Assembly: GCA_022787165.1 (NCBI GenBank)
Contig: JALFVL010000015.1
Span: forward strand, 1 to 64,000
Direction of reading: 5' to 3'
DNA from: Clostridiales bacterium
GTDB taxonomy: Bacteria > Bacillota > Clostridia > Christensenellales > Aristaeellaceae
DNA length: 64,000 nt
The notes under the pieces are model-generated. The model was not told the origin of the DNA. It did no database searches and saw nothing but the letters and a program-made list of their open reading frames with translations. Both the position numbers and the translations under genes were made by a program. Shown here one piece after another: positions 1-64,000 of this stretch; positions within the stretch are counted from its first letter, which is position 1, and each line of letters opens with the position of its first letter.

Positions 1-30
1 GATTTGCCCGGCAAAAAATCGGGCAAAGGG
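1..30. other. stem-loop at window edge
   Basis: TTTGCCCG (3-10) pairs with CGGGCAAA (20-27) around a nine-base A-rich loop. It has no T-run directly after it on the plus strand, so a terminator role is not established. It may be the end of whatever gene lies to the left of the window. Confidence 0.3.
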
Positions 31-59
31 TTGCGCGTCCGGTTTTTTTGTGATATTCT
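31..59 (+). promoter_or_regulatory. sigma-A promoter for DUF1292 gene
   Basis: The -35 is TTGCGC (31-36) and the -10 is TATTCT (54-59), with a 17-base spacer. TG at 51-52 gives an extended -10. It lies 54 bases upstream of the chosen start codon. Confidence 0.6.
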
Positions 60-113
60 ATTCTCAGATACAGAGTTCATTTGTATCGTACGACGAAAGC
101 GGGGGTTTTAGCC

Positions 114-410
114 ATGAATGATATGGAAAATATGGAAAACGATAACATCATTGTCCTGACCGACGAAGACGGTATCGATGTTGAATTTGAGTTCTGTGCC
201 TCTGTCGAATACGAGGGCAATGAATATGTTGTTCTGCTGCCCACGGAGGACGATGACGGCGAGGTCGTGATCCTTCAGGTGATGGAGGATGAAAACGCCT
301 CGGAGGACGATGAGGTGACCTACGTCGGCGTGGATGATGACGACGTGCTCCAGGCTGTGTTTGATCTGTTCAAGGAGCAGGCTGGCGACGAGTTCGACTT
401 CGAGGAGTAA
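114..410 (+). CDS. DUF1292 domain protein
   Basis: This acidic 98-residue protein matches the DUF1292 pattern: the NIIVLTDEDG opening, the EYEGNEYVVLLP core strand and the E/D-rich tail. The molecular function of DUF1292 is unknown; in Bacillus the relative YrzB is encoded next to ireB and ruvX. The ATG at 114 is chosen because a G-rich sequence (AGCGGGGG) lies just upstream; a TTG at 81 in the same frame would extend it by 11 residues. It is a single-gene unit with its own promoter and terminator. It is one of three DUF1292 copies in this window (the others are at 14255-14629 and at the C-terminus of RuvX). Confidence 0.8.
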   Translation: MNDMENMENDNIIVLTDEDGIDVEFEFCASVEYEGNEYVVLLPTEDDDGEVVILQVMEDENASEDDEVTYVGVDDDDVLQAVFDLFKEQAGDEFDFEE

Positions 411-422
411 TTCCAGAAACAG

Positions 423-465
423 AAAGCGCATCTGAGCGGCAAAGGCTCTTGGATGCGCTTTTTAT
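423..465 (+). terminator. terminator after DUF1292 gene
   Basis: AAAGCGCATC (423-432) pairs with GATGCGCTTT (452-461) and is followed by TTT. It is a classic intrinsic terminator 12 bases after the stop codon. Confidence 0.85.
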
Positions 466-700
466 ATATTTGAATGCTTCCAGGCTCATTGCTTCATTGC
501 TGGTTTGCAGCGAAGAAGATCGAGTATTCGCGCGAAGCGATGATGGGGTTTGGGGGATCGAAGCCTGCCGCTGCCAGCAGCAGAGACAGACAGGCGGAGC
601 ATCGGGAATCGCAGGGAGCGCCCTTGGGGCGACCATGCGAGTTTCCTGGGTCGGCAGCCCAACGCAGCCACATGCCTGAAAAATAGACTCCTGCCCAAAC
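466..700. other. convergent intergenic region, no gene recognised
   Basis: Between the DUF1292 terminator and the end of lexA there are 235 bases without a credible gene. Short open frames exist on both strands but lack ribosome binding sites and family features. The stretch is GC-rich and holds several inverted repeats, for example GCCTG/CAGGC around a GCTGC/GCAGC hairpin near 562-595 and TCGCA/TGCGA (609-613/636-640) enclosing a CGCCC/GGGCG stem. I do not see the signature motifs of SRP RNA, tmRNA or RNase P RNA. Confidence 0.4.
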
Positions 701-1327
701 TCAAAGCCTGCGAAGAAGGCTGACCACCTTTCCGAGAATCGAGACGCTCTCCACGATAATTGGCTCCATCGTGCTGTTCTCCGGCTGGAGACGGAAATGA
801 CCGTTTTCCTTGTAAAAGCGCTTGACGGTGGCGCTGTCTTCCACAAGCGCGACAACAATTTCGCCGTTTTGCGCGTCTGGCTGCTTGCGCACGACGATAT
901 AATCGCCGTCGAAAATCCCCGCTTCGATCATGCTGTCTCCTCGGACGCGGAGTATAAAGTGCTCACCTGCACCCATCAGCCCCGCAGGGACGGGCATTTC
1001 CTCCTCAATGTTTTCCTCGGCCAAAATCGGCTGTCCGGCGGCCACGTGCCCGACGACAGGAAGGCGTCGGACAGCGTCATACGACGCATCCTCAGATGCA
1101 GAAAGCTCAGGGGAGAGCCCCATGGCGCGGGGCTTCATCGCGTCGCGGCGCAGAAGCCCCTTTTTCTCCAACCGCATCAGATGCCCATGCACGGTGGAGG
1201 TAGAGCGCAGACCGACTGCCTCGCCGATTTCCCGGACAGACGGCGCATACCCGCGCTCACGGATCTCCGACTGGATATACGCCAGAATCCTGTCCTGTGT
1301 CTCACCGCGGGGCTTTCTCTCTGACAT
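701..1327 (-). CDS. lexA: LexA SOS repressor
   Basis: This is a full-length (208 residue) LexA, the autocleaving repressor of the DNA-damage response. The N-terminal winged helix-turn-helix (about residues 1-65) contains the [13 protein letters not shown] recognition region. The C-terminal S24 peptidase domain has the Ala97-Gly98 cleavage site (HVAAGQP), the nucleophile Ser132 in GDSM and the catalytic Lys169 in ATVKRF. The start has a GAGAGG-type ribosome binding site. A LexA-type box lies upstream of its promoter, which fits autoregulation. It is divergent from the small cysteine-rich protein at 1525. Confidence 0.97.
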
Positions 1328-1364
1328 GATGAATCTCGCCTCTCGTTTGTTTCAATATAGGATC

Positions 1365-1394
1365 ATTATAGCACAGGCTTTCCCTGCAATGCAA
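1365..1394 (-). promoter_or_regulatory. lexA promoter
   Basis: On the minus strand TTGCAT (1389-1394) and TATAAT (1365-1370) are separated by 18 bases, about 40 bases upstream of the lexA start codon. Confidence 0.7.
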
Positions 1395-1403
1395 TACGAA
1401 ATC

Positions 1404-1415
1404 AAACATATGTTC
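1404..1415. promoter_or_regulatory. LexA (SOS) box
   Basis: AAACATATGTTC contains the palindrome AACATATGTT and differs by one base from the Firmicutes LexA consensus GAAC-N4-GTTC. It lies 9 bases upstream of the lexA -35 box and 56 bases upstream of the divergent -35 box. Confidence 0.75.
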
Positions 1416-1471
1416 CCATTAATTGCTTATTGCTTCATCCATACGCAGAATGTGTGTGTTTGAAAAGCTCC

Positions 1472-1500
1472 TTGAAGCGGCCGGGAAAAGATGCTATAAT
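1472..1500 (+). promoter_or_regulatory. promoter of the cysteine-rich small gene
   Basis: TTGAAG (1472-1477) and a perfect TATAAT (1495-1500) with a 17-base spacer, 24 bases upstream of the start codon at 1525. Confidence 0.75.
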
Positions 1501-1524
1501 AGACGGCGAAAGAGAGGGATGGCG

Positions 1525-1779
1525 ATGGGCGATAAGAAGTGCGTCCTGTATGACCGGGTCTGCATCGAATGCGGTGAATGCAATCTCTGCGATCTGGATC
1601 CGTCCAAAATCTGCGACAACTGCGGCAAATGCATCGGTCTGGGCGGCGGAGAAGACGCGCCAGAATACCGGGCCGTCAAGGTGGACGGCATCATCACTGA
1701 GGATATGAATCCTGGCGACTATCTTTATGACGAGGAGACGCTGGAGGATCCGTCAGATGATCTGGGTCTCTACCACTGA
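1525..1779 (+). CDS. small eight-cysteine protein, function unknown
   Basis: An 84-residue protein whose first 36 residues hold eight cysteines: Cys6, then a Cys13-x2-Cys-x2-Cys-x2-Cys22 run (CIECGECNLC), then Cys30-x2-Cys-x2-Cys36 (CDNCGKC). The spacing resembles iron-sulfur or zinc ligands; which metal, if any, cannot be told. The second half is acidic and ends in DDLGLYH. The ATG at 1525 is chosen over 1519 because AGAGAGG at 1511-1517 is correctly spaced only for 1525. It is divergent from lexA, with a LexA box in the shared region, so DNA-damage control is possible but unproven. I do not recognise a named family. Confidence 0.75.
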   Translation: MGDKKCVLYDRVCIECGECNLCDLDPSKICDNCGKCIGLGGGEDAPEYRAVKVDGIITEDMNPGDYLYDEETLEDPSDDLGLYH

Positions 1780-1795
1780 ACTGTACAACAAATCA

Positions 1796-1828
1796 AAGCG
1801 CCGGCCCTTCAAGGAGAACCGGCTTTTG
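1796..1828. terminator. bidirectional terminator
   Basis: GCCGG (1800-1804) pairs with CCGGC (1819-1823), with AAAG on the left and TTTT on the right. It can end the cysteine-rich gene on the plus strand and the recombinase transcript on the minus strand. The following 106 bases up to 1934 show nothing else. Confidence 0.7.
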
Positions 1829-1934
1829 TGTTATGAACTATTTTCTGCTAGGCGTCAGCCTCGAGCACAGAGCGGGAGGAATCACTGCTTTTCATCGGTG
1901 ATGCCGCCGACGTCATGGCTGGTTTGTTTTGCGA

Positions 1935-3038
1935 TCAGACCTCTGGTCGATCACCGTGGACGGAATCCTCGCGCAGAACGGTCTTTTCGGCCGCAATCCG
2001 CCTGTGATCCTCGGAGATGGCAGCGTAATGCTTGCGGGTGGTGTTGACATCGGAGTGACCGAGCACGTCGGCAACCAGGTAAATATCGCCGGTCTCGCGG
2101 TAGAGATTGGTGCCGAAGGTGCTGCGCAGCTTATGCGGGCTGATCTTCTTCTTGAGCGGCGCGGCGACGGCGGCGTATTTCTTGACCATGTTTTCGACGG
2201 CGCGCTGCGTGATGCGCCGTCGCTGGATGGAGAGAAAAAACGCATTCTCGTGGCCCGGAAGCGCCTCGATTTCCTTGCGCTCAGCGAGGTAATCCTTGAG
2301 CGCGCCGGCGACCTCGTCGGAGAGATACAGAATGACCTCCTTGCCGCCCTTGCGCGTGACGACAAAGGCATTTTGCTCAAAATCGAAGTCGTCGATGTTC
2401 AGGCCGACACATTCGCTGATGCGGATGCCCGTCCCGAGAAACAGCGACAGCATGGCCAGATCGCGCTTTCTCGTCACATTATGAAACTTTTGATATGTTT
2501 TAGGAAGGGACTGACCGGTCTCGGCCACATCGAGGATTCGGGCCACCTCGTCGATATCCAGGCGGATGATCGCATGCTCATGGAGTTTGGGAAGCGGCAC
2601 GAGCGCCGCCGTGTTGCTCTCGATCTGTCCGTCGGAGAAGAGATACTTGTAAAACGCGCGCAGGGACGCGTATTTCCGCTTGATTCCGTATTCGTGGTTG
2701 CTGTATTCCTTTGAGGCCGTCCCGCCGTCGTCCTGCTGCTCGTTTTTGACGTAGAAGGATAGATACCGCGCATAGCGCTCCAGATCCTGCTTGGTCACAT
2801 TCCGGATATCCTCGACGGAGAAATCCCGGACCGACTTACCGCCAAACTTGGGCAGTTCATCGGAGAGATATTGGAAGAACAGCTTGAGATCATAGGCGTA
2901 GCTCAACCGCGTCAGCGCGCTGGTCTGTTGCTCGATGGCGATAAAATAATCAGAGCAAACCTCCGGCAGCTCGCGCTGAAGCTCACGCAGGCGTTTCATG
3001 CGCTCAAGCAGTTTCTGGCTGTGATACTCGTTAGGCAT
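1935..3038 (-). CDS. tyrosine recombinase, Xer-like (XerS/XerC/D type)
   Basis: A 367-residue tyrosine recombinase. The N-terminal half is a SAM-like core-binding domain. The catalytic half has all expected residues: Arg in TGIRISE, Lys in TRKGGKE, His-x-x-Arg in PHKLRST, His in LGHSDVNTT and the nucleophile Tyr in RKHYAAI. Its length and the extra segment before the first catalytic arginine recall the single-recombinase XerS of streptococci, which resolves chromosome dimers; a specialised integrase is the alternative. The start is set at 3038 because AAAGGAG sits nine bases upstream; an ATG eight codons earlier lacks a site. It follows rnhA, with a perfect inverted repeat between. No phage or transposon genes adjoin. 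Confidence 0.85.
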   Translation of the reverse strand: MPNEYHSQKLLERMKRLRELQRELPEVCSDYFIAIEQQTSALTRLSYAYDLKLFFQYLSDELPKFGGKSVRDFSVEDIRNVTKQDLERYARYLSFYVKNEQQDDGGTASKEYSNHEYGIKRKYASLRAFYKYLFSDGQIESNTAALVPLPKLHEHAIIRLDIDEVARILDVAETGQSLPKTYQKFHNVTRKRDLAMLSLFLGTGIRISECVGLNIDDFDFEQNAFVVTRKGGKEVILYLSDEVAGALKDYLAERKEIEALPGHENAFFLSIQRRRITQRAVENMVKKYAAVAAPLKKKISPHKLRSTFGTNLYRETGDIYLVADVLGHSDVNTTRKHYAAISEDHRRIAAEKTVLREDSVHGDRPEV

Positions 3039-3060
3039 AAACGGAATCTCCTTTAACGGC

Positions 3061-3102
3061 ATTCAAGACTTCGTTAAACCTGAGTTTTGCGAAGTCTTGA
3101 AT
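3061..3102. promoter_or_regulatory. perfect 13-bp inverted repeat before the recombinase
   Basis: ATTCAAGACTTCG (3061-3073) and CGAAGTCTTGAAT (3090-3102) are exact reverse complements around a 16-base spacer. It ends 22 bases upstream of the recombinase start, just before its ribosome binding site. No T-run follows on the minus strand, so it is not an ordinary terminator. It could be a recombinase or regulator binding site, or an mRNA hairpin. Confidence 0.7.
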
Positions 3103-3135
3103 CTCCTCTCCCCGAGGCTTTCTGAGGTCCTTTTG

Positions 3136-3573
3136 TCATCGATGGCTGCGGATCTGGCCTGTCGCCAACTCGTCGCAGCGATTATTCCAAGGGTTGTCCG
3201 CATGGCCCTTGACCTTGACGATCGTGACGTTGTGCGGCTGCATGACCGTCAGCAGCCATTTCCAAAGATCCTGATTCTCAACAGGCTTTTTCGCGGCATT
3301 TTTCCAGCCGTTTTTCTGCCAGCTGCCGATCCAGTTTTGTTTGAATGCGTTGACCAGATACGCCGAGTCCGAATACAGTGTCACATTGCAGGGCTGCTTC
3401 AGTGCTGTGAAGCCTTGTACGGCGGCGAAAAGTTCCATTCGGTTATTGGTGGTCTCCGGCATATAGCCGGAGATTTCCTTGACGTGTTCACCGAACATCA
3501 AAACAGTTCCCCAGCCGCCAGGGCCCGGATTTCCGGAGCAAGCCCCGTCGGTATACATGATGATATCCTTCAC
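3136..3573 (-). CDS. rnhA: ribonuclease HI
   Basis: At 145 residues this is the usual length for RNase HI, which cuts the RNA strand of RNA-DNA hybrids. The four acidic residues are present: Asp in MYTDGACSGNPG, Glu in NNRMELFAA, Asp in LYSDSAYL and Asp in RCDELAT; the VKGHADNPWNN loop is also typical. Translation starts at GTG 3573, with AGAGG seven bases before it; no better ATG is available. It lies between proC and the recombinase on the same strand and is probably co-transcribed from the proC promoter. Confidence 0.95.
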   Translation of the reverse strand: MKDIIMYTDGACSGNPGPGGWGTVLMFGEHVKEISGYMPETTNNRMELFAAVQGFTALKQPCNVTLYSDSAYLVNAFKQNWIGSWQKNGWKNAAKKPVENQDLWKWLLTVMQPHNVTIVKVKGHADNPWNNRCDELATGQIRSHR

Positions 3574-3621
3574 AGAATAACCTCTTCAATATATTGATCA
3601 AGCTGCCAATCCGGCTGCAAA

Positions 3622-4419
3622 TCAGCCCTTTGAAAGCCGCAGCGTCTTTTCCACCGTCGCGCCAACGGCTTCGATGACCGCAGCGCGCATGCCGCCTTTC
3701 TCAAGCGCGTACATGCCCTCGATCGTCGTTCCGCCCGGCGAGCAGACGGCATCCTTGAGCTTGCCGGGATGCTCGCCAGTCTCAAGAACCATCCTGGCGG
3801 CGCCGATCAGCGTCTGTGCAGCAAGTTCATACGCCAGCGCCCTTGGGACACCATAGCGCACTCCGCCGTCTGCCAGCGCTTCAATGAACGCATAGACAAA
3901 CGCCGGCCCGCAGCCACTGATGCCGTTTGCCGCCGTAAAGACGCGATCCTCGACGACAGCGACCTTCCCGGCCGCTTCAAACAGTGTGCGCGCAAAGGCG
4001 AATTCCTCGTCCGTACAGGTGCATCGACTGCTCATCAGGCTCATGCCCTCGCCAACTGCCAACGGCGTATTGGGCATTACCCGAACGAAGCGCGCATCCG
4101 ACGGCAGCATGCTGCTGAGCATATCAAAGGTATAACCTGCAACGATGGAGATCACGAACTTGCCATGCAGCAAATCGCGAATTTCCTCGATCACCTCCGG
4201 CACGTAAACCGGCTTCACCGCGAGGATGATGCAGTCAGAGGCATTGACCAACTCCCAGTTATCCGGTGTGACAAAAACACCCTGCGCCTCAAGCTCTCTG
4301 CTTCTCTCCGGATGCTTTCTGCTGATACAAATAGAAGCTGCGGGCAGCATATGGCTGTGAAGAATACCCTGAAGAATGGCAGAGCCCATATTGCCTGCGC
4401 CAATAAAACCCAATTTCAT
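3622..4419 (-). CDS. proC: pyrroline-5-carboxylate reductase
   Basis: This 265-residue enzyme catalyses the last step of proline synthesis, reducing 1-pyrroline-5-carboxylate with NAD(P)H. The N-terminal Rossmann motif is GFIGAGNMGSAI, followed by LAVKP and VRVMPNTP. The C-terminal P5CR dimerisation domain has the signature SGCGPAF and the SPGGTTIEG loop. The ATG at 4419 has AAGGGGGAG upstream and is preceded by a strong promoter. It is first in a proC-rnhA-recombinase unit; there is no sign of proA or proB nearby. Confidence 0.96.
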   Translation of the reverse strand: MKLGFIGAGNMGSAILQGILHSHMLPAASICISRKHPERSRELEAQGVFVTPDNWELVNASDCIILAVKPVYVPEVIEEIRDLLHGKFVISIVAGYTFDMLSSMLPSDARFVRVMPNTPLAVGEGMSLMSSRCTCTDEEFAFARTLFEAAGKVAVVEDRVFTAANGISGCGPAFVYAFIEALADGGVRYGVPRALAYELAAQTLIGAARMVLETGEHPGKLKDAVCSPGGTTIEGMYALEKGGMRAAVIEAVGATVEKTLRLSKG

Positions 4420-4461
4420 GGTCGCACTCCCCCTTCTTTGATGCATTGGAAGTCTTGGTCT

Positions 4462-4490
4462 ATTATACAGGAAATTGACGCCGGAGACAA
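4462..4490 (-). promoter_or_regulatory. proC promoter
   Basis: On the minus strand TTGTCT (4485-4490) and TATAAT (4462-4467) have a 17-base spacer, 42 bases before the proC start. Confidence 0.75.
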
Positions 4491-4658
4491 GCGCTTTGAG
4501 CATCGGATCACAGAAGGTTTCCCGTTGGAAAGAACGCTGCGCTTTGCGGGCACGGCTTTGTTCCTTCGCCGGCTATGGTTTTATTTATCTCTGCAACGGA
4601 GTTTTTTTTGCAATGGAAGTGCTCTCTGTTCTTTTTTTCGTTTTTTTGCCTCAAAGGG

Positions 4659-4687
4659 TTGACAAAAATGACATTTTGCAGTAGAAT
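4659..4687 (+). promoter_or_regulatory. tRNA operon promoter
   Basis: A consensus TTGACA (4659-4664) and TAGAAT (4682-4687) with a 17-base spacer, 35 bases before tRNA-Tyr. A small GTTCC/GGAAC inverted repeat (4695-4699/4704-4708) lies in the leader. The rest of 4504-4658 shows nothing recognisable. Confidence 0.85.
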
Positions 4688-4722
4688 ATATATCGTTCCG
4701 CAAGGAACGAATCAATTGAGAT

Positions 4723-4807
<85 letters not shown>

Positions 4808-4814
4808 TCTTTTC

Positions 4815-4901
4815 GCGGGAATGGCGGAATTGGCAGACGCGCTAGATTCAGGTTCTAGTGAAAGCAATTTCATGCAGGTTCAAGTCCTGTTTCCCGCACC
4901 A
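4815..4901 (+). tRNA. tRNA-Leu (CAG)
   Basis: The acceptor stem GCGGGAA/TTCCCGC is followed by A and an encoded CCA. The anticodon stem CTAGA/TCTAG holds the loop TTCAGGT with anticodon CAG at 4849-4851. It has the long variable arm expected for tRNA-Leu and lies 7 bases after tRNA-Tyr, so both come from one transcript. Confidence 0.97.
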
Positions 4902-4905
4902 CAGA

Positions 4906-4935
4906 CCGTCTCAATCGAGACGGCCTTTTCTTTTA
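4906..4935 (+). terminator. terminator after the tRNA pair
   Basis: CCGTCTC/GAGACGG (4906-4912/4917-4923) around a four-base loop, followed by CCTTTTCTTTT. Confidence 0.85.
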
Positions 4936-4979
4936 TGAATCCTGTTTGTCCCTTTCTACCTCTCCTCTTTTCGGATACA

Positions 4980-5021
4980 AAAACGCCCTGCCTGCTGCAT
5001 TTCTGCAAACAGGCAGGGCGA
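4980..5021 (-). terminator. gap terminator
   Basis: On the minus strand CGCCCTGCCTG (5011-5021) pairs with CAGGCAGGGCG (4985-4995), followed by a T-run (4980-4984). It lies about 85 bases after the gap stop codon. Confidence 0.8.
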
Positions 5022-5106
5022 AAATGCTTTCTCCTGCGATGTTAGATGTCCTTCAACAGAGAAGGTTCCGACAACCGATGAGCTTCATTTTGCGTAAGCC
5101 TTGAGA

Positions 5107-6159
5107 TTAGCCCAGCTCGGCGAAGTACTTGATGGTACGAACCATCTGAGAGGTGTAGCTGTTCTCATTGTCGTACCAGGACACAACCTGAACCTGAGCG
5201 GTCTCGTCGTCGATCTTGGTGACCATGGTCTGGGTCGCGTCAAACAGAGAGCCGTAGGTCATGCCGATGACGTCGGAAGAGACGATCTGGTCGGTGTTGT
5301 AGCCGAAGGAGGCAGAGGCAGCAGCCTTCATCGCAGCGTTGATGGAATCAACGGTGATGTCCTTGCCCTTGACAACCGCCACAAGGATGGTAGTGGAGCC
5401 GGTCGGAACCGGAACGCGCTGAGCAGAGCCGATGAGCTTGCCGTTGAGCTCCGGGATAACCAGACCGATCGCCTTCGCAGCGCCGGTGCTGTTGGGAACG
5501 ATATTCTGCGCGCCGGCACGGGCACGACGCAGGTCGCCCTTGCGCTGCGGGCCATCCAGGATCATCTGGTCGCCGGTGTACGCATGCACGGTGGTCATGA
5601 TGCCGGAAACGATCGGATAGGTGTCGTTCAGGGCCTTGGCCATCGGCGCGAGGCAGTTGGTGGTGCAGGACGCAGCGGAAATGACCTTGTCTTCCGGCGT
5701 GAGGATGCCCTCATTGACGGAGTACACGATGGTCGGCAGATCGTTGCCAGCCGGAGCGGAGATGACGACCTTCTTGGCGCCCGCCTCGATGTGAGCCATC
5801 GCCTTGGCCTTGCTGGTGTAGAAGCCGGTGCACTCGAGCACAACGTCGACATCCAGCTCGCCCCACGGCAGCTCGTTGGCCTTCGGCTTGGCGTAGATGG
5901 TGATCTCCTTGCCGTTGACGGTGATGGAGCCCGGAACCTTCACGGTCTTTCCGTCTTCCTCGAAGATCGGCTCCTTGGAGCTCACGGTATCCTTGTACTT
6001 GTAGGAGCCCTGAGCGGTATCATACTTGAGCAGATGAGCCAGCATCTTCGGGCTAGTCAGATCGTTGATCGCGACGACCTGATAGCCTTCGGCATCAAAC
6101 ATCTGACGGAACGCAAGACGACCGATGCGACCGAAACCGTTAATCGCAACTCTAACCAT
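5107..6159 (-). CDS. gap: glyceraldehyde-3-phosphate dehydrogenase
   Basis: A 350-residue NAD-dependent glycolytic GAPDH, oxidising glyceraldehyde-3-phosphate to 1,3-bisphosphoglycerate. The N-terminal nucleotide fold has [13 protein letters not shown]; the active-site segment is [12 protein letters not shown] with the catalytic cysteine first; VPTGSTT and [13 protein letters not shown] are also present. The ATG at 6159 has a very strong TTAGGAGGAGA site; in-frame codons further upstream lack one. It is monocistronic, with a consensus-like promoter and its own terminator. A 16-bp palindrome lies between promoter and ribosome binding site. Confidence 0.97.
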
Positions 6160-6183
6160 TGGAAATCTCCTCCTAATCTGGTT

Positions 6184-6199
6184 TGTCAAAGATTTGACA
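6184..6199. promoter_or_regulatory. palindrome in the gap leader, possible operator
   Basis: TGTCAAA (6184-6190) and TTTGACA (6193-6199) are exact inverted repeats with a two-base gap. The position, between the -10 box and the ribosome binding site, suits a repressor. It only loosely resembles Rex or CggR sites, so the regulator is not named. Confidence 0.5.
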
Positions 6200-6219
6200 T
6201 TAGGGATTACCCTGACTAT

Positions 6220-6248
6220 ATTGTACTCAAAACAGCGGATGATTTCAA
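6220..6248 (-). promoter_or_regulatory. gap promoter
   Basis: On the minus strand TTGAAA (6243-6248) and TACAAT (6220-6225) have a 17-base spacer. Confidence 0.75.
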
Positions 6249-6330
6249 GTCCTTCCATTCTGTTTTTGAAAGAAAAATGCGAATCTTTTCAGAAAAATGA
6301 GGAAAAATCGAATTGCCTTCTTCGCCCCGA

Positions 6331-8070
6331 TTATGGGGAACCGGCGGTCTGCAAATACTCCGCGCGGACATATCCGTCGATCACGTCGGTTCTGACATGT
6401 GCCCAGCCGTCTGCTGAAATGCTCATGACAACCAGCTGCTGATCCTTGTAAAGGCGACGCCTGACGTCCGAAGAAAGGCTGGGCGCCTCCCTCAGGTTGA
6501 GAGAGGAATCCTCATCGATGTTGGCAACAACCGCGAGATATTCTCCCTCCAGCAGCGCGTCACTGACAGGCATGAGCGTCGGCCTGGGCGTTGGGCTGGG
6601 CGTCGGTGCGGGCGTTGCCAACATGAGCGCATCCGGAGTGGGTTTCGGTCCGGGCTGTGTATTGAATGCAGCGAGTTCCATGCCCGGATAGTAGAAGGTT
6701 AGTATTTGTTCACAGGTCATGCCGTATATCCCGGCCATCTGCTGCGCGCCGCGCTGGCTCATGCCTACGCCGTGTCCATAGCGGCGGGATTCGATCATGA
6801 ACGATGAACCAATGTCGCAGACGGTCACGAGCTCATTGCGCGAGACGTTGATGCTTAGCCCCATAGCCTGCTCCGCCGTCGTAAAAATCGGCAGCGTAAC
6901 TACGAGTGTGTCCTCGACGGGGACATACTGCGAATACAAAGGCGTGGCAGTTGGCGCGGGCGTCGGGCTGGGCGTCGGCTCAGCAGAAGGTGTCTGTGCC
7001 GGCGTGGTTGGCTTTTGCGCCGATGCCTGTGTATCCCGGAACAGCGCGTCGCGCAGCGAAATACGGACGGTGAAGCGCAGTTCCGTCATCAGCCTGGATT
7101 CCCCATCATACCGGGGCGTGACCGCCTCGACTTTGAGAATCTCATCAAAGCGAACGAGATCGTCCAGCGCGCGGCCCTGTAACGCCTCAATCTGCGGAGC
7201 AAGAGCCGCAACGAGCGCGCTGTGCAGCGCCGTACCGATGCCATGCTCGCCGGGCTTTTTGTTGAGGGTGTAGCGCTTGACCGGGCTGGCCTCGTTTTCC
7301 AGGTCATAGGGATCGTCTCGCATGTCCATATAGCCGTAGGCGTCCGGATCGGAGGTTGGCCAAACATGCTGTCCCAGCTCGGTCTGGCCACCGTTGCTTG
7401 CCGAGTAAAAGCACTGTGCCAGCGTCCCCTTGTAAACGCCGCAAATACCCTCTGTCTCGCGAACAGCCTTCTCGGAAAGTGGGCTGCTTGTCGATCTTCC
7501 TCTGTATGCCTGGTCGTTGGTCGTATCCTCAACGTCGTAATCTCCGCTGGAGCCGCTCTTGCGCAGCGCATAGGTGCGCGCCGCGATGGCCTGTGCCTTC
7601 AGGGCTTCCAGCGGGAAAGAATCGCCCATCTCATAGGGAACGACGCCCAGCAGATAGTCCTCCACGCCGAGGGTCAGAACCGGCCGGATGACGCCGTCGG
7701 CAACACTCAGACGAAGGTCGCCCTCATATCGCCCGCTCTCCCCCTGAAGCAGCAGCGCGCCGGGGGTCTCGTCTTCACAGCGGCGCATCGTGATGGAATC
7801 GCCCATCGCGACAACAATTTCTCCCGTGTGCAAAACGAGCTGTCCATCGCGCAGGACGACATCGAGCTGCGCGCCATTTTGAAAATACATCGAGCCATCC
7901 TCAAGCATATAGGTACCCTCGACGGCGATATGCAGGCTGTCCTGCACCTGAAGGCGGCGCAGATAGACGCGGATCATCGCGTCCGCCTGCGCGTTCGCCT
8001 GAGGGAAGAACATGCTGAGCGTGACCAGAAGAGCCAGAATACAAAACGCTTGCCAAAGCGGTCGCTTCAT
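6331..8070 (-). CDS. secreted SpoIID/LytB-domain protein with SH3-like tail
   Basis: This 579-residue protein starts with a signal peptide (KRPLWQAFCILALL, cleavage near AQA). A SpoIID/LytB domain, the fold of the SpoIID lytic transglycosylase that digests peptidoglycan during engulfment, includes GVVPYEMGDSFPLEALKAQA, ARTYAL and the late GHGVGMSQRGAQQMA motif. The domain is split by a Pro/Thr-rich linker (about residues 360-390), and a second Pro/Thr linker leads to a C-terminal bacterial SH3 domain (LNLREAPSL, WAHV, GYVRAEYL). It is much longer than B. subtilis SpoIID (about 340), so it is probably a cell-wall relative and not SpoIID itself. The start has AAGGAGG, and it has its own promoter. 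Confidence 0.85.
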   Translation of the reverse strand: MKRPLWQAFCILALLVTLSMFFPQANAQADAMIRVYLRRLQVQDSLHIAVEGTYMLEDGSMYFQNGAQLDVVLRDGQLVLHTGEIVVAMGDSITMRRCEDETPGALLLQGESGRYEGDLRLSVADGVIRPVLTLGVEDYLLGVVPYEMGDSFPLEALKAQAIAARTYALRKSGSSGDYDVEDTTNDQAYRGRSTSSPLSEKAVRETEGICGVYKGTLAQCFYSASNGGQTELGQHVWPTSDPDAYGYMDMRDDPYDLENEASPVKRYTLNKKPGEHGIGTALHSALVAALAPQIEALQGRALDDLVRFDEILKVEAVTPRYDGESRLMTELRFTVRISLRDALFRDTQASAQKPTTPAQTPSAEPTPSPTPAPTATPLYSQYVPVEDTLVVTLPIFTTAEQAMGLSINVSRNELVTVCDIGSSFMIESRRYGHGVGMSQRGAQQMAGIYGMTCEQILTFYYPGMELAAFNTQPGPKPTPDALMLATPAPTPSPTPRPTLMPVSDALLEGEYLAVVANIDEDSSLNLREAPSLSSDVRRRLYKDQQLVVMSISADGWAHVRTDVIDGYVRAEYLQTAGSP

Positions 8071-8118
8071 CTGACGGCGGCCTCCTTCACAGACAGAATC
8101 CGGTTGATTTCGATCATC

Positions 8119-8147
8119 ATTATAACAAAAAGGCGGTGTAACTTCAA
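8119..8147 (-). promoter_or_regulatory. promoter of the SpoIID-domain gene
   Basis: On the minus strand TTGAAG (8142-8147) and TATAAT (8119-8124) with a 17-base spacer. Confidence 0.75.
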
Positions 8148-8176
8148 CCGTTCGTCTCCTTTCGGAAAAACTACGC

Positions 8177-8213
8177 AAAAACGGGCGGCAGAGCCAGATT
8201 GCTCTGCCGCCCG
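8177..8213 (-). terminator. terminator of the pheS-pheT-aroE-ppa operon
   Basis: On the minus strand CGGGCGGCAGAGC pairs with GCTCTGCCGCCCG (8182-8194/8201-8213), followed by TTTTT. It lies 14 bases after the last gene. Confidence 0.9.
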
Positions 8214-8227
8214 AGACCGGTCACGCC

Positions 8228-8962
8228 TTACACGCGCGTCCTGATGCGATACGCGTCAGCTTTTTCAACGAAATGGCGGAAAAGACGGGCTGCCTGCTCG
8301 CTGTGCTCCGCGAGATACTCGGGGTGGAACTGCACGGCGAGAATGGAATCATCCTCCTTGCTGCGAACGGCTTCGATGATACCGTCCTCGGCATGGCCCT
8401 CGACGACCAGATGCTCGCCTGGATCCTTGATGGCCTGATGATGCATGCTGTTCGTGCGCATGGACGTAACCCCGGTGATCGAGGCAAACAGACCATTTTC
8501 CTCAAAATGCACGGTATGAACCGGCTCGCTGTAAGGCGGCTCCTGACTGTGAACAGCCTTGGCGATGCCGCACTGCGACTCGATATCCTGAATCAGCGTG
8601 CCGCCAAGCGCTACGGCCAGCACCTGAATCCCCCGGCAGACGCCGAAGATGGGCATCTTCCGCTTCACAGCCTCAGGAATCATCTGCAATTCAAACGCAT
8701 CCCGCAGATCATCCGGCTGCCCGCATGCCGGAATAGGCTCCTCCCCGAAGCAGGAAGGCCGAACGTCGCCGCCGCCCGCCAGAAGCAGGCCGTCGATGAC
8801 GTCAAGCAGCGCATGAACCGTCTCCGGATCGGCAGTCTCGGGCAGCAGAACAGGAATGCCTCCCGCCCGAAGCACCGCATTCATATAGTTTTCCCGAATC
8901 GAAAACAGCGTCTCCTCCGCGTTATGCGAACCAGAGATGCCAATGACTGGACGCTCGCTCAT
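8228..8962 (-). CDS. class I glutamine amidotransferase-like hydrolase (peptidase C26)
   Basis: A 244-residue member of the gamma-glutamyl-gamma-aminobutyrate hydrolase (PuuD-like) family. The nucleophile Cys lies in PIFGVCRGIQ, and the His-x-Glu part of the triad in VQFHPEY; GLLLAGGGDVRP near residue 60 is also typical. It would hydrolyse a gamma-glutamyl amide; the substrate is not evident because no putrescine genes are near. The ATG at 8962 has AAAGGG upstream; a TTG four codons earlier is too close to that site. It begins 12 bases after ppa and closes the operon. Confidence 0.88.
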   Translation of the reverse strand: MSERPVIGISGSHNAEETLFSIRENYMNAVLRAGGIPVLLPETADPETVHALLDVIDGLLLAGGGDVRPSCFGEEPIPACGQPDDLRDAFELQMIPEAVKRKMPIFGVCRGIQVLAVALGGTLIQDIESQCGIAKAVHSQEPPYSEPVHTVHFEENGLFASITGVTSMRTNSMHHQAIKDPGEHLVVEGHAEDGIIEAVRSKEDDSILAVQFHPEYLAEHSEQAARLFRHFVEKADAYRIRTRV

Positions 8963-8974
8963 GGCTAAACCCAA

Positions 8975-9541
8975 TTACCCTTTCTTTTTCTCTTTTCCGT
9001 CTTTTTCTTGTTTCTCGCCGTATTTGCTGTTATAGGCGTCAATGCACTCTGTGATGATGCGCGTGGCCACCTCGCGATTCTGGGGCTTGCTGACCACCGT
9101 CTTGCGGTTTTCCAGCTCCTTGTATACCGTAAAGAAATGACGGATCTCGTCAAGCACATGCTCCGGAAGCTGGCTGATGTCGAACATGTAGTTGTAATTC
9201 GGATCTCCGAGCGGCACGGCAATGATCTTTTCATCCCTCGCGTCGCCGTCGTTCATCTCGAACATGCCGATCGGCCGGCACTGCACCAGCGTCATCGGCT
9301 CAATCGCCTCCGAGCAGAGCACGAGAACGTCGAGGGGGTCGCCGTCATCCGCATAGGTGCGCGGGATAAAGCCGTAATTGGCCGGATAATGGGTCGAGGT
9401 ATACAGGACGCGATCCAGGCGGAGCATGCCGGTGGCCTTGTCCATCTCGTACTTGTTCTTGCCGCCCTTTTTAATCTCGATGACCGCCATAAAACGCTCA
9501 GAGGTAATCAGCTCAGGAGAAATGTCATGCCAGATATTCAT
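8975..9541 (-). CDS. ppa: inorganic pyrophosphatase (family I)
   Basis: A 188-residue soluble pyrophosphatase that hydrolyses PPi, drawing PPi-releasing reactions such as aminoacyl-tRNA synthesis forward. Family I signatures are visible: KNKYEMDK, YPANYGFIPRTYADDGDPLDVLVL with the metal-binding aspartates, and the DEKIIAVP strand. The tail is lysine-rich (GKEKKKG). It has a GGAGG site. Its place in an operon with pheS-pheT, whose reaction releases PPi, is sensible but is an inference. Confidence 0.95.
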   Translation of the reverse strand: MNIWHDISPELITSERFMAVIEIKKGGKNKYEMDKATGMLRLDRVLYTSTHYPANYGFIPRTYADDGDPLDVLVLCSEAIEPMTLVQCRPIGMFEMNDGDARDEKIIAVPLGDPNYNYMFDISQLPEHVLDEIRHFFTVYKELENRKTVVSKPQNREVATRIITECIDAYNSKYGEKQEKDGKEKKKG

Positions 9542-9580
9542 ACACGAACCTCCATCCGGTGTAGAGTATTGCCTTACCTG

Positions 9581-10447
9581 TCACAGTGCCGCGGACAACT
9601 CCCTGTAGATGCTCAGCTGCGCCTCTTCAGGGACGCCGATCTCTGGCCCAAACCAGAATTTCTGCGCCTCCACAGCCTGGTGAAACAGCATACCGAGGCC
9701 CTCGATGGCGGGAATCCCTTCCTCCCGGGCTATGGCAAGCAGCTTCGTCGTTCTGGGATTATAGACGGCGTCAAACACAGCCCTACATTGCGCAACGACA
9801 TCACGCGTCACAGGGCTTTCCTCCGTCTTGGGATACATGCCCACAGGCGTGCAGTTGATGAGGATATCATACGCCGTCTGTGGGATGCTGTCAAGCTTGC
9901 AAATGCGAATTCTTGCCTGTCCATCCTGCTGGGTTTCACTCAGCTCTGCGCAAAGCTGTCCAGCCTTCTGCGCATCCCGCGCCGCAAATGTCACCTCGCC
10001 GCCGCGCGCGAGAAATTCATAGCCTGCGACGCGCGCAGCACCGCCTGCGCCGAGGATCAGCGCACGGACGCTCTGCGTCCGCACGCCGCCCTTATCGATC
10101 GCGGAGAGCATGCCCAGGCCATCCGTGATATGCCCGATCAATTTGCCTTCCCGATTTTCGACGGTGTTGACAGCGCCGCACGCGCGCACGGCGTCGTCAA
10201 CCTCATCCAGCAGCGGCAAAATGCGTTCCTTGTACGGAATGGTCACGTTGAATCCCGCAAAGCAGCTGCGCAGTACATCGACGGCGGAGGAAAGCCGGTC
10301 TCTCCCGATGGTGACGGGCAGATAGACGGCATCGCGCGAGGCAGCGAGAAACAAAGAATTATGGATATATGGCGACCAGGTGTGGGAAAGCGACTCTCCC
10401 AGCACAGCGAAGCGAAGCGTGGAAGCGCCAATGCGCCGATCGAGCAT
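9581..10447 (-). CDS. aroE: shikimate dehydrogenase
   Basis: This 288-residue enzyme reduces 3-dehydroshikimate to shikimate with NADPH in aromatic amino-acid synthesis. Family motifs: LGESLSHTWSPYIHN at the substrate site, FNVTIPYKE with the catalytic lysine, ITDGLGML, the Rossmann loop ILGAGGAARVA, and INCTPVGMYP. The start at 10447 is favoured because AAGGGAGG is nine bases upstream; the ATG three codons earlier is too close to it. It lies 22 bases after pheT, so a T-box sensing uncharged tRNA-Phe probably also governs this biosynthetic gene. The matching shikimate kinase is at 24881. Confidence 0.95.
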   Translation of the reverse strand: MLDRRIGASTLRFAVLGESLSHTWSPYIHNSLFLAASRDAVYLPVTIGRDRLSSAVDVLRSCFAGFNVTIPYKERILPLLDEVDDAVRACGAVNTVENREGKLIGHITDGLGMLSAIDKGGVRTQSVRALILGAGGAARVAGYEFLARGGEVTFAARDAQKAGQLCAELSETQQDGQARIRICKLDSIPQTAYDILINCTPVGMYPKTEESPVTRDVVAQCRAVFDAVYNPRTTKLLAIAREEGIPAIEGLGMLFHQAVEAQKFWFGPEIGVPEEAQLSIYRELSAAL

Positions 10448-10469
10448 GACAGGCATCCCTCCCTTTGTA

Positions 10470-12863
10470 TTACACGCGCAGCGAAGCACCGCAGTCCCTC
10501 TCACAGGCCGTGAGAATCTTTTGCATCACGGGGTTCACGTCATCATCCGACAACGTGCGCTCCGCGTTGCGGAACGTCAGGGAGAAGGCGACGGACTTCT
10601 TGCCCGTCAGCAGCTGTGCGCCGCGATAGATGTCAAACATTTCCGCCTTCTCGAGCATCGCGCCGCCGTGCTTGCGGATACAGGTGAGCACGGAGCCAAC
10701 CGTGACGCTCTCATCCATCACCAGCGCAATATCGCGCGTCACCGCCGGGAACTTGGGCAGGTTGTGTACGTGGCCCATCTTCGTGCGCAGCTTTGCCAGC
10801 AGCTCAAGGTTGATCTCGGCGATGACCGAGCGTCTGCTGAGCTCGAAAGTCGCCATCACGTCGGGATGCACCTCAGCAACGGAAGCGATGCAGGTTTCAC
10901 CCGCCATGAGCCGGGCTGCACGGCCCGGATGATGATACGGCTCTGCACCGGGTACGATCTCGCAGGAGACGCCGAAGCGCGCAAGCAAGTCAAGCACGAT
11001 GTCGCGGATCAGGTAGAAATCGACCTTCTCGCCGTAAGCGCCAATGCAGAGCGTCGGCTGCTCATGCGGCAGCTCGCCGGGCTTGCGGTCCGTGATGTCA
11101 AAGACTGGGCCGATCTCATAGAGCATGGCCGTCTCATTGTTGCGGCTCTGGTTGAGCGAGAGCGTACCAAGCATCGAGGGCACGAGCGTCGCGCGCATGA
11201 CGCTGGTATCCTCGCCCAGCGGATTGGTGACTTCTAGCGGCTTAAGGCGCGGGTCGCCAGGCTCAAGCCCAAGCTTCTCGACGAGCTTCGGGCTGATGAA
11301 GGAGAAGTTGCGGATCTCATAGAGGCCCTTGCCGGAGAGAATCCGGCCGATTTTGTCGTTGATGCGCATGTGCTCGTTGCGCGTGCCGGGCGCGGTTTCG
11401 CCGCGCAGCAGCGTCGAATGGATGTGCTCATAGCCGTAGATGCGCAGCACTTCCTCCGACAGATCGGCCTCGTTTTCGATATCCTCACGGAAATCCGGCG
11501 CGATGGCGGTCAGCGTATCCCCGTCAAGCGTCACCTTCATGTCAAGCGCGGTGAGGATCTCGGCCATCTTCTCGCCGGGCAGCTCCAGGCCGATGCGCGC
11601 GTTGATGCGCGCGACGGAAGCGGTCACGACCTGTTCCCCGCGCGGATTCGGGTAGCAGTCGTAAACGTCCTCGATCACCTCGCCGGCACCAAGCAGGTTG
11701 ACGAGCTGGCAGGCACGGTCCGCCGCCTCGCGGCAGGTTGCCGCGCAGACGCCGCGTTCAAAGCGTCCGGATGCCTCCGTGCGCAAGCCGAGGGCGCGGG
11801 TCGTCAGGCGGATATTCGTGCGGTCAAACGCCGCGATCTCGAACATGACGGTCGTGGTCTCTTCGGTGATTTCGGATTCCTCGCCGCCCATGACACCGGC
11901 GATGCCGGTCGCGTTCGTCTGATCGGCGATCATCAGCATGTCGGTCGTCAGCGCGCGCTCCTTGCCATCGAGCGTCACGATGGTCTCCCCCTCGTTGGCG
12001 CGGCGGACGATGATATGCTGATCCTTGACCTTCGCCATGTCGAAGGCATGCATCGGGTGGCCGGTCTCCAGCATCACATAGTTCGTAATATCGACGATGT
12101 TGTTGATCGCGCGCACGCCGCTGGCAGCCAGCGCCTTGCGCATCCACATTGGAGACGGGCCGATCTTGACGTTTTTGATGATGCGGGCACAGTAGCGCGG
12201 GCAGAGGTCGGTGTCCTGCACATCGATATGAACGAAATCGCTCATCCTGCCGGGCACGGTTTCCACCTTGATCTCCGGCTTGTTGAACTTCGTCCCCAGC
12301 GTCACGGCCGCCTCGCGGGCGACGCCCCAGACGCTCAGGCAGTCCGGACGGTTGGCCAGAATCTCAAAATCGACAATCGTATCGTCGACGCCCAGAATCG
12401 GGCGAACGTCGCTGCCCGGCGCATAGTCCTCGTGGAAGATCAACAGGCCCTTGTCACCCACGGAGGGATAGAGATAGTCCGGCACGCCGATTTCCGGACC
12501 GGAGCAGCACATGCCACAGGATTCGACGCCGCGCAGCTTGCCCTTTTTGATCTTGATGCCGCCGGGAAGCACGGCGCCGATCTTCGCCACGGGAACCAGG
12601 TCGCCCTCATGCACGTTCGGCGCGCCAGTAACAATCTGAAGCGGCTCCGCCTCACCGACATCGACGGAGCAAATCACCATGTGATCAGAGTTTTCATGCT
12701 TGCGAACAGAGAGAATCCTGCCCACGACGACGTTTTGCACGGCCTCATTTTGATCCTCCAGCCCCTCGACGCCCGTTCCATGCATGATCATTGCGTTCTG
12801 AAAAGCCTCCGCGGAGACGGGAATCTCCGTGTACTGCCTCATCCATTGCATCGGTACTTTCAT
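10470..12863 (-). CDS. pheT: phenylalanyl-tRNA synthetase beta subunit
   Basis: The 797-residue beta chain of the alpha2-beta2 enzyme that charges tRNA-Phe. Domains in order: OB-fold tRNA-binding domain (about 40-150), B3/B4 editing domain, B5 domain (about 400-475), catalytic-like core, and C-terminal ferredoxin-fold anticodon-binding domain (about 705-797, beginning LPKFPAVTRDIA). The length is as expected. It starts at an ATG with GGAGG, 30 bases after pheS. Confidence 0.97.
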   Translation of the reverse strand: MKVPMQWMRQYTEIPVSAEAFQNAMIMHGTGVEGLEDQNEAVQNVVVGRILSVRKHENSDHMVICSVDVGEAEPLQIVTGAPNVHEGDLVPVAKIGAVLPGGIKIKKGKLRGVESCGMCCSGPEIGVPDYLYPSVGDKGLLIFHEDYAPGSDVRPILGVDDTIVDFEILANRPDCLSVWGVAREAAVTLGTKFNKPEIKVETVPGRMSDFVHIDVQDTDLCPRYCARIIKNVKIGPSPMWMRKALAASGVRAINNIVDITNYVMLETGHPMHAFDMAKVKDQHIIVRRANEGETIVTLDGKERALTTDMLMIADQTNATGIAGVMGGEESEITEETTTVMFEIAAFDRTNIRLTTRALGLRTEASGRFERGVCAATCREAADRACQLVNLLGAGEVIEDVYDCYPNPRGEQVVTASVARINARIGLELPGEKMAEILTALDMKVTLDGDTLTAIAPDFREDIENEADLSEEVLRIYGYEHIHSTLLRGETAPGTRNEHMRINDKIGRILSGKGLYEIRNFSFISPKLVEKLGLEPGDPRLKPLEVTNPLGEDTSVMRATLVPSMLGTLSLNQSRNNETAMLYEIGPVFDITDRKPGELPHEQPTLCIGAYGEKVDFYLIRDIVLDLLARFGVSCEIVPGAEPYHHPGRAARLMAGETCIASVAEVHPDVMATFELSRRSVIAEINLELLAKLRTKMGHVHNLPKFPAVTRDIALVMDESVTVGSVLTCIRKHGGAMLEKAEMFDIYRGAQLLTGKKSVAFSLTFRNAERTLSDDDVNPVMQKILTACERDCGASLRV

Positions 12864-12893
12864 CGCTTTATACCTCCAACTGAGCCTTTCACC

Positions 12894-13928
12894 TTAATCC
12901 TCGCGGAACTGGGACAGGAAACGCACGTCGCCCTCGTAGAGCGCGCGCATGTCCGTGATGCCGTAGCGCAGCATGACGATGCGCTCCAGGCCGACACCAA
13001 AGGCAAATCCCTTGTATTTCTTGCTGTCGATGCCGCACATGTCAAGCACCTTCGGGTTGACCATGCCCGCGCCGAGCACCTCAATCCAGCCGGTGCCCTT
13101 GCAGACGCGGCAGCCCTTGCCATGGCAGTTCACGCAGGTCAGATCGACCTCGGCGGACGGCTCTGTGAATGGGAAGAAAGAGGGACGGAAGCGCGTCGTC
13201 ACATCCTCGCCGTAAAGCGCCTTCGCAAAGGCATCAAGCGTGCCCTTGAGATCAGCCATCGTGACGTCCTCGTCGATGACCAGGCCCTCCATCTGATGGA
13301 AGACCGGCGAATGCGTCGCGTCGACCTCGTCCGCACGATACACGCGGCCAGGGCAGACGATGCGGATCGGCGGCTTGCGCGAGAGCATCGTACGGGCCTG
13401 AACCGGAGAGGTGTGCGTGCGCAGCACGATATTGTCCTCAATGTAGAAGGTGTCCTGTGCGTCGCGCGCCGGATGATTCTTGGGCAGATTGAGCAGCTCG
13501 AAGTTGAACAGATCGAGCTCGACTTCCGGGCCCTCGACAACGTCAAAGCCCATGCCGGTGAACACGTCACAGAGTTGATCCTGCACCAGAGAAACGGGAT
13601 GCATGCTGCCGATGGGCGTATGCGCGCGCGGCTCGGTCACGTCAATGGCCTCGCGCTCCAGCTTTTTCTGCTGCTCCAGGCGACGGATTTTACCGTCGAG
13701 CTCGTTGAGCTGCTCGGTCAGCTTTTCGCGAACGGCGTTGATCATCTGCCCGGCCTTCGGGCGTTCCTCAGCGGGCAGCTGCCCCATCGAGCGAAGCAGG
13801 AGCGTCAGGTCGCCCTTCTTGCCCAGCAGCTTGAGGCGAAGCGCGTCAAGCCCGGCCTTGTCTTTTACGCTTTCCAGCTGGGCAAGAGCCTCTTCCTGAA
13901 TGCGCTGCAGTTGTTCGTGCATATCCAT
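12894..13928 (-). CDS. pheS: phenylalanyl-tRNA synthetase alpha subunit
   Basis: The 344-residue catalytic subunit. An N-terminal coiled coil (about 1-85) that binds tRNA is followed by the class II core: motif 1 around HPVSLVQDQL, motif 2 with FRPSFFPFTEPSAEVD, and motif 3 with FGVGLERIVMLRYG. A cysteine pair cluster (CVNCHGKGCRVCKGTGW) sits between motifs 2 and 3, as in many bacterial PheS. The start codon at 13928 has GAGGAGG nine bases upstream. It heads the operon and follows a T-box leader. Confidence 0.97.
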   Translation of the reverse strand: MDMHEQLQRIQEEALAQLESVKDKAGLDALRLKLLGKKGDLTLLLRSMGQLPAEERPKAGQMINAVREKLTEQLNELDGKIRRLEQQKKLEREAIDVTEPRAHTPIGSMHPVSLVQDQLCDVFTGMGFDVVEGPEVELDLFNFELLNLPKNHPARDAQDTFYIEDNIVLRTHTSPVQARTMLSRKPPIRIVCPGRVYRADEVDATHSPVFHQMEGLVIDEDVTMADLKGTLDAFAKALYGEDVTTRFRPSFFPFTEPSAEVDLTCVNCHGKGCRVCKGTGWIEVLGAGMVNPKVLDMCGIDSKKYKGFAFGVGLERIVMLRYGITDMRALYEGDVRFLSQFRED

Positions 13929-13954
13929 AATCTTGGTCCTCCTCTTCTTAAAAG

Positions 13955-14196
13955 AAAAAAGCCCCGTCCTCAAAGGGACGAGGCTGAATTTCCCCGTGGT
14001 ACCACCCAATTTTGTCTCGTGCGCGCAGCTGCGCATTAAGACCTTTGATCCGATAACGGGTCGTCCGTCTCCGCCTACCTGTCAGCGAAGCAGCTCCTGA
14101 GTGAATTTCCCGCGGCGCCCCGGACGGAATTTCAGCCTCGTTCCGCCCTCTCTGATGACCGCCTGCAAGCGGGCCTTGTCTCATTCACAGCCTTTA
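13955..14196 (-). promoter_or_regulatory. T-box leader (tRNA-Phe) of pheST-aroE-ppa
   Basis: On the minus strand the leader carries the T-box core GGGTGGTACCACGG (around 13996-14005), which pairs with the acceptor end of uncharged tRNA. An intrinsic terminator follows at once: AGCCTCGTCC.../GGACGGGGCT and TTTTTT (13955-13986). When uncharged tRNA-Phe binds, the antiterminator forms and the operon is read. Candidate TTC (Phe) specifier codons lie at 14127-14129 and 14103-14105; which one is in the specifier loop needs folding. Confidence 0.93.
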
Positions 14197-14202
14197 CGCC
14201 GT

Positions 14203-14231
14203 ATTATACATGATTTTGCGTCGCAAGGCAA
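14203..14231 (-). promoter_or_regulatory. promoter of the T-box operon
   Basis: On the minus strand TTGCCT (14226-14231) and TATAAT (14203-14208) with a 17-base spacer. Confidence 0.8.
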
Positions 14232-14254
14232 GTCGCAAAATGCCGAAAATTTCC

Positions 14255-14629
14255 TCACTGGAGAAGATCCGGATCCCCGCATACACAGAACTCCCCCGGC
14301 CCATGTTTCATCCCGCAGGGAGAATCTTCCACGGCCTCGCCGGCAATTTCCTGAAGGATGCGTCGGATGACGAAATTGCCTACGACATTTTGAATCTCCG
14401 ATTCATCCCGCGTGACCACATAGCGTTTTTCTCCGCTCTGCGTCTCCTCCTCACGGACGATCAGAAAGCTACGAATCTCCACGCGCCCCTCCAGCTCTCT
14501 CGGGTCTCCGAGAACGAAATAGTTTTGTTCGTCAATCCGGATGGTTGCCAGATGGCGCAAGGAGGATTTGTTTCCCTCGGAATCGCTGATTTCGATCCAC
14601 TCTTCCTCGTTTTCAAATGGATTGGTCAT
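14255..14629 (-). CDS. DUF1292 protein with C-terminal Cys/His motif
   Basis: A 124-residue acidic protein. The first two thirds match the DUF1292 pattern (EEEWIEISDSEGN, an NYFVLGDP strand, VREEETQSGEKRYVV). The last 25 residues are different and contain CGMKHGPGEFCVCGDPDLL, with three cysteines and one histidine that could hold a metal. It is the third gene of the ireB-ruvX-DUF1292 unit, equivalent in position to yrzB in the Bacillus yrzL-yrrK-yrzB operon. The ATG has a GAAAGG site. Function unknown. Confidence 0.75.
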   Translation of the reverse strand: MTNPFENEEEWIEISDSEGNKSSLRHLATIRIDEQNYFVLGDPRELEGRVEIRSFLIVREEETQSGEKRYVVTRDESEIQNVVGNFVIRRILQEIAGEAVEDSPCGMKHGPGEFCVCGDPDLLQ

Positions 14630-14736
14630 TGTTCGCCTTTCAAAACCGGCATGATGTCGGCTGTATCACTGAAGAAGGACTGCCCGTTCAACAGGCTCTG
14701 CGTCCGAAACCGGCGCACCGCAACCAGGTTGACTGG

Positions 14737-15465
14737 TCAGGAATCCTGCTCGCTCTGTCTCAGATGTGCGGCGTAAATTTCACTGATCATCCGCTCGTCA
14801 TCCAGAGACTGATAGCAGGGATTGCCTTCCTCGTCCATCGTGCTTTTCATGATAAAGGTCTCGTCCTTGGCGATATCCCCCGCATCCTGCGCACAGGTCA
14901 GCAGAACATATTCCTCGCCGCGATAGGATATCCGGGCGCTGAGCACAAAGGAGATGACGTTGCCTTCCTCATCCTCCATCTCAAGGATATCTCCGTCCTC
15001 CTCTTCCGGCTCTTCCTCCGACTCGTTCGTCGCCTCGGAGCGCTTGCTCTGCGCCACCTGCGCGTCGAGATAGGACTGGAGAATGACGACGGCCGCAACC
15101 ATGTCGACCTTCTTCTTGCGGTTCGCGCGGCTCATGTTCGCCTCAAGCAGCGCATCCTCGGCCAGCACGGTGGTCAGGCGCTCGTCGTAATACTCGACAG
15201 ACAGACCTGCCTCATGAAGCTTTGAGGCAAACTCGCGAACCTTCTGCGCCTGGCCACCCTGGCTGCCGTCCATATTTCTGGGCAGACCGCAGAGAATCCG
15301 GGTAGTCTCATATTGCTGAGCAAGCGCGGAAATATGGCGCACATCCGGCCCATAGCCCACGCGTGTATACGTTTCAATCGGCTGCGCGGTCATTCCCAGG
15401 CGGTCGCTGACCGCGATGCCGATACGCCGGTCGCCCACATCCAGCGCGACAATTCTTTCGTTCAT
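14737..15465 (-). CDS. ruvX: RuvX/YqgF nuclease fused to a DUF1292 domain
   Basis: A 242-residue fusion. Residues 1-140 are the YqgF/RuvX RNase H-like fold: VALDVGDRRIGIA with the first catalytic Asp, CGLPRNMDG, YYDERLTT with the Glu, and KKKVDMVAAV with the last Asp. The family is implicated in 16S rRNA 5'-end maturation and was first named for Holliday-junction resolution. A hinge of acidic residues (ESEEEPEEEDGD) leads to a DUF1292 domain (about 160-235). Usual RuvX is about 140 residues, so the C-terminal part is a clear fusion. It starts 9 bases after ireB. Confidence 0.9.
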   Translation of the reverse strand: MNERIVALDVGDRRIGIAVSDRLGMTAQPIETYTRVGYGPDVRHISALAQQYETTRILCGLPRNMDGSQGGQAQKVREFASKLHEAGLSVEYYDERLTTVLAEDALLEANMSRANRKKKVDMVAAVVILQSYLDAQVAQSKRSEATNESEEEPEEEDGDILEMEDEEGNVISFVLSARISYRGEEYVLLTCAQDAGDIAKDETFIMKSTMDEEGNPCYQSLDDERMISEIYAAHLRQSEQDS

Positions 15466-15474
15466 GGGTCTTCC

Positions 15475-15735
15475 TCACACATTCTTGGAGAGATAGAACT
15501 GCACGAGCTCCTCAAGCAGCTCGTCACGGTCAATCCGGCAGATGAGCGAGCGCGCGTTCTGATAGCTCGTGATATAAGTTGGATCACCGCTGATCAGATA
15601 ACCCACAATCTGCGTGATGGGATCATATCCCTTTGCGGAAAGCGCATGATAGACGCACAGCAGAATCGTCTGCGCATCCTGCGGGTTTTCGCTGATGGTC
15701 TTGAAATGCTGGGTCCCCATATCCGAATTGATCAT
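15475..15735 (-). CDS. ireB: IreB family regulatory phosphoprotein
   Basis: An 86-residue protein of the IreB (UPF0297, YrzL) family: [20 protein letters not shown] at the N-terminus, [26 protein letters not shown] in the middle and a helical [11 protein letters not shown] end. In Enterococcus IreB is phosphorylated by the PASTA kinase IreK and affects cephalosporin resistance. No kinase gene is in this window. The ATG at 15735 follows TAGGGGGAAAGG; an upstream in-frame start would lack a site. It is first in the operon. Confidence 0.93.
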
Positions 15736-15768
15736 GTTGGCCTTTCCCCCTAACGATAATACATGCTT

Positions 15769-15797
15769 ATTATACACGATGTGACGGCCGGTTTCAA
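15769..15797 (-). promoter_or_regulatory. ireB operon promoter
   Basis: On the minus strand TTGAAA (15792-15797) and TATAAT (15769-15774) with a 17-base spacer. It begins within 10 bases of the end of the upstream permease gene. Confidence 0.8.
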
Positions 15798-15804
15798 CGG
15801 TTTC

Positions 15805-16833
15805 TTATCGACTCATCTGCAGCCGGCTCTGCCTGATCGACCAAAGCAGGCTTCGCGCCGTGACGGCGAGCGGAACAGCCAGCAGAATGCCCCACAGCCC
15901 AAAGAGACTGCCCAGCACGAACACGCTGACCACCGCCGTCAGCGGGTCGATGGACGTGCTCGACGCTGTAAAATAGGGGCTGACAAAGCTCCCCTCGACC
16001 TGCTGCACCGCGATAACCAGCGCCAGGGCGAGCAGCGAGGGATAAAGCCCCTGTGGGAGCGTGGACAGTAGAATTGGAATGGACGCCAGGATAGGACCGA
16101 CGTACGGCAGCAGCTCAAAGACGCCCATAAACAGCCCCAGCAGCAGCGCATCCCGCACGCCAAGGAGCATGAGCCCCAGAAAGGTTGCTCCACCCACAAA
16201 GGCGCTCGTCTTGAGCACGCCGCACAAATAACTCATCACAGCGTTGCCGCATCCCTGCATTGCCTCCAGAAATGCCGTTCGCCAGCGAAGCGGCAAAAGC
16301 AGCAGCATGTGACCAAGGATCAACTGCCTTTCGCAGAGGAAATAATAGGCCAGCACAATGGAAAAGGTCAGGCGGCCAGCCTGCGCAGCAAAAGCGACGC
16401 CGCCCCTGGCCAGGCGCGCAGTCAGGGAAGACATGGACGAGGCAAGCAGCCGGGTCAACTCCCCTGTCGGCTCGATATGAACGCCGAATTGGGCAAGCAT
16501 CTCCGATGCGCGGCCGAGCAGGCTGTTCATTGTCGGAGTAATCCTGCGAATAAGCCCGACACTATGCGTGACCAAATATGGAATAAACGCAGAAAAAGCC
16601 AGCCCGATCCCAAACAGGAGCAGCAAAAGGGAAAGCCCTGCCGCCGTCCCCGGCTTCAGACCTCTTCGCTCTAGCCGCGCGCACAGGGGGGCGAGCATGA
16701 CACAAAAGGCCCCCGCCAGAGCAAAGACCGTCACGACAGACCACAGTTCTCTTCGATAGCGAAAAACAAAAACCGCCAGCCCGGCTGTGAGCAGAAGCCT
16801 GCCTGCGAGCCGCTTGACTGAAATCTCCATCAT
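15805..16833 (-). CDS. AI-2E family (PerM-like) membrane transporter
   Basis: A 342-residue membrane protein with seven to eight hydrophobic segments and the soluble insert after the third, as in the AI-2E/PerM/YrrI family. The conserved LLPYVGPILASIP and the near C-terminal FGLWGILLAVPLAV segments are present. Members export varied small molecules or sodium; the substrate cannot be read from sequence. YrrI is encoded near this position in other Firmicutes too. Two adjacent ATGs follow a GAAGGAT site. Confidence 0.85.
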   Translation of the reverse strand: MMEISVKRLAGRLLLTAGLAVFVFRYRRELWSVVTVFALAGAFCVMLAPLCARLERRGLKPGTAAGLSLLLLLFGIGLAFSAFIPYLVTHSVGLIRRITPTMNSLLGRASEMLAQFGVHIEPTGELTRLLASSMSSLTARLARGGVAFAAQAGRLTFSIVLAYYFLCERQLILGHMLLLLPLRWRTAFLEAMQGCGNAVMSYLCGVLKTSAFVGGATFLGLMLLGVRDALLLGLFMGVFELLPYVGPILASIPILLSTLPQGLYPSLLALALVIAVQQVEGSFVSPYFTASSTSIDPLTAVVSVFVLGSLFGLWGILLAVPLAVTARSLLWSIRQSRLQMSR

Positions 16834-16870
16834 CAGGCTTCATCCTTCCCGGGATCAACGTCTCCGCGTC

Positions 16871-16912
16871 AAAAGAAGGGCTGCGCAGAGGCAAATCCCT
16901 CTCCGCAGCCCC
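16871..16912 (-). terminator. terminator of the DUF5665-lspA-PRC unit
   Basis: On the minus strand GGGCTGCGGAGAGG pairs with CCTCTGCGCAGCCC and is followed by TTCTTTT. Confidence 0.85.
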
Positions 16913-16919
16913 TCGCCTG

Positions 16920-17081
16920 TCATTTCGTCCAGCAGTCCGTGACCTGCTTGAGCAGCACCGGTCCGTTCTTGCTCAGGACGCGCTTCATTCGCTTCCCCTG
17001 AGGCGTCATCATCAGCCCTGCGCCGAGGGTCAGTCCCATCAGACCGCCCGTGACAATGCCCCGCATCGTCGATCCCCGCAT
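16920..17081 (-). CDS. small glycine-rich protein, unknown
   Basis: A 53-residue protein: a Gly/Met-rich hydrophobic N-terminal segment (GGLMGLTLGAGLMMTP, about 12-27) followed by a basic stretch (GKRMKRVLSKNG) and a short helix. The shape recalls YtxH-like membrane-anchored small proteins. AAGGGAGG lies 10 bases upstream of the ATG at 17081, and it starts 3 bases after the PRC-barrel gene, which supports it as a real gene. It is the last gene before the terminator. Confidence 0.65.
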   Translation of the reverse strand: MRGSTMRGIVTGGLMGLTLGAGLMMTPQGKRMKRVLSKNGPVLLKQVTDCWTK

Positions 17082-17084
17082 CGC

Positions 17085-17552
17085 TCAGATTCCCTCCCTT
17101 TTCTCGCTCAGCTCCCGGCCCAGGCAAGCAGGGATGGTCAATTCGGACACGCGTTCGTCCCGATGTACATAGTCATACATCCAAAGCCGCTTTCGCCGTT
17201 CCGATGGCGCATAGCCGGGCATGACCTCGATTGCCTCAACCTGAAGCGTCGCTTCGTCGATCGCATAATCGGTCACGCGGCCAGCCAGCAACCCCGTCGT
17301 GTCCCTTACAAAGGCGCATAGCGGCGTCTCAAATGACCGCCTGTAGCGGACGGCCCTTCTGGAGAGAATAAAGCCGTTGGCCAGCGCCAGCACATCCTCT
17401 GCCGGAACGACGCGCTTACCGCGCATTCCACAGGACACGATCAGCGCGGAAACCCGTTTTTGCGCCGGATCGAGGCTGATGCTCTGGAGCAGACCAAGCC
17501 GCTTGTTCTCACAGATCACCGGTAGATTGCGAAGCGCGCTCATTCTGACCAT
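17085..17552 (-). CDS. PRC-barrel domain protein
   Basis: A 155-residue protein with two PRC-barrel-like halves: LPVICENKRLGLLQSISLDP (about 10-60) and a second unit around TTGLLAGRVTDYAIDE (about 85-130). PRC barrels are small beta folds in RNA-processing and photosynthetic proteins; the clostridial relatives (YlmC/YmxH type) have no settled function. The start is 17552 (GGGGAG four bases before) or the Met three codons on. It lies in an operon with the pseudouridine synthase upstream and the 53-residue protein downstream. Confidence 0.75.
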   Translation of the reverse strand: MVRMSALRNLPVICENKRLGLLQSISLDPAQKRVSALIVSCGMRGKRVVPAEDVLALANGFILSRRAVRYRRSFETPLCAFVRDTTGLLAGRVTDYAIDEATLQVEAIEVMPGYAPSERRKRLWMYDYVHRDERVSELTIPACLGRELSEKREGI

Positions 17553-17619
17553 CTTGCTCCCCTGCCTGTTCTGAGCCTGCCGTTAGCCTTTGCGCGCGCG
17601 GCCCAATCGATGCTGGCAA

Positions 17620-18549
17620 TTAAAGCATCCGGCTTGACGAAGAAAGCTTTTGAAGCGTTGCTTCAAAGGCCTCGGGCAGCGGCGCAGTCAGCTCCATACG
17701 CTCTCCGCTTGTCGGATGGGTAAAGGCCAGGCTGTATGCATGCAGCATGAGCCTGGGGATGTGCACGCTCATGCGCAAATTCGGCGCATAGATCGGGTCG
17801 CCAAGCAGCGGATGGCCGATGGACTGCATGTGAACGCGGATCTGATGCGTCCGGCCTGTGAGCAAATGAACATCGAGGTACGTTGCGCCGTTCAGGCGTT
17901 CAAGCACCTGCCATTCCGTTTTCGAAGGCCTTCCGTTCGCCACGACAGCCATGCGCTTTCTGTCGGCGGGATGACGCGCAATCGGCGCGTCAATCAGTCC
18001 ATGCTCCTCGCGGAAATGGCCGAACGCCACGGCGCGATAGTGCTTCTCCATCGTGCGCGCCTTGAATTGTTCGCTGAGCGCGGCATGCGCCCGGTCGTTT
18101 TTGGCGATCAGGATGAGGCCGGAGGTGTCCTTGTCCAGTCTGTGTACGATGCCCGGGCGCATCTCCCCACCGATCCCGGACAGATCGTGCACGTGATAGA
18201 GCAACGCGTTGACCAGCGTGCCCTCTTCATTTCCTGCTGCCGGATGCACGACCATACCGCAGGGCTTGTTGACGACAACCACGTCCGCATCCTGATAGAG
18301 AATCTCGATGGGGATATTCTGCGCCTCAACGACCGCGGGCGCTGCTTCGGGGACGACGAGCTCCAGGAGCTGTCCCTCTGTGACCTTGGCTGCAGGCTTC
18401 ATCTCCAGGCGGCCGTCGACCGTCAGCGCGCCCTGCGAAATCAGCGAAGCAATTCTCGAACGGGAAAGCTCCGTATGCGCGCAAAGACAGGCGTCCGCGC
18501 GGACGCCTGTATCCTCCGCTTCACAGCGCCATTTCAGCGTGTTATTCAT
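17620..18549 (-). CDS. RluA-family pseudouridine synthase (RluD/YlyB-like)
   Basis: A 309-residue enzyme. An S4 RNA-binding domain (about 12-70, ELSRSRIASLISQGALTVDG) precedes the catalytic domain with the signature HRLDKDTSGL, whose Asp is the nucleophile, then KHYRAV and the LLTGRTHQIRVH motif. It converts uridines in 23S rRNA or tRNA to pseudouridine; in many Firmicutes this gene follows lspA, as here. The ATG at 18549 has TCAGGAG and overlaps the end of lspA by 8 bases, so translation is probably coupled. Confidence 0.93.
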   Translation of the reverse strand: MNNTLKWRCEAEDTGVRADACLCAHTELSRSRIASLISQGALTVDGRLEMKPAAKVTEGQLLELVVPEAAPAVVEAQNIPIEILYQDADVVVVNKPCGMVVHPAAGNEEGTLVNALLYHVHDLSGIGGEMRPGIVHRLDKDTSGLILIAKNDRAHAALSEQFKARTMEKHYRAVAFGHFREEHGLIDAPIARHPADRKRMAVVANGRPSKTEWQVLERLNGATYLDVHLLTGRTHQIRVHMQSIGHPLLGDPIYAPNLRMSVHIPRLMLHAYSLAFTHPTSGERMELTAPLPEAFEATLQKLSSSSRML

Positions 18550-19009
18550 GTGTTTCTCCTGATGGGACTTCCAGCCTGCCTGTGAACAGCAGCAGCATGA
18601 GCGTGGCGACGGAAAGCGTGATGAGCACATCCGCCAGGTTAAAGACGGGAAACCGGATAAACAGCAGGCGGATGTAATCCGTCACGGCGCCGAAAAACAG
18701 CCTGTCCGCCAGGTTGCCAAGGCCGCCGCCCAGCAGTGCGGAAACGGCCAGACGCGCTGGTGTCGTCAGGCGAAGCCGGCGAAAGACCGCCGCAGTCAGA
18801 AAAAGCAGCAGCAGCGCGGTCAGCATCATGACCATCTGCGGATGTTCGGAAAACAGGCTGAACGCCGCTCCCGTGTTTTGGCGATGTGTGATCTCCACCC
18901 AATGCGGCAACGACCAATATACCGTCCCCTCCGGCCGGGTGCGGATCAGCGCCTTGATCGCCTGATCCGCAAGCGCGAGGAACACGGAAAGACCTATGAT
19001 CTGTTTCAT
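18542..19009 (-). CDS. lspA: lipoprotein signal peptidase II
   Basis: A 155-residue membrane protease with four transmembrane helices that removes signal peptides from prolipoproteins. The two catalytic aspartates are in GGLGNLADRLFFGAVTDYI and FNLADVLI; HRQNTGAAFSLF is the conserved third motif. The ATG at 19009 follows AAGGAAG. It lies 10 bases after the DUF5665 gene and overlaps the pseudouridine synthase. Confidence 0.96.
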   Translation of the reverse strand: MKQIIGLSVFLALADQAIKALIRTRPEGTVYWSLPHWVEITHRQNTGAAFSLFSEHPQMVMMLTALLLLFLTAAVFRRLRLTTPARLAVSALLGGGLGNLADRLFFGAVTDYIRLLFIRFPVFNLADVLITLSVATLMLLLFTGRLEVPSGETHE

Positions 19010-19019
19010 TTTCGCTTCC

Positions 19020-19304
19020 TTACAGCTTGCTTTCCACAATGCGGACAAGCTCCGCCAGAAACGCACCGATGACAGGCAGATTCGCCAGCGCGATGTTTTG
19101 CAATACATACAGCAGCAGAGCGCCCAGCACGGTAAAGCCGACAGAGAAGCCGATTCCCCGGAAGATGCCGCTCACGAACTCCGAGAAAAGACGGCGCCTC
19201 CAGTTGCGAACGTAACGAAGATACGCATCCAGATGTGCCTGCTCCAGACGATCTGCCGTATGCTCCAGACGACGGATGATCCAGTCAAGCTCAGAAGAAT
19301 CCAT
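19020..19304 (-). CDS. DUF5665 membrane protein
   Basis: A 94-residue protein: a charged helix (about 1-40), then a hydrophobic stretch with GIFRGIGFSVGFTVLGALLLYVLQ (written here in part as two helices, residues 45-70) and a second short hydrophobic helix. This matches the DUF5665 family of clostridial small membrane proteins, of unknown function, often beside division or cell-envelope genes. AAGGGGG lies before the ATG. It heads the lspA unit. Confidence 0.75.
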   Translation of the reverse strand: MDSSELDWIIRRLEHTADRLEQAHLDAYLRYVRNWRRRLFSEFVSGIFRGIGFSVGFTVLGALLLYVLQNIALANLPVIGAFLAELVRIVESKL

Positions 19305-19433
19305 AGCCCATCCCCCTTTTGCTTATCATGGCACAAAAAGGGCCGGCTATCCCTCCGGGCTTCCGGAAAGCCTCTGGCCAAACGTATCCAAGCCCGTCTT
19401 TGAGACAGTTGGAAAACGTGTGATCCGGGCAGT

Positions 19434-19460
19434 GAAAAAGGCAGGGTATCGTTCCCTGCC
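19434..19460 (-). terminator. divIVA operon terminator
   Basis: On the minus strand GGCAGGG (19454-19460) pairs with CCCTGCC (19440-19446) and is followed by TTTTT. It lies 10 bases after the divIVA stop. The remaining bases to 19304 show no gene. Confidence 0.8.
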
Positions 19461-19469
19461 CTGAGCGTT

Positions 19470-19994
19470 TTACAGAAGCTTCTTGATCTGCTCGACAGAA
19501 GCGGTCTGCTGATTGAGCAGCTTCTGCAGGGTGGCGCAGTAATCGGTCGTCTCCTTGCGCAGCGCGGTAAGCTTCGCAGTCAGGTCAGAGATTTCGCTCT
19601 CTGCCTTGGAGCGCAGGCTGGCCGCCTCCTCGGTGGCCTGCTTGACGATCTCATCCGCACGAGAATCGGCGGCGGCAACGATCTCCTCATACGCGCCCTT
19701 CGCCTTGCTGAGCACGAGCTCGAAGCTCTCGGCCGCATGGCGATCCTCAGCGGTCTTAGCCGCGGGAGCCGGGGCGGTTGCTGTGGCTGCCGGACGGGCG
19801 GCGAGCTGGGCCTGAGCCTTCTCAAGCTCACGTGTCAGCGTCTGCACCTGCTCCTTGAGCTGATTGGTCTGCGCTTCGCGGTTTTCCATCTCCTCGAGAA
19901 TCTCATCCAGGAAGGCCTCGACCTCGTTGTTGTCGTAGCCGTTTTTTACAACCTTAAACACCTTGTTTACGATCGTATCCAATGTAATGGCCAT
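19470..19994 (-). CDS. divIVA: DivIVA-domain protein
   Basis: A 174-residue coiled-coil protein. The N-terminal DivIVA lipid-binding domain begins ITLDTIVNKVFKVVKNGYDNNEVEAFLDEI; positions 1-30 carry the family's GY-VD-F-type signature in modified form (GYDNNEVEAFLD). A first coiled coil (about 25-65), an Ala/Pro linker (about 65-85) and a second coiled coil follow. DivIVA marks negatively curved membrane at division septa and poles. AAAGGAG precedes the ATG at 19994. It ends the ylm-type division cluster. Confidence 0.93.
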   Translation of the reverse strand: MAITLDTIVNKVFKVVKNGYDNNEVEAFLDEILEEMENREAQTNQLKEQVQTLTRELEKAQAQLAARPAATATAPAPAAKTAEDRHAAESFELVLSKAKGAYEEIVAAADSRADEIVKQATEEAASLRSKAESEISDLTAKLTALRKETTDYCATLQKLLNQQTASVEQIKKLL

Positions 19995-20020
19995 GGGGAA
20001 AGCTCCTTTCAAACGATGTT

Positions 20021-20764
20021 TTATTCATACCTGAAAAACGAAACGCTGATGCGTTGTTTGCGTGTTGTGCCAAGGGGCGCGACAAACCGGATGCGCCCCT
20101 TTCCGCGTAGGGATAGCAGTGCGCCCTCCTCCACCCGGGCATCCGTCTGAGCGCAAGGCAGATGATTGACCTTCACCAGCCCGCTTCGAATGGCCTCGGC
20201 CGCCTCGCTTCGCGAAAGCTTGTAGGCCGCGGCAAGAACGGCGTCCAGCCGCAGAGAGCTGATAACCGCAGAAAAGGCCTGCCCCTTGGGCTCGGGGATC
20301 GGCGGAATCTCCGTCAATGTCTCAAGGTGAAGCGAAGCTCTCCCTGCGCCGGTCAGAGAACCGGCAACATACTCGGCGACAGTCTCGGATACAAACAGAA
20401 ATATATCCTCATCTCCTATGATCATATCGCCAACCGAGTCTCTTGTCAAGCCTAAAGCCATAAAAGCGCCCAACAGATCCCGATGCGTGAGCGTACAAAA
20501 CCTGTTTGCGTATCGCGCATGCAGGCAGACGAGCGGATAATTCGCTTCTTCGATCTCCTCATCAAGGGGATGGAAGCATCCGATGGCACGCTCAGCCTGC
20601 GGATAACCGCCAAACTTTTCAAATCCAACGCCGCATGCGCGGGCAATCTGCTCTGCCTCGGCGACCTGCGCCGGATCCAGAAACCGCGTAAACCGGCTAA
20701 GCCCCTTGGTCGCGGCAAAGCGCGCCGCGCCTTCCAGCGTTTTATGTGAATCCTCTCTGTTCAT
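20021..20764 (-). CDS. ylmH: YlmH-like S4-domain RNA-binding protein
   Basis: A 247-residue YlmH homologue. An N-terminal alpha/beta domain is followed by a second domain containing DLLGAFMALGLTRDSVGDMI and GDEDIFLFV, then an S4 domain (about 175-235, RLDAVLAAAYKLSRSEAAEAI). YlmH has been linked to rescue of stalled 50S-peptidyl-tRNA complexes in B. subtilis. The start at 20764 is the first ATG; a TTG at 20779 overlaps the sepF stop by 4 bases and would add five residues. Neither has a strong site, suggesting coupling to sepF. Confidence 0.92.
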   Translation of the reverse strand: MNREDSHKTLEGAARFAATKGLSRFTRFLDPAQVAEAEQIARACGVGFEKFGGYPQAERAIGCFHPLDEEIEEANYPLVCLHARYANRFCTLTHRDLLGAFMALGLTRDSVGDMIIGDEDIFLFVSETVAEYVAGSLTGAGRASLHLETLTEIPPIPEPKGQAFSAVISSLRLDAVLAAAYKLSRSEAAEAIRSGLVKVNHLPCAQTDARVEEGALLSLRGKGRIRFVAPLGTTRKQRISVSFFRYE

Positions 20765-20775
20765 GGCTGGTTGCT

Positions 20776-21324
20776 TCAACGATAACGGTGCTGCGCTGCC
20801 GCATACAGGTCTTCCTCGATGACTTCAACGCTTTCCGGTGCCAAAAGGTAGGATAGATGGGCGACCTTGAGCATGCGGCCCTGGAGCGCAAACGCGGCGC
20901 CGCTGAGCAAATCGACCACACGGCCGCAATCCTTGGGATCGATGTTCTCCAGGTTGAGCAGAATGCTCTCTCCGCCCAGCAGATACTGAATGATCGAGCG
21001 GCATTCCTCAATCTGACGGACATTGACGATCCTTGTCCTGTGCGAGAACTGCGCTTCCTGCGCGGCGCGAGCGTCCATGCGAGAATCATGGATGACGTTG
21101 CCCCGGCGTGTGCGCGAAGGCTCGGGCTCCTCCTCCGGCTCCTCCTGCTCGGAGGCACCACCCCTGAAGGGATTGCTGAACCGGAAGGAAAAGCGGGAGC
21201 CCTGCCCCTCGTCTTCCCCTTCCTCTTCCTCCTGCTCCTCGCTGTCGTCAATCTCCTCGCCGCGTTCCTCGCCCTCCTCCATGGAAAAGCCGAGTTTCCT
21301 GAACAGTGTATCGAAAAAGCTCAT
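20776..21324 (-). CDS. sepF: cell division protein SepF
   Basis: A 182-residue SepF, which bundles FtsZ filaments and anchors them to the membrane. The N-terminal amphipathic helix (MSFFDTLFRKLGF) is the membrane anchor, an acidic Glu-rich linker follows (about 15-80), and the C-terminal SepF domain holds IVNVRQIEECRSIIQYLLGG and NLENIDPKDCGRVVDLLSGA. The linker is longer and more acidic than in B. subtilis (152 residues). The ATG at 21324 has AAGGGGG. Confidence 0.95.
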   Translation of the reverse strand: MSFFDTLFRKLGFSMEEGEERGEEIDDSEEQEEEEGEDEGQGSRFSFRFSNPFRGGASEQEEPEEEPEPSRTRRGNVIHDSRMDARAAQEAQFSHRTRIVNVRQIEECRSIIQYLLGGESILLNLENIDPKDCGRVVDLLSGAAFALQGRMLKVAHLSYLLAPESVEVIEEDLYAAAQHRYR

Positions 21325-21347
21325 TGACGTATATCCCCCTTGAGAAA

Positions 21348-22058
21348 TCACTCTGCGCATCTCACCGGCTCGCGCGCGCCGAAAATCGCGGAACCGATCC
21401 GCACGACGGTCGCACCCTCCTGCGCGGCCAGCTCATAATCGCCGGACATGCCCATCGAAAGCTCCTCCATCGAGACGCCGTCAATCGCTTCCTGCGCGAG
21501 CGCATCAAACAGACGGCGCATTCTGACGAAGTACGGTCGAAGCACCTGCTCATCCCGCAGGTCCGGCATGACGGCCATCAGGCCCTTCACCCTGAGTCCC
21601 GGCAGCCTGGCGGCATACCGTGCAAAGGCGAAAAGATCGTCGACGGCAACGCCGCCCTTCTGAGGCTCATTCCCGATGTTGACCTGAAGGAGAACCGGCA
21701 TCACGATGCCATGCTGCTGTGCCCGACGGTCAATTTCCTGCGCAAGGCTTTCGCGGTCAAGCGACTGAATCATTGCGACCTGATCAATGATATATTTGAC
21801 CTTGTTGTTTTGCAGCCTTCCGATCAGATCGATCTGAAAGGAAGAGTCAAGCCCGGGCCGCTTCTCAAGTATTTCCTGCACGCGGTTTTCTCCAAGACGC
21901 GCAATCCCCTCTGCCAGTACGGGGTTGACGCGCTGCGCCGGCACGGTCTTGCTCACGGCGATAATCTGAGGCGCTCGTCCCCAGCGTTCCATCGCGGCGT
22001 CATTCAGCCTTTGGCGAATGGCGCTTATGCGCGCATGCAATTCCAAATCCTGTTCCAT
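21348..22058 (-). CDS. ylmE: PLP homeostasis protein, YggS/YlmE family
   Basis: A 236-residue alanine-racemase-like barrel that binds pyridoxal phosphate without known enzymatic activity. The PLP lysine lies in IIAVSKTVP; GENRVQE, HLIGRLQ-like DLIGRLQNNK, LLQVNIGNEPQKGG and the C-terminal SMGMSGDYELA and VRIGSAIFG follow. The order ylmE-sepF-ylmH-divIVA is the standard Gram-positive division cluster, though ylmG is missing between sepF and ylmH. Confidence 0.95.
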   Translation of the reverse strand: MEQDLELHARISAIRQRLNDAAMERWGRAPQIIAVSKTVPAQRVNPVLAEGIARLGENRVQEILEKRPGLDSSFQIDLIGRLQNNKVKYIIDQVAMIQSLDRESLAQEIDRRAQQHGIVMPVLLQVNIGNEPQKGGVAVDDLFAFARYAARLPGLRVKGLMAVMPDLRDEQVLRPYFVRMRRLFDALAQEAIDGVSMEELSMGMSGDYELAAQEGATVVRIGSAIFGAREPVRCAE

Positions 22059-22081
22059 TCTGTGCCTCTCATCCCTGTGTT

Positions 22082-23305
22082 TCAGTATAGCATGACTGTC
22101 TTGCCGTTTTCAAGCGGGCTGCCCTCCCGGGTCGGGCGAACAAAAGCGTATTCGTCGTCCAGATAGGAGATAACCGTTACCGGTACAAACGTCTGCATGC
22201 CGCCCTCCAGAACGACTACGCCCATCATGTTGTCATACGCATAGAGTGCCCGGATAGGCACGCGCACGCCGGAGACGAAATCACCAACCGTCGCGCTGCA
22301 GGTGCGGATATTGAGCACCGGCTCGACGCTCTGGTTGCGCACGCTCATGCGCAGCAGCAAATCGCTGCCGATTCTTGTAAAGGACTGCACCGTGGCATCG
22401 ATGATGTAATTGTTGAAGCCGGAAAGCTGCATCTGGTAGGTTTCCCCAACCACAGGATTCCAGTCCTTGTCCGAGCAGAGGAAAAGGGCGTACCATTCAT
22501 CCTCCAGAACCGTTCTGAAAATCGGATCGCTTCCGCGCGAGACGGTCGACTGCTCCGGCGCGACACCCCGAATAACGCCCCGAACGTCGCTCGGCGTCAG
22601 CGTCTGAAAGGTTCCCGCGTTGATCGTGTTCTCGTAGCCATCCGTATAGAAGCTGACGAGGCAGTCCTCCTTGGCCGTATAGGTGGTCGTCCAGCTCTCG
22701 ATCTTCTTGAGCTGATCACTTTCGACCTTGTAGAGCTCAGAAAGCGTCTGATCATCCGGATACTTCTGTCGAAGATAGTTCTTGCGAACCGTCAGCGCGC
22801 TTTCCAGCTGCTTTTCCAGGTTGGTCAGGCTGCCGACGCCTCTGCCCTGCACGAGCGTGCGGACCTGCTGAGCCAGCGTGGCGATCTCCTCGTTTTCGCT
22901 GTCAAGCGCCGCATCCACATAGGTGCTCAGTACCTGATTGACGTGATAATTCTGAATCTCCTCGCGATAGGTCTGAAGGCGGGAGATCTCCGTCTGATTG
23001 TAGCCGGAGGAATATACGCGGCAGATGACACCCGTCCGGTTGACCCGGCTGCCTTCCTCGGCCACAAAGTCGATCTGCGTCATGTTTTCCGTCTCATAGA
23101 GAGTCTCGTTGCGCGCAATCACGACCGTGCCGGAGTAATAGTTGCCCAGCGAGTCGCTCCGCGCGATCGCCGTCGTGGCGCTACCGGCAAACATGCCCCG
23201 AAGCTGCCAGACGACCACGCCCAGCACGGCGACAATCAGAAGCACAACCACAAGCCGGACAATCCCGAATCCCTTTTTCTTCTTTTTTCTCTTTTTTGCA
23301 CTCAT
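22082..23305 (-). CDS. HlyD-like membrane-anchored adaptor protein
   Basis: A 407-residue protein with a Lys-rich N-terminus (KKRKKKKKG), one transmembrane helix (about 15-35), and an extracytoplasmic region with HlyD/RND-adaptor character: a beta-barrel start (SGTVVIARNETLYETE), a helical hairpin (about 105-200), and a second barrel (about 210-400). It resembles clostridial HlyD family proteins encoded upstream of ylmE and sepF. No partner ABC transporter is next to it, so the role, perhaps at the septum, is open. Confidence 0.75.
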   Translation of the reverse strand: MSAKKRKKKKKGFGIVRLVVVLLIVAVLGVVVWQLRGMFAGSATTAIARSDSLGNYYSGTVVIARNETLYETENMTQIDFVAEEGSRVNRTGVICRVYSSGYNQTEISRLQTYREEIQNYHVNQVLSTYVDAALDSENEEIATLAQQVRTLVQGRGVGSLTNLEKQLESALTVRKNYLRQKYPDDQTLSELYKVESDQLKKIESWTTTYTAKEDCLVSFYTDGYENTINAGTFQTLTPSDVRGVIRGVAPEQSTVSRGSDPIFRTVLEDEWYALFLCSDKDWNPVVGETYQMQLSGFNNYIIDATVQSFTRIGSDLLLRMSVRNQSVEPVLNIRTCSATVGDFVSGVRVPIRALYAYDNMMGVVVLEGGMQTFVPVTVISYLDDEYAFVRPTREGSPLENGKTVMLY

Positions 23306-23338
23306 GTCCGAATTCTCAGTCCTTGCAAAGGGTCGCGG

Positions 23339-24316
23339 TCACTCTTCCTCTTCAGTCTTTGGCGTCATCACCCAAAGCGCGCACTTCTGTCCGCTCAGCG
23401 TCAGGTCATAGCGGGCCATCATCCGGATACCCTGCGTCTTGCGCAGCGTGCTTTCCGCATGGGACAGCGGCGCAAGCACGAGAAGCCTTCCGCCGTCCAT
23501 GAGAATACGCCGCGCTTCAAAGAGCGCGTTGCGCAGATCGCTTTCGGTTCGCTCCGTCTTCTCGGCCTTCGCCGGGAGACAGAGCAGCACGGCGCTCTGG
23601 CTGTCATCCGCCAGATCCGTATACCCGCTGGAGCCCTCACAGACGCGCACACCGCCGACCTTGCCGGAAATCAGCTTGGACGAGGCGCGATCCGGGCAGA
23701 TGCAGCTGAGCGTCCGAACACCGCCCGCCTTGAGCGCGGTGGGCAGTGACGTCTCCGTGCATCCGAGAATCGCGGCATTCTTCGCGCCGCACTGGGAGAG
23801 GAAGGACATCACCGCGCAGACGTCACCGCGCAGCTGGCCCTCCTGCCTGGCCGCAGAGCGCCTGCCAATTCTCCAGAGAAAATACGCCGCCTCAGGCCGG
23901 CAGAGCACCCAGAGCTCGACCTCCGGACGCTCTCGGCAGGTCCGCATGCCCGTATGCTCGCATATTGCGGTTTCGAGCATATCAATATAGCGCATGTTAG
24001 CGCTGACGAGCTTGTCCTCCTGCGCCGTGACGATGCGAAAGCGCTTTCCCTCTGTCTCCTCATACGGAAAGCGGTCGAGCCAGCCGCCGGTTGACAGCAG
24101 GCGTTTGACCGCGTCGTTGACGCTGGCAACCGGCTTCATCTGAAACAGCACGGTGAACGTCTGATGCACATAGGAGAGCGCAGGCTCCCTGACGCTTCTG
24201 TAAAGCGCCGCGCCGCGCAGCACACGTTCCACGGCGACGCCGCCTTCCTTGTGCAGCATGGCCTCGACGGGCTTTTCAAGGCCCGGAAGAAAGGTCGAAA
24301 AATAGAGCTTTTTCAT
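23339..24316 (-). CDS. THUMP/Rossmann methyltransferase-like protein, degenerate
   Basis: A 325-residue protein resembling the RlmL/Trm11-type architecture. The first half opens KKLYFSTFLPGLEKPVEAML and has a THUMP-like strand (VELWVLCRPEAAYFLWRIGRR). The second half looks like a Rossmann fold (AILGCTETSLPTAL, ILMDGGRLLVLAPL), but I see neither the NPPY catalytic motif nor the DPFCGSG loop of active N2-guanine methylases. It may have lost activity or act on another substrate. The ATG at 24316 has GGAAAG; an ATG nine codons earlier is less well supported. Confidence 0.55.
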   Translation of the reverse strand: MKKLYFSTFLPGLEKPVEAMLHKEGGVAVERVLRGAALYRSVREPALSYVHQTFTVLFQMKPVASVNDAVKRLLSTGGWLDRFPYEETEGKRFRIVTAQEDKLVSANMRYIDMLETAICEHTGMRTCRERPEVELWVLCRPEAAYFLWRIGRRSAARQEGQLRGDVCAVMSFLSQCGAKNAAILGCTETSLPTALKAGGVRTLSCICPDRASSKLISGKVGGVRVCEGSSGYTDLADDSQSAVLLCLPAKAEKTERTESDLRNALFEARRILMDGGRLLVLAPLSHAESTLRKTQGIRMMARYDLTLSGQKCALWVMTPKTEEEE

Positions 24317-24348
24317 GATTTCATTCTTTCCAATCTCGGTCATTCCGA

Positions 24349-24891
24349 TCAGAGCTTTTTGATCTCCTGGGCTGCAGGCTGCTGATGCCTCTGTTTAAAA
24401 TAGGTAAACAGCATTCGGAAATAGGCGTCTCCATAGTTATATAGCTGGCCTTCCGAAACCATGCGCATGAGACCGGCCGGATCACACCATCTAACCTCGC
24501 TGACCTCTTCCTTCTGGAGGACAAAATCCTCCGCGTTCCCGTTCAGGGGCAGCGTATACACGCTGCAAAAGGAATTTGAGCGCTTCAGGCAGGCGATGAG
24601 CGTCAGAGCGTGTGCCGACGCGTCGACGCCAATCTCCTCGCAGAGCTCCCTGCGCGCCGCCGCCAGCGCGTCCTCCCCGCGAACAGCGGAGCCGCCCGTC
24701 ACCGCCCATAAATTGGGGTTCCATTGTACCGTAGGCGCGCGTCGCTGAATCAGCAGCTCGCCCTGATCGTTGACCGGCCAGATGTGGACCGCCAGATGAT
24801 ACAGCCCGGGAGGAACCTCCTCGCCGCGCACCATCGTCTGGTTTGTCCTTCTGCCGTGTGCGTCATACAGATCCCAGATTTCACTGCCCAT
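24349..24891 (-). CDS. Nudix hydrolase, IDI-like
   Basis: A 180-residue Nudix enzyme. The Nudix box reads G-x5-E-x7-REL-x-EEIG (from GGSAVRGEDA through RRELCEEIGV), with all metal-binding glutamates. The N-terminal WDLYDAHGRRT and HLAVHIWPVN are typical of the YfcD/IDI-like branch that acts on a broad set of diphosphate compounds. The start at 24891 is inside the end of aroK (11-base overlap) with GGAGG before it, so it is translationally coupled to aroK. Confidence 0.9.
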   Translation of the reverse strand: MGSEIWDLYDAHGRRTNQTMVRGEEVPPGLYHLAVHIWPVNDQGELLIQRRAPTVQWNPNLWAVTGGSAVRGEDALAAARRELCEEIGVDASAHALTLIACLKRSNSFCSVYTLPLNGNAEDFVLQKEEVSEVRWCDPAGLMRMVSEGQLYNYGDAYFRMLFTYFKQRHQQPAAQEIKKL

Positions 24892-25402
24892 CGACGCCCT
24901 CCATCCGCGCGCGAAGGCACGCCGCAATACGCTCGACGGTCTGCTCGATGTCGGCGTTCTGCGCGTCAAAGACGATGTCTGCCTCTGCCTCATACAGCGG
25001 CACCCGCTCATCGTAGAGATCCCGGAGGGTCTGCCCCGGCCGGAGCGTCACGCCTCTCGTCGCGAGATTTGACAGGCGCGACGCAATCACCTCGTACGGC
25101 AGACGAATATACACGACAAGCCCGTGAGCATGAAGATGTGCCATGGCGCGGCGGCCATAGACCACGCTGCCTCCGGTCGCAATAACCGTTCTGTCGCAGT
25201 CAAGGCCGAGAATCGCCTCTTCCTCGCGAAGCAGAAACGCATCGATTCCAATTTCGTTGATGATGGTCTGGAGCTTTCTGCGCTCCTTTGCCTGAAGCAC
25301 AACATCCGTATCCACAAAGGCCATGCCCAGCGCCTTGGCCAGCAACACACCGACCGTACTCTTTCCGCACCCGGGCATGCCGATTAAAACAACATTCGCC
25401 AT
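24881..25402 (-). CDS. aroK: shikimate kinase
   Basis: A 173-residue kinase that phosphorylates shikimate at O3. The Walker A motif is LIGMPGCGKSTVG, then FVDTDVVLQ with the substrate-binding aspartate, ATGGSVV, and the LID segment around RGVTLRPG. It is the first gene of a long minus-strand unit that runs through the Nudix, THUMP-like and HlyD-like genes into the division cluster. Confidence 0.94.
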   Translation of the reverse strand: MANVVLIGMPGCGKSTVGVLLAKALGMAFVDTDVVLQAKERRKLQTIINEIGIDAFLLREEEAILGLDCDRTVIATGGSVVYGRRAMAHLHAHGLVVYIRLPYEVIASRLSNLATRGVTLRPGQTLRDLYDERVPLYEAEADIVFDAQNADIEQTVERIAACLRARMEGVDGQ

Positions 25403-25434
25403 CCAATCCTTCTCTCTACAAAAAATCCCTGTAT

Positions 25435-25463
25435 ATTTTATCCTGAAAACGCGTCTTTTTCAA
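25435..25463 (-). promoter_or_regulatory. aroK promoter
   Basis: On the minus strand TTGAAA (25458-25463) and TAAAAT (25435-25440) with a 17-base spacer. Confidence 0.65.
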
Positions 25464-25554
25464 GGGATGTGCGTCTTTTTATTAAATAAACAGAAGAATC
25501 GTTCATCGAGTGAAAAAATTACGCATGAAATCCGGAAAAAACATGAAACATACC

Positions 25555-25583
25555 TTGCATTTTATTCGGCTTTGTCGTATAAT
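25555..25583 (+). promoter_or_regulatory. argF promoter
   Basis: TTGCAT (25555-25560) and TATAAT (25578-25583) with a 17-base spacer, 55 bases before the argF start. An AT-rich stretch around 25505-25550 may hold an ArgR site, but I find no clean match. Confidence 0.75.
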
Positions 25584-25638
25584 CATGCACATTCTCTTTT
25601 CCATTTTCCTTTAAAACACTGTAAAGGAGCAGATTGTT

Positions 25639-26610
25639 ATGAATCTTGCTGAATACAAGCCCGCACACACGTTTTCTCAGAAGCATCTGCTGACGCTGCA
25701 GGACTGGTCGGAGGACGAAATCCTGCATTGCCTCTCCCTCGCGCTCAAGCTCAAGTCCATGCAAAAGCGCGGTGAGGTGCAGACCTGCCTGCGCGGAAAG
25801 ACGCTGGCCATGATTTTCTCGAAGTCCTCTACGCGCACGCGCGTTTCCTTTGAGGTGGGCACATCCCAGCTGGGCGGCACGGCGCTCTTCCTCTCTACGG
25901 CCGATATTCAGCTTGGCCGCGGCGAGCCCATCAGCGATACGGCGCAGGTGCTCTCCCGGATGGTCGACGGCATCATGATTCGCACGTTTAAACAGAGCGA
26001 TCTCGAAGCACTGGCCAAATACGGCAGCATCCCGATCATTAACGGCCTGACTGACGAGTTCCATCCCTGCCAGGTGCTGGCTGACCTGATGACGATCTAC
26101 GAGAAAAAGGGCACGCTCAAGGGGCTCAAGCTCGCCTTTGTCGGCGACGGCAACAACATGGCCCATTCCCTGATGATTGGCTGTTCGAAGTTGGGCATCG
26201 ATGTCGCCGTCGCCAGCCCGGACGGCTACAAGCCCAACCCGACGTACACGGCCTGGGCGGTTGCCAACGCAGCGGCCCAGGGCAGCAAGGTGACGGTCTG
26301 CACCGACCCGCTGGAGGCCTGCCGCGACGCCGACGTGCTCTACACCGACGTCTGGGCGAGCATGGGCCAGGAGGGCGAAACAGACGTCCGCCGCAAGGCC
26401 TTTGAGGGCGTCTATCAGATCAACGATGCCTGCCTGTCTGTCGCCAAGCCGGACGCCATTTTCCTGCACTGCCTCCCTGCGCACCGCGGAGAGGAGGTTA
26501 CCGCTGAGGTCATCGACGGAGCGCACAGCGTCATTTTCGACGAGGCAGAGAACCGGCTGCACGCGCAGAAGGCGGTTATGGCTCTGCTCATGGGCGGTGT
26601 TAGGCTGTAA
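25639..26610 (+). CDS. argF: ornithine carbamoyltransferase
   Basis: A 323-residue enzyme that joins carbamoyl phosphate and ornithine to citrulline. The carbamoyl-phosphate loop is SKSSTRTRVSFE, the ornithine-side motifs are DEFHPCQVLADL and FLHCLPAHRG, and the SMG loop appears in WASMGQE. The length is normal. AAAGGAG precedes the ATG. It stands alone here; whether it serves arginine synthesis or deiminase degradation cannot be decided, because no other arg genes are near. Confidence 0.96.
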   Translation: MNLAEYKPAHTFSQKHLLTLQDWSEDEILHCLSLALKLKSMQKRGEVQTCLRGKTLAMIFSKSSTRTRVSFEVGTSQLGGTALFLSTADIQLGRGEPISDTAQVLSRMVDGIMIRTFKQSDLEALAKYGSIPIINGLTDEFHPCQVLADLMTIYEKKGTLKGLKLAFVGDGNNMAHSLMIGCSKLGIDVAVASPDGYKPNPTYTAWAVANAAAQGSKVTVCTDPLEACRDADVLYTDVWASMGQEGETDVRRKAFEGVYQINDACLSVAKPDAIFLHCLPAHRGEEVTAEVIDGAHSVIFDEAENRLHAQKAVMALLMGGVRL

Positions 26611-26646
26611 GCCGTCTCTCTGAATGGAATCCATTCGAAAAAAAGG

Positions 26647-26675
26647 CTTGACAAGCCTCCCGCTTCCCCGTATAA
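26647..26675 (+). promoter_or_regulatory. promoter of the thiT transcript
   Basis: Consensus TTGACA (26647-26652) and TATAAT (26670-26675) with a 17-base spacer, ending 20 bases before the riboswitch. Confidence 0.9.
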
Positions 26676-26695
26676 TGTCCTCGACAATTCCAAAC

Positions 26696-26833
26696 CGCTA
26701 GGGGCGCATTTCGCTGAGATGGCCAGACGGCCTGTCCCTTTGAACCTGTTGTAGATAATCCTACCGTAGGGAAGCGACACATTGAATCCTTGATTCATCG
26801 CCGTGAGCCCTCCGGGCTTGCGGCTTTCTTTTT
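26696..26833 (+). promoter_or_regulatory. TPP riboswitch (THI element) with terminator
   Basis: The aptamer has the conserved blocks CTAGGGGCGC, GCTGAGATGG, CCCTTTGAACCTG, TAGATAATCC and CCGTAGGGAAGCG (to about 26776). A terminator follows: GCCGTGAGCCC/GGGCTTGCGGC (26800-26824) and TTTCTTTTT. High thiamine pyrophosphate would end transcription before thiT. From 26834 to 26987 nothing else is recognisable. Confidence 0.96.
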
Positions 26834-26987
26834 CGCTGCAGCTTCTTCTGTAAAGCTCCGGTCTTGGTCACAACGCAACGGCATTTACAACATTTCAGAG
26901 GGCTTGCAGCCGGCACCATGCCGGTTTTGCGGAACGCTTCGCCGTTTGATGGAATTGCGCAATGATTTACGAAAGGGGTTAAATCCT

Positions 26988-27620
26988 ATGTTCTCCAAGT
27001 TCGCGGAAATTTCTCCCGTCGTCTGGGGCATCCTGGCTGCGCTCGTCATCCTGGGCGTCGTGCTGTTCTTTGTCACCAGGGACAGCAAGAAGTGGACTAC
27101 GCGTATGCTGGCCAATGCCGCGCTGTGCATCGCGCTCGCCTTTGTCCTCTCCTACATCCGTCTGTACAAGCTGCCGCAGGGCGGCTCGATCACGCTGGCC
27201 TCCATGCTGCCGCTCTTCCTGTTTGCCTATGCCTATGGCGTGGCGCCGGGCATGCTCGTGGGCGCGGCCTTTGGCATTCTCCAGTTCATTCAGGACGCCT
27301 ACTTTGTCCATCCGATCGAGCTGCTGCTCGACTATCCCCTTGCCTTCGCGATGCTTGGCCTGGCCGGCCTTGCCAATCGTTTCTCTGACAAGTGGGGCAT
27401 GATTCCCGGCATCATTCTGGGCACCTTCGGGCGCTTTGTCTGTGCGTTCCTCTCCGGCGTGATCTTCTTTGGCATGTACGCGCCCGAGGGACAGAGTGTG
27501 CTTGTCTATTCTGCCGTCTACAATGGCTTCTATCTGATCCCCGAGGCCATCATCTGCATCGTTCTTGCGATGGTTCCGCAGATCCGCAGGCTGGCCAAGC
27601 AGCTCGCGCTGAGCAAATAA
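26988..27620 (+). CDS. thiT: energy-coupled thiamine transporter S component
   Basis: A 210-residue integral membrane protein with six hydrophobic segments, the substrate-binding S subunit of an ECF transporter for thiamine. The ThiT-like features are the LYKLPQGGSITLASMLPL segment, the YGVAPGMLVGAAFGILQF helix and the YNGFYLIPEAIICIVL end. The upstream TPP riboswitch strongly supports thiamine as the substrate. Compared with most ThiT (about 190) it has a short extra N-terminal helix. The ATPase and T subunits (EcfA/EcfT) are not in the window. GAAAGGGG precedes the ATG at 26988. Confidence 0.93.
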   Translation: MFSKFAEISPVVWGILAALVILGVVLFFVTRDSKKWTTRMLANAALCIALAFVLSYIRLYKLPQGGSITLASMLPLFLFAYAYGVAPGMLVGAAFGILQFIQDAYFVHPIELLLDYPLAFAMLGLAGLANRFSDKWGMIPGIILGTFGRFVCAFLSGVIFFGMYAPEGQSVLVYSAVYNGFYLIPEAIICIVLAMVPQIRRLAKQLALSK

Positions 27621-27650
27621 CGTCCGCTCCGGCTGTAAAGTCAACAGCAT

Positions 27651-27687
27651 AGCAAAAGACGGTCTGTCGGTCAGGCCGTCTTTTGCT
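27651..27687 (+). terminator. thiT terminator
   Basis: AGCAAAAGACGG pairs with CCGTCTTTTGCT around a short loop. The T-rich right arm serves as the T-run. Confidence 0.75.
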
Positions 27688-27707
27688 GTCTTTAAAGAGA
27701 CGGTCAG

Positions 27708-27736
27708 TTGTCTCTTTTCTCTCGCTGTGCTATAAT
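27708..27736 (+). promoter_or_regulatory. promoter of the S-component-like gene
   Basis: TTGTCT (27708-27713) and TATAAT (27731-27736) with a 17-base spacer, 29 bases before the start codon. Confidence 0.75.
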
Positions 27737-27765
27737 ACGGACAAACTATCAGGGAGGGTGATCCA

Positions 27766-28332
27766 ATGAGCGCAGGCAGAAACAGAACCAGCAGCCGGGA
27801 GCAGAGCACAAAAATCGCTTTCTGCGGGCTGATTGTGGGCGTTGCGGTCGTGCTGATGCTGGCGGGCGGGATCATCCCGATTGCCACCTACTGTACGCCG
27901 ATGCTGGCGGGCATTCTGCTGCTGCCTGTCCTGCTGGAGTTCGGGCAAAAAGCTGCCCTGACGGCTTACGCTGCCACGGCCCTGATCTCCCTGATCCTTG
28001 GCATTGACAAGGAGGCGTCCTTCTTCTTTCTCTTCCTGGGCTATTATCCGATTGTCAAGTGGCAGCTGGACCGCATCAAATCTAAGCCGCTGCGCCTGCT
28101 CTCCAAGCTGTGCATCTACAACCTCTCGGTCGTGCTGATGTATGCGCTGCTGGGGCTCGTGCTCAACATGGAGGCTATCGTCGCGGAGTTCAGTGGGATG
28201 GGCGCGGGGCTGCTCGCGACGTTTGTCGTGCTCTTCAATATCTGCATGCTGATGTACGACCGCCTGCTCATGCCGCTCGTCTTCCTCTATGCCAACCGGA
28301 TCCGGCCAAAGCTGCGCTTCCTTCGCCGGTAA
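27766..28332 (+). CDS. ECF S-component-like membrane protein
   Basis: A 188-residue membrane protein with five to six hydrophobic helices. A basic N-terminus leads into KIAFCGLIVGVAVVLML, the alanine/glycine-rich first helix typical of ECF S subunits, and the family-like turn YCTPMLAGILLLPVLLEFG follows. The middle has FFFLFLGYYPIVKWQ. The substrate is unknown; unlike thiT there is no riboswitch. GGGAGG precedes the ATG. It converges on rsmA, ending 9 bases before it. Confidence 0.6.
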   Translation: MSAGRNRTSSREQSTKIAFCGLIVGVAVVLMLAGGIIPIATYCTPMLAGILLLPVLLEFGQKAALTAYAATALISLILGIDKEASFFFLFLGYYPIVKWQLDRIKSKPLRLLSKLCIYNLSVVLMYALLGLVLNMEAIVAEFSGMGAGLLATFVVLFNICMLMYDRLLMPLVFLYANRIRPKLRFLRR

Positions 28333-28341
28333 GCTCCTTGA

Positions 28342-29193
28342 TTAAGCCCCAGCGCTTCGCCGGGCGGCGATTCTGTCCGAAAGCATGCAAAGCGCTTCAA
28401 TGGAAAGCTCCTCTGCACGCGCCTGTGTCCGGATGCCAGCCTCCTCAAGGAGCGACGCGGCCTCCTCCCGGCCAAGGGAAAAGCCGCTGACCAAATTGTT
28501 GACCAGCGTCTTGCGGCGCATGACAAATGCCGCGCGAACCAGCTTCAAAAACAGCGATTCATCAGCCGGCTCGCAAAGCGGCTTCTCCCTTCTGACGAGT
28601 ACCATGAAGCTCGAATCGACCTTCGGCGGCGGCGTAAAGCAGGCAGCCGGTACGTCGAGCGCGCGGCGAACGTCATAGTAGAACTGGCAGAGGATTGCAA
28701 GCGGCCCGTAGCCCTCGTCCCCCGGCCCGCTGAGCAGCTTGTCCCCAACCTCCTTTTGAATCATCACGGCGATAGACTTCGCCTGCGGCAGTTCAAAGAG
28801 CAGCTTGGTGAGCACGTCCGTCGTGATGTAGTAGGGCAAGTTGGCTGCCACGCGAAGGGATGCGTCCGCTCCAAAGGCCTCGCTGACCAGCGGGGCCAGC
28901 CTGGTCTTCATGACGTCTCCCTGCAGGACAGTCGCGTTGTTGCTGTGTTCAAGCGTAACACGAAGAATCGGCAGCAGCGCCTCATCGATCTCCAGCGCGA
29001 GCACTCTCTTTGCCCGCCTTGCCAGCGGCTTGGTCAGCGTGCCAAAGCCGGGGCCGATCTCCAGAACGCAGTCCTCCTGCGTGACCAGGGAGAGCTCCGC
29101 AAGCTGCTCAAGCAGCGCTTCGTCCTCGATAAAATTCTGCCCCAGGCTGTGCTTGTGATGAAATTCGCCGCCATGCGGCTTTTTCTGTTTCAA
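28342..29193 (-). CDS. rsmA: 16S rRNA dimethyladenosine transferase
   Basis: A 283-residue enzyme (KsgA) that dimethylates two adjacent adenines near the 3' end of 16S rRNA late in 30S assembly. Motifs: HSLGQNFIED at the start, SAM-binding VLEIGPGFGTLT, ALEIDEALLP, and the catalytic NLPYYITTD; FTPPPKVDSS and AFVMRRKTLVNNL are typical of the second half. It lies 21 bases downstream of the glycosyltransferase gene on the same strand. Confidence 0.96.
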   Translation of the reverse strand: MKQKKPHGGEFHHKHSLGQNFIEDEALLEQLAELSLVTQEDCVLEIGPGFGTLTKPLARRAKRVLALEIDEALLPILRVTLEHSNNATVLQGDVMKTRLAPLVSEAFGADASLRVAANLPYYITTDVLTKLLFELPQAKSIAVMIQKEVGDKLLSGPGDEGYGPLAILCQFYYDVRRALDVPAACFTPPPKVDSSFMVLVRREKPLCEPADESLFLKLVRAAFVMRRKTLVNNLVSGFSLGREEAASLLEEAGIRTQARAEELSIEALCMLSDRIAARRSAGA

Positions 29194-29214
29194 TGCTCTT
29201 CCTCCATCCGCGCG

Positions 29215-30174
29215 TCAGCGCACGCGCTCGGCCTCGTCGTCGTTGGTCTCGGCGATGATATAATGCGGCCTGTGCTTGACCTCCATATACGTTTTGGCCA
29301 GATACTGCCCGATGATGCCCATGCACAACAGCTGAATGCCACCAATAAAAAGAATGACGCAGATCGTCGACGCCCAGCCCGCGACGGGATCGCCGAAGAG
29401 CAGCTTGCGCACGATGATAAAGAGGATCATCAGGAAGGCGACCGCCGTAAACAGCACGCCTGTGAGCGAGGCCAGGGAGAGCGGCGCCTGGGAAAAGTTG
29501 ACGATGCCGTCAATGGAATACTTGAAGAGCTTCCAGAAGCTCCACTTCGTCTCTCCCGCCACGCGCTCCACGTTTTGAAATGGCAGCCACTTTGTGCGAA
29601 AACCAATCCAGCCGAAGATGCCCTTGGAAAAACGGTTGTATTCGCACATGGAGACGATCGCGGCCACCATCTCGCGCTTCATCAGTCTGAAATCCCGCGC
29701 GCCGTCGACAATGTCGGCTTCTGAGATGCGGTTGATGATTCTGTAAAACATCCGGGCAAAAAACGAGCGGATGGGCGGCTCCCCCTCGCGGGTGACGCGC
29801 CGGGTAGCCACGCTGTCGTATTCGCCCTCTTCCAGAATGGCAAGCATCTGCGGCAGGAGACTGGGCGGATCCTGCATATCCGCATCCATCACGGCAACGT
29901 AATCGCCCTTGGCGTTGCAAAAGCCCGCAAACATGGCGGCCTCCTTGCCGAAATTGCGGGAAAAGGAAAGATATCGCACGCGCTCATCCCGACTGGCGAG
30001 CTCGCGCATGATGGTCAGCGTGTGATCTTTGGATCCGTCGTTGACCAGAAGAAGCGTCAGCGTATAGCCCGGCAGGCTGTCGGCCACATCGCAGACGGCG
30101 CGGTAAAAGATGGGCAGAGCTTCCTCTTCATTATAACAGGGAACGATGATCGTCACCGTTTTTTTTGCAGCCAT
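29215..30174 (-). CDS. GT2 polyprenyl-phosphate glycosyltransferase
   Basis: A 319-residue family 2 glycosyltransferase of the GtrB/DPM1 type, which moves a sugar from a nucleotide donor to a lipid phosphate. The N-terminal GT-A domain has VTIIVPCYNEEEALP, VNDGSKDHT and the metal-binding DADMQDPP. Two transmembrane helices (about 230-255 and 265-290) close the protein. AAAGGGG precedes the ATG. The product probably modifies a cell-wall or surface polymer. Confidence 0.9.
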   Translation of the reverse strand: MAAKKTVTIIVPCYNEEEALPIFYRAVCDVADSLPGYTLTLLLVNDGSKDHTLTIMRELASRDERVRYLSFSRNFGKEAAMFAGFCNAKGDYVAVMDADMQDPPSLLPQMLAILEEGEYDSVATRRVTREGEPPIRSFFARMFYRIINRISEADIVDGARDFRLMKREMVAAIVSMCEYNRFSKGIFGWIGFRTKWLPFQNVERVAGETKWSFWKLFKYSIDGIVNFSQAPLSLASLTGVLFTAVAFLMILFIIVRKLLFGDPVAGWASTICVILFIGGIQLLCMGIIGQYLAKTYMEVKHRPHYIIAETNDDEAERVR

Positions 30175-30209
30175 GCTTTCGTGCCCCTTTCGACAAAAAC
30201 TACGCCCTT

Positions 30210-30238
30210 ATTGTTTCATATTCGGCTCAAAATGTCAA
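30210..30238 (-). promoter_or_regulatory. promoter of the glycosyltransferase-rsmA unit
   Basis: On the minus strand a consensus TTGACA (30233-30238) with AACAAT (30210-30215) at a 17-base spacer. The -10 is weak. Confidence 0.5.
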
Positions 30239-30280
30239 GCTGCGCGGCTTGCAGACAGGAAGAATTCCCTCGCGCCCGTA

Positions 30281-30326
30281 GAAAAACATCCACATGGCAA
30301 CGCCACGTGGATGCTTCGTTTTTTTC
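30281..30326. terminator. bidirectional terminator after yebC
   Basis: CATCCACATGGC (30287-30298) pairs with GCCACGTGGATG (30302-30313). T-runs flank both sides on the appropriate strands. It lies about 65 bases after the yebC stop codon. Confidence 0.75.
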
Positions 30327-30377
30327 TCTCCGCCAATTGCCGGAGGTGGCAGGTTGACCCTGAATCAGTCAGAAGCC

Positions 30378-31127
30378 TCAGTCGTCCTCTTCCTCTTCTT
30401 CCGGCAGCTCGCCGTTGTGATAGACGTCCTGCACGTCATCCAGATCGTCGAGCATCTCGAGCATCTTCTGGATCTTCTGAACCGTCTCGGGATCGGTGAT
30501 CTCGTTGGTGGTCTGCGGAATCATCGTCAGCTCGGCGCTCAGGAAGCTGTAGCCCGCTTTCTCGAGATTCTCGCGAACCGTCGAGAAATCGCTGACCGTC
30601 GTAGTGACCTCAAAGCTGTCCTCCAGCGCCTCGATATCGGAAGCGCCCGCGTCGAGGGCTGCCATCATGACCTCGTCCTCATCCATGCCGGGCTTGCGCT
30701 CGATGACGATCAGGCCGACGTTGTCAAACATGTAGGAGACGCAGCCGTTCGTGCCCAGGGAGCCGCCGTTCTTGTCAAAGATGTGGCGGATATCAGAGGC
30801 CGTGCGGTTGCGGTTGTCCGTCACGGTGGAGACGATCACGGCCATGCCGCCCGGCGCATAGCCCTCATAGGTGATCTCCTCATAATTGACGCTGCCCAGC
30901 TCGCCCGCCGCCTTCGCGATAGAGCGCTTGATATTGTCGTTGGGCATGTTGTTGGCCTTCGCCTTGGCGATTACGTCGCGCAGCTTGCCGTTGGTCGCCG
31001 GATCGCCGCCGCCGTCACGCACAGCGATCGCAATCTCACGACCGATCTTCGTAAAAATCTTGCCGCGCTCGGCATCCGCCTTGCCCTTTTTATGCTTGAT
31101 ATTTGCCCACTTGGAATGGCCTGACAT
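30378..31127 (-). CDS. yebC: YebC/PmpR family protein
   Basis: A 249-residue member of the YebC/TACO1 family, with the standard start [17 protein letters not shown], the middle [12 protein letters not shown] and [13 protein letters not shown] blocks, and an acidic tail (PEEEEEDD). The family was annotated as transcription regulators; more recent work ties several members to translation of difficult stretches such as polyproline. The ATG at 31127 has GGGAGG. It is monocistronic with its own promoter. Confidence 0.95.
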
Positions 31128-31164
31128 AGATGAAAACCTCCCGGTTGATTTTGCTACATCGGCT

Positions 31165-31194
31165 ATTATAGCACGTCCTTCGAGCATCGCGCAA
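31165..31194 (-). promoter_or_regulatory. yebC promoter
   Basis: On the minus strand TTGCGC (31189-31194) and TATAAT (31165-31170) with an 18-base spacer. Confidence 0.7.
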
Positions 31195-31299
31195 CAGAAG
31201 GGTTGAGATTTTCTGCTCTTTTTGTGAAATTTCGTCCCTTTTTTCATGCATGACAGGCTTTTCCCGGCGCATAGCGTCCTTTGAAAAGGAGGGATTGCT

Positions 31300-32145
31300 C
31301 TGACTGTCCTGCTTCTTTCGGCGATGCTGGCTGCGATGCTCCTCTTCCCGCAGATCTGCATCGCCTCGGCCGGGGAGGCAATGCGGATCTGGGCGCTTGA
31401 CGTCGTGCCCAGCCTCTTTCCCTATATGGTGCTCTCCCGGATGATCGCAGGCCGGCTCAGCGCGGCGGGCATTCCGGCCCTTCTCTCCGTTCCGGCGCTC
31501 GGGCTTCTCGGCGGCTCCCCCTCCGGCGCCTGCGCGCTCTCCGTCTGCGCACGGGATGGCCGCCTCTCCTCCCGCGCGCTTCACGTGCTGGCGGCCCTAT
31601 GCGGCACGATCAGCCCCATGTTTTTTCTGGGGACGATCGTGCGATGGACCGGTGATACCGGCCTGGCACGCAAGCTGCTGGCGGCGCATCTTATCGGCGC
31701 GGGCTATGCGGCGCTTATCGTTCTGGCGCTTTCCGCACTCCATACCGGACGCCTGATCGAGGCCAGACCGCTTGACCGCGGCGATTCGGACAACCCGATC
31801 ATGCAGAGCGTCGATGCCGTGCTCGGCGTCGGTGGATGCATCCTGTTTTTCAGCGTTCTGGCTGCTCTGATTTCAAAGGGGCTGCCCGCCTCGCTTGAGC
31901 CGTACAGTCCCCTTCTCCATGCTGCGCTGGAAACGGCGGGCGGCACCCATGCCCTGCTCGTTTCAAGCTGGCCCTTGCGCACAAAAGCGGTGTTTTGCGC
32001 AGCGCTCGGCGCCTTTGGCGGCTTCTCCATCCTGACGCAGAACGCCCTCTTCCTCCGCCCGCTGGGCCTCCCCATGCGCCGGCTTGTCCTCTATGGGCTG
32101 CTGCGCGCCATGGGCGCAGGCACGGCCATGGCGCTGATGCTCTAG
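31300..32145 (+). CDS. YlbJ-like sporulation membrane protein
   Basis: A 281-residue membrane protein of the YlbJ/SpoVV (nucleoside-recognition, Gate) type with about eight hydrophobic segments. The N-terminal [19 protein letters not shown] and the [15 protein letters not shown] block are characteristic. In B. subtilis the relative SpoVV helps move dipicolinic acid across the outer forespore membrane. The start is unusual: a strong AAAAGGAGGG ribosome binding site is correctly spaced only for CTG at 31300, and the first ATG is 24 bases later (31324). It converges on and overlaps sigF by 4 bases. Confidence 0.8.
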
Positions 32146-32717
32146 GAGAGCAGCGCCCGCAGGCGATCTAGCGCCTTGCTCTCCATCCGGCTGACCTGTC
32201 CCTGGCTTTTTTGAAGGAGCACCGCCGCCTCCTTCTGCGTCCTGTCCTCAAAAAAGCGCAGATCGATCAGCCGCCGCTCCTGCGGCGTGAGGCGGTCAAG
32301 CGCCAGGCGAAGCGCAACGCGCTCCTCACTCAACCCACTGCCGGACAGCGTCTCTTCAAGCGGCCTTCCCTGTGGCTCCTCTCCGGTGTCGTCGATGCTG
32401 ATCATCCGCATGCCGCTCTGCCCGGACGCGCTTCTGAGCGCGCCTCGCATTTCGCCCAGCGCCCAGGGCACGGCATACGTGATAAAGCGGACGCCTTTTC
32501 GGGCGTCAAACCGCCTGGCGGCGCAGATCAATCCGACATAGCCGGCCTGAACCAACTCCTCCTGCGTCATCACAGACGCCGGAACGAGGAGCCTTCGGGC
32601 CAGATGGTGCAGCAGCGCCTGATACGGCTTAAGCAGTTCGCAAAGCGCATCAGAATCCCCTGTTTGAATGCGCGCAATCAGCTCGTTTTCTTCGTACATG
32701 CCAAGCGATTCGCTCAT
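32142..32717 (-). CDS. sigF: sporulation sigma factor SigF (SpoIIAC), region 3 missing
   Basis: A 191-residue sigma-70 family protein, the third gene of spoIIA, expected to direct early forespore transcription. Region 2 (about 10-95) includes EELVQAGYVGLICAARRFDA and VRFITYAVPWALGEMR; region 4 (about 135-190) has LTPQERRLIDLRFFEDRTQKEAA and QGQVSRMESKAL. B. subtilis SigF is about 255 residues; the difference is region 3, replaced here by a linker of about 35 residues. Region 3 is the part of SigF seen bound to SpoIIAB in the known complex. It overlaps spoIIAB by 4 bases (ATGA). The reading frame is intact. Confidence 0.85.
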   Translation of the reverse strand: MSESLGMYEENELIARIQTGDSDALCELLKPYQALLHHLARRLLVPASVMTQEELVQAGYVGLICAARRFDARKGVRFITYAVPWALGEMRGALRSASGQSGMRMISIDDTGEEPQGRPLEETLSGSGLSEERVALRLALDRLTPQERRLIDLRFFEDRTQKEAAVLLQKSQGQVSRMESKALDRLRALLS

Positions 32718-33136
32718 GCCTCGCTGAGCGTCTTTTCCATATGGACGACGGTTCCGCAGTCCGGCGCGGACTGAACGCGAAGCACATCCATGAACGACTG
32801 CATGAGCGCAAACCCCATGCCCGTTCGCTCCTGATCGGGCTGCGTCGTAAAGAAGGGCTGCATCGCCTCCTCCACATTGGCAATTCCCCGCCCGAAGTCC
32901 TCGATTTCGACGGTCAGCGTATCGTCCTCGATACAGGCGCGCAGCAGAATCCTCCCTTCCCGGGTATCATAGGCATGCACGACCGCGTTGGTCACGGCCT
33001 CGCTGACCGCCGTGCGCACCTCTGAGACGACGCTGAGCGTCGGATTGACACGCATGAGGAACGCGCTGATGACCATGCGCGCAAAGGCCTCGTTCTCCGG
33101 CTGGGACAAAAATGCCAGCTCCATCTGATTCTTCAT
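32714..33136 (-). CDS. spoIIAB: anti-sigma F factor SpoIIAB
   Basis: A 140-residue GHKL-fold kinase that holds sigma-F inactive and phosphorylates SpoIIAA. The ATP-binding boxes are in place: N box VSEAVTNAVVHAY, G1 box EDFGRGIAN and G2 box RTGMGFALMQSFMD. The length is usual (about 146). It overlaps both neighbours by 4 bases, so the three proteins are translationally coupled. Confidence 0.96.
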   Translation of the reverse strand: MKNQMELAFLSQPENEAFARMVISAFLMRVNPTLSVVSEVRTAVSEAVTNAVVHAYDTREGRILLRACIEDDTLTVEIEDFGRGIANVEEAMQPFFTTQPDQERTGMGFALMQSFMDVLRVQSAPDCGTVVHMEKTLSEA

Positions 33137-33459
33137 GGCTCGTCCCGCCCTCCTTCCGCCATCTCTCTGATGATTCTGTGCAGCCCGGCCATGCGAAACA
33201 GCCTGTCGACCGGCGGATGAAGGCCGCAGGCGACAACGGTGCCTCCGCGCGCCGCCATCGTCTTGTAGCGCCCGATCACCATGCCGATTCCCGAGCTGTC
33301 CATAAACGTGACCTGCGAAAAATCGAGCCAGAGCTCACGGATGGACAGATCCGTCAGCTGCTGCTCGATCCGGGCACGCATGCCCTCCGCCGCGCAATGA
33401 TCGATCTCTCCGGTCAGAAAGACGCGCAGCCTGTCTTTGTCGCGCTCAAACGTGAGCAT
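33133..33459 (-). CDS. spoIIAA: anti-anti-sigma F factor SpoIIAA
   Basis: A 108-residue STAS-domain protein. The phosphorylation site is in VTFMDSSGIGMVIG, where SpoIIAB modifies the first or second serine; the dephosphorylated form frees sigma-F. AGGGAGG precedes the ATG. It heads spoIIAA-spoIIAB-sigF. Upstream I could not find a convincing sigma-H promoter; two TATA-like boxes lie at 33470-33505. Confidence 0.95.
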   Translation of the reverse strand: MLTFERDKDRLRVFLTGEIDHCAAEGMRARIEQQLTDLSIRELWLDFSQVTFMDSSGIGMVIGRYKTMAARGGTVVACGLHPPVDRLFRMAGLHRIIREMAEGGRDEP

Positions 33460-33600
33460 CCCGTTTTCCTCCCTATAATGTTATTGAGCACAGGTACTAT
33501 ATGCAGAAAAACCATGTGGCATGCCCTTTTTGCGCATAGCCTTTCCGTAGCCGGGGAAAAACAAGAGCGGGTCTGAATGCTTGAGCGGAGGCGGTCATCC

Positions 33601-35964
33601 ATGACGAAAAAGAAGAAGATCATCGTTTGGGCGGCTTCCGTCATCGCCATGCTCGCCGCCGCGATTCTGGCTTTTGTGCTGATCTTCGACGTCGCCAACT
33701 GGCAGCGCCTCGACCCCAAACGCCTGCACGCGCTCGCGCAGACATCGAGCCTGTATGACCGAAACGGCGAACTCATCAGCGAGCTGAGGGGGACGGAAAA
33801 CAGGACAGTCATCTCCCTGTCCGAAGTACCGATCAGGACACAGCAGGCGTTTCTTGCTGCGGAGGATCTGCGCTTCTACGCCCACAGGGGCATCGACCTC
33901 TACCGAATCTTCGGCGCGTTGGTCAGCAACCTCAAATCCGGCTCCTTCTCCGAGGGCGCCAGCACCATCACCCAGCAGCTCGCCAAGCTGACCCATCTGA
34001 GCGCCGAAAAGACGATCCGCCGCAAGCTCGAGGAAATCTCTCTCGCTTTGCAAATCGAGCATGCATACAGCAAGAACGAGATCCTCGAGCTGTATCTCAA
34101 CACGGTCTACTTTGGACGCGGCGCCTACGGCATCCAGGCCGCCGCCCGCGCGTACTTCGGCATCGACGCTTCGGAGCTCACGCTCTCGCAGAGCGCCGCG
34201 CTGGCCGCAACCATCAAGGCGCCCTCCGCCTATGCGCCGCATACCAACCCCGAGACCAACCGCTCACGCAGAATCTACATTCTGGAAACCATGCTCGAAA
34301 ATGACATGATCTCCCAGGAGGAGTGCGACGCTGCAAAGGCCGAAAGCGTCTGGGTGCTCGCCCAGCAGGAGGAGACCGTCGTGGAGAGCTGGTATGCGGA
34401 TGAGGCCCTGCGCGCCAGCCAGGAGCTTTTGGGGCTTTCCGCTGACGAAGTGCTCAACGGCGGCTTTGAAATCTACACGGCCTTTGATCCCGCGCTCCAG
34501 GCTGCCGCAGACAGCGTATACCAGGATTCATCACTCTTTCCTGCTAACGCCTCGGACGGAACGCCCGTACAGAGCGCCATGGCCGTCGTGGATACCTCAA
34601 GCGGCGCGATCCGGGCGATGGTCGGCGGCCGGGACTACGCCGTTCGCCGCGGGCTCAATCGCGCGACGCAGATGCGCCGCCAGCCCGGCTCCGCGCTCAA
34701 GCCATTGGCCGTCTATGGGCCGGCGCTTGAGCTGGGCTACACAACCGCCTCCGTGCTGCTGGATGAAAAGACGAGCTTTAGCGGCTATACGCCCCAAAAC
34801 GCCGGCGACCGTTATTATGGCCGCGTCACGATGCGCACAGCCATTCGCAATTCGCTCAACACGACAGCCGTCCGCCTGCTCGACGAGATTGGGATTGAAA
34901 GCGGCATCGAATACCTGAACCGGATGGGCATCCCGACTCAGGACAGCGACAAGAACCTCTCGCTGGCGCTTGGATCCATGACCTACGGCGTGACGCCCGT
35001 CGAGCTGGCAGCGGCGTACGTTCCTTACGCCAACGGCGGCATCCATCATGATCCCTACTGCATCGAGAAGATTCTTTCCGCCGACGGGCACGTCGTCTAT
35101 GCACACGAGGAAAGCGCCCGCCGCGTGATTTCTGAGCAGAATGCCTATCTGATGACCTCGCTGCTCCAGTCCGTCGTTACCAGCGGCACGGGAACGCGCA
35201 TGCTCTCCGCAGGAACGCCCGTCGCCGGAAAGACAGGAACCGTCTCCATGACAGGCGGTAACCGCGATATCTGGATGGCGGCGTATACGCCTGAGCTCTC
35301 TGTCAGCGTCTGGATGGGCTTTGATCAGACGGACGCCTCGCACAAGATTCCCAACGGCATCACGGGCGGCAAAAACACGGCCTCTCTCGCTGCCTCGTTC
35401 CTTAAACGGGTCTATGCCGACCGGGACAAGCCGGATTTCGTCACCCCGGACGGGGTTGTCTGGCTGACTATCGACAAGCGCGCGCTGACGGCCCGCGGCT
35501 CTGTGCTGCTGGCCAGCGACTCGACGCCCAAGGAATACCGACTCAGTGAGGTCTTTGCCGCCTCCAACCGGCCGTATGCGGTCTCCGATCTGTGGAATGC
35601 GCCGCCCGCGCCCTCCTCCTTTTACGTTTCTCACGACGCGGCGGGCTACCCGGAGCTCCACTTCAAGGCAGCTGCCGTCGCGCGATACCGCATCCAGCGC
35701 GACGCCGTCGGCGAATCGGTCATCCTGACGGAACTGCTGGGCTCTGCCGGCCAGAATATGACCTACAGCGACTATACCGCGCAGCCCGGCGTGCTCTACA
35801 CCTATCGCGTGATTCCGATTCACGAGGAGCTGCTCCAGCAGGGCGTCTGGCTGGAGGGCAATCAGGCCGTTCAGCTCGCCCAGCGGACGACGGCCTCCGC
35901 CGCAGGCGGCCTGCTCGCAGGGCTGAGGAGCCTGCTCCCCGCCTGGTCGCAGAGCGGGCAATAA
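33601..35964 (+). CDS. class A penicillin-binding protein (PBP1A type)
   Basis: A 787-residue bifunctional peptidoglycan synthase. One N-terminal transmembrane helix follows a KKKK stretch. The GT51 glycosyltransferase domain (about 55-230) has EDLRFYAHRGIDLYR with the catalytic Glu, and STITQQLAKL. The transpeptidase domain (about 300-600) has the serine motif RQPGSALKPL, RNSLNTTA and the KTG motif in VAGKTGTVS. A C-terminal fibronectin-III-like segment (about 665-765) follows. The ATG at 33601 has GGAGG nine bases upstream; an upstream in-frame ATG lacks one. It is divergent from spoIIA. Confidence 0.93.
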   Translation: MTKKKKIIVWAASVIAMLAAAILAFVLIFDVANWQRLDPKRLHALAQTSSLYDRNGELISELRGTENRTVISLSEVPIRTQQAFLAAEDLRFYAHRGIDLYRIFGALVSNLKSGSFSEGASTITQQLAKLTHLSAEKTIRRKLEEISLALQIEHAYSKNEILELYLNTVYFGRGAYGIQAAARAYFGIDASELTLSQSAALAATIKAPSAYAPHTNPETNRSRRIYILETMLENDMISQEECDAAKAESVWVLAQQEETVVESWYADEALRASQELLGLSADEVLNGGFEIYTAFDPALQAAADSVYQDSSLFPANASDGTPVQSAMAVVDTSSGAIRAMVGGRDYAVRRGLNRATQMRRQPGSALKPLAVYGPALELGYTTASVLLDEKTSFSGYTPQNAGDRYYGRVTMRTAIRNSLNTTAVRLLDEIGIESGIEYLNRMGIPTQDSDKNLSLALGSMTYGVTPVELAAAYVPYANGGIHHDPYCIEKILSADGHVVYAHEESARRVISEQNAYLMTSLLQSVVTSGTGTRMLSAGTPVAGKTGTVSMTGGNRDIWMAAYTPELSVSVWMGFDQTDASHKIPNGITGGKNTASLAASFLKRVYADRDKPDFVTPDGVVWLTIDKRALTARGSVLLASDSTPKEYRLSEVFAASNRPYAVSDLWNAPPAPSSFYVSHDAAGYPELHFKAAAVARYRIQRDAVGESVILTELLGSAGQNMTYSDYTAQPGVLYTYRVIPIHEELLQQGVWLEGNQAVQLAQRTTASAAGGLLAGLRSLLPAWSQSGQ

Positions 35965-35975
35965 GCTGACAGCAT

Positions 35976-36015
35976 CAAAAAGCGGGATCTCCCCTGGATT
36001 CAAGAGGAGATCCCG
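35976..36015 (-). terminator. terminator of the mrfA-mrfB-TPR operon
   Basis: On the minus strand CGGGATCTCC pairs with GGAGATCCCG and is followed by TTTTT. It can also serve the PBP gene from the other side. Confidence 0.85.
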
Positions 36016-36034
36016 TCCTTCATTATGGTCGCAA

Positions 36035-36727
36035 TCAGCCTCCGATTTCACGGAGCTTTTCGTCAATCATCTCAGGCGTGGCGTAGTTGAGCGGCGAGAA
36101 GAAGCCCTCGCGCGAGATGTGCAGGCGTTCGCGGGCCTTCTCAAGGTCACCCGCCTCGATGTCATAGAGCGCCAGGAAGTAGTTCGTGTCGATGGCCTTT
36201 GGCTTGAGCGCGATGGCCTTGTCAAAATACGGCCTGGCCGCCTCCTTGTCCCCGAGCAGGCGATAATACGTCTGACCGAGGTTGTCCAGGAAGACCGGAT
36301 CGGTCTCGTCGTATTCAAGCGCCTCCTGATTGAAGGCCAAAGCGTCCTGCGCATCCCCCTTCTCGATCTTGAGGTAGCCGATGATGCTGTAAAGCGTGCC
36401 GTTCTTCATGTGACGGAATTCGTCCATCAAAATCTCCAGCGCGCGGTCAAGATGCCCCTTTTGCCAGAGGATGATGGCGTAATTGATGTGGATATCCGCC
36501 CTGTCCTTTGGCTGAAGGCCAGGCAGCTTTTCCATTTTCTTGAGCACCTCGAGCGCGCGATCAACCTGGCCCTTGCGGATCAGCAGCACGCTGTATCCAC
36601 GCAGGAGTCGTGGCTTGTCCATGCCCTTCTCGTAGGCCTCGTTATACAGCTCGAGCGCCTTGTCGTATTCGCCCTTTCCGTGCGCGGTCAGCGCCTTGTT
36701 GCCGGCCATATTGCCCATAAAGCTCAT
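36035..36727 (-). CDS. tetratricopeptide repeat protein
   Basis: A 230-residue protein made of about five TPR-like helix pairs (for example KGEYDKALELYNEAYEKG, KGQVDRALEVLKKME, KGHLDRALEILMDEF, KGDAQDALAFNQEAL, DKEAARPYFDKAIAL). It has no signal peptide, so it is cytoplasmic and probably a binding partner. It overlaps the mrfB stop by 4 bases and closes the operon. No enzymatic domain is visible. Confidence 0.85.
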   Translation of the reverse strand: MSFMGNMAGNKALTAHGKGEYDKALELYNEAYEKGMDKPRLLRGYSVLLIRKGQVDRALEVLKKMEKLPGLQPKDRADIHINYAIILWQKGHLDRALEILMDEFRHMKNGTLYSIIGYLKIEKGDAQDALAFNQEALEYDETDPVFLDNLGQTYYRLLGDKEAARPYFDKAIALKPKAIDTNYFLALYDIEAGDLEKARERLHISREGFFSPLNYATPEMIDEKLREIGG

Positions 36728-37902
36728 GATTGCTTCCTCCCGTTTTCGATTTTATCAAGCTTTCGCTGCTTTTCCTGCAGGCGGGCGATTCTCCGCCGGA
36801 TCGGCTCCGTCTGCGCCTCATCCAACTCTGTGAGCAGCGCGCTGCTGAGCGCATGGCGCAGTGCGCTGCGGGCACAGGCGAGCGCCTGTGGTATGTCTTT
36901 GGCGATATGCTCGTAATACTTCGCGAGCTCGATGTAGGGCCATGTGCCGCCCTCGCCCCGGGCGATCATCTCCCGGCAGGAGTCCGCGGCGGCTTCCCAT
37001 TCCCGCGTATGCTTGTAGCTGGAGGCCAGGTGCATGCGCGCCTGCGCAGAGAGCGTGCTGTGCCCCAGTATTCTCATGCACGCGCGGCCCTGCTCCGTGC
37101 GTCCGCCGCGCAGCAAGACCCTGCCGATGCTGTAGACATCCTCCTCGTGCGTGAGCTGCTGCGGGCTCCGGTAGGCCGCGCACAGATGCGCCGTGAGCAC
37201 GGCAAGGCTGCGCACATCCTGAAGATTGTGGCGCAGCACATCCTCAAGGAGCGCAAACTCTCCAGTTTTCAGGAAGTCAAAATACCGCTGCGGCACCTGA
37301 GCGCCCGGAAGATCGTCCGCGCGCGAAAGCCCCAGCACGGCCTCCTCGAGTGCGGACAGGCTGCAGCGCCTGAGCCGCAGCTTGTAGACCCGCCTGGCCG
37401 CGTGCAGCAGATCCAGATGCGGCCAGCGTGTGACGCTCAGCCGGATGCGGTTCATGACCATCCGTGATTCCAGCAGCGGCAGATCAAAGCTCTTGCCGTT
37501 GAAGGAGACCACGGTATCAAATCGCTCAAAGAGCTGCGCGATTTCCGTGAGCATGGCAGCTTCCTCGCCATAATCGCGCATGACATACTGCCGGATCACC
37601 ATATTGCTTCCGGTCAGAAACCCGACGCCGATCTCAAAGGCCAGTGTGCCTGCCCCGCCGCTGAGCCCGGTCGTTTCCGTGTCCAGAAACAGGAGCCTTT
37701 GCGCGTTCCACTTCGTCCCCTCAAACAGCGGATCACAGGCGCGCACCTCGTCAAGCGTCGTCCGCTCGATGCCGCCGAGGTCGGGAAGCGGGACGACGTG
37801 CTCCCGACAGAAGAACGGCTCCTTTCTCGGCTGCGGCGCGTTGCTTCGCGCGCCCGGCGTAGCGGAGGAGACCGCCATCAACCTTTCCCGAAGGCTCCTC
37901 AT
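36724..37902 (-). CDS. mrfB: MrfB-like 3'-5' exonuclease (YprB family)
   Basis: A 392-residue DnaQ-fold exonuclease with a TPR-like C-terminal half. The catalytic domain (about 65-235) has LFLDTETTGLSGGAG, VSFNGKSFDLPLLESR and LRHNLQDVRSL, giving the Asp/Glu/Asp/Asp set. In B. subtilis MrfB works with helicase MrfA to remove mitomycin C adducts independently of UvrABC. The start overlaps the mrfA stop by 4 bases; an internal ATG at the ninth codon with a GAAAGG site is an alternative. Confidence 0.9.
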   Translation of the reverse strand: MRSLRERLMAVSSATPGARSNAPQPRKEPFFCREHVVPLPDLGGIERTTLDEVRACDPLFEGTKWNAQRLLFLDTETTGLSGGAGTLAFEIGVGFLTGSNMVIRQYVMRDYGEEAAMLTEIAQLFERFDTVVSFNGKSFDLPLLESRMVMNRIRLSVTRWPHLDLLHAARRVYKLRLRRCSLSALEEAVLGLSRADDLPGAQVPQRYFDFLKTGEFALLEDVLRHNLQDVRSLAVLTAHLCAAYRSPQQLTHEEDVYSIGRVLLRGGRTEQGRACMRILGHSTLSAQARMHLASSYKHTREWEAAADSCREMIARGEGGTWPYIELAKYYEHIAKDIPQALACARSALRHALSSALLTELDEAQTEPIRRRIARLQEKQRKLDKIENGRKQS

Positions 37903-40169
37903 GCCTGCATCAGCCTTTCCGTCAGCAGCAGCGCAGTCTGCTTCCCACGCTCGCCCACCTCAGATGCTGGCCCCACGCACGAGGGACAGCCCGCCTCACA
38001 TCCGCAGCGCGCGATGAGGTCGTGGACATCCGAGAAGATCAGGCTGCGCATCCCGTAAACGCGCTCGCTCAGCCCGATTCCGCCCGCGTAATTGTCAAAC
38101 ACGATAATCGTCGGCAGCCTGGTGAACGGATCGCGCACGCGATACTGCACGCAGATATCGCCCGGCGAGCACATCAGGTACAACGGGATGATCTGGCGCA
38201 TCGCGTTGGCGATGCCCAGCATGCCGCCCTGAAGGTCATCCATCGAGAGACCGCCCGTGATGCGCTCATCCAGCGCCCACCAGCAGGCGTTCGTCGGCAT
38301 TTCCAGCTCAGGCAGATCGACGGGGCCGAAGCCGAGCGTCTCCTGGGTGTCGAGCTTGAATTTCTTGAACATCGTCACCAGCCAGGTGACGACAACCTCG
38401 CCATAGGCGAGCGATCCGCCGCCAAGCGGCTGCTCCTTGAGCACATCGATGACCTTGATGCTCGTGTTCAGATCGGCGTCCGTATAATAGTCGACGTCGA
38501 CGCTGCGGACGTAGGCCTTCTTCTCCGTAAAGTCGAGCTTTTCGACCTGGTACTGCTGGCCCTCATGCATGTAAATGGCGTGCTCGTGAAGGAGCATGGG
38601 AACCGTATAGCGGTCCATCTCGCCGATGACGACGCGGTGTTCGGGCCGGGTGATGTCAATGATCAGGAAGTTTTCGCTCGTCACGGAGCGCAGCGACAGG
38701 TCGGCAGCCGGGAATTCCTCCGCCATCCAGTAATACCGGTTGCCCGTCAGATGCAGAATCTGTTCCTCGCAGAGATAGTCGAGCAGCTCCTTCGTCGAGA
38801 CACCCGGCGCAAAAGTCTCCCCTTCCTCAAAGGGAAGCTCATAGGCAGCGCACTTGACATGACCCATGAGCACATAGAGGTTGTCCGGATGGACGAGCGC
38901 GTTTTCCGGGGAATGGCCGAAGAAGTAGTCAGGATGAGAGACGATATACTGGTCAAGCGCCGAGGAGGAGGCGACCAGCACGGTCAGCGACGAATTCTTC
39001 CTGCGTCCGGCGCGTCCGGCTTCCTGCCAGGTGCTCGCGATGGATCCGGGATAGCCGCACAGGACGCAGGCGTCGAGCTGGCCGATGTCAATGCCCAGCT
39101 CAAGCGCATTGGTCGAAACCACGGCGCGAATCTCGCCCCTGCGCAGCCCTCGCTCGATCTCGCGCCGCAGCGTAGGCAGATAGCCACCCCGGTAGCCACG
39201 CACACGGCCTGCGTTTCCGAGCGGATCGCGGACACGCTCCTTGAGATGTCGGGTCAATACCTCGACTGTCAGCCGGGACTTGCCGAAGACAATCGTGGAG
39301 ATGTCGTTGTCCACCAGCATGGAGGCGATGTGCAGCGTCTCCTGCAGGACGGATTTTCGAATGCCGAGCTGGCGGTTGACGATGGGCGGATTGTAGAAGA
39401 CGACATGCTTCTCCCCGCTGGCCGCGCCGCTGTGGTCGATCAATTCCACAGGACGGCCGATGAGCGTCCTGGCCAGCTCACCGGGGTTCGCAATCGTCGC
39501 CGAGCAGCAGATGAACTGCGGATTGGAGCCATAAAACCGGCAAAGGCGCATCAGCCTGCGCAGCACGTTGGCCAGGTTGGAGCCGAACACACCGCGATAG
39601 GCGTGAATCTCGTCAATGACGATGTAGCGCAGGTTTTCAAAAAGCTTGACCCATTTGGTGTGATGCGGCAGGATGCCCGAGTGCAGCATGTCCGGGTTGG
39701 TGACGACGATATGCCCCGCCTGACGGACGGCGCGCCTCGCGGCGGCGGGCGTGTCGCCGTCATAGGTGTAGGTCTTGACGTCGACGCCCATCGCTTCAAT
39801 CAGCTCGTAGAGCTCCGCAACCTGGTCCGCGGAGAGCGCCTTGGTCGGGAACAGATACAGCGCCCGCGCATCCGGATTTTTGAGGATGCTGTCGAGCACG
39901 GGCAGATTGTAGCACATCGTCTTGCCCGAGGCCGTCGGCGTCACCACACAGACGTCTTTGCCTTGCGTCGCCAGATCGATGGCCTGCCGCTGATGGCTGT
40001 ACAGGCGATGGACGCCCCTTTGGGCGAGCACGGGCGCGATGCGCGGGTCGAGGGATTCGGGAAAATCGGCGTATTCCGCTTCTTTCGCCGGGATGGTCTC
40101 CCAATGCGTGACGTTATCCATGAAGCCAGGCGTCCTCTTCAGCCTGTCGACGAGCTGCTGAAGATTCAC
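37899..40169 (-). CDS. mrfA: MrfA-like DEAD/DEAH-box DNA helicase (YprA family)
   Basis: A 756-residue superfamily 2 helicase. Motif I is TPTASGKTMCY, motif II is VIDEIHAYRG (DEIH), motif III is CCSATIANP, and motif VI is WQEAGRAGRR. The C-terminal DUF1998-type zinc domain has the four-cysteine cluster in CGCEAGCPSCVGP. Length and order match B. subtilis YprA (MrfA), the helicase half of the mitomycin repair pair. Translation starts at GTG 40169 with GGGGAGGAG, overlapping the upstream stop by 4 bases. Confidence 0.93.
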   Translation of the reverse strand: MNLQQLVDRLKRTPGFMDNVTHWETIPAKEAEYADFPESLDPRIAPVLAQRGVHRLYSHQRQAIDLATQGKDVCVVTPTASGKTMCYNLPVLDSILKNPDARALYLFPTKALSADQVAELYELIEAMGVDVKTYTYDGDTPAAARRAVRQAGHIVVTNPDMLHSGILPHHTKWVKLFENLRYIVIDEIHAYRGVFGSNLANVLRRLMRLCRFYGSNPQFICCSATIANPGELARTLIGRPVELIDHSGAASGEKHVVFYNPPIVNRQLGIRKSVLQETLHIASMLVDNDISTIVFGKSRLTVEVLTRHLKERVRDPLGNAGRVRGYRGGYLPTLRREIERGLRRGEIRAVVSTNALELGIDIGQLDACVLCGYPGSIASTWQEAGRAGRRKNSSLTVLVASSSALDQYIVSHPDYFFGHSPENALVHPDNLYVLMGHVKCAAYELPFEEGETFAPGVSTKELLDYLCEEQILHLTGNRYYWMAEEFPAADLSLRSVTSENFLIIDITRPEHRVVIGEMDRYTVPMLLHEHAIYMHEGQQYQVEKLDFTEKKAYVRSVDVDYYTDADLNTSIKVIDVLKEQPLGGGSLAYGEVVVTWLVTMFKKFKLDTQETLGFGPVDLPELEMPTNACWWALDERITGGLSMDDLQGGMLGIANAMRQIIPLYLMCSPGDICVQYRVRDPFTRLPTIIVFDNYAGGIGLSERVYGMRSLIFSDVHDLIARCGCEAGCPSCVGPASEVGERGKQTALLLTERLMQA

Positions 40170-41725
40170 GGCGTCTCCTCCCCTCGCACATTGCGCAAAA
40201 TGGTCAGCGTCCGGATGCGCGCAAGCGCCAGCGCACACAAGGACATATAGGTCGCAATCAGAATCGGCTGCGTCACGTTGAGCAGCATGATGAGCAGATA
40301 GGCGGCAAGCGACGCGAAGAGCCCCATCAGCAGCGGATCATGGCCCATGTGCCTGAATACCGTCACGATGGTCACCAGATAGAAGGTGACAAACGCTGCC
40401 GCGCCAAGCAGCCCGCAGTTGAGCAGGAACTGAAGCGGCTGACAGTGCGCGTCGTTGTACACGCCGTCAGAGAGCATCGCCGGATTGTCAAAGTAGGGCT
40501 TCAGCGCGGCAAGCGTCTGCTCAAGTCCCCGGCCGATGAGCTTCTCCTTCGGGCTGTAATCGGCGTAGGCCCTTAGGGCACGGGTGTACACAAAGCCGCG
40601 CCGGGAGCCCCAGGAATCATCAAAGCGCAGGATGTCCGCCAGCATGCCGAGATCGCGCTCCGGCTCGACAAGCGTAAAAAAGAGGATTGCCGCAAACAGC
40701 AGCAGCGCCGCAAGCGAGGCAAGCGCAAGACCGGCAGTCATCAGGCGGCGTCTGCCCGGCGCGCGAGCGCCCCTTTTCTCCAACAGCGCAGCGATTGCGC
40801 CCGCCAGAGCGAGCAGGCATGCCAGAATGAGGGTCAGCAGGCTTCGGCTCAAAAACAGCGCAAGCCCCGTAAACGCCGGGTGAAACGGACTGCCGGCAAT
40901 CAGCAGCCGGACAGCGGGCAGCGCCAGCGTGCAAACGGCCCAGAGCAGCAGCGTGCGCGCCATCTGCGCAAGGCTTTCCCCCGAAACCAGCAGCAGCACA
41001 AAGAAGACCAGATGCACGCCAAGCGCAGCGCAGTCCGTCCTTGAAGCAGCCGCCCCCAGCGCAACGACCAGTGAGCAAATTGCTCCCGCTGCGCAAGGAA
41101 CCGGTTTCTCATCAAAAATGAACCGCGACGCGCACAGCGGAAGCAGCATCACCAGATAGGTGCCAAAGAAGTCAAAATTGCCGATCGTCGAGAGAAATAT
41201 CTGCTCCTGCCCTGCACGGATGTGCGTATAAAAGCCCAGCGGATCCATGCCCATCGCGTTGACCACGCCCAGCGCCGCGCAGAGTGTCGCGCTTGCCATC
41301 ATCAGCGAGGTCAGAAGCCGAGCGCAGCGCAGTCCGAATCCGATGACATAAAATGCTGCGCCACAGCTGAGCAAAAACCAGAGACCGCAATATCGCCCGT
41401 CGCTGCCGTCGAGCGTCGAGGGCGCAAAGCCCGCCCCGGCGCAGGAGATCGTGCAGGCGAGCAACAGCAGGGCCATCATGAGCGCGGGCGCATCGGCCAA
41501 ACCGCACTTGAGCGGACGCCCACCCCGGATCACGCGCGCGAGAAGGAACAGCATCGCCAGCGGCATGGCAGCCGCTATGACCACCCTGACCTTGAAGCGG
41601 TTGATGTCAAAAAAGGCGTCATGAAACACGAGCGGCAAGGCGACGAGCATCACTGAGGCGCAGAGCAATGCAATCTCCTCCGGCACCGCTTCCCAAAAAG
41701 CTGGCCTTCTGCTCTCCTTTTCCAT
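40166..41725 (-). CDS. O-antigen ligase / Wzy-like polytopic membrane protein
   Basis: A 519-residue protein with about twelve hydrophobic segments. The large extracytoplasmic loop (about 355-420) contains the family-like RGFVYTRALRAY and GRGLEQT region and a His (DAHCQPLQFLLNCGLLGA), as in WaaL/Wzy enzymes that join polysaccharides to lipid or to each other. In a Gram-positive it may ligate or polymerise a surface glycan. It is the first gene of the unit containing mrfA-mrfB-TPR and overlaps mrfA by 4 bases, an unexpected pairing. Confidence 0.8.
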   Translation of the reverse strand: MEKESRRPAFWEAVPEEIALLCASVMLVALPLVFHDAFFDINRFKVRVVIAAAMPLAMLFLLARVIRGGRPLKCGLADAPALMMALLLLACTISCAGAGFAPSTLDGSDGRYCGLWFLLSCGAAFYVIGFGLRCARLLTSLMMASATLCAALGVVNAMGMDPLGFYTHIRAGQEQIFLSTIGNFDFFGTYLVMLLPLCASRFIFDEKPVPCAAGAICSLVVALGAAASRTDCAALGVHLVFFVLLLVSGESLAQMARTLLLWAVCTLALPAVRLLIAGSPFHPAFTGLALFLSRSLLTLILACLLALAGAIAALLEKRGARAPGRRRLMTAGLALASLAALLLFAAILFFTLVEPERDLGMLADILRFDDSWGSRRGFVYTRALRAYADYSPKEKLIGRGLEQTLAALKPYFDNPAMLSDGVYNDAHCQPLQFLLNCGLLGAAAFVTFYLVTIVTVFRHMGHDPLLMGLFASLAAYLLIMLLNVTQPILIATYMSLCALALARIRTLTILRNVRGEETP

Positions 41726-41759
41726 GGCTGTCCGCTCCCTTCTGCTTGCATGCTCCTCT

Positions 41760-41788
41760 ATTGTAAATCATCCCCTCACGCTGTGCAA
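41760..41788 (-). promoter_or_regulatory. promoter of the ligase-mrfAB-TPR operon
   Basis: On the minus strand TTGCAC (41783-41788) and TACAAT (41760-41765) with a 17-base spacer. Confidence 0.7.
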
Positions 41789-41789
41789 G

Positions 41790-41818
41790 CGAAAAGCGGG
41801 CGATTCGCCCGCTTTTCG
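41790..41818 (-). terminator. clpC terminator
   Basis: A near-perfect palindrome, CGAAAAGCGGGCGA/TCGCCCGCTTTTCG, 6 bases after the clpC stop. The downstream run is short, so the U-rich right arm may act as the tail. Confidence 0.7.
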
Positions 41819-41823
41819 AAAAA

Positions 41824-44184
41824 TCAAACTCCGACCAGCGTCTTTTCAGGCAGCTCTGCCTTCTCCGGAATGTCGAAATCCACCTCATCATCCCGGACAC
41901 ACAGACGGACATGATCGGCAATTTTCCCCTCGAGCAGCAGGTCGCTCAGCGGTTCCTCCACGCGCCTGGTAATCTCCCTGCGCAGGTTTCTCGCCCCGCT
42001 CATCGGATCCATGCCCTCGCGGGCGATCAGCGCCGGCACGGCGTCCTCATAATCCAGCAGCACGCCGCGCGCGGCAAGCCGAGCCGCGGTCTTCTTGAGA
42101 AGAAGCGCCGCTATTGCCTCACCGTCCTCCTGCGTCAGGCTGTTCATGACGATCAGCTCATCGATTCTGCCCAAGAATTCTGGACGGAACGTCTGCTTTA
42201 CCTTGTCAAGCAGCGCCTTGCGCCTGGTCTGGTCCGCGTGGCCTTGCAGTCCGGTGTCAAAGCCGAGCCGTTTGTCCATGTCAAAGGAGACGCCCGCGTT
42301 GGAGGTCATCACGACAACCGTATTGCGGAAGCTGACCTTCCGCCCGACGCTGTCTGTCAGCTGACCATCGTCGAGCAGCTGCAGCAGCAGATTGAATATC
42401 TTTGGATGTGCTTTCTCAATTTCATCAAACAGCACGACGGCATACGGCCGCTTGATCACGGCGTCAGTCAGCTGGCCGCCGTCTCCAAAGCCGACATAGC
42501 CGGGCGGAGAGCCGATCAGGCGGGAGGCCGTCGCTTCCTCGCTGTATTCGGACATGTCGATCCGAACCATCGCCTCCTCGCTGCCAAAGAGCGACTCGCT
42601 GAGCGCCTTGCACAGCTCTGTCTTGCCCACGCCGGAAGGCCCCAGCAGCATGAACACGCCCAGTGGGCGCGTCGGGTCGTTCAGCCCTGCGCGGGCACGA
42701 CGCAGCGCGCGGCATAGCGACGCGATAGCCTCGTCCTGCCCGATGACGCGGCGGCGCAGCTTCGCCTCCAGCCCCAGAACATCGGCATTGTCCCCGGCGG
42801 TCATCCGCTCCACGGGGATTCCAGTCCATTGGGAGACCACCCGCTCGACATCGGCCGCCTGAATTTCCGGCAGGCTCTCCCCGTCTCCCTGATTCCATGT
42901 CCTGAGCCTGACCATGGAGGCCGCCTCGTCGATCAGATCGATCGCCTTGTCCGGCATGAAGCGATCCGTCACATAGCGCGCGGAGAGCTCGACGGCCGCC
43001 TGCACGGCCTCCTCCCGGATGATCACGTGGTGATAGGCCTCGTATCGGGCGCGCAGCCCGTGCAGAATGAACAGCGTGTTCTCCTTATCCGGCTCGCGCA
43101 CATCAATTCTCTGGAATCTCCTCGCAAGCGCGGCATCCTTTTCGATATATTTCTGATATTCCTTGTAGGTGGTCGCGCCGATGACGCGAACCTCTCCGCG
43201 GGCAAGGGCCGGCTTGAGCATATTCGCCGCGTCCAGCGCGCCCTCAGAGCCGCCCGCACCCACGAGCGTGTGCATCTCGTCGATGAAGAGAATGACGTTT
43301 CCCCGCTCTTTGGCGTCGGCGAGAACCGCCTTGATCCGCTCCTCGAACTCGCCGCGATACTTGCTGCCGGCAACCACCTGCGCCAGATCCAGCGCAAAAA
43401 TCTGCATGCCGGAGATCATCTGGGGCACGCTTCCGTCAGCGATGCGCTGTGCAAGCCCTTCTGCCAAAGCGGATTTGCCCACACCCGGTTCTCCGATGAG
43501 CAGCGGGTTGTTCTTCATCTTTTTGCCCAGCACGCGGATCATGGCTTCCAGCTCTGTCTGTCGCCCGATCAGCGGCTCGAGCCTGCCTTCGGCAGCCTCC
43601 TGTGTCAGGTTGCGCGCATAGCTGAGCAGGGCGCTCTCATTTTCGCCCTCCTTGCCGCGCTGCTGCGTATGCCCGGATGCCTCGATCTCCTGCTGCGTGA
43701 CAGGCGTGTTGGCCGAGACGATGTTCTGAGCTCTCGCCGGCCGCTCGATCTCACCGACGGCATTGACCAGCGCCGTGCGCATGGAATCGACGGTCTTTCC
43801 CTGCTCAAGGAGCACCTCGAGCGCCGTGCAACCCTCCTCATAAAGCAGCTCCTGCCAGATATGCGCTACGCCTGCCAGCGTCTTCTTCTCCGGGTTGGCA
43901 TAGGAAAGTGCGCGAAGCAGAATGCGCTGCACATGCGCGCTCATCCCCGTGACCCGGGAAAAGCCGACCTCGCCGCGGCCATAGCGCGCCGCTATCGCCT
44001 CCTCAAGCGCCCTGTCGTTCAAGTCGCCGACAAGGCACCGGGTCAGCTCGTCTCCCGCGCGCACCAACCCCAGCAGCAAATGGCCGCTGCCCATCTTTTC
44101 AAAGCCCATCATCGCAGCGCTGAGCTGGGCCTGCACCAGCGCCTTGGACGCACCCTTTGTAAAACCGTTGGAAATATTCAGCAA
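41824..44184 (-). CDS. clpC: ClpC-type AAA+ unfoldase
   Basis: A 786-residue Clp ATPase. N-terminal Clp-N repeats (about 1-140), first AAA domain (Walker A GEPGVGKSAL, Walker B ILFIDEMHTLVG), a middle domain, and second AAA domain (GPSGVGKTEL, VLFDEIEKAHP). It feeds substrates to ClpP. The middle domain looks short, with no obvious UVR motif. The start is decided by GGAGG, which is properly spaced only for TTG 44184; a GTG at 44193 overlaps that site. It follows ctsR directly, with no mcsA or mcsB between. Confidence 0.92.
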   Translation of the reverse strand: MLNISNGFTKGASKALVQAQLSAAMMGFEKMGSGHLLLGLVRAGDELTRCLVGDLNDRALEEAIAARYGRGEVGFSRVTGMSAHVQRILLRALSYANPEKKTLAGVAHIWQELLYEEGCTALEVLLEQGKTVDSMRTALVNAVGEIERPARAQNIVSANTPVTQQEIEASGHTQQRGKEGENESALLSYARNLTQEAAEGRLEPLIGRQTELEAMIRVLGKKMKNNPLLIGEPGVGKSALAEGLAQRIADGSVPQMISGMQIFALDLAQVVAGSKYRGEFEERIKAVLADAKERGNVILFIDEMHTLVGAGGSEGALDAANMLKPALARGEVRVIGATTYKEYQKYIEKDAALARRFQRIDVREPDKENTLFILHGLRARYEAYHHVIIREEAVQAAVELSARYVTDRFMPDKAIDLIDEAASMVRLRTWNQGDGESLPEIQAADVERVVSQWTGIPVERMTAGDNADVLGLEAKLRRRVIGQDEAIASLCRALRRARAGLNDPTRPLGVFMLLGPSGVGKTELCKALSESLFGSEEAMVRIDMSEYSEEATASRLIGSPPGYVGFGDGGQLTDAVIKRPYAVVLFDEIEKAHPKIFNLLLQLLDDGQLTDSVGRKVSFRNTVVVMTSNAGVSFDMDKRLGFDTGLQGHADQTRRKALLDKVKQTFRPEFLGRIDELIVMNSLTQEDGEAIAALLLKKTAARLAARGVLLDYEDAVPALIAREGMDPMSGARNLRREITRRVEEPLSDLLLEGKIADHVRLCVRDDEVDFDIPEKAELPEKTLVGV

Positions 44185-44206
44185 TTTTTGCACCTCCGAA
44201 GGGACG

Positions 44207-44677
44207 TCACAGCGCTGGGCGCCGCTTGGCGAGTGAAAGAATCATGCTGCGAAGCGTTCCGGCGCAAAGCGCGTCCTTCATGCCCAGCGGCAGCGGAACC
44301 GCCTGCGGCGAGAGCGCCGCAAGCATGAGGCTCGCTTCGTCGGGCGTCACGATATTTTCCATTTTCAAATGCTCCACAATCTTCGCCGCATCCGACGCGC
44401 TGATGGACATGCCAATGCGCTGATACAGCGATTGAAGGAGCTCCTCGCGGCTTGTTGATGCAAGGCGAACAATTCGGATATAGCCGCCGCCGCCGCGCCT
44501 GGATTCGATGACATAGCCGTGATCCGGCGTAAAGCGCGTCGCCAGCACATAGTTGATCTGCGAAGGCGCGCACTGAAAATGCTCTGCAAGCTCGTTTCGC
44601 CGCAGCTCGATTACCATGTTGTCCCCTTCCATCAGGGTTTTGATGAATTCCTCGATCGAGTCACTCAGCAGCCTCAC
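44207..44677 (-). CDS. ctsR: CtsR heat-shock repressor
   Basis: A 156-residue repressor of clp genes. The winged helix-turn-helix (about 20-75) contains RRNELAEHFQCAPSQINYVLATRFTP and the glycine-rich wing ESRRGGGGYIRI, the thermosensing tetraglycine loop. The C-terminal domain (about 80-150) follows. GTG 44677 has AGAGAGG nine bases upstream. A CtsR-type box overlaps its promoter region, which fits autoregulation. Confidence 0.95.
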   Translation of the reverse strand: MRLLSDSIEEFIKTLMEGDNMVIELRRNELAEHFQCAPSQINYVLATRFTPDHGYVIESRRGGGGYIRIVRLASTSREELLQSLYQRIGMSISASDAAKIVEHLKMENIVTPDEASLMLAALSPQAVPLPLGMKDALCAGTLRSMILSLAKRRPAL

Positions 44678-44700
44678 GAGTCAACACCTCTCTCACAAGA

Positions 44701-44718
44701 ATGAACTTTCTTTGACCT
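44701..44718 (-). promoter_or_regulatory. CtsR operator
   Basis: On the minus strand AGGTCAAAGAAAGTTCAT matches the CtsR tandem heptamer (GGTCAAA-N3-RGTCAAA) well in the first repeat and partly in the second. It lies just downstream of the -10 box, where binding would block transcription. Confidence 0.7.
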
Positions 44719-44723
44719 TAATC

Positions 44724-44752
44724 ATTATACGACATTTTTTCTCTTCATGCAA
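44724..44752 (-). promoter_or_regulatory. ctsR-clpC promoter
   Basis: On the minus strand TTGCAT (44747-44752) and TATAAT (44724-44729) with a 17-base spacer. Confidence 0.8.
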
Positions 44753-44806
44753 CAGGCTGTCCGGCGAAAAATTTTCCTCTTCTCTGCGGAAAGCGGGAAA
44801 TCCACC

Positions 44807-44835
44807 TTGCCTGCATCCCGATTCGAAGGTATAAT
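44807..44835 (+). promoter_or_regulatory. promoter of the ABC-F gene
   Basis: TTGCCT (44807-44812) and TATAAT (44830-44835) with a 17-base spacer; the leader to the start codon is about 60 bases. Confidence 0.75.
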
Positions 44836-44901
44836 AAAATTGTATGGTTATGACTTATCCGTCCGGCATGCCTTCCGCCGGACGATGGACAGGAGCAATC
44901 T

Positions 44902-46821
44902 ATGATCGTTTTATCCGCACAAAACGTCGCCAAGGCCTTCGGCGTCAATGTCGTGCTGAAGGATGTCTCCCTTACCCTCCAGCAGGGCGACCGCATGGGG
45001 CTGGTCGGCGTCAACGGCTGCGGCAAATCGACGCTGATGCGCATTCTGGCGGGTCTTGAATCCGCTGATTCCGGCGACATCTCCATGGTACGCGGCACAC
45101 GCATCGGCTATCTGGCCCAGCAGAATATGGTTACCAGCGGTCTGAGCGTTTGGGATGAGCTGCAAAAGGTCTACGAGCCGGTCTTTGACATGGAGCGGCG
45201 GCTGCGCGAGCTGGAGGAAGAGATGTCCCGGGCCCATGAGGAGCCCGACCGCTTTGCCCGGCTCTCCTCGGACTACGACAAGCTGCTGCGGCGCTTCGAG
45301 GAATCCGACGGCTATTCCTGGAAGAGCATGGTCTCCGGCGTGCTTAACGGCCTGGGCTTCAAGCCCTTTCAGTATGATCAGACTGTCGATTCGCTCAGCG
45401 GCGGCGAGCAGACGCGGCTTTGCCTCGCTCGCCTGCTGCTTCAAAAGCCGGATCTTCTGCTGCTTGACGAGCCGACCAACCATCTGGACATGGAGACGCT
45501 GAGCTGGCTGGAGAACTACCTGGCCGCCTACAAGGGCAGCGTGCTCGTCATCTCCCACGACCGGTATTTCCTCGACCACGTCTGCACCTGCATGGTTGAA
45601 ATCCTGATGGGCTCAAGCGAGCAGTATAGCGGCAACTACACCCGCTACATCGCCCAGCGTCAGGAGCGCTTTGAAACCCGAATGCGCGCCTACGAGCTCC
45701 AGCAGAAGGAAATCGAGCGCCAGCAGGCAATCATCGCGCGTTATCGCATGTACAACCGCGAAAAATCCATCCGCGCTGCGGAAAGCCGCGAGAAAGCGCT
45801 TGAGCGCATGGAGAAGCTCGACAAGCCCGTCGACGAGCGCGCGATCCGCTTTAGGTTTGAAGCCAGGCGGCGCACCGGCGAGGATGTGCTCATGCTCAAG
45901 GACGTCAGCAAGTCGTTTGGTGAAAAGCATCTCTTCGCCCATCTCGACCTGCATGTGCGCATGGGAGACCGTGTCGCGCTCATCGGCCCGAATGGCGTAG
46001 GCAAGTCGACGCTCATCAAGCTCATCACGGGCGACGAGCCCGCCGATACGGGCACCATCCGCTACGGCTCCAATGTTGACATCGGCTACTACGACCAGCA
46101 TCAGAGCGCGCTGCATCCCGAAAAGACCGTGCTGGACGAGGTTTGGGACCGCTTTCCCCGGATGGAGCAGAGCGATGTGCGCGGCGCCTTGGGCATGTTT
46201 CTCTTCACGGGAGACGATGTCTTCCAGCCGATCAAGACGCTCTCCGGCGGTGAGAAAGGGCGTGTCGCGCTGACCGCGCTCATGCTGCGCAAGGACAACC
46301 TCCTGCTGCTCGACGAGCCAACTAACCATCTGGACATGGATTCCCGGGAGGTGCTGGAGGACGCGCTCTCCGACTTCGGAGGCACGATCATTACGGTCTC
46401 CCATGACCGCTATTTCATCAACCGCATCGCCAACCGCATCATTGAAATGCGACCGGAGGGCGTCGTCGAGTACATGGGCAATTACGACGATTACGTCGAA
46501 AAGAAAAACAGGCCGGTCGAGCAGGAGACCGTCGCGGGCAAGACCCGGACGGAGCTCGAAAAGGAGAAGCGCCGCGAAAAGCAGAGCAAACAGGCGCTCC
46601 GCCAGCTCAAGGCCCGGGCGCAGGAATTTGAAAAAGCCATCGGTGTCAAGGAGGAGGAAATCGCGCAGCTGGAGGCGCAGATGTCCGATCCCTTGCTGTA
46701 TGCGGACGCAGAGAGGGCGTTCGCCGTGCAAAAGAGCTATCAGCAGGCGCAGCGCGACCTCCAGGCGCTGTATGAGTCCTGGGAGGAAGCGGAGGCTGCA
46801 CTGCAGGAAGCGGAGGGTTGA
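44902..46821 (+). CDS. ABC-F family ATPase
   Basis: A 639-residue protein with two ABC domains and no membrane segments. Domain 1 has GVNGCGKSTL, LSGGEQTRL and LLLDEPTNHLDM; domain 2 has GPNGVGKSTL, LSGGEKGRV and LLLDEPTNHLDM. The connecting P-site tRNA interaction motif region (about 240-320) is long and charged, and a C-terminal coiled coil (about 545-639) follows. ABC-F proteins act on ribosomes; this resembles the YdiF/Uup type rather than a proven antibiotic-resistance member. AGGAG precedes the ATG at 44902. Confidence 0.92.
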   Translation: MIVLSAQNVAKAFGVNVVLKDVSLTLQQGDRMGLVGVNGCGKSTLMRILAGLESADSGDISMVRGTRIGYLAQQNMVTSGLSVWDELQKVYEPVFDMERRLRELEEEMSRAHEEPDRFARLSSDYDKLLRRFEESDGYSWKSMVSGVLNGLGFKPFQYDQTVDSLSGGEQTRLCLARLLLQKPDLLLLDEPTNHLDMETLSWLENYLAAYKGSVLVISHDRYFLDHVCTCMVEILMGSSEQYSGNYTRYIAQRQERFETRMRAYELQQKEIERQQAIIARYRMYNREKSIRAAESREKALERMEKLDKPVDERAIRFRFEARRRTGEDVLMLKDVSKSFGEKHLFAHLDLHVRMGDRVALIGPNGVGKSTLIKLITGDEPADTGTIRYGSNVDIGYYDQHQSALHPEKTVLDEVWDRFPRMEQSDVRGALGMFLFTGDDVFQPIKTLSGGEKGRVALTALMLRKDNLLLLDEPTNHLDMDSREVLEDALSDFGGTIITVSHDRYFINRIANRIIEMRPEGVVEYMGNYDDYVEKKNRPVEQETVAGKTRTELEKEKRREKQSKQALRQLKARAQEFEKAIGVKEEEIAQLEAQMSDPLLYADAERAFAVQKSYQQAQRDLQALYESWEEAEAALQEAEG

Positions 46822-46877
46822 TTTTCCCCAGTCCCAGTGCATGCTTTATCAACGCGAGAAGACAACGGAAAAAGGAG

Positions 46878-47531
46878 ATGGAGCCCTTGCTGTTTATCGG
46901 GATCTGCGGCGCCAGCGGCAGCGGAAAATCGACGCTCGCCGAGGAGCTGGCCACCATGGTCAACCGAAGCATTCTCATCATCAACCAGGATGCATACTAT
47001 CGAGATCATCCGGCCCTGTCCTTTGAGGAGCGCTGCCGGCTCAACTATGATGAGCCGGGCATCTTCGACCACGACCTGCTGCTCGAGGATGTGCGCGAGC
47101 TGCTTGCGGGACGCCGTGTCGCCAGAAAGCGCTACGATTACGCGCACCATTGCCGTGCCGATGCGCCGGACGAATTTCTGGAGCCGCATGACGTCATCAT
47201 CGTCGAGGGCATCCACGCGTTCTACGATCCTCGGCTCCGCGAAATGATGGATCTCAAGCTGTATATGCATGTGGAATCCGATATCTGCCTGCTGCGCCGC
47301 ATCCAGCGCGATATCAACGAGCGCGGCCGAGCGATTGACAATATCTCCATGCAATACATCACGACCGTCAAGCCGATGTTCGACCAGTACATCCGCAACT
47401 ACGAGCAATTTGCCGACGTCATCGTCGCCGGCGGAGGCAAGGACGCAAAGATCACAGAAATCCTTGCCGGCTATATCAACAACGATCTGCATCTGTACCG
47501 GGGCCGCGCCCCAAGGAGGAAATCATGCTGA
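46878..47531 (+). CDS. udk: uridine kinase
   Basis: A 217-residue P-loop kinase that phosphorylates uridine and cytidine. Walker A is GICGASGSGKSTLAEEL; NQDAYYRD and the NYDEPGIFDHDLL block match Udk, and VIIVEGIHAFYDPRLREMMD carries the Walker B region. The start is uncertain: AAGGAG ends two bases before the ATG at 46878, and the same site is better spaced for TTG 46887, three codons later. It starts 56 bases after the ABC-F gene and is probably co-transcribed. Confidence 0.92.
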   Translation: MEPLLFIGICGASGSGKSTLAEELATMVNRSILIINQDAYYRDHPALSFEERCRLNYDEPGIFDHDLLLEDVRELLAGRRVARKRYDYAHHCRADAPDEFLEPHDVIIVEGIHAFYDPRLREMMDLKLYMHVESDICLLRRIQRDINERGRAIDNISMQYITTVKPMFDQYIRNYEQFADVIVAGGGKDAKITEILAGYINNDLHLYRGRAPRRKSC

Positions 47532-48775
47532 AGCATTACACCAAGGAAGAAAAGAGCTGGATTTTTTATGACTGGGCCAATTCTGCCTTTTCCGCCATCG
47601 TTGCCGCGATCATTCTTCCCATCTTCTTCAAGAGCATGGCGCAGCTGGGCGGCGTCAGCGATGTCAACGCCACGGCCTATTGGGGCTATGCCACGTCCTT
47701 CGGCACGCTGATCTGCGCGCTGCTGGCACCCTTTCTGGGCACGCTGGGGGATTTCAGGGGCATGAAAAAGCGCCTGTTTACCGCCTTCATGCTTCTGGGC
47801 GTCGTGAGCACCTTCCTGTTGTCAATGACGGAAAACTGGAAGCTGCTGCTTGCGCTTTATATTCTGGGCACGCTGGGCTTCAATGGCTCCTGTATCTATT
47901 ATGACAGCTTCCTGCCTGACGTGACGGACGAATCGAGGATGGATCAGGTTTCCTCGCTGGGCTATGGCCTGGGCTACATCGGCGGCTCGACCATCCCGCT
48001 GGTCATCTCCCTGCTGCTGATCCAGTTTGGGGACAAAATCGGTATCCCCACCGTCATGGCGACCAAGTTCTCCTTTGCGCTGACCGCCATCTGGTGGCTT
48101 GTCTTTACCATTCCGATGCTGCTCCATGTCCAGCAAAAGCACGCCATCGAGCCGGAAAAGCGTATTGTCGCGCATACGCTGCGCAACGTCGCCTCGACAT
48201 TCAAAAAGCTGCTGTCCTATAAGAGCGTCCTGCTCTTCATGATTGCCTACTTCTTCTATATCGATGGCGTCGGAACGATCATCCATATGGCAACGGTCTT
48301 TGGCGCCTCCTGCGGCCTTGACAGCATGGACATGATGGTCATTCTGCTCGTCGTGCAGATCGTCGCCTTCCCCTTTGCCATCCTCTACGGCAAGCTTTCC
48401 GGGCGCTTCGGCTCCCGCAAGATGATCCTGTTTGGGATCGCGACCTATATCGTCGTCTGTGCAGTTGGCTTTAATCTGCAAAAAATGTCCGACTTCCTCA
48501 TCCTCGCCGTGCTTGTGGGCACCGCGCAGGGCGGCATCCAGGCGCTCTCCCGTTCCTTCTTCGGCAAGCTCGTTCCGCCTGAGAACGCCAGCGAGTTCTT
48601 CGGCTTCTTCGATGTGTTCGGCAAGTTCTCCGCCGTCATCGGCCCTGCGCTCTTCGGCCTGGTCGCCCAGCTGACCGGCGTGACGAATTACGGCGCGCTC
48701 GCGGTCATGGGCATGTTCATCGTCGGCGGCGTCGTACTGATGCTGGTACCCAGGAACATCGAGCGAATGAAGTGA
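47525..48775 (+). CDS. MFS transporter, UMF1/Atg22-like family
   Basis: A 416-residue protein with about twelve transmembrane segments. The start WIFYDWANSAFSAIVAA and the GFNGSCIYYDSFLPDVT segment are the signature of the UMF1 family, related to yeast vacuolar effluxer Atg22. The substrate is unknown. AAGGAGG lies before the ATG, which overlaps udk by 7 bases, suggesting coupled expression and perhaps a link to nucleoside or metabolite traffic. Confidence 0.9.
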   Translation: MLKHYTKEEKSWIFYDWANSAFSAIVAAIILPIFFKSMAQLGGVSDVNATAYWGYATSFGTLICALLAPFLGTLGDFRGMKKRLFTAFMLLGVVSTFLLSMTENWKLLLALYILGTLGFNGSCIYYDSFLPDVTDESRMDQVSSLGYGLGYIGGSTIPLVISLLLIQFGDKIGIPTVMATKFSFALTAIWWLVFTIPMLLHVQQKHAIEPEKRIVAHTLRNVASTFKKLLSYKSVLLFMIAYFFYIDGVGTIIHMATVFGASCGLDSMDMMVILLVVQIVAFPFAILYGKLSGRFGSRKMILFGIATYIVVCAVGFNLQKMSDFLILAVLVGTAQGGIQALSRSFFGKLVPPENASEFFGFFDVFGKFSAVIGPALFGLVAQLTGVTNYGALAVMGMFIVGGVVLMLVPRNIERMK

Positions 48776-48793
48776 TTTCCATCCATTTGCGTC

Positions 48794-48829
48794 AAAGGCC
48801 CGGCAGGATTGCTCCCGCCGGGCCTTTTT
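48794..48829 (+). terminator. terminator of the ABC-F-udk-MFS unit
   Basis: AAAGGCCCGGC pairs with GCCGGGCCTTT and is followed by TT, 18 bases after the stop codon. Confidence 0.88.
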
Positions 48830-48848
48830 GTATCGGTTCTCGCACAAA

Positions 48849-49862
48849 TCAGTCGGCATAGCCGTTGGGATTCTGCGTCTGCCAGCGCCACGCGTCGCGG
48901 CACATATCCTCCAGGTTTTTCTCCGCCGTCCAGCCAAGAAGCTCCCTGGCCTTCTTCGGATCGGCCCAGCACTCGGCGATATCGCCGGGACGGCGCGCCT
49001 CAATCTTGTAGGGCACCTTCACGCCGTTGACCTTCTCAAACGCCTTGACGATGTCCAGCACGCTGTAGCCGTGGCCCGTGCCGAGGTTGATGATCTCAAC
49101 GCCGGTGTGCTTCATCGCGTAATCCGCCGCGGCAACATGTCCCTTGGCCAGGTCGACGACATGGATGTAGTCGCGCACGCCTGTGCCGTCCGGCGTCGGA
49201 TAGTCATCGCCGAAGACATGCAGATAAGCCAGCTTGCCCGCAGCCACCTGCGACACATACGGCAGCAGGTTGTTCGGAATGCCGTTGGGCATCTCGCCGA
49301 TGCGCCCGCTCTCGTGCGCGCCGATCGGGTTGAAATAGCGCAGCAGCACGACGGACCAGTCCGGATTCGCCTTGGCGATATCCGTCAGGATGCGCTCGTT
49401 CATGTATTTCGTCCAGCCGTAGGGGTTCGTGCAGCTCGTGGGCATCGTCTCGTCGAGTGGCATGTGATCCGGGATGCCGTAGACCGTCGCGGAGGAGCTG
49501 AAGATAAACCGATGAACGCCGTGGCGCTTCATCGACTCGCAGACCGTCAGCGTGCAGTCGAGGTTGTTGCGATAATACTCCATCGGCTTGGCGACGGACT
49601 CGCCAACCGCCTTGTACGCCGCAAAATGAATCACGGCGTCGATCTGGTTTTCCTCAAAGATCTTGTCCATCGCCGCGCCGTCGCAGGCATCAGCCTTGTA
49701 GAACCTGACGGTCTTTCCCGTCAGCTCCTGAACGCGCTCAAGCGATTTCTCACTGCTGTTGTAGAGGTTGTCCACGACGACGACATCATGGCCCGCTTCA
49801 AGCAGCTCGACGGCCGTATGGGAACCGATAAACCCAGCGCCGCCAGTCAGAAGAATGTTCAT
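48849..49862 (-). CDS. galE: UDP-glucose 4-epimerase
   Basis: A 337-residue short-chain dehydrogenase-like enzyme interconverting UDP-glucose and UDP-galactose. The NAD loop is LLTGGAGFIGSHTAVELL; the catalytic elements are SSSATVYG and the Tyr-x3-Lys in YGWTKYMNE; RYFNPIGAHESGRIGE is typical. AGGGAGG precedes the ATG. It is monocistronic and would supply sugar donors for surface glycans. Confidence 0.96.
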   Translation of the reverse strand: MNILLTGGAGFIGSHTAVELLEAGHDVVVVDNLYNSSEKSLERVQELTGKTVRFYKADACDGAAMDKIFEENQIDAVIHFAAYKAVGESVAKPMEYYRNNLDCTLTVCESMKRHGVHRFIFSSSATVYGIPDHMPLDETMPTSCTNPYGWTKYMNERILTDIAKANPDWSVVLLRYFNPIGAHESGRIGEMPNGIPNNLLPYVSQVAAGKLAYLHVFGDDYPTPDGTGVRDYIHVVDLAKGHVAAADYAMKHTGVEIINLGTGHGYSVLDIVKAFEKVNGVKVPYKIEARRPGDIAECWADPKKARELLGWTAEKNLEDMCRDAWRWQTQNPNGYAD

Positions 49863-49908
49863 TGGAAACGCTCCTCCCTTATCGTTCGTTCATCATGAGG
49901 TTATTATG

Positions 49909-49937
49909 ATTATACCACGAAGTCTACGCAATGACAA
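49909..49937 (-). promoter_or_regulatory. galE promoter
   Basis: On the minus strand TTGTCA (49932-49937) and TATAAT (49909-49914) with a 17-base spacer. Confidence 0.75.
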
Positions 49938-49976
49938 TCAGATTCACGAATTTGACAGGCTGTGCAAGACGCAGGA

Positions 49977-50606
49977 TCATGCTTCCTCGTCGATAAGCAC
50001 GGCCCGGCAGGGCGCTCCGTTTTCCCCAATCAGATTCAGCGGCAGCGCGCTGAGCGTATAGCGTTCTTTGACAGCATCTTTGAGGCAGACGCCCTCCAGG
50101 ATCGCGACGCCCGCGCTCAGGAGCGCGCGATGAATCTCGCCATCGCAGAGCTCCATGTTCTCCACCGTCGGCGCGTCGATGCCCACGAGCTTGACGTGCA
50201 GCTGTGCAAGGTACTGCGCTGCGCGCATGCTGAGCACGGTCGGGTTGAAGCGGTTGCTGCCTGCGTATTTTCCTGCCGGGTCCGTGCGCAGCAGGATGCG
50301 CTCACCCGGTTCAATGCTCAGATCCTCAAGCATCTTCTCCGTGACAACAGCTGCTCCGATGGTCAGCACACGACAGGGGCCATAAAAGCAGTCAAGCGGC
50401 ATGGTGTCAATCCCGGCGCCGTCCGGGATCATGTGCAGCGGCGCGTCAATATGCGTGCCGCAGTGGCTGCCCATCGTCAGCTCACTGACCTCACACATAT
50501 CGCCGAGCTTGAAGCCGCAAACGGTTCTCGTCTGATAGCGGGGATCACCCGGATACACGGCCATCTCGGGGCAGACTTTTTGCGAAATGTCGATGATTTT
50601 GCTCAT
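49977..50606 (-). CDS. cyclase family protein (kynurenine formamidase-like)
   Basis: A 209-residue metal hydrolase of the cyclase family. The defining motif His-x-Gly-Thr-His-x-Asp-x-Pro-x-His is seen as SHCGTHIDAPLH; SKIIDISQKVCPEMAVYPGDP is the usual start. Members include kynurenine formamidase and isatin hydrolase, so the substrate is open. The ATG at 50606 has only a weak AAGG close by and starts 4 bases after the upstream VanY gene. Confidence 0.88.
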   Translation of the reverse strand: MSKIIDISQKVCPEMAVYPGDPRYQTRTVCGFKLGDMCEVSELTMGSHCGTHIDAPLHMIPDGAGIDTMPLDCFYGPCRVLTIGAAVVTEKMLEDLSIEPGERILLRTDPAGKYAGSNRFNPTVLSMRAAQYLAQLHVKLVGIDAPTVENMELCDGEIHRALLSAGVAILEGVCLKDAVKERYTLSALPLNLIGENGAPCRAVLIDEEA

Positions 50607-50610
50607 ATCC

Positions 50611-51384
50611 TTATTCCGCGGCTTCGTACGCGGCCGCGGCCTCCTTCCACTGTGCTGTAAACTCCTCCAGACAAAGGTTTTCACTGCGCATATATTGGGC
50701 CACCTGCACGCCGACATAGCGAAGATGCCACGGCTCGGCGGTAATTCCCGTCAGGTCCTCCTTATCCGGCTGATACCGGATGACAAATCCGTAATCCCAG
50801 CAGTGCTCGGCCACCCAGAGTCCTTCCTTGGTCGTGCCGAAGGCGCTGGTAAATTTCTTGCCGATGCCGGCCTTGTTGATGATATCGATCGCCAGGCCGG
50901 ACTGATGCTCCGATGCGCCGGGATATTGCACGACGCCGTCGTCGACGCCGTTGTTGCTCTTGAGGCGGTTATAATACATCGTGTTCTGCGTCTGATAGCT
51001 CCGGTAGCCGGAATGCGCGTAGAGGTAGATGCCCTCCTCCTGCGCCGCGTCAAACATCATCTGGAGCGCATTGGCCGCCGTCTCCCGCAGCCGAATCGGA
51101 TCATAGCTGATTTTGCGGCAGGTCAAATCGTCGACCAGATCGGCAGGAATATCATCCTCGCCGAGCAGGTTGTCACGATTAACCAGAACAAGGTAGTCGC
51201 TCGCCTTGAGCAGCTCATACGGAATGGGATAGGTCCATTCCTTCTGCGCCAACGGCTCCTCCAGAGTCTGCGCTTCTTCCAGACTGTCCAGCTCAGAGAG
51301 ATCGAGCATCTCCTCAGCCAGCCCTGACACGCACAGTGTCATCAGCATCATGACCACAAGCGTAGCCTTAACTCTCCAGTTCAT
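50611..51384 (-). CDS. VanY-family D,D-carboxypeptidase (second copy)
   Basis: A 257-residue secreted peptidase of family M15B. A signal peptide (NWRVKATLVVMMLMTLCVSGLA) is followed by a linker and the catalytic domain: HSGYRSYQTQN, zinc ligands in ASEHQSGLAIDI and the late EPWHLRYVG. It trims the terminal D-Ala from peptidoglycan stems. GGAAGGAG lies upstream of the ATG at 51384, which overlaps the preceding VanY gene by 17 bases. Confidence 0.9.
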   Translation of the reverse strand: MNWRVKATLVVMMLMTLCVSGLAEEMLDLSELDSLEEAQTLEEPLAQKEWTYPIPYELLKASDYLVLVNRDNLLGEDDIPADLVDDLTCRKISYDPIRLRETAANALQMMFDAAQEEGIYLYAHSGYRSYQTQNTMYYNRLKSNNGVDDGVVQYPGASEHQSGLAIDIINKAGIGKKFTSAFGTTKEGLWVAEHCWDYGFVIRYQPDKEDLTGITAEPWHLRYVGVQVAQYMRSENLCLEEFTAQWKEAAAAYEAAE

Positions 51385-52120
51385 CGGTCTGCTCTCCTTC
51401 CCCGATCTCTCCTTCTTCCGCCTGTCCGGCCCCATCCTGCGATGCTTCAAGCGCCTCAATTCTTTCCTGGCGGATCAGGAGGATATATTCCTCAAATGTC
51501 ACATCGAGCGCCTGAATCTCCTTGGCGGCCTCAACGCCGACATAACGGATGTGCCACGGCTCGTAGACGTAGCCGGTGATGCCGCTCTTGCCTTGCGGAT
51601 AGCGGATGATAAACCCGTAATCGTAGCAGTTTTCCGCGAGCCAGATGCCCTCCGGCGAATCTCCAAAGGCGGCGGTCAGCCCCGTCCCTTTGGTCGTCTC
51701 GCCCTCGACATCCATCGCCAGCCCCGTCTGATGCTCAGAATAGCCCGGCTTGGCAACGCTCTTGTTGGCTTGAGCCTCGGTCATCTTTTCGAGCTTTCGG
51801 TCAAAAATCGCCTTCTGCGTGGAATAGCTGCGGTATCCGCTCGTCGCGTAAAGCGTGATGCCCTCCTCCGCCGCGCCGTCAAACAGCGCCTCAAGCGCCG
51901 ATGCCGCCTCCGGCCGCATGTAGATGTTCTCTCCAAGCGCTTCCTCCGTCGGCGTGACGTCGGGCTTGACCAGCGTCATCGGCACGGCGGGCGCCCGGTT
52001 GGTCTTGTTGACCAGGATGAGCACATCCGTCGGATCCTGATGCGGCATCACATACCCCCACGAGTCAAACATCATCGCCGCGCCGACCGTCAGCGCAGCA
52101 AGCGTCCGAATGGATATCAT
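51368..52120 (-). CDS. VanY-family D,D-carboxypeptidase (first copy)
   Basis: A 250-residue paralogue of the next gene, with the same core: TSGYRSYSTQK, YSEHQTGLAMDVEG and EPWHIRYVG. The N-terminus is a short hydrophobic segment that may act as a signal anchor. The tail after about residue 220 is Glu/Gln-rich and differs from the paralogue. The pair looks like an old tandem duplication, as similarity is limited to the active-site blocks. GAGGAAC precedes the ATG. Confidence 0.88.
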   Translation of the reverse strand: MISIRTLAALTVGAAMMFDSWGYVMPHQDPTDVLILVNKTNRAPAVPMTLVKPDVTPTEEALGENIYMRPEAASALEALFDGAAEEGITLYATSGYRSYSTQKAIFDRKLEKMTEAQANKSVAKPGYSEHQTGLAMDVEGETTKGTGLTAAFGDSPEGIWLAENCYDYGFIIRYPQGKSGITGYVYEPWHIRYVGVEAAKEIQALDVTFEEYILLIRQERIEALEASQDGAGQAEEGEIGEGEQTDELES

Positions 52121-52148
52121 GTTCCTCTGTTCCTCTCTCTTCGTCCGT

Positions 52149-53924
52149 TCAGTTGAGCCAGGTCAGCGCCTGCGCGCCCAGCCTGGCGCAGAGACGTCCG
52201 GCCGTCTCTTCATCCGTCACGACCTCCACGCAGATGCCGTTGTCGGTGTATTCCTCGCGAAGGACGTTGGCGTTCTCATGCAGCATCGCCACCAGGCTGC
52301 CCTGCGCATAGGGAATCTCGACCCGCAGCGGTCGCTGTACGCCGCGCAGCATGCGTTTAATCTCCTCGAGCAGCGCGTCCATGCCCTTGCCGGTCTTCGC
52401 GCTGATGGGAATTGCACCGGGCCACTGAGGCGGACTCTCCAGCAGGTCGACCTTATTGATGACGTCGATCTTCGGCTTGTCTGAGGCGCCGAGCGAGGAG
52501 AGCACCTCGAGCACAACGTCGTGCTGATGCTCCATCTCCTCTGAGGAACCGTCGGAGACGATCAGCAAAATGTCCGCCAGCAGCGCCTCCTCAAGTGTCG
52601 AGCGAAACGCATCGACGAGTGCGTGGGGCAGCTTGCTGATGAAGCCGACCGTGTCGACCAGGAGGAATTCTCCCCCCGTCGGAAACCTGACCGTGCGCAC
52701 GATGGGATCCAGCGTCGCAAAGAGCTTGTCCTCGGCCAGCACGCCTGCGCCACTGAGCGCGTTGAGCAGCGTCGATTTTCCCGCGTTGGTATAGCCGACC
52801 AGCGCCACAACAGGCACCTTGTTCTTCTCCCGGCGCAGGCGGCGCAGCTCGCGCTGGCTGCCCAGCGCCTCGATGTCCTGCCGCAGATCGCTCATACGCC
52901 GGCGGATGCGCCTCCTGTCCATCTCCAGGCGCGTCTCGCCCGGTCCTCTCGTACCGATGCCGCCGCCCAGGCGGGACATGGACACGCCATGTCCCGTCAG
53001 GCGTGGAAGCTGATAGGCCATCTGCGCGAGCTCGACCTGAAGCCTGCCCTCGCGCGACTGCGCGCGCTGTGCGAAGATATCCAGAATCAGTGCCGTTCTA
53101 TCGAGCACCTTGACCCCACGGAGAATCTCCTCGAGGTTGCGCGTCTGCACGCCGGAAAGCTCGTCGTCAAAAATTACCAAATCCGCCTCTTTGGCTTGGC
53201 AATCGAGGGAGAGCTCCTCGGCCTTGCCGCTGCCAATATAGGTTGCCGTATCGGGCTTCGCTTTCCTTTGAAGCATTTGCCCGACGACCATGGCGCCTGC
53301 CGTATCCGCCAGCCTCGCCAGCTCCTCAAGCGAGCGCTCGCTGTCCAGTCCGACGAGATAGGCGCGCTCCTGCTGTTCCTGTGTCTGGTTTGGCGCGCCC
53401 CTCAGCGCCTCGCTGTCGGCCCGCTCAATGGCATCCATCAGTGCGCGCTGTGGAATCCGCTTCATCGGCAAAATGTCTGTCAGCACGACCTGATTGATTC
53501 CGTTGACGTATTCGCCCAGAAACGCCGCCTGCATGCCGGTCGGTCGCCCGTTCTCCGCTACGCCGACAGCCGCCATCGCGTCAAAGCGCATGGAGCGCAG
53601 CGAGCTGATGTCTACATCCGACAGCTGCGGATTTCCGCCCGGATGCGTGTGAATGCAGCGCACCATGCTCAGCCTCCGCGCGTTGCGGCGCAGGCGCATG
53701 TCCTTAAGCTCAACGCTGCCCAGCTGGCCGATGGTAATGTCCAGAATCGCACCGCTGCGCGAAATGTAGATGCTGATTTCCCGGTTGATGGCAGCGGTGA
53801 ACGCGGCCATCAGCTCCAGCAGCTCGAACGGCGCAAAGACCTCGCCGCCCAGGTCGAGGTCATACAGCTTTTCCATCTGCACGAGCAGGGAATCGCGTAT
53901 GCCCTCCTTGTTTCCATAGATCAT
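52149..53924 (-). CDS. hflX: HflX ribosome-associated GTPase with N-terminal JAMM-like domain
   Basis: A 591-residue protein; E. coli HflX is 426. Residues about 1-180 form an extra domain with CIHTHPGGNPQLSDVDISSL, which matches the H-x-H-P-x7-S-x2-D zinc motif of JAMM/MPN and RadC-like domains. The HflX part follows: N-terminal domain with LVGLDSERSLEELARL, the glycine-rich GGGIGTRGPGETRLE, and the G domain (GYTNAGKSTLLNAL, DTVGFI, NKVD). HflX splits ribosomes under stress. The ATG at 53924 has AAAGGAG and overlaps the cysteine desulfurase stop by 4 bases. Confidence 0.93.
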   Translation of the reverse strand: MIYGNKEGIRDSLLVQMEKLYDLDLGGEVFAPFELLELMAAFTAAINREISIYISRSGAILDITIGQLGSVELKDMRLRRNARRLSMVRCIHTHPGGNPQLSDVDISSLRSMRFDAMAAVGVAENGRPTGMQAAFLGEYVNGINQVVLTDILPMKRIPQRALMDAIERADSEALRGAPNQTQEQQERAYLVGLDSERSLEELARLADTAGAMVVGQMLQRKAKPDTATYIGSGKAEELSLDCQAKEADLVIFDDELSGVQTRNLEEILRGVKVLDRTALILDIFAQRAQSREGRLQVELAQMAYQLPRLTGHGVSMSRLGGGIGTRGPGETRLEMDRRRIRRRMSDLRQDIEALGSQRELRRLRREKNKVPVVALVGYTNAGKSTLLNALSGAGVLAEDKLFATLDPIVRTVRFPTGGEFLLVDTVGFISKLPHALVDAFRSTLEEALLADILLIVSDGSSEEMEHQHDVVLEVLSSLGASDKPKIDVINKVDLLESPPQWPGAIPISAKTGKGMDALLEEIKRMLRGVQRPLRVEIPYAQGSLVAMLHENANVLREEYTDNGICVEVVTDEETAGRLCARLGAQALTWLN

Positions 53925-55057
53925 GTTGACTCCTTTGATGCGCCCAGAATCCTCTGCAGCGCTGCGCTGGCGCTGTTGATCTCCTCCGCCGTGTTGTCTG
54001 GCCCGAGTGTCAGCCGAAGATCGGCCCAACCGCTTTCCGGCTCATCCGGAAACATCGCCTGCAGCACATGCGAGCGCTCCGTGATGCCGGAGGTACAGGC
54101 GCTTCCAGCCGAGGCAGCGATGCCTGCCATGTCAAGCCTCGCCAAAAGCAGAGAGGAATCCTGATTCTTGATGGAAAAATGCGCGTTGCCCGGCAGTCTG
54201 TCCGTCCTGCTTCCATTCATGCGGACGCCCGGAAGGGCGAGCAGACGCTCCGCCAGATCGTCTCGCAGAGTGCGCGTATATCGGGCGGCCTCATCCATTT
54301 CTTTAACAGCCATGCGGAGCGCTTCGCCCATGCCGACAATGCCCGGCGTGTTTTCCGTTCCTGCCCGAAGCCCGCGCTCCTGTGAACCGCCCAGGATCAA
54401 CCCCAGCAATTTGACGCTGCTTCGCACGGCCAGCGCGCCGACACCCTTCGGCCCGCCGAATTTATGTGCGGACATCGACAGCAGGTCGACCCCCAGCGCA
54501 TGCAGATCGACCGGAATATGGCCGACTGCCTGCACAGCGTCCGTATGCATGATCGCGCCGTTTGCATGGGCAATCTCTGCGATCTCGGCCACAGGCTCGA
54601 TCGTCCCCACCTCGTTGTTGGCCAGCATCACGGAAACGAGCAGCGTGTCCGCATTGATCTCGCGCTCGGCCTCACGCAAGTCGACTCGGCCCTCGCAGTC
54701 AACGTTCAGGTAGACAACCTCCACGCCCTGCGATTCGAGCATCGCACAGGGGCTCAGAATCGCATGATGCTCAATTTTCGTCGTCACAATCCGCTTTCGT
54801 CCGGTGGACGCGCGAAGGCAGCCCACGAGTGCCCAGTTATCCGCCTCGGAGCCGCCCGAGGTCAAATAGATTTCGCCGGGATTGGCACCGATCGCCTCCG
54901 CAATCTGCCGTCTGGCGCGATCGATGGCGCTTCTCGTCTGCCGCGCGGCGGCATACGTCCCGCTTGCATTGGCAAACTGATCCTTAAAATAAGGAAGCAT
55001 GGCCTCAAGGGCCTCTTTCCTCAGCGGCGTTGTTGCCGCATGATCGAAATTGATCAT
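53921..55057 (-). CDS. cysteine desulfurase, NifS/IscS-like
   Basis: A 378-residue PLP enzyme that moves sulfur from cysteine to acceptors for Fe-S clusters or tRNA thiolation. The PLP lysine is in SMSAHKFGGPKG; the His in KIEHHAIL and the sulfur-carrying Cys in SAGSACTSGITERSHVL are present. The long loop with the Cys suggests the NifS/IscS group I. There is no scaffold gene (iscU) next to it. AAGGAGG precedes the ATG, and it is followed by hflX with a 4-base overlap. Confidence 0.93.
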   Translation of the reverse strand: MINFDHAATTPLRKEALEAMLPYFKDQFANASGTYAAARQTRSAIDRARRQIAEAIGANPGEIYLTSGGSEADNWALVGCLRASTGRKRIVTTKIEHHAILSPCAMLESQGVEVVYLNVDCEGRVDLREAEREINADTLLVSVMLANNEVGTIEPVAEIAEIAHANGAIMHTDAVQAVGHIPVDLHALGVDLLSMSAHKFGGPKGVGALAVRSSVKLLGLILGGSQERGLRAGTENTPGIVGMGEALRMAVKEMDEAARYTRTLRDDLAERLLALPGVRMNGSRTDRLPGNAHFSIKNQDSSLLLARLDMAGIAASAGSACTSGITERSHVLQAMFPDEPESGWADLRLTLGPDNTAEEINSASAALQRILGASKEST

Positions 55058-55132
55058 GCCTCCTCCTTGCCCTCTATGCGTGATGGGGCTCTGCGCAAAA
55101 GCACAACGCTGCGCAAATCCCCTCTATATATC

Positions 55133-55161
55133 AGTTTACCCTCTGCGCCGCCTGCTGTCAA
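55133..55161 (-). promoter_or_regulatory. promoter of the cysteine desulfurase-hflX unit
   Basis: On the minus strand a consensus TTGACA (55156-55161) and TAAACT (55133-55138) with a 17-base spacer. Confidence 0.65.
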
Positions 55162-55211
55162 TCCCAAACTTGCCCGCCTCCAAGCGCTTACACCATCCTG
55201 TATTCAAAGAG

Positions 55212-55246
55212 AAAAAGCGCGTCGGTACCTCTTTGACGCGCTTTTG
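55212..55246. terminator. glyA terminator
   Basis: AAAAGCGCGTC (55213-55223) pairs with GACGCGCTTTT (55235-55245). It lies 13 bases after the glyA stop and is symmetrical enough to act both ways. Confidence 0.8.
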
Positions 55247-55258
55247 TATGTTCTTCGA

Positions 55259-56512
<1,254 letters not shown>

Positions 56513-56545
56513 TCCGAGCACCGCCCTTTTTCAAAGTGTAACCTC

Positions 56546-56574
56546 ATTATAGCCACTGTACATGCAGAAATCAA
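56546..56574 (-). promoter_or_regulatory. glyA promoter
   Basis: On the minus strand TTGATT (56569-56574) and TATAAT (56546-56551) with a 17-base spacer. Confidence 0.75.
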
Positions 56575-56620
56575 GGTATGTCCGTCATTCTTTGCCCAAA
56601 AATCCCGTTTTTCGGCAATT

Positions 56621-56660
56621 AAAACGAAAGAAGAGGAACGGTTTTGCCCATTCCTCTTCT
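56621..56660 (-). terminator. rnf operon terminator
   Basis: On the minus strand GAAGAGGAA (56651-56659) pairs with TTCCTCTTC (56630-56638), followed by TTTCGTTTT. It lies about 35 bases after rnfB. Confidence 0.8.
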
Positions 56661-56694
56661 CCGTTTTTCATTCAATAACCCCTGCTTGATACCG

Positions 56695-57789
56695 TCACTT
56701 CTGCTCGGGGGCCTTAGCCGCAGCAGGCTTGGCAGCAGGCGCAGCGGGCTTGGCGGCGGCCGGAGCCTTCTTCACCTTGTCCATCTTGTTGCGGGGTGCG
56801 CGGCGCTCGCGCATGGTGATGGCCTTCTTCGGGCACTTCGCCGCGCACAGGCCGCAGCCCGTGCAGGCGCCCAGCACCTTGTGCGGCTGCTTGAGCGCGC
56901 CGTCAATGGCATCAAACTTGCACTGGCGAGCGCACAGCGTGCAGCCCACGCACTTGGAAGCATCGATATAGGCCTCCTTGCGCGTCTGCAAATCGGCCGC
57001 CATCGCACCGGTCGGGCAGGCATCGGCACAGGCCATGCAGCCCACACACTTGTCGTAATCGACCTTCGGTACGCCGTTTTCCATCGTCAGCGCCTCAAAG
57101 TTGCAGGCCTTGACACAGGCCTCGCAACCAATGCAGGCACGGTCGCACTTCTCCTTGAGCGCGATGCCCTTGCCCGGATTGTGGCAGCTCACGGTCACGA
57201 CGCGGTCATCCGGCTGCATGCTCAGCACATGCTGCGGGCAGGCCGCGACGCACTTCTTGCATCCCTGGCACTTCTCCTTATCGACGACCGCGATCTTCTT
57301 GATCGGATCGATATGGATCGCGCCAAACGGGCAGGCACGCTCGCAGGTTCCCAGACCCAGGCAGGCAAAAGCGCAGGCCTTCGTGCCGTTGTTCACCAGG
57401 GAAGCGGCCACGCAGTCCGTCATGCCCTGATACTCCGCTTTGGGCGCGCAATGGTCGCCATAACCCTGGCATGCGACGGTCGCGATCATCCGCTTGGAGC
57501 TGCTCACGGACACGCCCATGATCTCCGCCATCTTCGCGGAACACTTCGGGCCACCTACGGCGCAGGCGCCGACCTCGGCCTTGCCCTCCGCCACGGCAGC
57601 AGCATAGCCGTCGCAGCCCGGGAAGCCACAGGCGCCGCAGTTTGCGCCAGGCAGGCATTCGCGCAGCGCTTCGACCTTCGGGTTGGAGGGAACCTTAAAC
57701 ACGCGGCCGGTAACGCCCAGCAGCGCGCCAAAGGCCAGACCCAGAACACTCATGACAAGCGCGGCGATCAGAATTGCAGTTATACTCAC
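56695..57789 (-). CDS. rnfB: Rnf complex subunit RnfB (poly-ferredoxin)
   Basis: A 364-residue electron-entry subunit that accepts electrons from ferredoxin. An N-terminal transmembrane helix is followed by the Fe-S domain CGACGFPGCDGYA. Six further four-cysteine groups follow: GLGTCERACP with preceding Cys, CQGCKKCVAACP, CIGCEACVKACN, CVGCMACADACP, CVGCTLCARQCK and CTGCGLCAAKCP. That suggests up to seven clusters. The C-terminal tail is Ala/Pro/Lys-rich (about 330-364) with no known role. Translation starts at GTG 57789 with GGGAGG. It is last in rnfC-D-G-E-A-B, the order known from acetogenic clostridia. Confidence 0.96.
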   Translation of the reverse strand: MSITAILIAALVMSVLGLAFGALLGVTGRVFKVPSNPKVEALRECLPGANCGACGFPGCDGYAAAVAEGKAEVGACAVGGPKCSAKMAEIMGVSVSSSKRMIATVACQGYGDHCAPKAEYQGMTDCVAASLVNNGTKACAFACLGLGTCERACPFGAIHIDPIKKIAVVDKEKCQGCKKCVAACPQHVLSMQPDDRVVTVSCHNPGKGIALKEKCDRACIGCEACVKACNFEALTMENGVPKVDYDKCVGCMACADACPTGAMAADLQTRKEAYIDASKCVGCTLCARQCKFDAIDGALKQPHKVLGACTGCGLCAAKCPKKAITMRERRAPRNKMDKVKKAPAAAKPAAPAAKPAAAKAPEQK

Positions 57790-57814
57790 TTGTTTTTCCT
57801 CCCTCGCTCTACGC

Positions 57815-58390
57815 TCAGATCAGTCCGCTGAAGCCATTGAACGCGACGGCCATGATGCCCGCCGTGATCAGCGCGCCGGTGAAGCCCTCCATCCACTTGG
57901 GCATGTTGCCGTTGGCCAGACGTTCGCGAATGCCGGCAAACAGGCAAATCGAGAGCGTGAAGCCCAGCGCGGAGGCCGCGCCGTTGACGACGGAGAGGAT
58001 CAGGTTGTAGCCCTCGGTGACGTTGAGCTGGGTGACGCCGAGCACGGCGCAGTTGGTCGTGATCAGCGGCAGATAGACGCCCAGCGCCTGATACAGGCCC
58101 GGGGACATCTTCTTGAGCGCCATCTCCACGATCTGCACCAGCACGGCGATGACCAGGATGAACGCGATGGTCTGCAGATACTCAAGACCGAGCGGGACAA
58201 GCAGGAAAGCATTGACCAGATAAGCCACCAGCGAAGCAATCGCCATGACGAAGGTCACGGCCATGCCCATGCCGAAAGCGGTCTCCAGCTTCTTGGAAAC
58301 GCCCAGGAACGGGCAGATGCCGTAGAAACGGGACATGGCGAAGTTGTTGACGAAGATCGAGCCAATCAGGATCGTAAGAATTGCATTCAT
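57815..58390 (-). CDS. rnfA: Rnf complex subunit RnfA
   Basis: A 191-residue membrane subunit with six helices. NNFAMSRFYGICPFLGVSKK near the start and TNCAVLGV in the middle carry the conserved cysteines that, with RnfE, hold an iron-sulfur centre inside the membrane. It forms part of the ion-translocating core. GTAAGGAGG precedes the ATG; 12 bases separate it from rnfE. Confidence 0.97.
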   Translation of the reverse strand: MNAILTILIGSIFVNNFAMSRFYGICPFLGVSKKLETAFGMGMAVTFVMAIASLVAYLVNAFLLVPLGLEYLQTIAFILVIAVLVQIVEMALKKMSPGLYQALGVYLPLITTNCAVLGVTQLNVTEGYNLILSVVNGAASALGFTLSICLFAGIRERLANGNMPKWMEGFTGALITAGIMAVAFNGFSGLI

Positions 58391-58402
58391 ATTCGTTCCT
58401 CC

Positions 58403-58999
58403 TTACGCCTTCTTCGGCAGCAGCTTGTTCATCAGCGCCAGCATCAGGCCCAGGACGATGAAGCCGCCCGCAGGCTTGACCAGAATGCCCATCGGCAGGT
58501 AATTTGCCGGCATCACCTGAACGCCAAGCAGCGTGCCCGCGCCAAACAGCTCGCGCACCGCGGAGATCAGCGTGATGGCGATCGTGAAGCCCAGACCCAT
58601 GCCCAGACCATCCACCATAGCGGGAACCGGCTTGTTCTTGAAGGCAAACGCTTCCGCACGTCCAAAGATGATGCAGTTGACGACGATCAGCGGAATGAAC
58701 ACGCCCAGGGACGCATCCAACGCGGGCAGGAATGCCTTGATCACCAGCTGCACGATGGTAACAAACGTCGCGATGACGACGATGAAAGCGGGAATACGGA
58801 TCTGATCCGGAATGGCCTTGCGCAGCAGAGAAATGACCAGGTTGGAGAAGATCAGAACAAATGTGACAGCCAGACCCATGCCGATGCCGTTGCTCACGGC
58901 AGTCGTGATGGCCAGCGTCGGACACATGCCCAGCACCATGCGGAACGTCGGGTTCTCGTCGATGATGCCGTTCATGAAGATTTTGCGAAGCTCCTTCAT
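58403..58999 (-). CDS. rnfE: Rnf complex subunit RnfE
   Basis: A 198-residue membrane subunit homologous to RnfA with inverted topology. NPTFRMVLGMCPTLAITT and VNCIIFGRAEAFA contain the conserved cysteines paired with those of RnfA. AAGGAGG precedes the ATG, 13 bases after rnfG. Confidence 0.97.
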   Translation of the reverse strand: MKELRKIFMNGIIDENPTFRMVLGMCPTLAITTAVSNGIGMGLAVTFVLIFSNLVISLLRKAIPDQIRIPAFIVVIATFVTIVQLVIKAFLPALDASLGVFIPLIVVNCIIFGRAEAFAFKNKPVPAMVDGLGMGLGFTIAITLISAVRELFGAGTLLGVQVMPANYLPMGILVKPAGGFIVLGLMLALMNKLLPKKA

Positions 59000-59012
59000 T
59001 TACCGCACCTCC

Positions 59013-61421
59013 TTAGTCCACATGCGCGGCGATGATCGCCAGCGCGTTGTTGATCGCGTTGCTCGTCACGGTCACGCCGGACTTGATGTCAACCTTTGCG
59101 TCCGAAATGCTCTGACCGATGAGCACGGAGAGCGCCTCGTCAGTCAGCATGGTTGCGCCCTTGCCTTCGGTCTCGCTGTGCTCCGGGCAGGTCGCGCCCA
59201 CAATCACGCCCGTCTCGTCAACCGAAATATCAAGCGTGAAGGGATGCTTGCTGTTGATGCCCATGACCTGAACCTCGTAGACCGTCGCATTTCCCTGCGC
59301 GGCAGGCGCACCAGTCACCTCGCCGGCAGGCGCGGCAGCCGCAGCCGCCTGACGCAGCGCATCGTTGATCGCGTTGCTCGTCAGCGTCACGCCGCTCTTC
59401 ACGTCAATCTGCGCCGTTGCGATGTCCTGGCCCACCAGCGCGTCAAACACGGCGGTGTCGGCAATCAGATCCGCGCCGAAGCCCGGCGTCTCGCTGTTCT
59501 CCGGCACGCTCACGGACACGATCTTCCCCGCCTCGTCCACGGCGATTTCCACCTTGAACGGCTGGAAGCCCGTCACCTCATACGCCTTGGCCTCAGCAGC
59601 CGCCGCGTCCGCAGCAGGCTCGGCCTCCTCCGCCGGAGCGGCAGCTGCGGCAGCCTGGCGCAGCGCATCGTTGATCGCGTTGCTCGTCAGCGTCACGCCG
59701 CTCTTCACGTCAATCTGCGCCGTCGCGATGTCCTGGCCCACCAGCGCGTCAAACACGGCGGTGTCGGCGATCAGATCCGCGCCGAAGCCCGGCGTCTCGC
59801 TGTTCTCCGGCACGCTCACGGACACGATCTTCCCCGCCTCGTCCACGGCGATTTCCACCTTGAATGGCTGGAAGCCCGTCACCTCATACGCCGTCGCATC
59901 AGAAGCGGAAGCATTTTCAGCGGGCGCTTCGACAGGAGCGGTTTCTTCCTCAGTCTCTTCGGCAATCTCAATGCCGTTCGCGGCAGCGGCCTGATGGAGC
60001 GCGTCATTGATCGCGTCGCTCGTCAGCGTCACGCCGCTCTTCACGTCAACCTGCGCCGTCGCCAGATCCTGCCCCGCAAGCGCAGCAAGCGCATCCTCGG
60101 TCAGCAGATCGGCGCCAAGACCTGGCGTTTCATTGTGATTCGGAGCGCTGACGGAAACAATCTTGCCGTCCTCTACTTCGATATACAGGGTGAACTTGTT
60201 CATACCCTTGACGGTGTAGGGATCGCCCGGGATGACAGGCGCAGCATCGTTCGCGCCGCCAAACTCGGCAGCGGCCTGACGGAGCGCGTCATTGATCGCG
60301 TTGCTCGTCAGCGTCACGCCGCTCTTCACATCGATCTGCGCCGTCGCGATGTCCTGGCCCACCAGGGCGTCGAACACGGCGGTGTCGGCGATCAGATCCG
60401 CGCCAAAGCCCGGCGTCTCGCCATTCTCCGGCACGCTCACAGAGACGATCTTGCCCGCGTCGTCCAGCTCAATGGCCACCTTGAAGGGCGCAAAGCCGGT
60501 CACGTCGTAGGTCTTCGCAGCGCTTTCCGCCGGCGTGCCCGCCTGGCGCAGCGCGTCGTTGATCGCGTTGCTGGTCAGCGTCGCGCCGGCCTTCACATCG
60601 ATCTGCGCCGTCGCGATGTCCTGGCCCACCAGCGCGTCGAACACGGCGGTGTCGGCGATCAGGTCTGCGCCAAAGCCCGGTGTCTCGCTGTGCTCCGGCA
60701 CGCTCACAGAGACGATCTTGCCATTTTCGTCGACCGCGATTTCCACCTTGAACGGCGCAAATCCGGTGACATCATAGGTTCCCGTCGTGACGATAGGCTC
60801 AGCCTCGGCGGTTTCGCCGCCGTTTGCCGCTGCCGCAGCGGCAAGAATCGCATCCTTGTCGCCCGCATGCGGCTCGATGCCCAGCGTATCGCGGGTATAG
60901 GTCAGCATGTCGGATACGGCATTGATGAACGCGCTCGAGGAGATCGTCGCGCCGCCGATGGTATCGACATCATCGCGCAGCGTATCGGGATCCGCAGCGA
61001 TACCGATGAACTGATCCATGAATTCAGCCTCGCCGACCCTGCTGCCCAGACCAGCGGTCTCCTGCAGCGCGCCGACATAGGTCTGCGTCACATAGCCCTC
61101 CGTGCTCACGCCCAGCGTGATCGGGATGGGGCCGCCATAGCCCTGCGGGTTCGCGACCAGCGCATAGCCCTGAACGTCGCCCGCGTCGTTCTTGCCGGCA
61201 AAGAGCTGCTCAACCGCGCTGCCCTCGGCAAGTCCCTCGATGGCTTCGATTTCTTCGTAGTTCGCGCAGCCCGGGAGCACCTTGTTGAGCGCTTCCTTCT
61301 GGGCGGCGATCTTCTGCTCTGCGATCGGGCCCTTTGTCACCTCATAGGTCAGGGCGAGCAGCACGGCCGCGACGAGCGAGAAGACGAACAGACGAACTGC
61401 GAGCTTGATGATATCACGCAT
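59013..61421 (-). CDS. rnfG: RnfG with six extra tandem FMN-binding-like modules
   Basis: An 802-residue RnfG; ordinary RnfG is about 200. A transmembrane helix (about 8-26) is followed by the canonical extracytoplasmic FMN-binding domain (about 80-175) with the flavinylation site DTIGGATISS (Thr159). Then come six modules of about 80 residues (215-294, 304-382, 401-480, 511-590, 613-692, 714-800), each with a Y-V-TGF start, GKIVSVSVPE, ETPGFGA and a D-x-x-[SA]-G-[VA]-T-x-T-S motif (Thr281, 370, 465, 577, 679, 784). Ala/Glu/Pro linkers separate them. Such modules in other secreted proteins carry FMN attached by ApbE. The ATG at 61421 has GGGGAGG and overlaps rnfD by 8 bases. The frame is open throughout. 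Confidence 0.95.
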   Translation of the reverse strand: MRDIIKLAVRLFVFSLVAAVLLALTYEVTKGPIAEQKIAAQKEALNKVLPGCANYEEIEAIEGLAEGSAVEQLFAGKNDAGDVQGYALVANPQGYGGPIPITLGVSTEGYVTQTYVGALQETAGLGSRVGEAEFMDQFIGIAADPDTLRDDVDTIGGATISSSAFINAVSDMLTYTRDTLGIEPHAGDKDAILAAAAAANGGETAEAEPIVTTGTYDVTGFAPFKVEIAVDENGKIVSVSVPEHSETPGFGADLIADTAVFDALVGQDIATAQIDVKAGATLTSNAINDALRQAGTPAESAAKTYDVTGFAPFKVAIELDDAGKIVSVSVPENGETPGFGADLIADTAVFDALVGQDIATAQIDVKSGVTLTSNAINDALRQAAAEFGGANDAAPVIPGDPYTVKGMNKFTLYIEVEDGKIVSVSAPNHNETPGLGADLLTEDALAALAGQDLATAQVDVKSGVTLTSDAINDALHQAAAANGIEIAEETEEETAPVEAPAENASASDATAYEVTGFQPFKVEIAVDEAGKIVSVSVPENSETPGFGADLIADTAVFDALVGQDIATAQIDVKSGVTLTSNAINDALRQAAAAAAPAEEAEPAADAAAAEAKAYEVTGFQPFKVEIAVDEAGKIVSVSVPENSETPGFGADLIADTAVFDALVGQDIATAQIDVKSGVTLTSNAINDALRQAAAAAAPAGEVTGAPAAQGNATVYEVQVMGINSKHPFTLDISVDETGVIVGATCPEHSETEGKGATMLTDEALSVLIGQSISDAKVDIKSGVTVTSNAINNALAIIAAHVD
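59022..60779 (-). repeat. array of six FMN-binding-like modules in rnfG
   Basis: Six direct coding repeats of about 240 bases: module 1 60540-60779, 2 60276-60512, 3 59982-60221, 4 59652-59891, 5 59346-59585, 6 59022-59282. Modules 1, 2, 4 and 5 are closely alike, 3 and 6 more diverged. Linkers vary from 9 to 30 residues and are rich in Ala, Glu and Pro. Confidence 0.93.
59346..59891 (-). repeat. near-identical tandem pair (modules 4 and 5)
   Basis: The two 240-base units at 59346-59585 and 59652-59891, offset by 306 bases, differ by about four bases, all of them silent; the encoded modules are identical. The Ala-rich linkers between them are not identical. Confidence 0.9.
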
Positions 61422-62355
61422 TCTTCTTGACCTCCCCAAAGCTCTTAATGCCGGTCACGCGCTCAATCAGCGGAGACACGACGTTCATCAGAAGGATGGC
61501 GAAAGAGCACCACTCCGCCGGCGTGCTCTTGCAGAAGCGGAAGATGAACAGCAGCAGGCCGCAGCCTACGCCAAAGACGAGCTTGCCCTTGTCCGTCGCA
61601 GGAGAAGAGGAGTAATCGGTCGCCATGAAGAACGCACCCAAAATCAGGCCGCCAGAGAGCACCTGATAGAGCGTCGCGCCCAGGTCAAAGCCGGTACCGA
61701 TCAGGTAGCACACCGCAAACGTGCCGATGAAGGCAGCCGGGATGTGCCAGCTGATGACGCGGCGCCAGAGCAGATAAGCCGCGCCGATGAGCAGCGCCAG
61801 CTTGCAGGTTTCGCCGAGGGTGCCCGGAATGTTGCCCAGGAAGAGCTGCGCCAGCGTATAATTCTGCGCGGCAATCGGGGTTGCGGAGGCCACGGCATCG
61901 ACGCCTGCCAGGTTGCCGAAAGCCGGCGTGGCAAACGTGTTCATCAGGCTCGCCCAAGAGAGCGAGAGAATCGCGCGCGCGGCCAGGGCCGGGTTGGCGA
62001 AATTCTGGCCGATGCCGCCGAAAATCATCTTTACCAGCAGAATGGCGATGATGGAGCCAACGACCGGCATCCAGTAAGGAACGGTCGAGGGCAGGTTCAT
62101 GGCCAGCAGCATGCCGGTGACGACGGCGCTGAAGTCGCCGATGGTGCTCCTCTGATGCGCAGCCTTGCAATAGAAATGCTCGCTCAGAACCGCAGCTGCG
62201 ATGGACAATGCCAGAATCACCAGGGACCGGTAGCCGAAGAACAGCACGCCCGCGGCGGCCGCCGGCAGCAGCGCGATGCAGACATCCTGCATGATGCGCG
62301 CGGTCGTGACATTATCGCGCAGATGCGGAGAAGACGAAATCACATACTTAGACAT
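61414..62355 (-). CDS. rnfD: Rnf complex subunit RnfD
   Basis: A 313-residue membrane subunit with about ten helices and a covalently attached FMN. The attachment region reads DAVASATPIAA (the family's SGATP site, here with S-A-T), and FMATDYSSSPATDKGK is the other conserved block. It takes electrons towards or from RnfG across the membrane. The ATG at 62355 is used because GGAGG lies nine bases upstream; a GTG two codons before is too near. Confidence 0.95.
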   Translation of the reverse strand: MSKYVISSSPHLRDNVTTARIMQDVCIALLPAAAAGVLFFGYRSLVILALSIAAAVLSEHFYCKAAHQRSTIGDFSAVVTGMLLAMNLPSTVPYWMPVVGSIIAILLVKMIFGGIGQNFANPALAARAILSLSWASLMNTFATPAFGNLAGVDAVASATPIAAQNYTLAQLFLGNIPGTLGETCKLALLIGAAYLLWRRVISWHIPAAFIGTFAVCYLIGTGFDLGATLYQVLSGGLILGAFFMATDYSSSPATDKGKLVFGVGCGLLLFIFRFCKSTPAEWCSFAILLMNVVSPLIERVTGIKSFGEVKKNA

Positions 62356-62377
62356 TTTCACGTTCCTCCGTACTCAG

Positions 62378-63697
62378 TTAGGACTTTTTGCTCTTGGCAA
62401 TCGCCTTGGCGACGCGGCAGCTCTGCGTCAGCTCACGCTTGGCCGGACAGCTGTAGGTACAGGAGCCGCATTCCATGCAGTTGAGCGCGCCGGCTGCAAT
62501 CGCGCCGTCGTAGTTGCCCTTGCGCACAAGCAAATCGATCTTGGAGGGCATCAGGCCCATCGGGCAGGCGCGCAGGCAGCGTCCGCAGCGGATGCAGGCG
62601 GATTCCTGGCTGCTGATCGCCTCCTCGCCCAAGGCAAGGAAGCCGCCGCAGTTCTTGGTGACCGGGAAGTTGAGCGTCGGCACGGTGTTGCCCATCATGG
62701 GGCCGCCGACGATCAGCTTGCGCACGCCGTCTGTCAGGCCGCCGGCCTGATCGATTACATCGAGCATGGACGTGCCGATGCGCACGCGCAGGTTGCACGG
62801 CTCGGCCACGCGGCCCGACACGGTCACGACGCGATCGATGATCGGCCTGCCCAGGCGCACGGCGTCGGAAAGCGCGGCGCAGGTGGCCACATTCAGCACG
62901 GCGCACTGCGCGGCAGACGGGAGCGCGCCGTTGGGCACCCTGCGCCCCGTCAGCGCGTAAATCAACATTTTTTCAAAGCCCTGCGGATACTTGGCGGGCA
63001 GCGCGACGATTTCCACGCCATCCTTCGCGGCAGCCTTCATGGCCTCCACGGCGTCGGGCTTGTTGTTTTCAATGCCCACCACCGCGCGGGAAGCGCCAAT
63101 CGCCTTCCGCGCCAGCAGAATGCCGTCGATGATCTTGTCGGCGCACTCCACCATCAGCCTGTGGTCGCTGGTCAGATACGGCTCGCACTCGCTGCCGTTG
63201 ACCACCAGCGTGTCCAGCGGCTTTTCGAGCTTGGAGGTGTTGAGCTTGACCGCCGTGGGGAACGCCGCGCCGCCCAGGCCAACCACGCCGCACTTTCCAG
63301 CGATGGACGCAATATCCGCCGGAGTGAGCGCATCGACATTTTCACACGGGCAGACGGACTCGTCCCACCTGTCCTCAAAGTCGTTTTCAATCACAACCGC
63401 CGCAGCCGTTTTGCCGCTGGGCAGCGTGCAGGTCGTCACCGCGACCACCTTGCCGGAAACGGACGCATGTACAGGCGCGGAAATGAATCCCTGCGCTTCG
63501 CCGATGACCTGCCCCATGTTGACCGTCTGGCCCGCCTTGACGCAGCACGCCGCCGGCGCGCCGCCATGCTGAGCCATCGCAATCGTCACCTGAGCCGGAG
63601 CAGCCGCGTTCACAATCTGCTTGGACCGGGTTGCGCTCTTTCCGTTCCCAATCTCGCGGGGATGAACGCCGCCGCCAAATGTCTGGGTAATAGCCAC
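62378..63697 (-). CDS. rnfC: Rnf complex subunit RnfC
   Basis: A 439-residue peripheral subunit that exchanges electrons with NAD. An N-terminal biotin/lipoyl-like domain (about 20-100) is followed by the flavoprotein-like core with GLGGAAFPTAVKL and GSECEPYLTSDHRLM, an SLBB domain, and a C-terminal di-cluster ferredoxin: CIRCGRCLRACP and CMECGSCTYSCP. The start is GTG 63697, which is nine bases after GGGAGG; an in-frame TTG six bases earlier is too close. It is the first gene of the operon. Confidence 0.95.
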   Translation of the reverse strand: MAITQTFGGGVHPREIGNGKSATRSKQIVNAAAPAQVTIAMAQHGGAPAACCVKAGQTVNMGQVIGEAQGFISAPVHASVSGKVVAVTTCTLPSGKTAAAVVIENDFEDRWDESVCPCENVDALTPADIASIAGKCGVVGLGGAAFPTAVKLNTSKLEKPLDTLVVNGSECEPYLTSDHRLMVECADKIIDGILLARKAIGASRAVVGIENNKPDAVEAMKAAAKDGVEIVALPAKYPQGFEKMLIYALTGRRVPNGALPSAAQCAVLNVATCAALSDAVRLGRPIIDRVVTVSGRVAEPCNLRVRIGTSMLDVIDQAGGLTDGVRKLIVGGPMMGNTVPTLNFPVTKNCGGFLALGEEAISSQESACIRCGRCLRACPMGLMPSKIDLLVRKGNYDGAIAAGALNCMECGSCTYSCPAKRELTQSCRVAKAIAKSKKS

Positions 63698-63735
63698 AGA
63701 CAAGTTCCTCCCTTCACTTTTCAAGCGCTTGTACC

Positions 63736-63756
63736 GTCACAAAAGATCAGTCACAA
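63736..63756. promoter_or_regulatory. direct repeat in the rnf leader
   Basis: GTCACAA occurs at 63736-63742 and 63750-63756 (TTGTGAC on the coding strand). It lies between the promoter and rnfC. The half-site resembles the Rex half-site TTGTGA, but the arrangement is direct, not inverted, so a regulator is not assigned. A palindrome CAAGCGCTTG at 63722-63731 adjoins. Confidence 0.35.
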
Positions 63757-63782
63757 GGAACTTGAACAAAATGTTACGCTAC

Positions 63783-63810
63783 ATTATAGCATATCAGGCG
63801 ACAAAATCAA
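63783..63810 (-). promoter_or_regulatory. rnf operon promoter
   Basis: On the minus strand TTGATT (63805-63810) and TATAAT (63783-63788) with a 16-base spacer, giving an mRNA leader of about 80 bases. Confidence 0.7.
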
Positions 63811-63932
63811 ACGAGTTTGCGGTTTTTTCGATTGTTAGTTTTTTCTCTAACGTTGCCTGCCCTGTCGGATTGTCTCGAAGTTTTCTTTTCTTTCGGACGC
63901 GTCCCGGGTCTTCTCTCCGCAGCGAAAGGCAG

Positions 63933-63983
63933 AAAAAGCGAACACAGGTCTGCTCTATAAAACAGACCTGTGTTCGCTTTTTG
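63933..63983. terminator. strong bidirectional terminator near the right edge
   Basis: AAAAAGCGAACACAGGTCTG and CAGACCTGTGTTCGCTTTTT are 20-base inverted repeats around a 10-base loop. It probably ends a minus-strand gene lying beyond the window. Between 63811 and 63932 I see no gene. Confidence 0.85.
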
Positions 63984-64000
63984 TTCTATTTCAAAGCAGG

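Follow-up and report, generated by a model that had tools for sequence, protein, structure and literature searches.

RNF gene clusters with multi-flavinylated RnfG subunits have been described previously (Meheust et al. 2021, eLife 10:e66878, PMC8238504). These subunits likely give a second pathway to alternative extracytosolic acceptors, and up to 13 flavinylation sites per protein are reported (PMC8238504). The available text of the same paper also mentions multi-heme RnfG variants in Christensenellales. Both the protein type and the bypass idea were published in 2021 from bioinformatics. RnfG itself is presented in the available part of PMC12174285 as a moving electron switch. Of the small FMN-binding domains that occur in strings, SaFMN3 shows a three-flavin occupancy by mass, has flexible linkers and titrates with a single potential (−184 mV), with nothing to indicate directionality, and in the crystal structure of CbFMN4 the threonine of the ET..xG motif bonds the flavin N5 (both from the available text of PMC10339131). 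Among the literature matches listed, there is no functional test of a multi-flavin RnfG and no mass or redox measurement of the RnfG considered here.

The locus lies in a window (the whole stretch of 64,000 nucleotides that was analysed) of a Clostridiales genome. The rnfG gene is the third in a complete operon of the order rnfC-D-G-E-A-B, and all six products score above their NCBIfam TIGR cut-offs (Table 1). The rnfG frame is read on the minus strand from an ATG at 61421 to a stop that ends at 59013. This span had been given correctly by a previous sequence-only reading, from which the strand was absent. The ATG overlaps the stop of rnfD and has a purine-rich GGGGAGG stretch on its 5' side. 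Residues 10-176 match the rnfG model TIGR01947 with 196.5 bits (cut-off 102), and the N-terminal helix and the FMN domain with its threonine T159 are both present. Judged by these features, the product is a true RnfG subunit.

Table 1. Coordinates of the rnf genes and of the FMN_bind domains of RnfG within the window.
Feature	Position	Strand	Evidence
rnfC	62378..63724	-	NCBIfam TIGR, 471.7 bits (cut-off 246)
rnfD	61414..62361	-	over its TIGR cut-off; DAVASAT motif, T161
rnfG, 802 aa, seven FMN_bind domains	59013..61421	-	Pfam FMN_bind and TIGR01947
N-terminal membrane helix of RnfG (about residues 5-27)	61341..61409	-	sequence, by eye; helix 2-48 in the model
m0, canonical RnfG FMN domain, FMN threonine T159	60894..61169	-	
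m1, small FMN_bind module, T281 (AGAT), F221/F250 pocket	60537..60782	-	
m2, small FMN_bind module, T370 (SGVT), F310/F339 pocket	60264..60515	-	
m3, small FMN_bind module, T465 (SGVT), M407/L435 pocket	59979..60218	-	
m4, small FMN_bind module, T577 (SGVT), F517/F546 pocket	59640..59894	-	
m5, small FMN_bind module, T679 (SGVT), F619/F648 pocket	59334..59588	-	
m6, C-terminal FMN_bind module, T784 (SGVT), I722/K754 pocket, most divergent	59019..59285	-	
rnfE	58403..58999	-	NCBIfam TIGR, 242 bits (cut-off 213)
rnfA	57815..58390	-	NCBIfam TIGR, 255.7 bits (cut-off 229)
rnfB	56695..57789	-	NCBIfam TIGR, 168.6 bits (cut-off 69)

The Pfam model FMN_bind recognises seven stretches in the chain, with 279 bits for the whole protein (E 1.6e-84) and 34.2-57.8 bits at the individual places (Pfam cut-off 22). 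All seven domains fall within the FMN-binding family, and the claim of a single frame with one canonical domain and six small modules is borne out by TIGR01947 and Pfam. The attachment motifs are DTIGGATIS (T159), DVKAGATLT (T281), DVKSGVTLT (T370, T465, T577 and T679) and DIKSGVTVT (T784), and those of the six small modules fit the pattern D-x-x-[SA]-G-[VA]-T-x-T-S given in the sequence-only reading. The attachment threonine and the ET..xG motif are kept at all seven sites. Compared with the ApbE motif D-x-x-[ST]-G-A-[ST], the Asp and the Thr are present at 7/7 sites, the residue before the threonine is Ala at T159 and T281 and Val at the other five, and the fourth position is Gly at T159 and Ala at T281. 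The FMN threonine, the Thr of ET..xG that bonds N5 in CbFMN4 and the N3-bonding Thr are present in all six small modules. By alignment to CbFMN4, the two positions that sandwich the flavin ring are both Phe in m1, m2, m4 and m5; m3 has Met and Leu there, and m6 has Ile and Lys. Consequently, m3 and m6 have different flavin surroundings, which may affect their redox potential.

The Val before the threonine is common in the small modules, being found in 38 of the 58 that belong to the window and eleven close relatives. In the N-terminal domain this residue is not Val in the 16 chains examined (13 motifs read by pattern and three by eye). According to the available text of a review (PMC12052999), an Ala-to-Val change cut flavinylation to about 50% in one Klebsiella fumarate reductase. 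Since five of the six small modules carry SGVT, fewer than seven flavins are possible: the occupancy of RnfG may be partial, or the host ApbE may be adapted to Val. As a separate observation, the first motif of a more distant chain (G278) has Val before the threonine.

The small modules are well defined in structure models. A single-module model built with 58 sequences reaches a pLDDT of 95.7 and a pTM of 0.87, and its best Foldseek match is domain 1 of CbFMN4 (8p2b_B; E 4.2e-4, TM up to 0.79 by target length). In 6/6 small modules the attachment threonine opens the last helix in the model of the whole chain, as described for the crystal structures. According to these models, the small modules have the FMN_bind fold and match a crystallised FMN-bearing domain. 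The whole-chain AlphaFold2 model (10 sequences; mean pLDDT 71.7, pTM 0.26) matches RnfG 7zc6 in Foldseek (E 3.6e-6), with the canonical FMN domain modelled poorly at residues 118-161, T159 included. The tail is, as modelled, a series of folded beads that have no fixed mutual placement. A rigid form of the flavin wire proposed in the sequence-only reading is not supported by this model. The linkers between the modules span 7-37 residues and appear by eye to abound in Ala, Pro and Glu, and the pI is about 4.05 for the chain beyond residue 30. With fully stretched linkers and a module length of 4.4 nm (from the available text of PMC10339131), the reach of the tail is at most about 68 nm, an upper bound.

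The modules have multiplied by duplication. The pair m4 and m5 is 97% identical in DNA and 99% identical in amino acids, with seven synonymous differences and one non-synonymous, and m1, m2, m4 and m5 are mutually 87-99% identical. The dN/dS values are 0.04-0.23 in 20 within-protein pairs of recent module copies and 0.12-0.66 in older pairs. The highest value belongs to m6 against m4 and the comparison of m6 with its likely counterpart gives 0.35, so that the constraint on m6 is less clear. At the sequence level, the low dN/dS argues against decay of the tested recent copies; together with the profile scores, it rules out chance repeats or a spurious frame. The nearest relative lies within the same protein for 33 of 72 modules, against 5.8% expected at random when phylogeny is ignored. 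In the module tree (trees are FastTree runs with support values not inspected), the counterparts of m3 cluster across all eleven relatives, in L011 through its m2 and more loosely. Given the recent duplicates within proteins and the m3 kept across relatives, module copies appear to turn over around a retained module, and their duplication is lineage-specific with low dN/dS.

These values bear on the possibility that the tail is largely redox-silent, with T159 alone (perhaps also T281, in its AGAT motif) flavinylated and the remainder serving as spacer or surface coat. The frequent SGVT and V-T motifs and the halved flavinylation of the Klebsiella protein are in its favour. On the other hand, flavinylation was halved there and not abolished, recent copies show low dN/dS, and across 17 chains 69/72 small modules keep ET..xG (or ES..xG) together with the attachment Thr/Ser, which would be needless for a plain spacer. 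A silent tail is decidedly improbable.

The exact number of modules could be off by one, since m4 and m5 share 97% DNA identity and the host genome is a draft of 42 contigs (90% complete). That misassembly of near-identical repeats accounts in part for the count of seven is, however, most improbable: the eleven close relatives carry 4-9 FMN_bind domains per chain (five chains flagged as ending at a contig edge), and an error would amount to about one module and leave the phenomenon in place. A relative assembled in three contigs (G035) carries an 8-domain chain with six modules that each share 94-99% identity with the nearest sister module, and such arrays are therefore real.

The remaining components of a flavin-based route were sought in the host genome. 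Its only ApbE match is on contig C37 and the window on contig C27, which agrees with the claim that no apbE gene is in the window. Ten other FMN_bind proteins are encoded, none of which consists of FMN_bind alone: one is a C_GCAxxG_C_C protein and nine combine FMN_bind with FAD_binding_2. The latter proteins, which we take to be of the fumarate- or urocanate-reductase kind, have signal-like N-termini by eye and are thus predicted to be secreted. They are candidates for the extracellular reductases that the sequence-only reading had proposed to look for. In the eight that were scanned, a flavocytochrome c model scores best among those of NCBIfam, and TIGR01813 is over its cut-off in two. Two reductases adjoin each other next to a flavin-reductase-like frame (L025), and two others lie about 3 kb apart (L024). 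By eye, none of the ten proteins has a recognisable membrane electron-transfer partner next to it; the neighbours were codon-scored gene calls, used because the genome is GC-rich, and were judged from their first residues.

Other electron routes to these reductases were few. The host genome has no match to a NapH-type (Fer4_5), MsrQ-type (Ferric_reduct), PepSY_TM-type or DUF4405-type donor, and the MsrQ type is also missing from the searched family genomes (0/60). Its only RnfD/NqrB homologue is the rnfD of the window operon. The single UbiA-family match resembles a decaprenyl-phosphate phosphoribosyltransferase (just under the cut-off of that model) and not MenA, so that no menaquinone prenyltransferase is seen. 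A CcdA-thioredoxin fusion protein about 4 kb from one reductase is a remaining candidate for an alternative membrane donor. These absences are no proof, as the genome is 90% complete and a limited set of conduit families was searched. The outward passage of electrons put forward by the sequence-only reading nevertheless gains plausibility from the intact sites, the fold, the ApbE, the nine reductases and the lack of a rival conduit match in four families.

The explanation that we place first, with about even confidence, is that the tail is a flexible flavin tether that branches electrons from Rnf to extracytosolic reductases. In this mechanism, six small FMN-binding modules of the ApbE type, joined by flexible linkers, extend RnfG at its extracytosolic C-terminal end. 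Electrons of reduced ferredoxin would enter at RnfB and pass through RnfA/E to the FMN in the canonical domain of RnfG. They would then either follow the normal route through RnfD and RnfC to NAD+ or move outward, hopping from bead to bead as the tethered flavins collide. The recipients of the outward electrons would be the putatively secreted, flavinylated FMN_bind and FAD_binding_2 reductases, which would in turn reduce small organic acceptors. The tail would therefore offer several docking sites, on a flexible tether, to a set of reductases outside the cytosol. If the tether operates as proposed, some gut Clostridia would respire organic acceptors from ferredoxin via flavins alone, without hemes or quinones. 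The host genome is a clean case, having one ApbE, one Rnf, nine predicted flavinylated reductases and few rival conduits found.

Two other functions of the beads were weighed, and each is rather improbable. In the first, the beads would serve extracellular acceptors of any kind, mineral or soluble, and not the reductases. The FMN_bind protein PplA serves extracellular electron transfer in Listeria, and the upper-bound chain reach would suit such a role. On the other hand, no cell-wall anchor is seen by eye at the RnfG C-terminus, and small organic acceptors are likelier in view of the nine reductases and of the sources of the relatives, which include goat rumen, roe deer reticulum and omasum, a rabbit-labelled sample ('Lapin') and others. 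In the second, the beads would be an electron store or damper that smooths the ferredoxin/NADH ratio with up to six extra flavins and no outside acceptor. In favour of a store, the similar m1, m2, m4 and m5 would have similar potentials, as in SaFMN3, whose three flavins share one potential and whose available description reports nothing that points to directionality, and four rnfCDGEAB genomes with 2-4 modules (G272, G276, G257 and G279) show no other FMN_bind domain. Against it, six or seven flavins per complex make a tiny electron pool, the nine reductases would be left unexplained, and the pockets of m3 and m6 differ.

The long RnfG is found in many of the sampled family genomes and in the eleven relatives, and is therefore a family trait. 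A survey of RnfG chains in related genomes, suggested with the sequence-only reading, identified RnfG-like chains with 2-11 modules in 37 of 60 sampled family genomes. The rnfG model matches at E 1e-15 in 55/60 genomes of the family (25 over the cut-off) and at E 0.001 in 130/248 sampled genomes of the order (32 over the cut-off). The eleven relatives overlap the family survey (L017 and G212 are apparently the same contig), and 15/61 chains are flagged as ending at a contig edge, so that the counts for these chains are minima. Within each chain, FMN_bind domains were counted with an HMM derived from regex-picked seeds; the totals per genome are from Pfam, and the one number was subtracted from the other. 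A multi-heme RnfG is ruled out by the lack of any CxxCH in the host chain and 60 others, some of which end at a contig edge.

The 61 chains differ in gene context. Preceding rnfC and rnfD genes are found for 21 (in 20 genomes) and rnfD only for three; nine chains stand before rnfC, and around 28, most of them near a contig end, the examined stretch contains no rnf gene. A location outside an rnf operon is not claimable for most of the 26 genomes in which no rnf gene was seen, because only five of them have at least 3 kb of sequence on both sides of the chain. NusG_II and ApbE genes lie near the chain in L096, L102 and L116, where no rnf gene was seen, and also in L063, where an rnfC fragment follows the chain. 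An rnfC fragment is also near the chain in G256.

The number of modules rises with the number of other FMN_bind domains in the genome, a proxy whose members are shown to be reductases in the host genome only. The correlation (rho 0.62, n=55) leaves out the five of 60 genomes that have no RnfG match at E 1e-15 and takes the larger module count where a genome has two chains. It is similar with one genome per genus (rho 0.60, n=45) and in genomes at least 90% complete (rho 0.58, n=33). The median number of other FMN_bind domains is 4 in multi-module genomes (n=37) versus 0 in single-module genomes (n=18), and module number is unrelated to genome size (r −0.01) or NapH counts. The claim of a strong correlation is weakened by phylogenetic contrasts on the RnfG-core tree (r 0.34, p 0.065) and by gene context: rho is 0.37 (p 0.11, n=20) for chains preceded by rnfC and rnfD, 0.62 (p 0.07, n=9) for chains before rnfC and 0.32 (p 0.11, n=26) for chains with no rnf gene in the examined stretch. 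One genome (G260) has a single-module RnfG and yet seven other FMN_bind domains, and the four multi-module rnfCDGEAB genomes named above have none. The link between module number and other FMN_bind domains is no more than suggestive.

A bolder proposal, which we hold to be unlikely, regards Rnf as a branched respiratory hub. The complex would be an ion pump driven by ferredoxin, and its RnfG tether would supply a set of secreted flavin reductases directly, with neither quinones nor cytochromes involved. Repeat duplication would adjust the module number to the range of reductases, and m3 and m6, with their differing pockets, would be set points that give direction.

Several described systems resemble this locus in part. 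Canonical RnfG (PDB 7zc6_G and 9eri_G) is like residues 4-175 of the host RnfG, with a membrane helix and an FMN domain, whereas the solved chains have 189-237 residues and one covalent FMN, according to the available entries. CbFMN4 and SaFMN3 (Tong et al. 2023, PMC10339131; PDB 8p2b and 8p2a) are strings of small FMN_bind domains with Thr-linked FMN, and domain 1 of CbFMN4 is the closest solved relative of the small modules by profile and by fold; in the available text, these proteins have four and three sites, respectively, and are not described as RnfG. The beads-on-a-string multi-FMN-bind1 proteins (mSystems 2024, PMC11334425) share the predicted architecture of the host RnfG, but the available text describes it for multi-flavinylated proteins in general and not for an Rnf subunit. 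The multi-heme cytochrome MmcA of the Methanosarcina Rnf (PMC12174285, available part) is alike in that it supplements Rnf with an electron route to other or outside acceptors, and differs in being a separate heme protein and not flavin modules fused to RnfG. The nearest precedent is the class described by Meheust et al. 2021, in which an RnfG encoded within an RNF cluster has two or more FMN-binding domains and for which the same bypass was proposed. Their multi-heme Christensenellales variants are not seen among the 61 chains surveyed here. Their RNF section has no gene-by-gene account of acceptors, whereas nine candidate reductases and few rival donors are identified here; the single ApbE encoded elsewhere, the four conduit families with no match, the single RnfD and the lineage-specific duplication of the modules are likewise added to that earlier description.

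In this clade (the window's RnfG and those of the close relatives L010-L020), many of the small modules have valine in place of alanine directly ahead of the threonine that takes the flavin, and none of the 16 chains examined carries valine at this position in the N-terminal domain. In the neighboring RnfD, the flavin motif is apparently DAVASAT (T161), not SGAT. Among the family relatives, the RnfG frames of L064, L066, L067, L068 and L077 are open over 526-572 aa and contain one FMN_bind domain; their extra length may be a long N-terminal extension or an upstream frame that happens to be open.

The window's own genome encodes other FMN_bind proteins. The reductase of stretch L026 is a small multi-flavin reductase, and the fusion protein of L021 has a start, judged by eye, that is twin-arginine-like (SRREFLKK).

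Coordinates of the features
Feature	Stretch	Positions	Strand	Domains
rnfG	window	59013-61421	-	RnfG FMN domain, six small FMN_bind modules
rnfD	window	61414-62361		
Reductase	L026	3482-5989		two FMN_bind, then FAD_binding_2
Fusion protein	L021	1342-2277		C_GCAxxG_C_C, FMN_bind

In the family relatives L096, L102, L116 and L063, NusG_II and ApbE genes are placed close to multi-FMN RnfG-like chains of 7-11 modules each, accompanied in L102 by a PF07456 membrane protein. No rnf genes were found around these chains in the L096, L102 and L116 stretches, and in L063 an rnfC fragment lies downstream of the chain. The NusG_II/ApbE surroundings are possibly a second home for multi-FMN RnfG-like chains.
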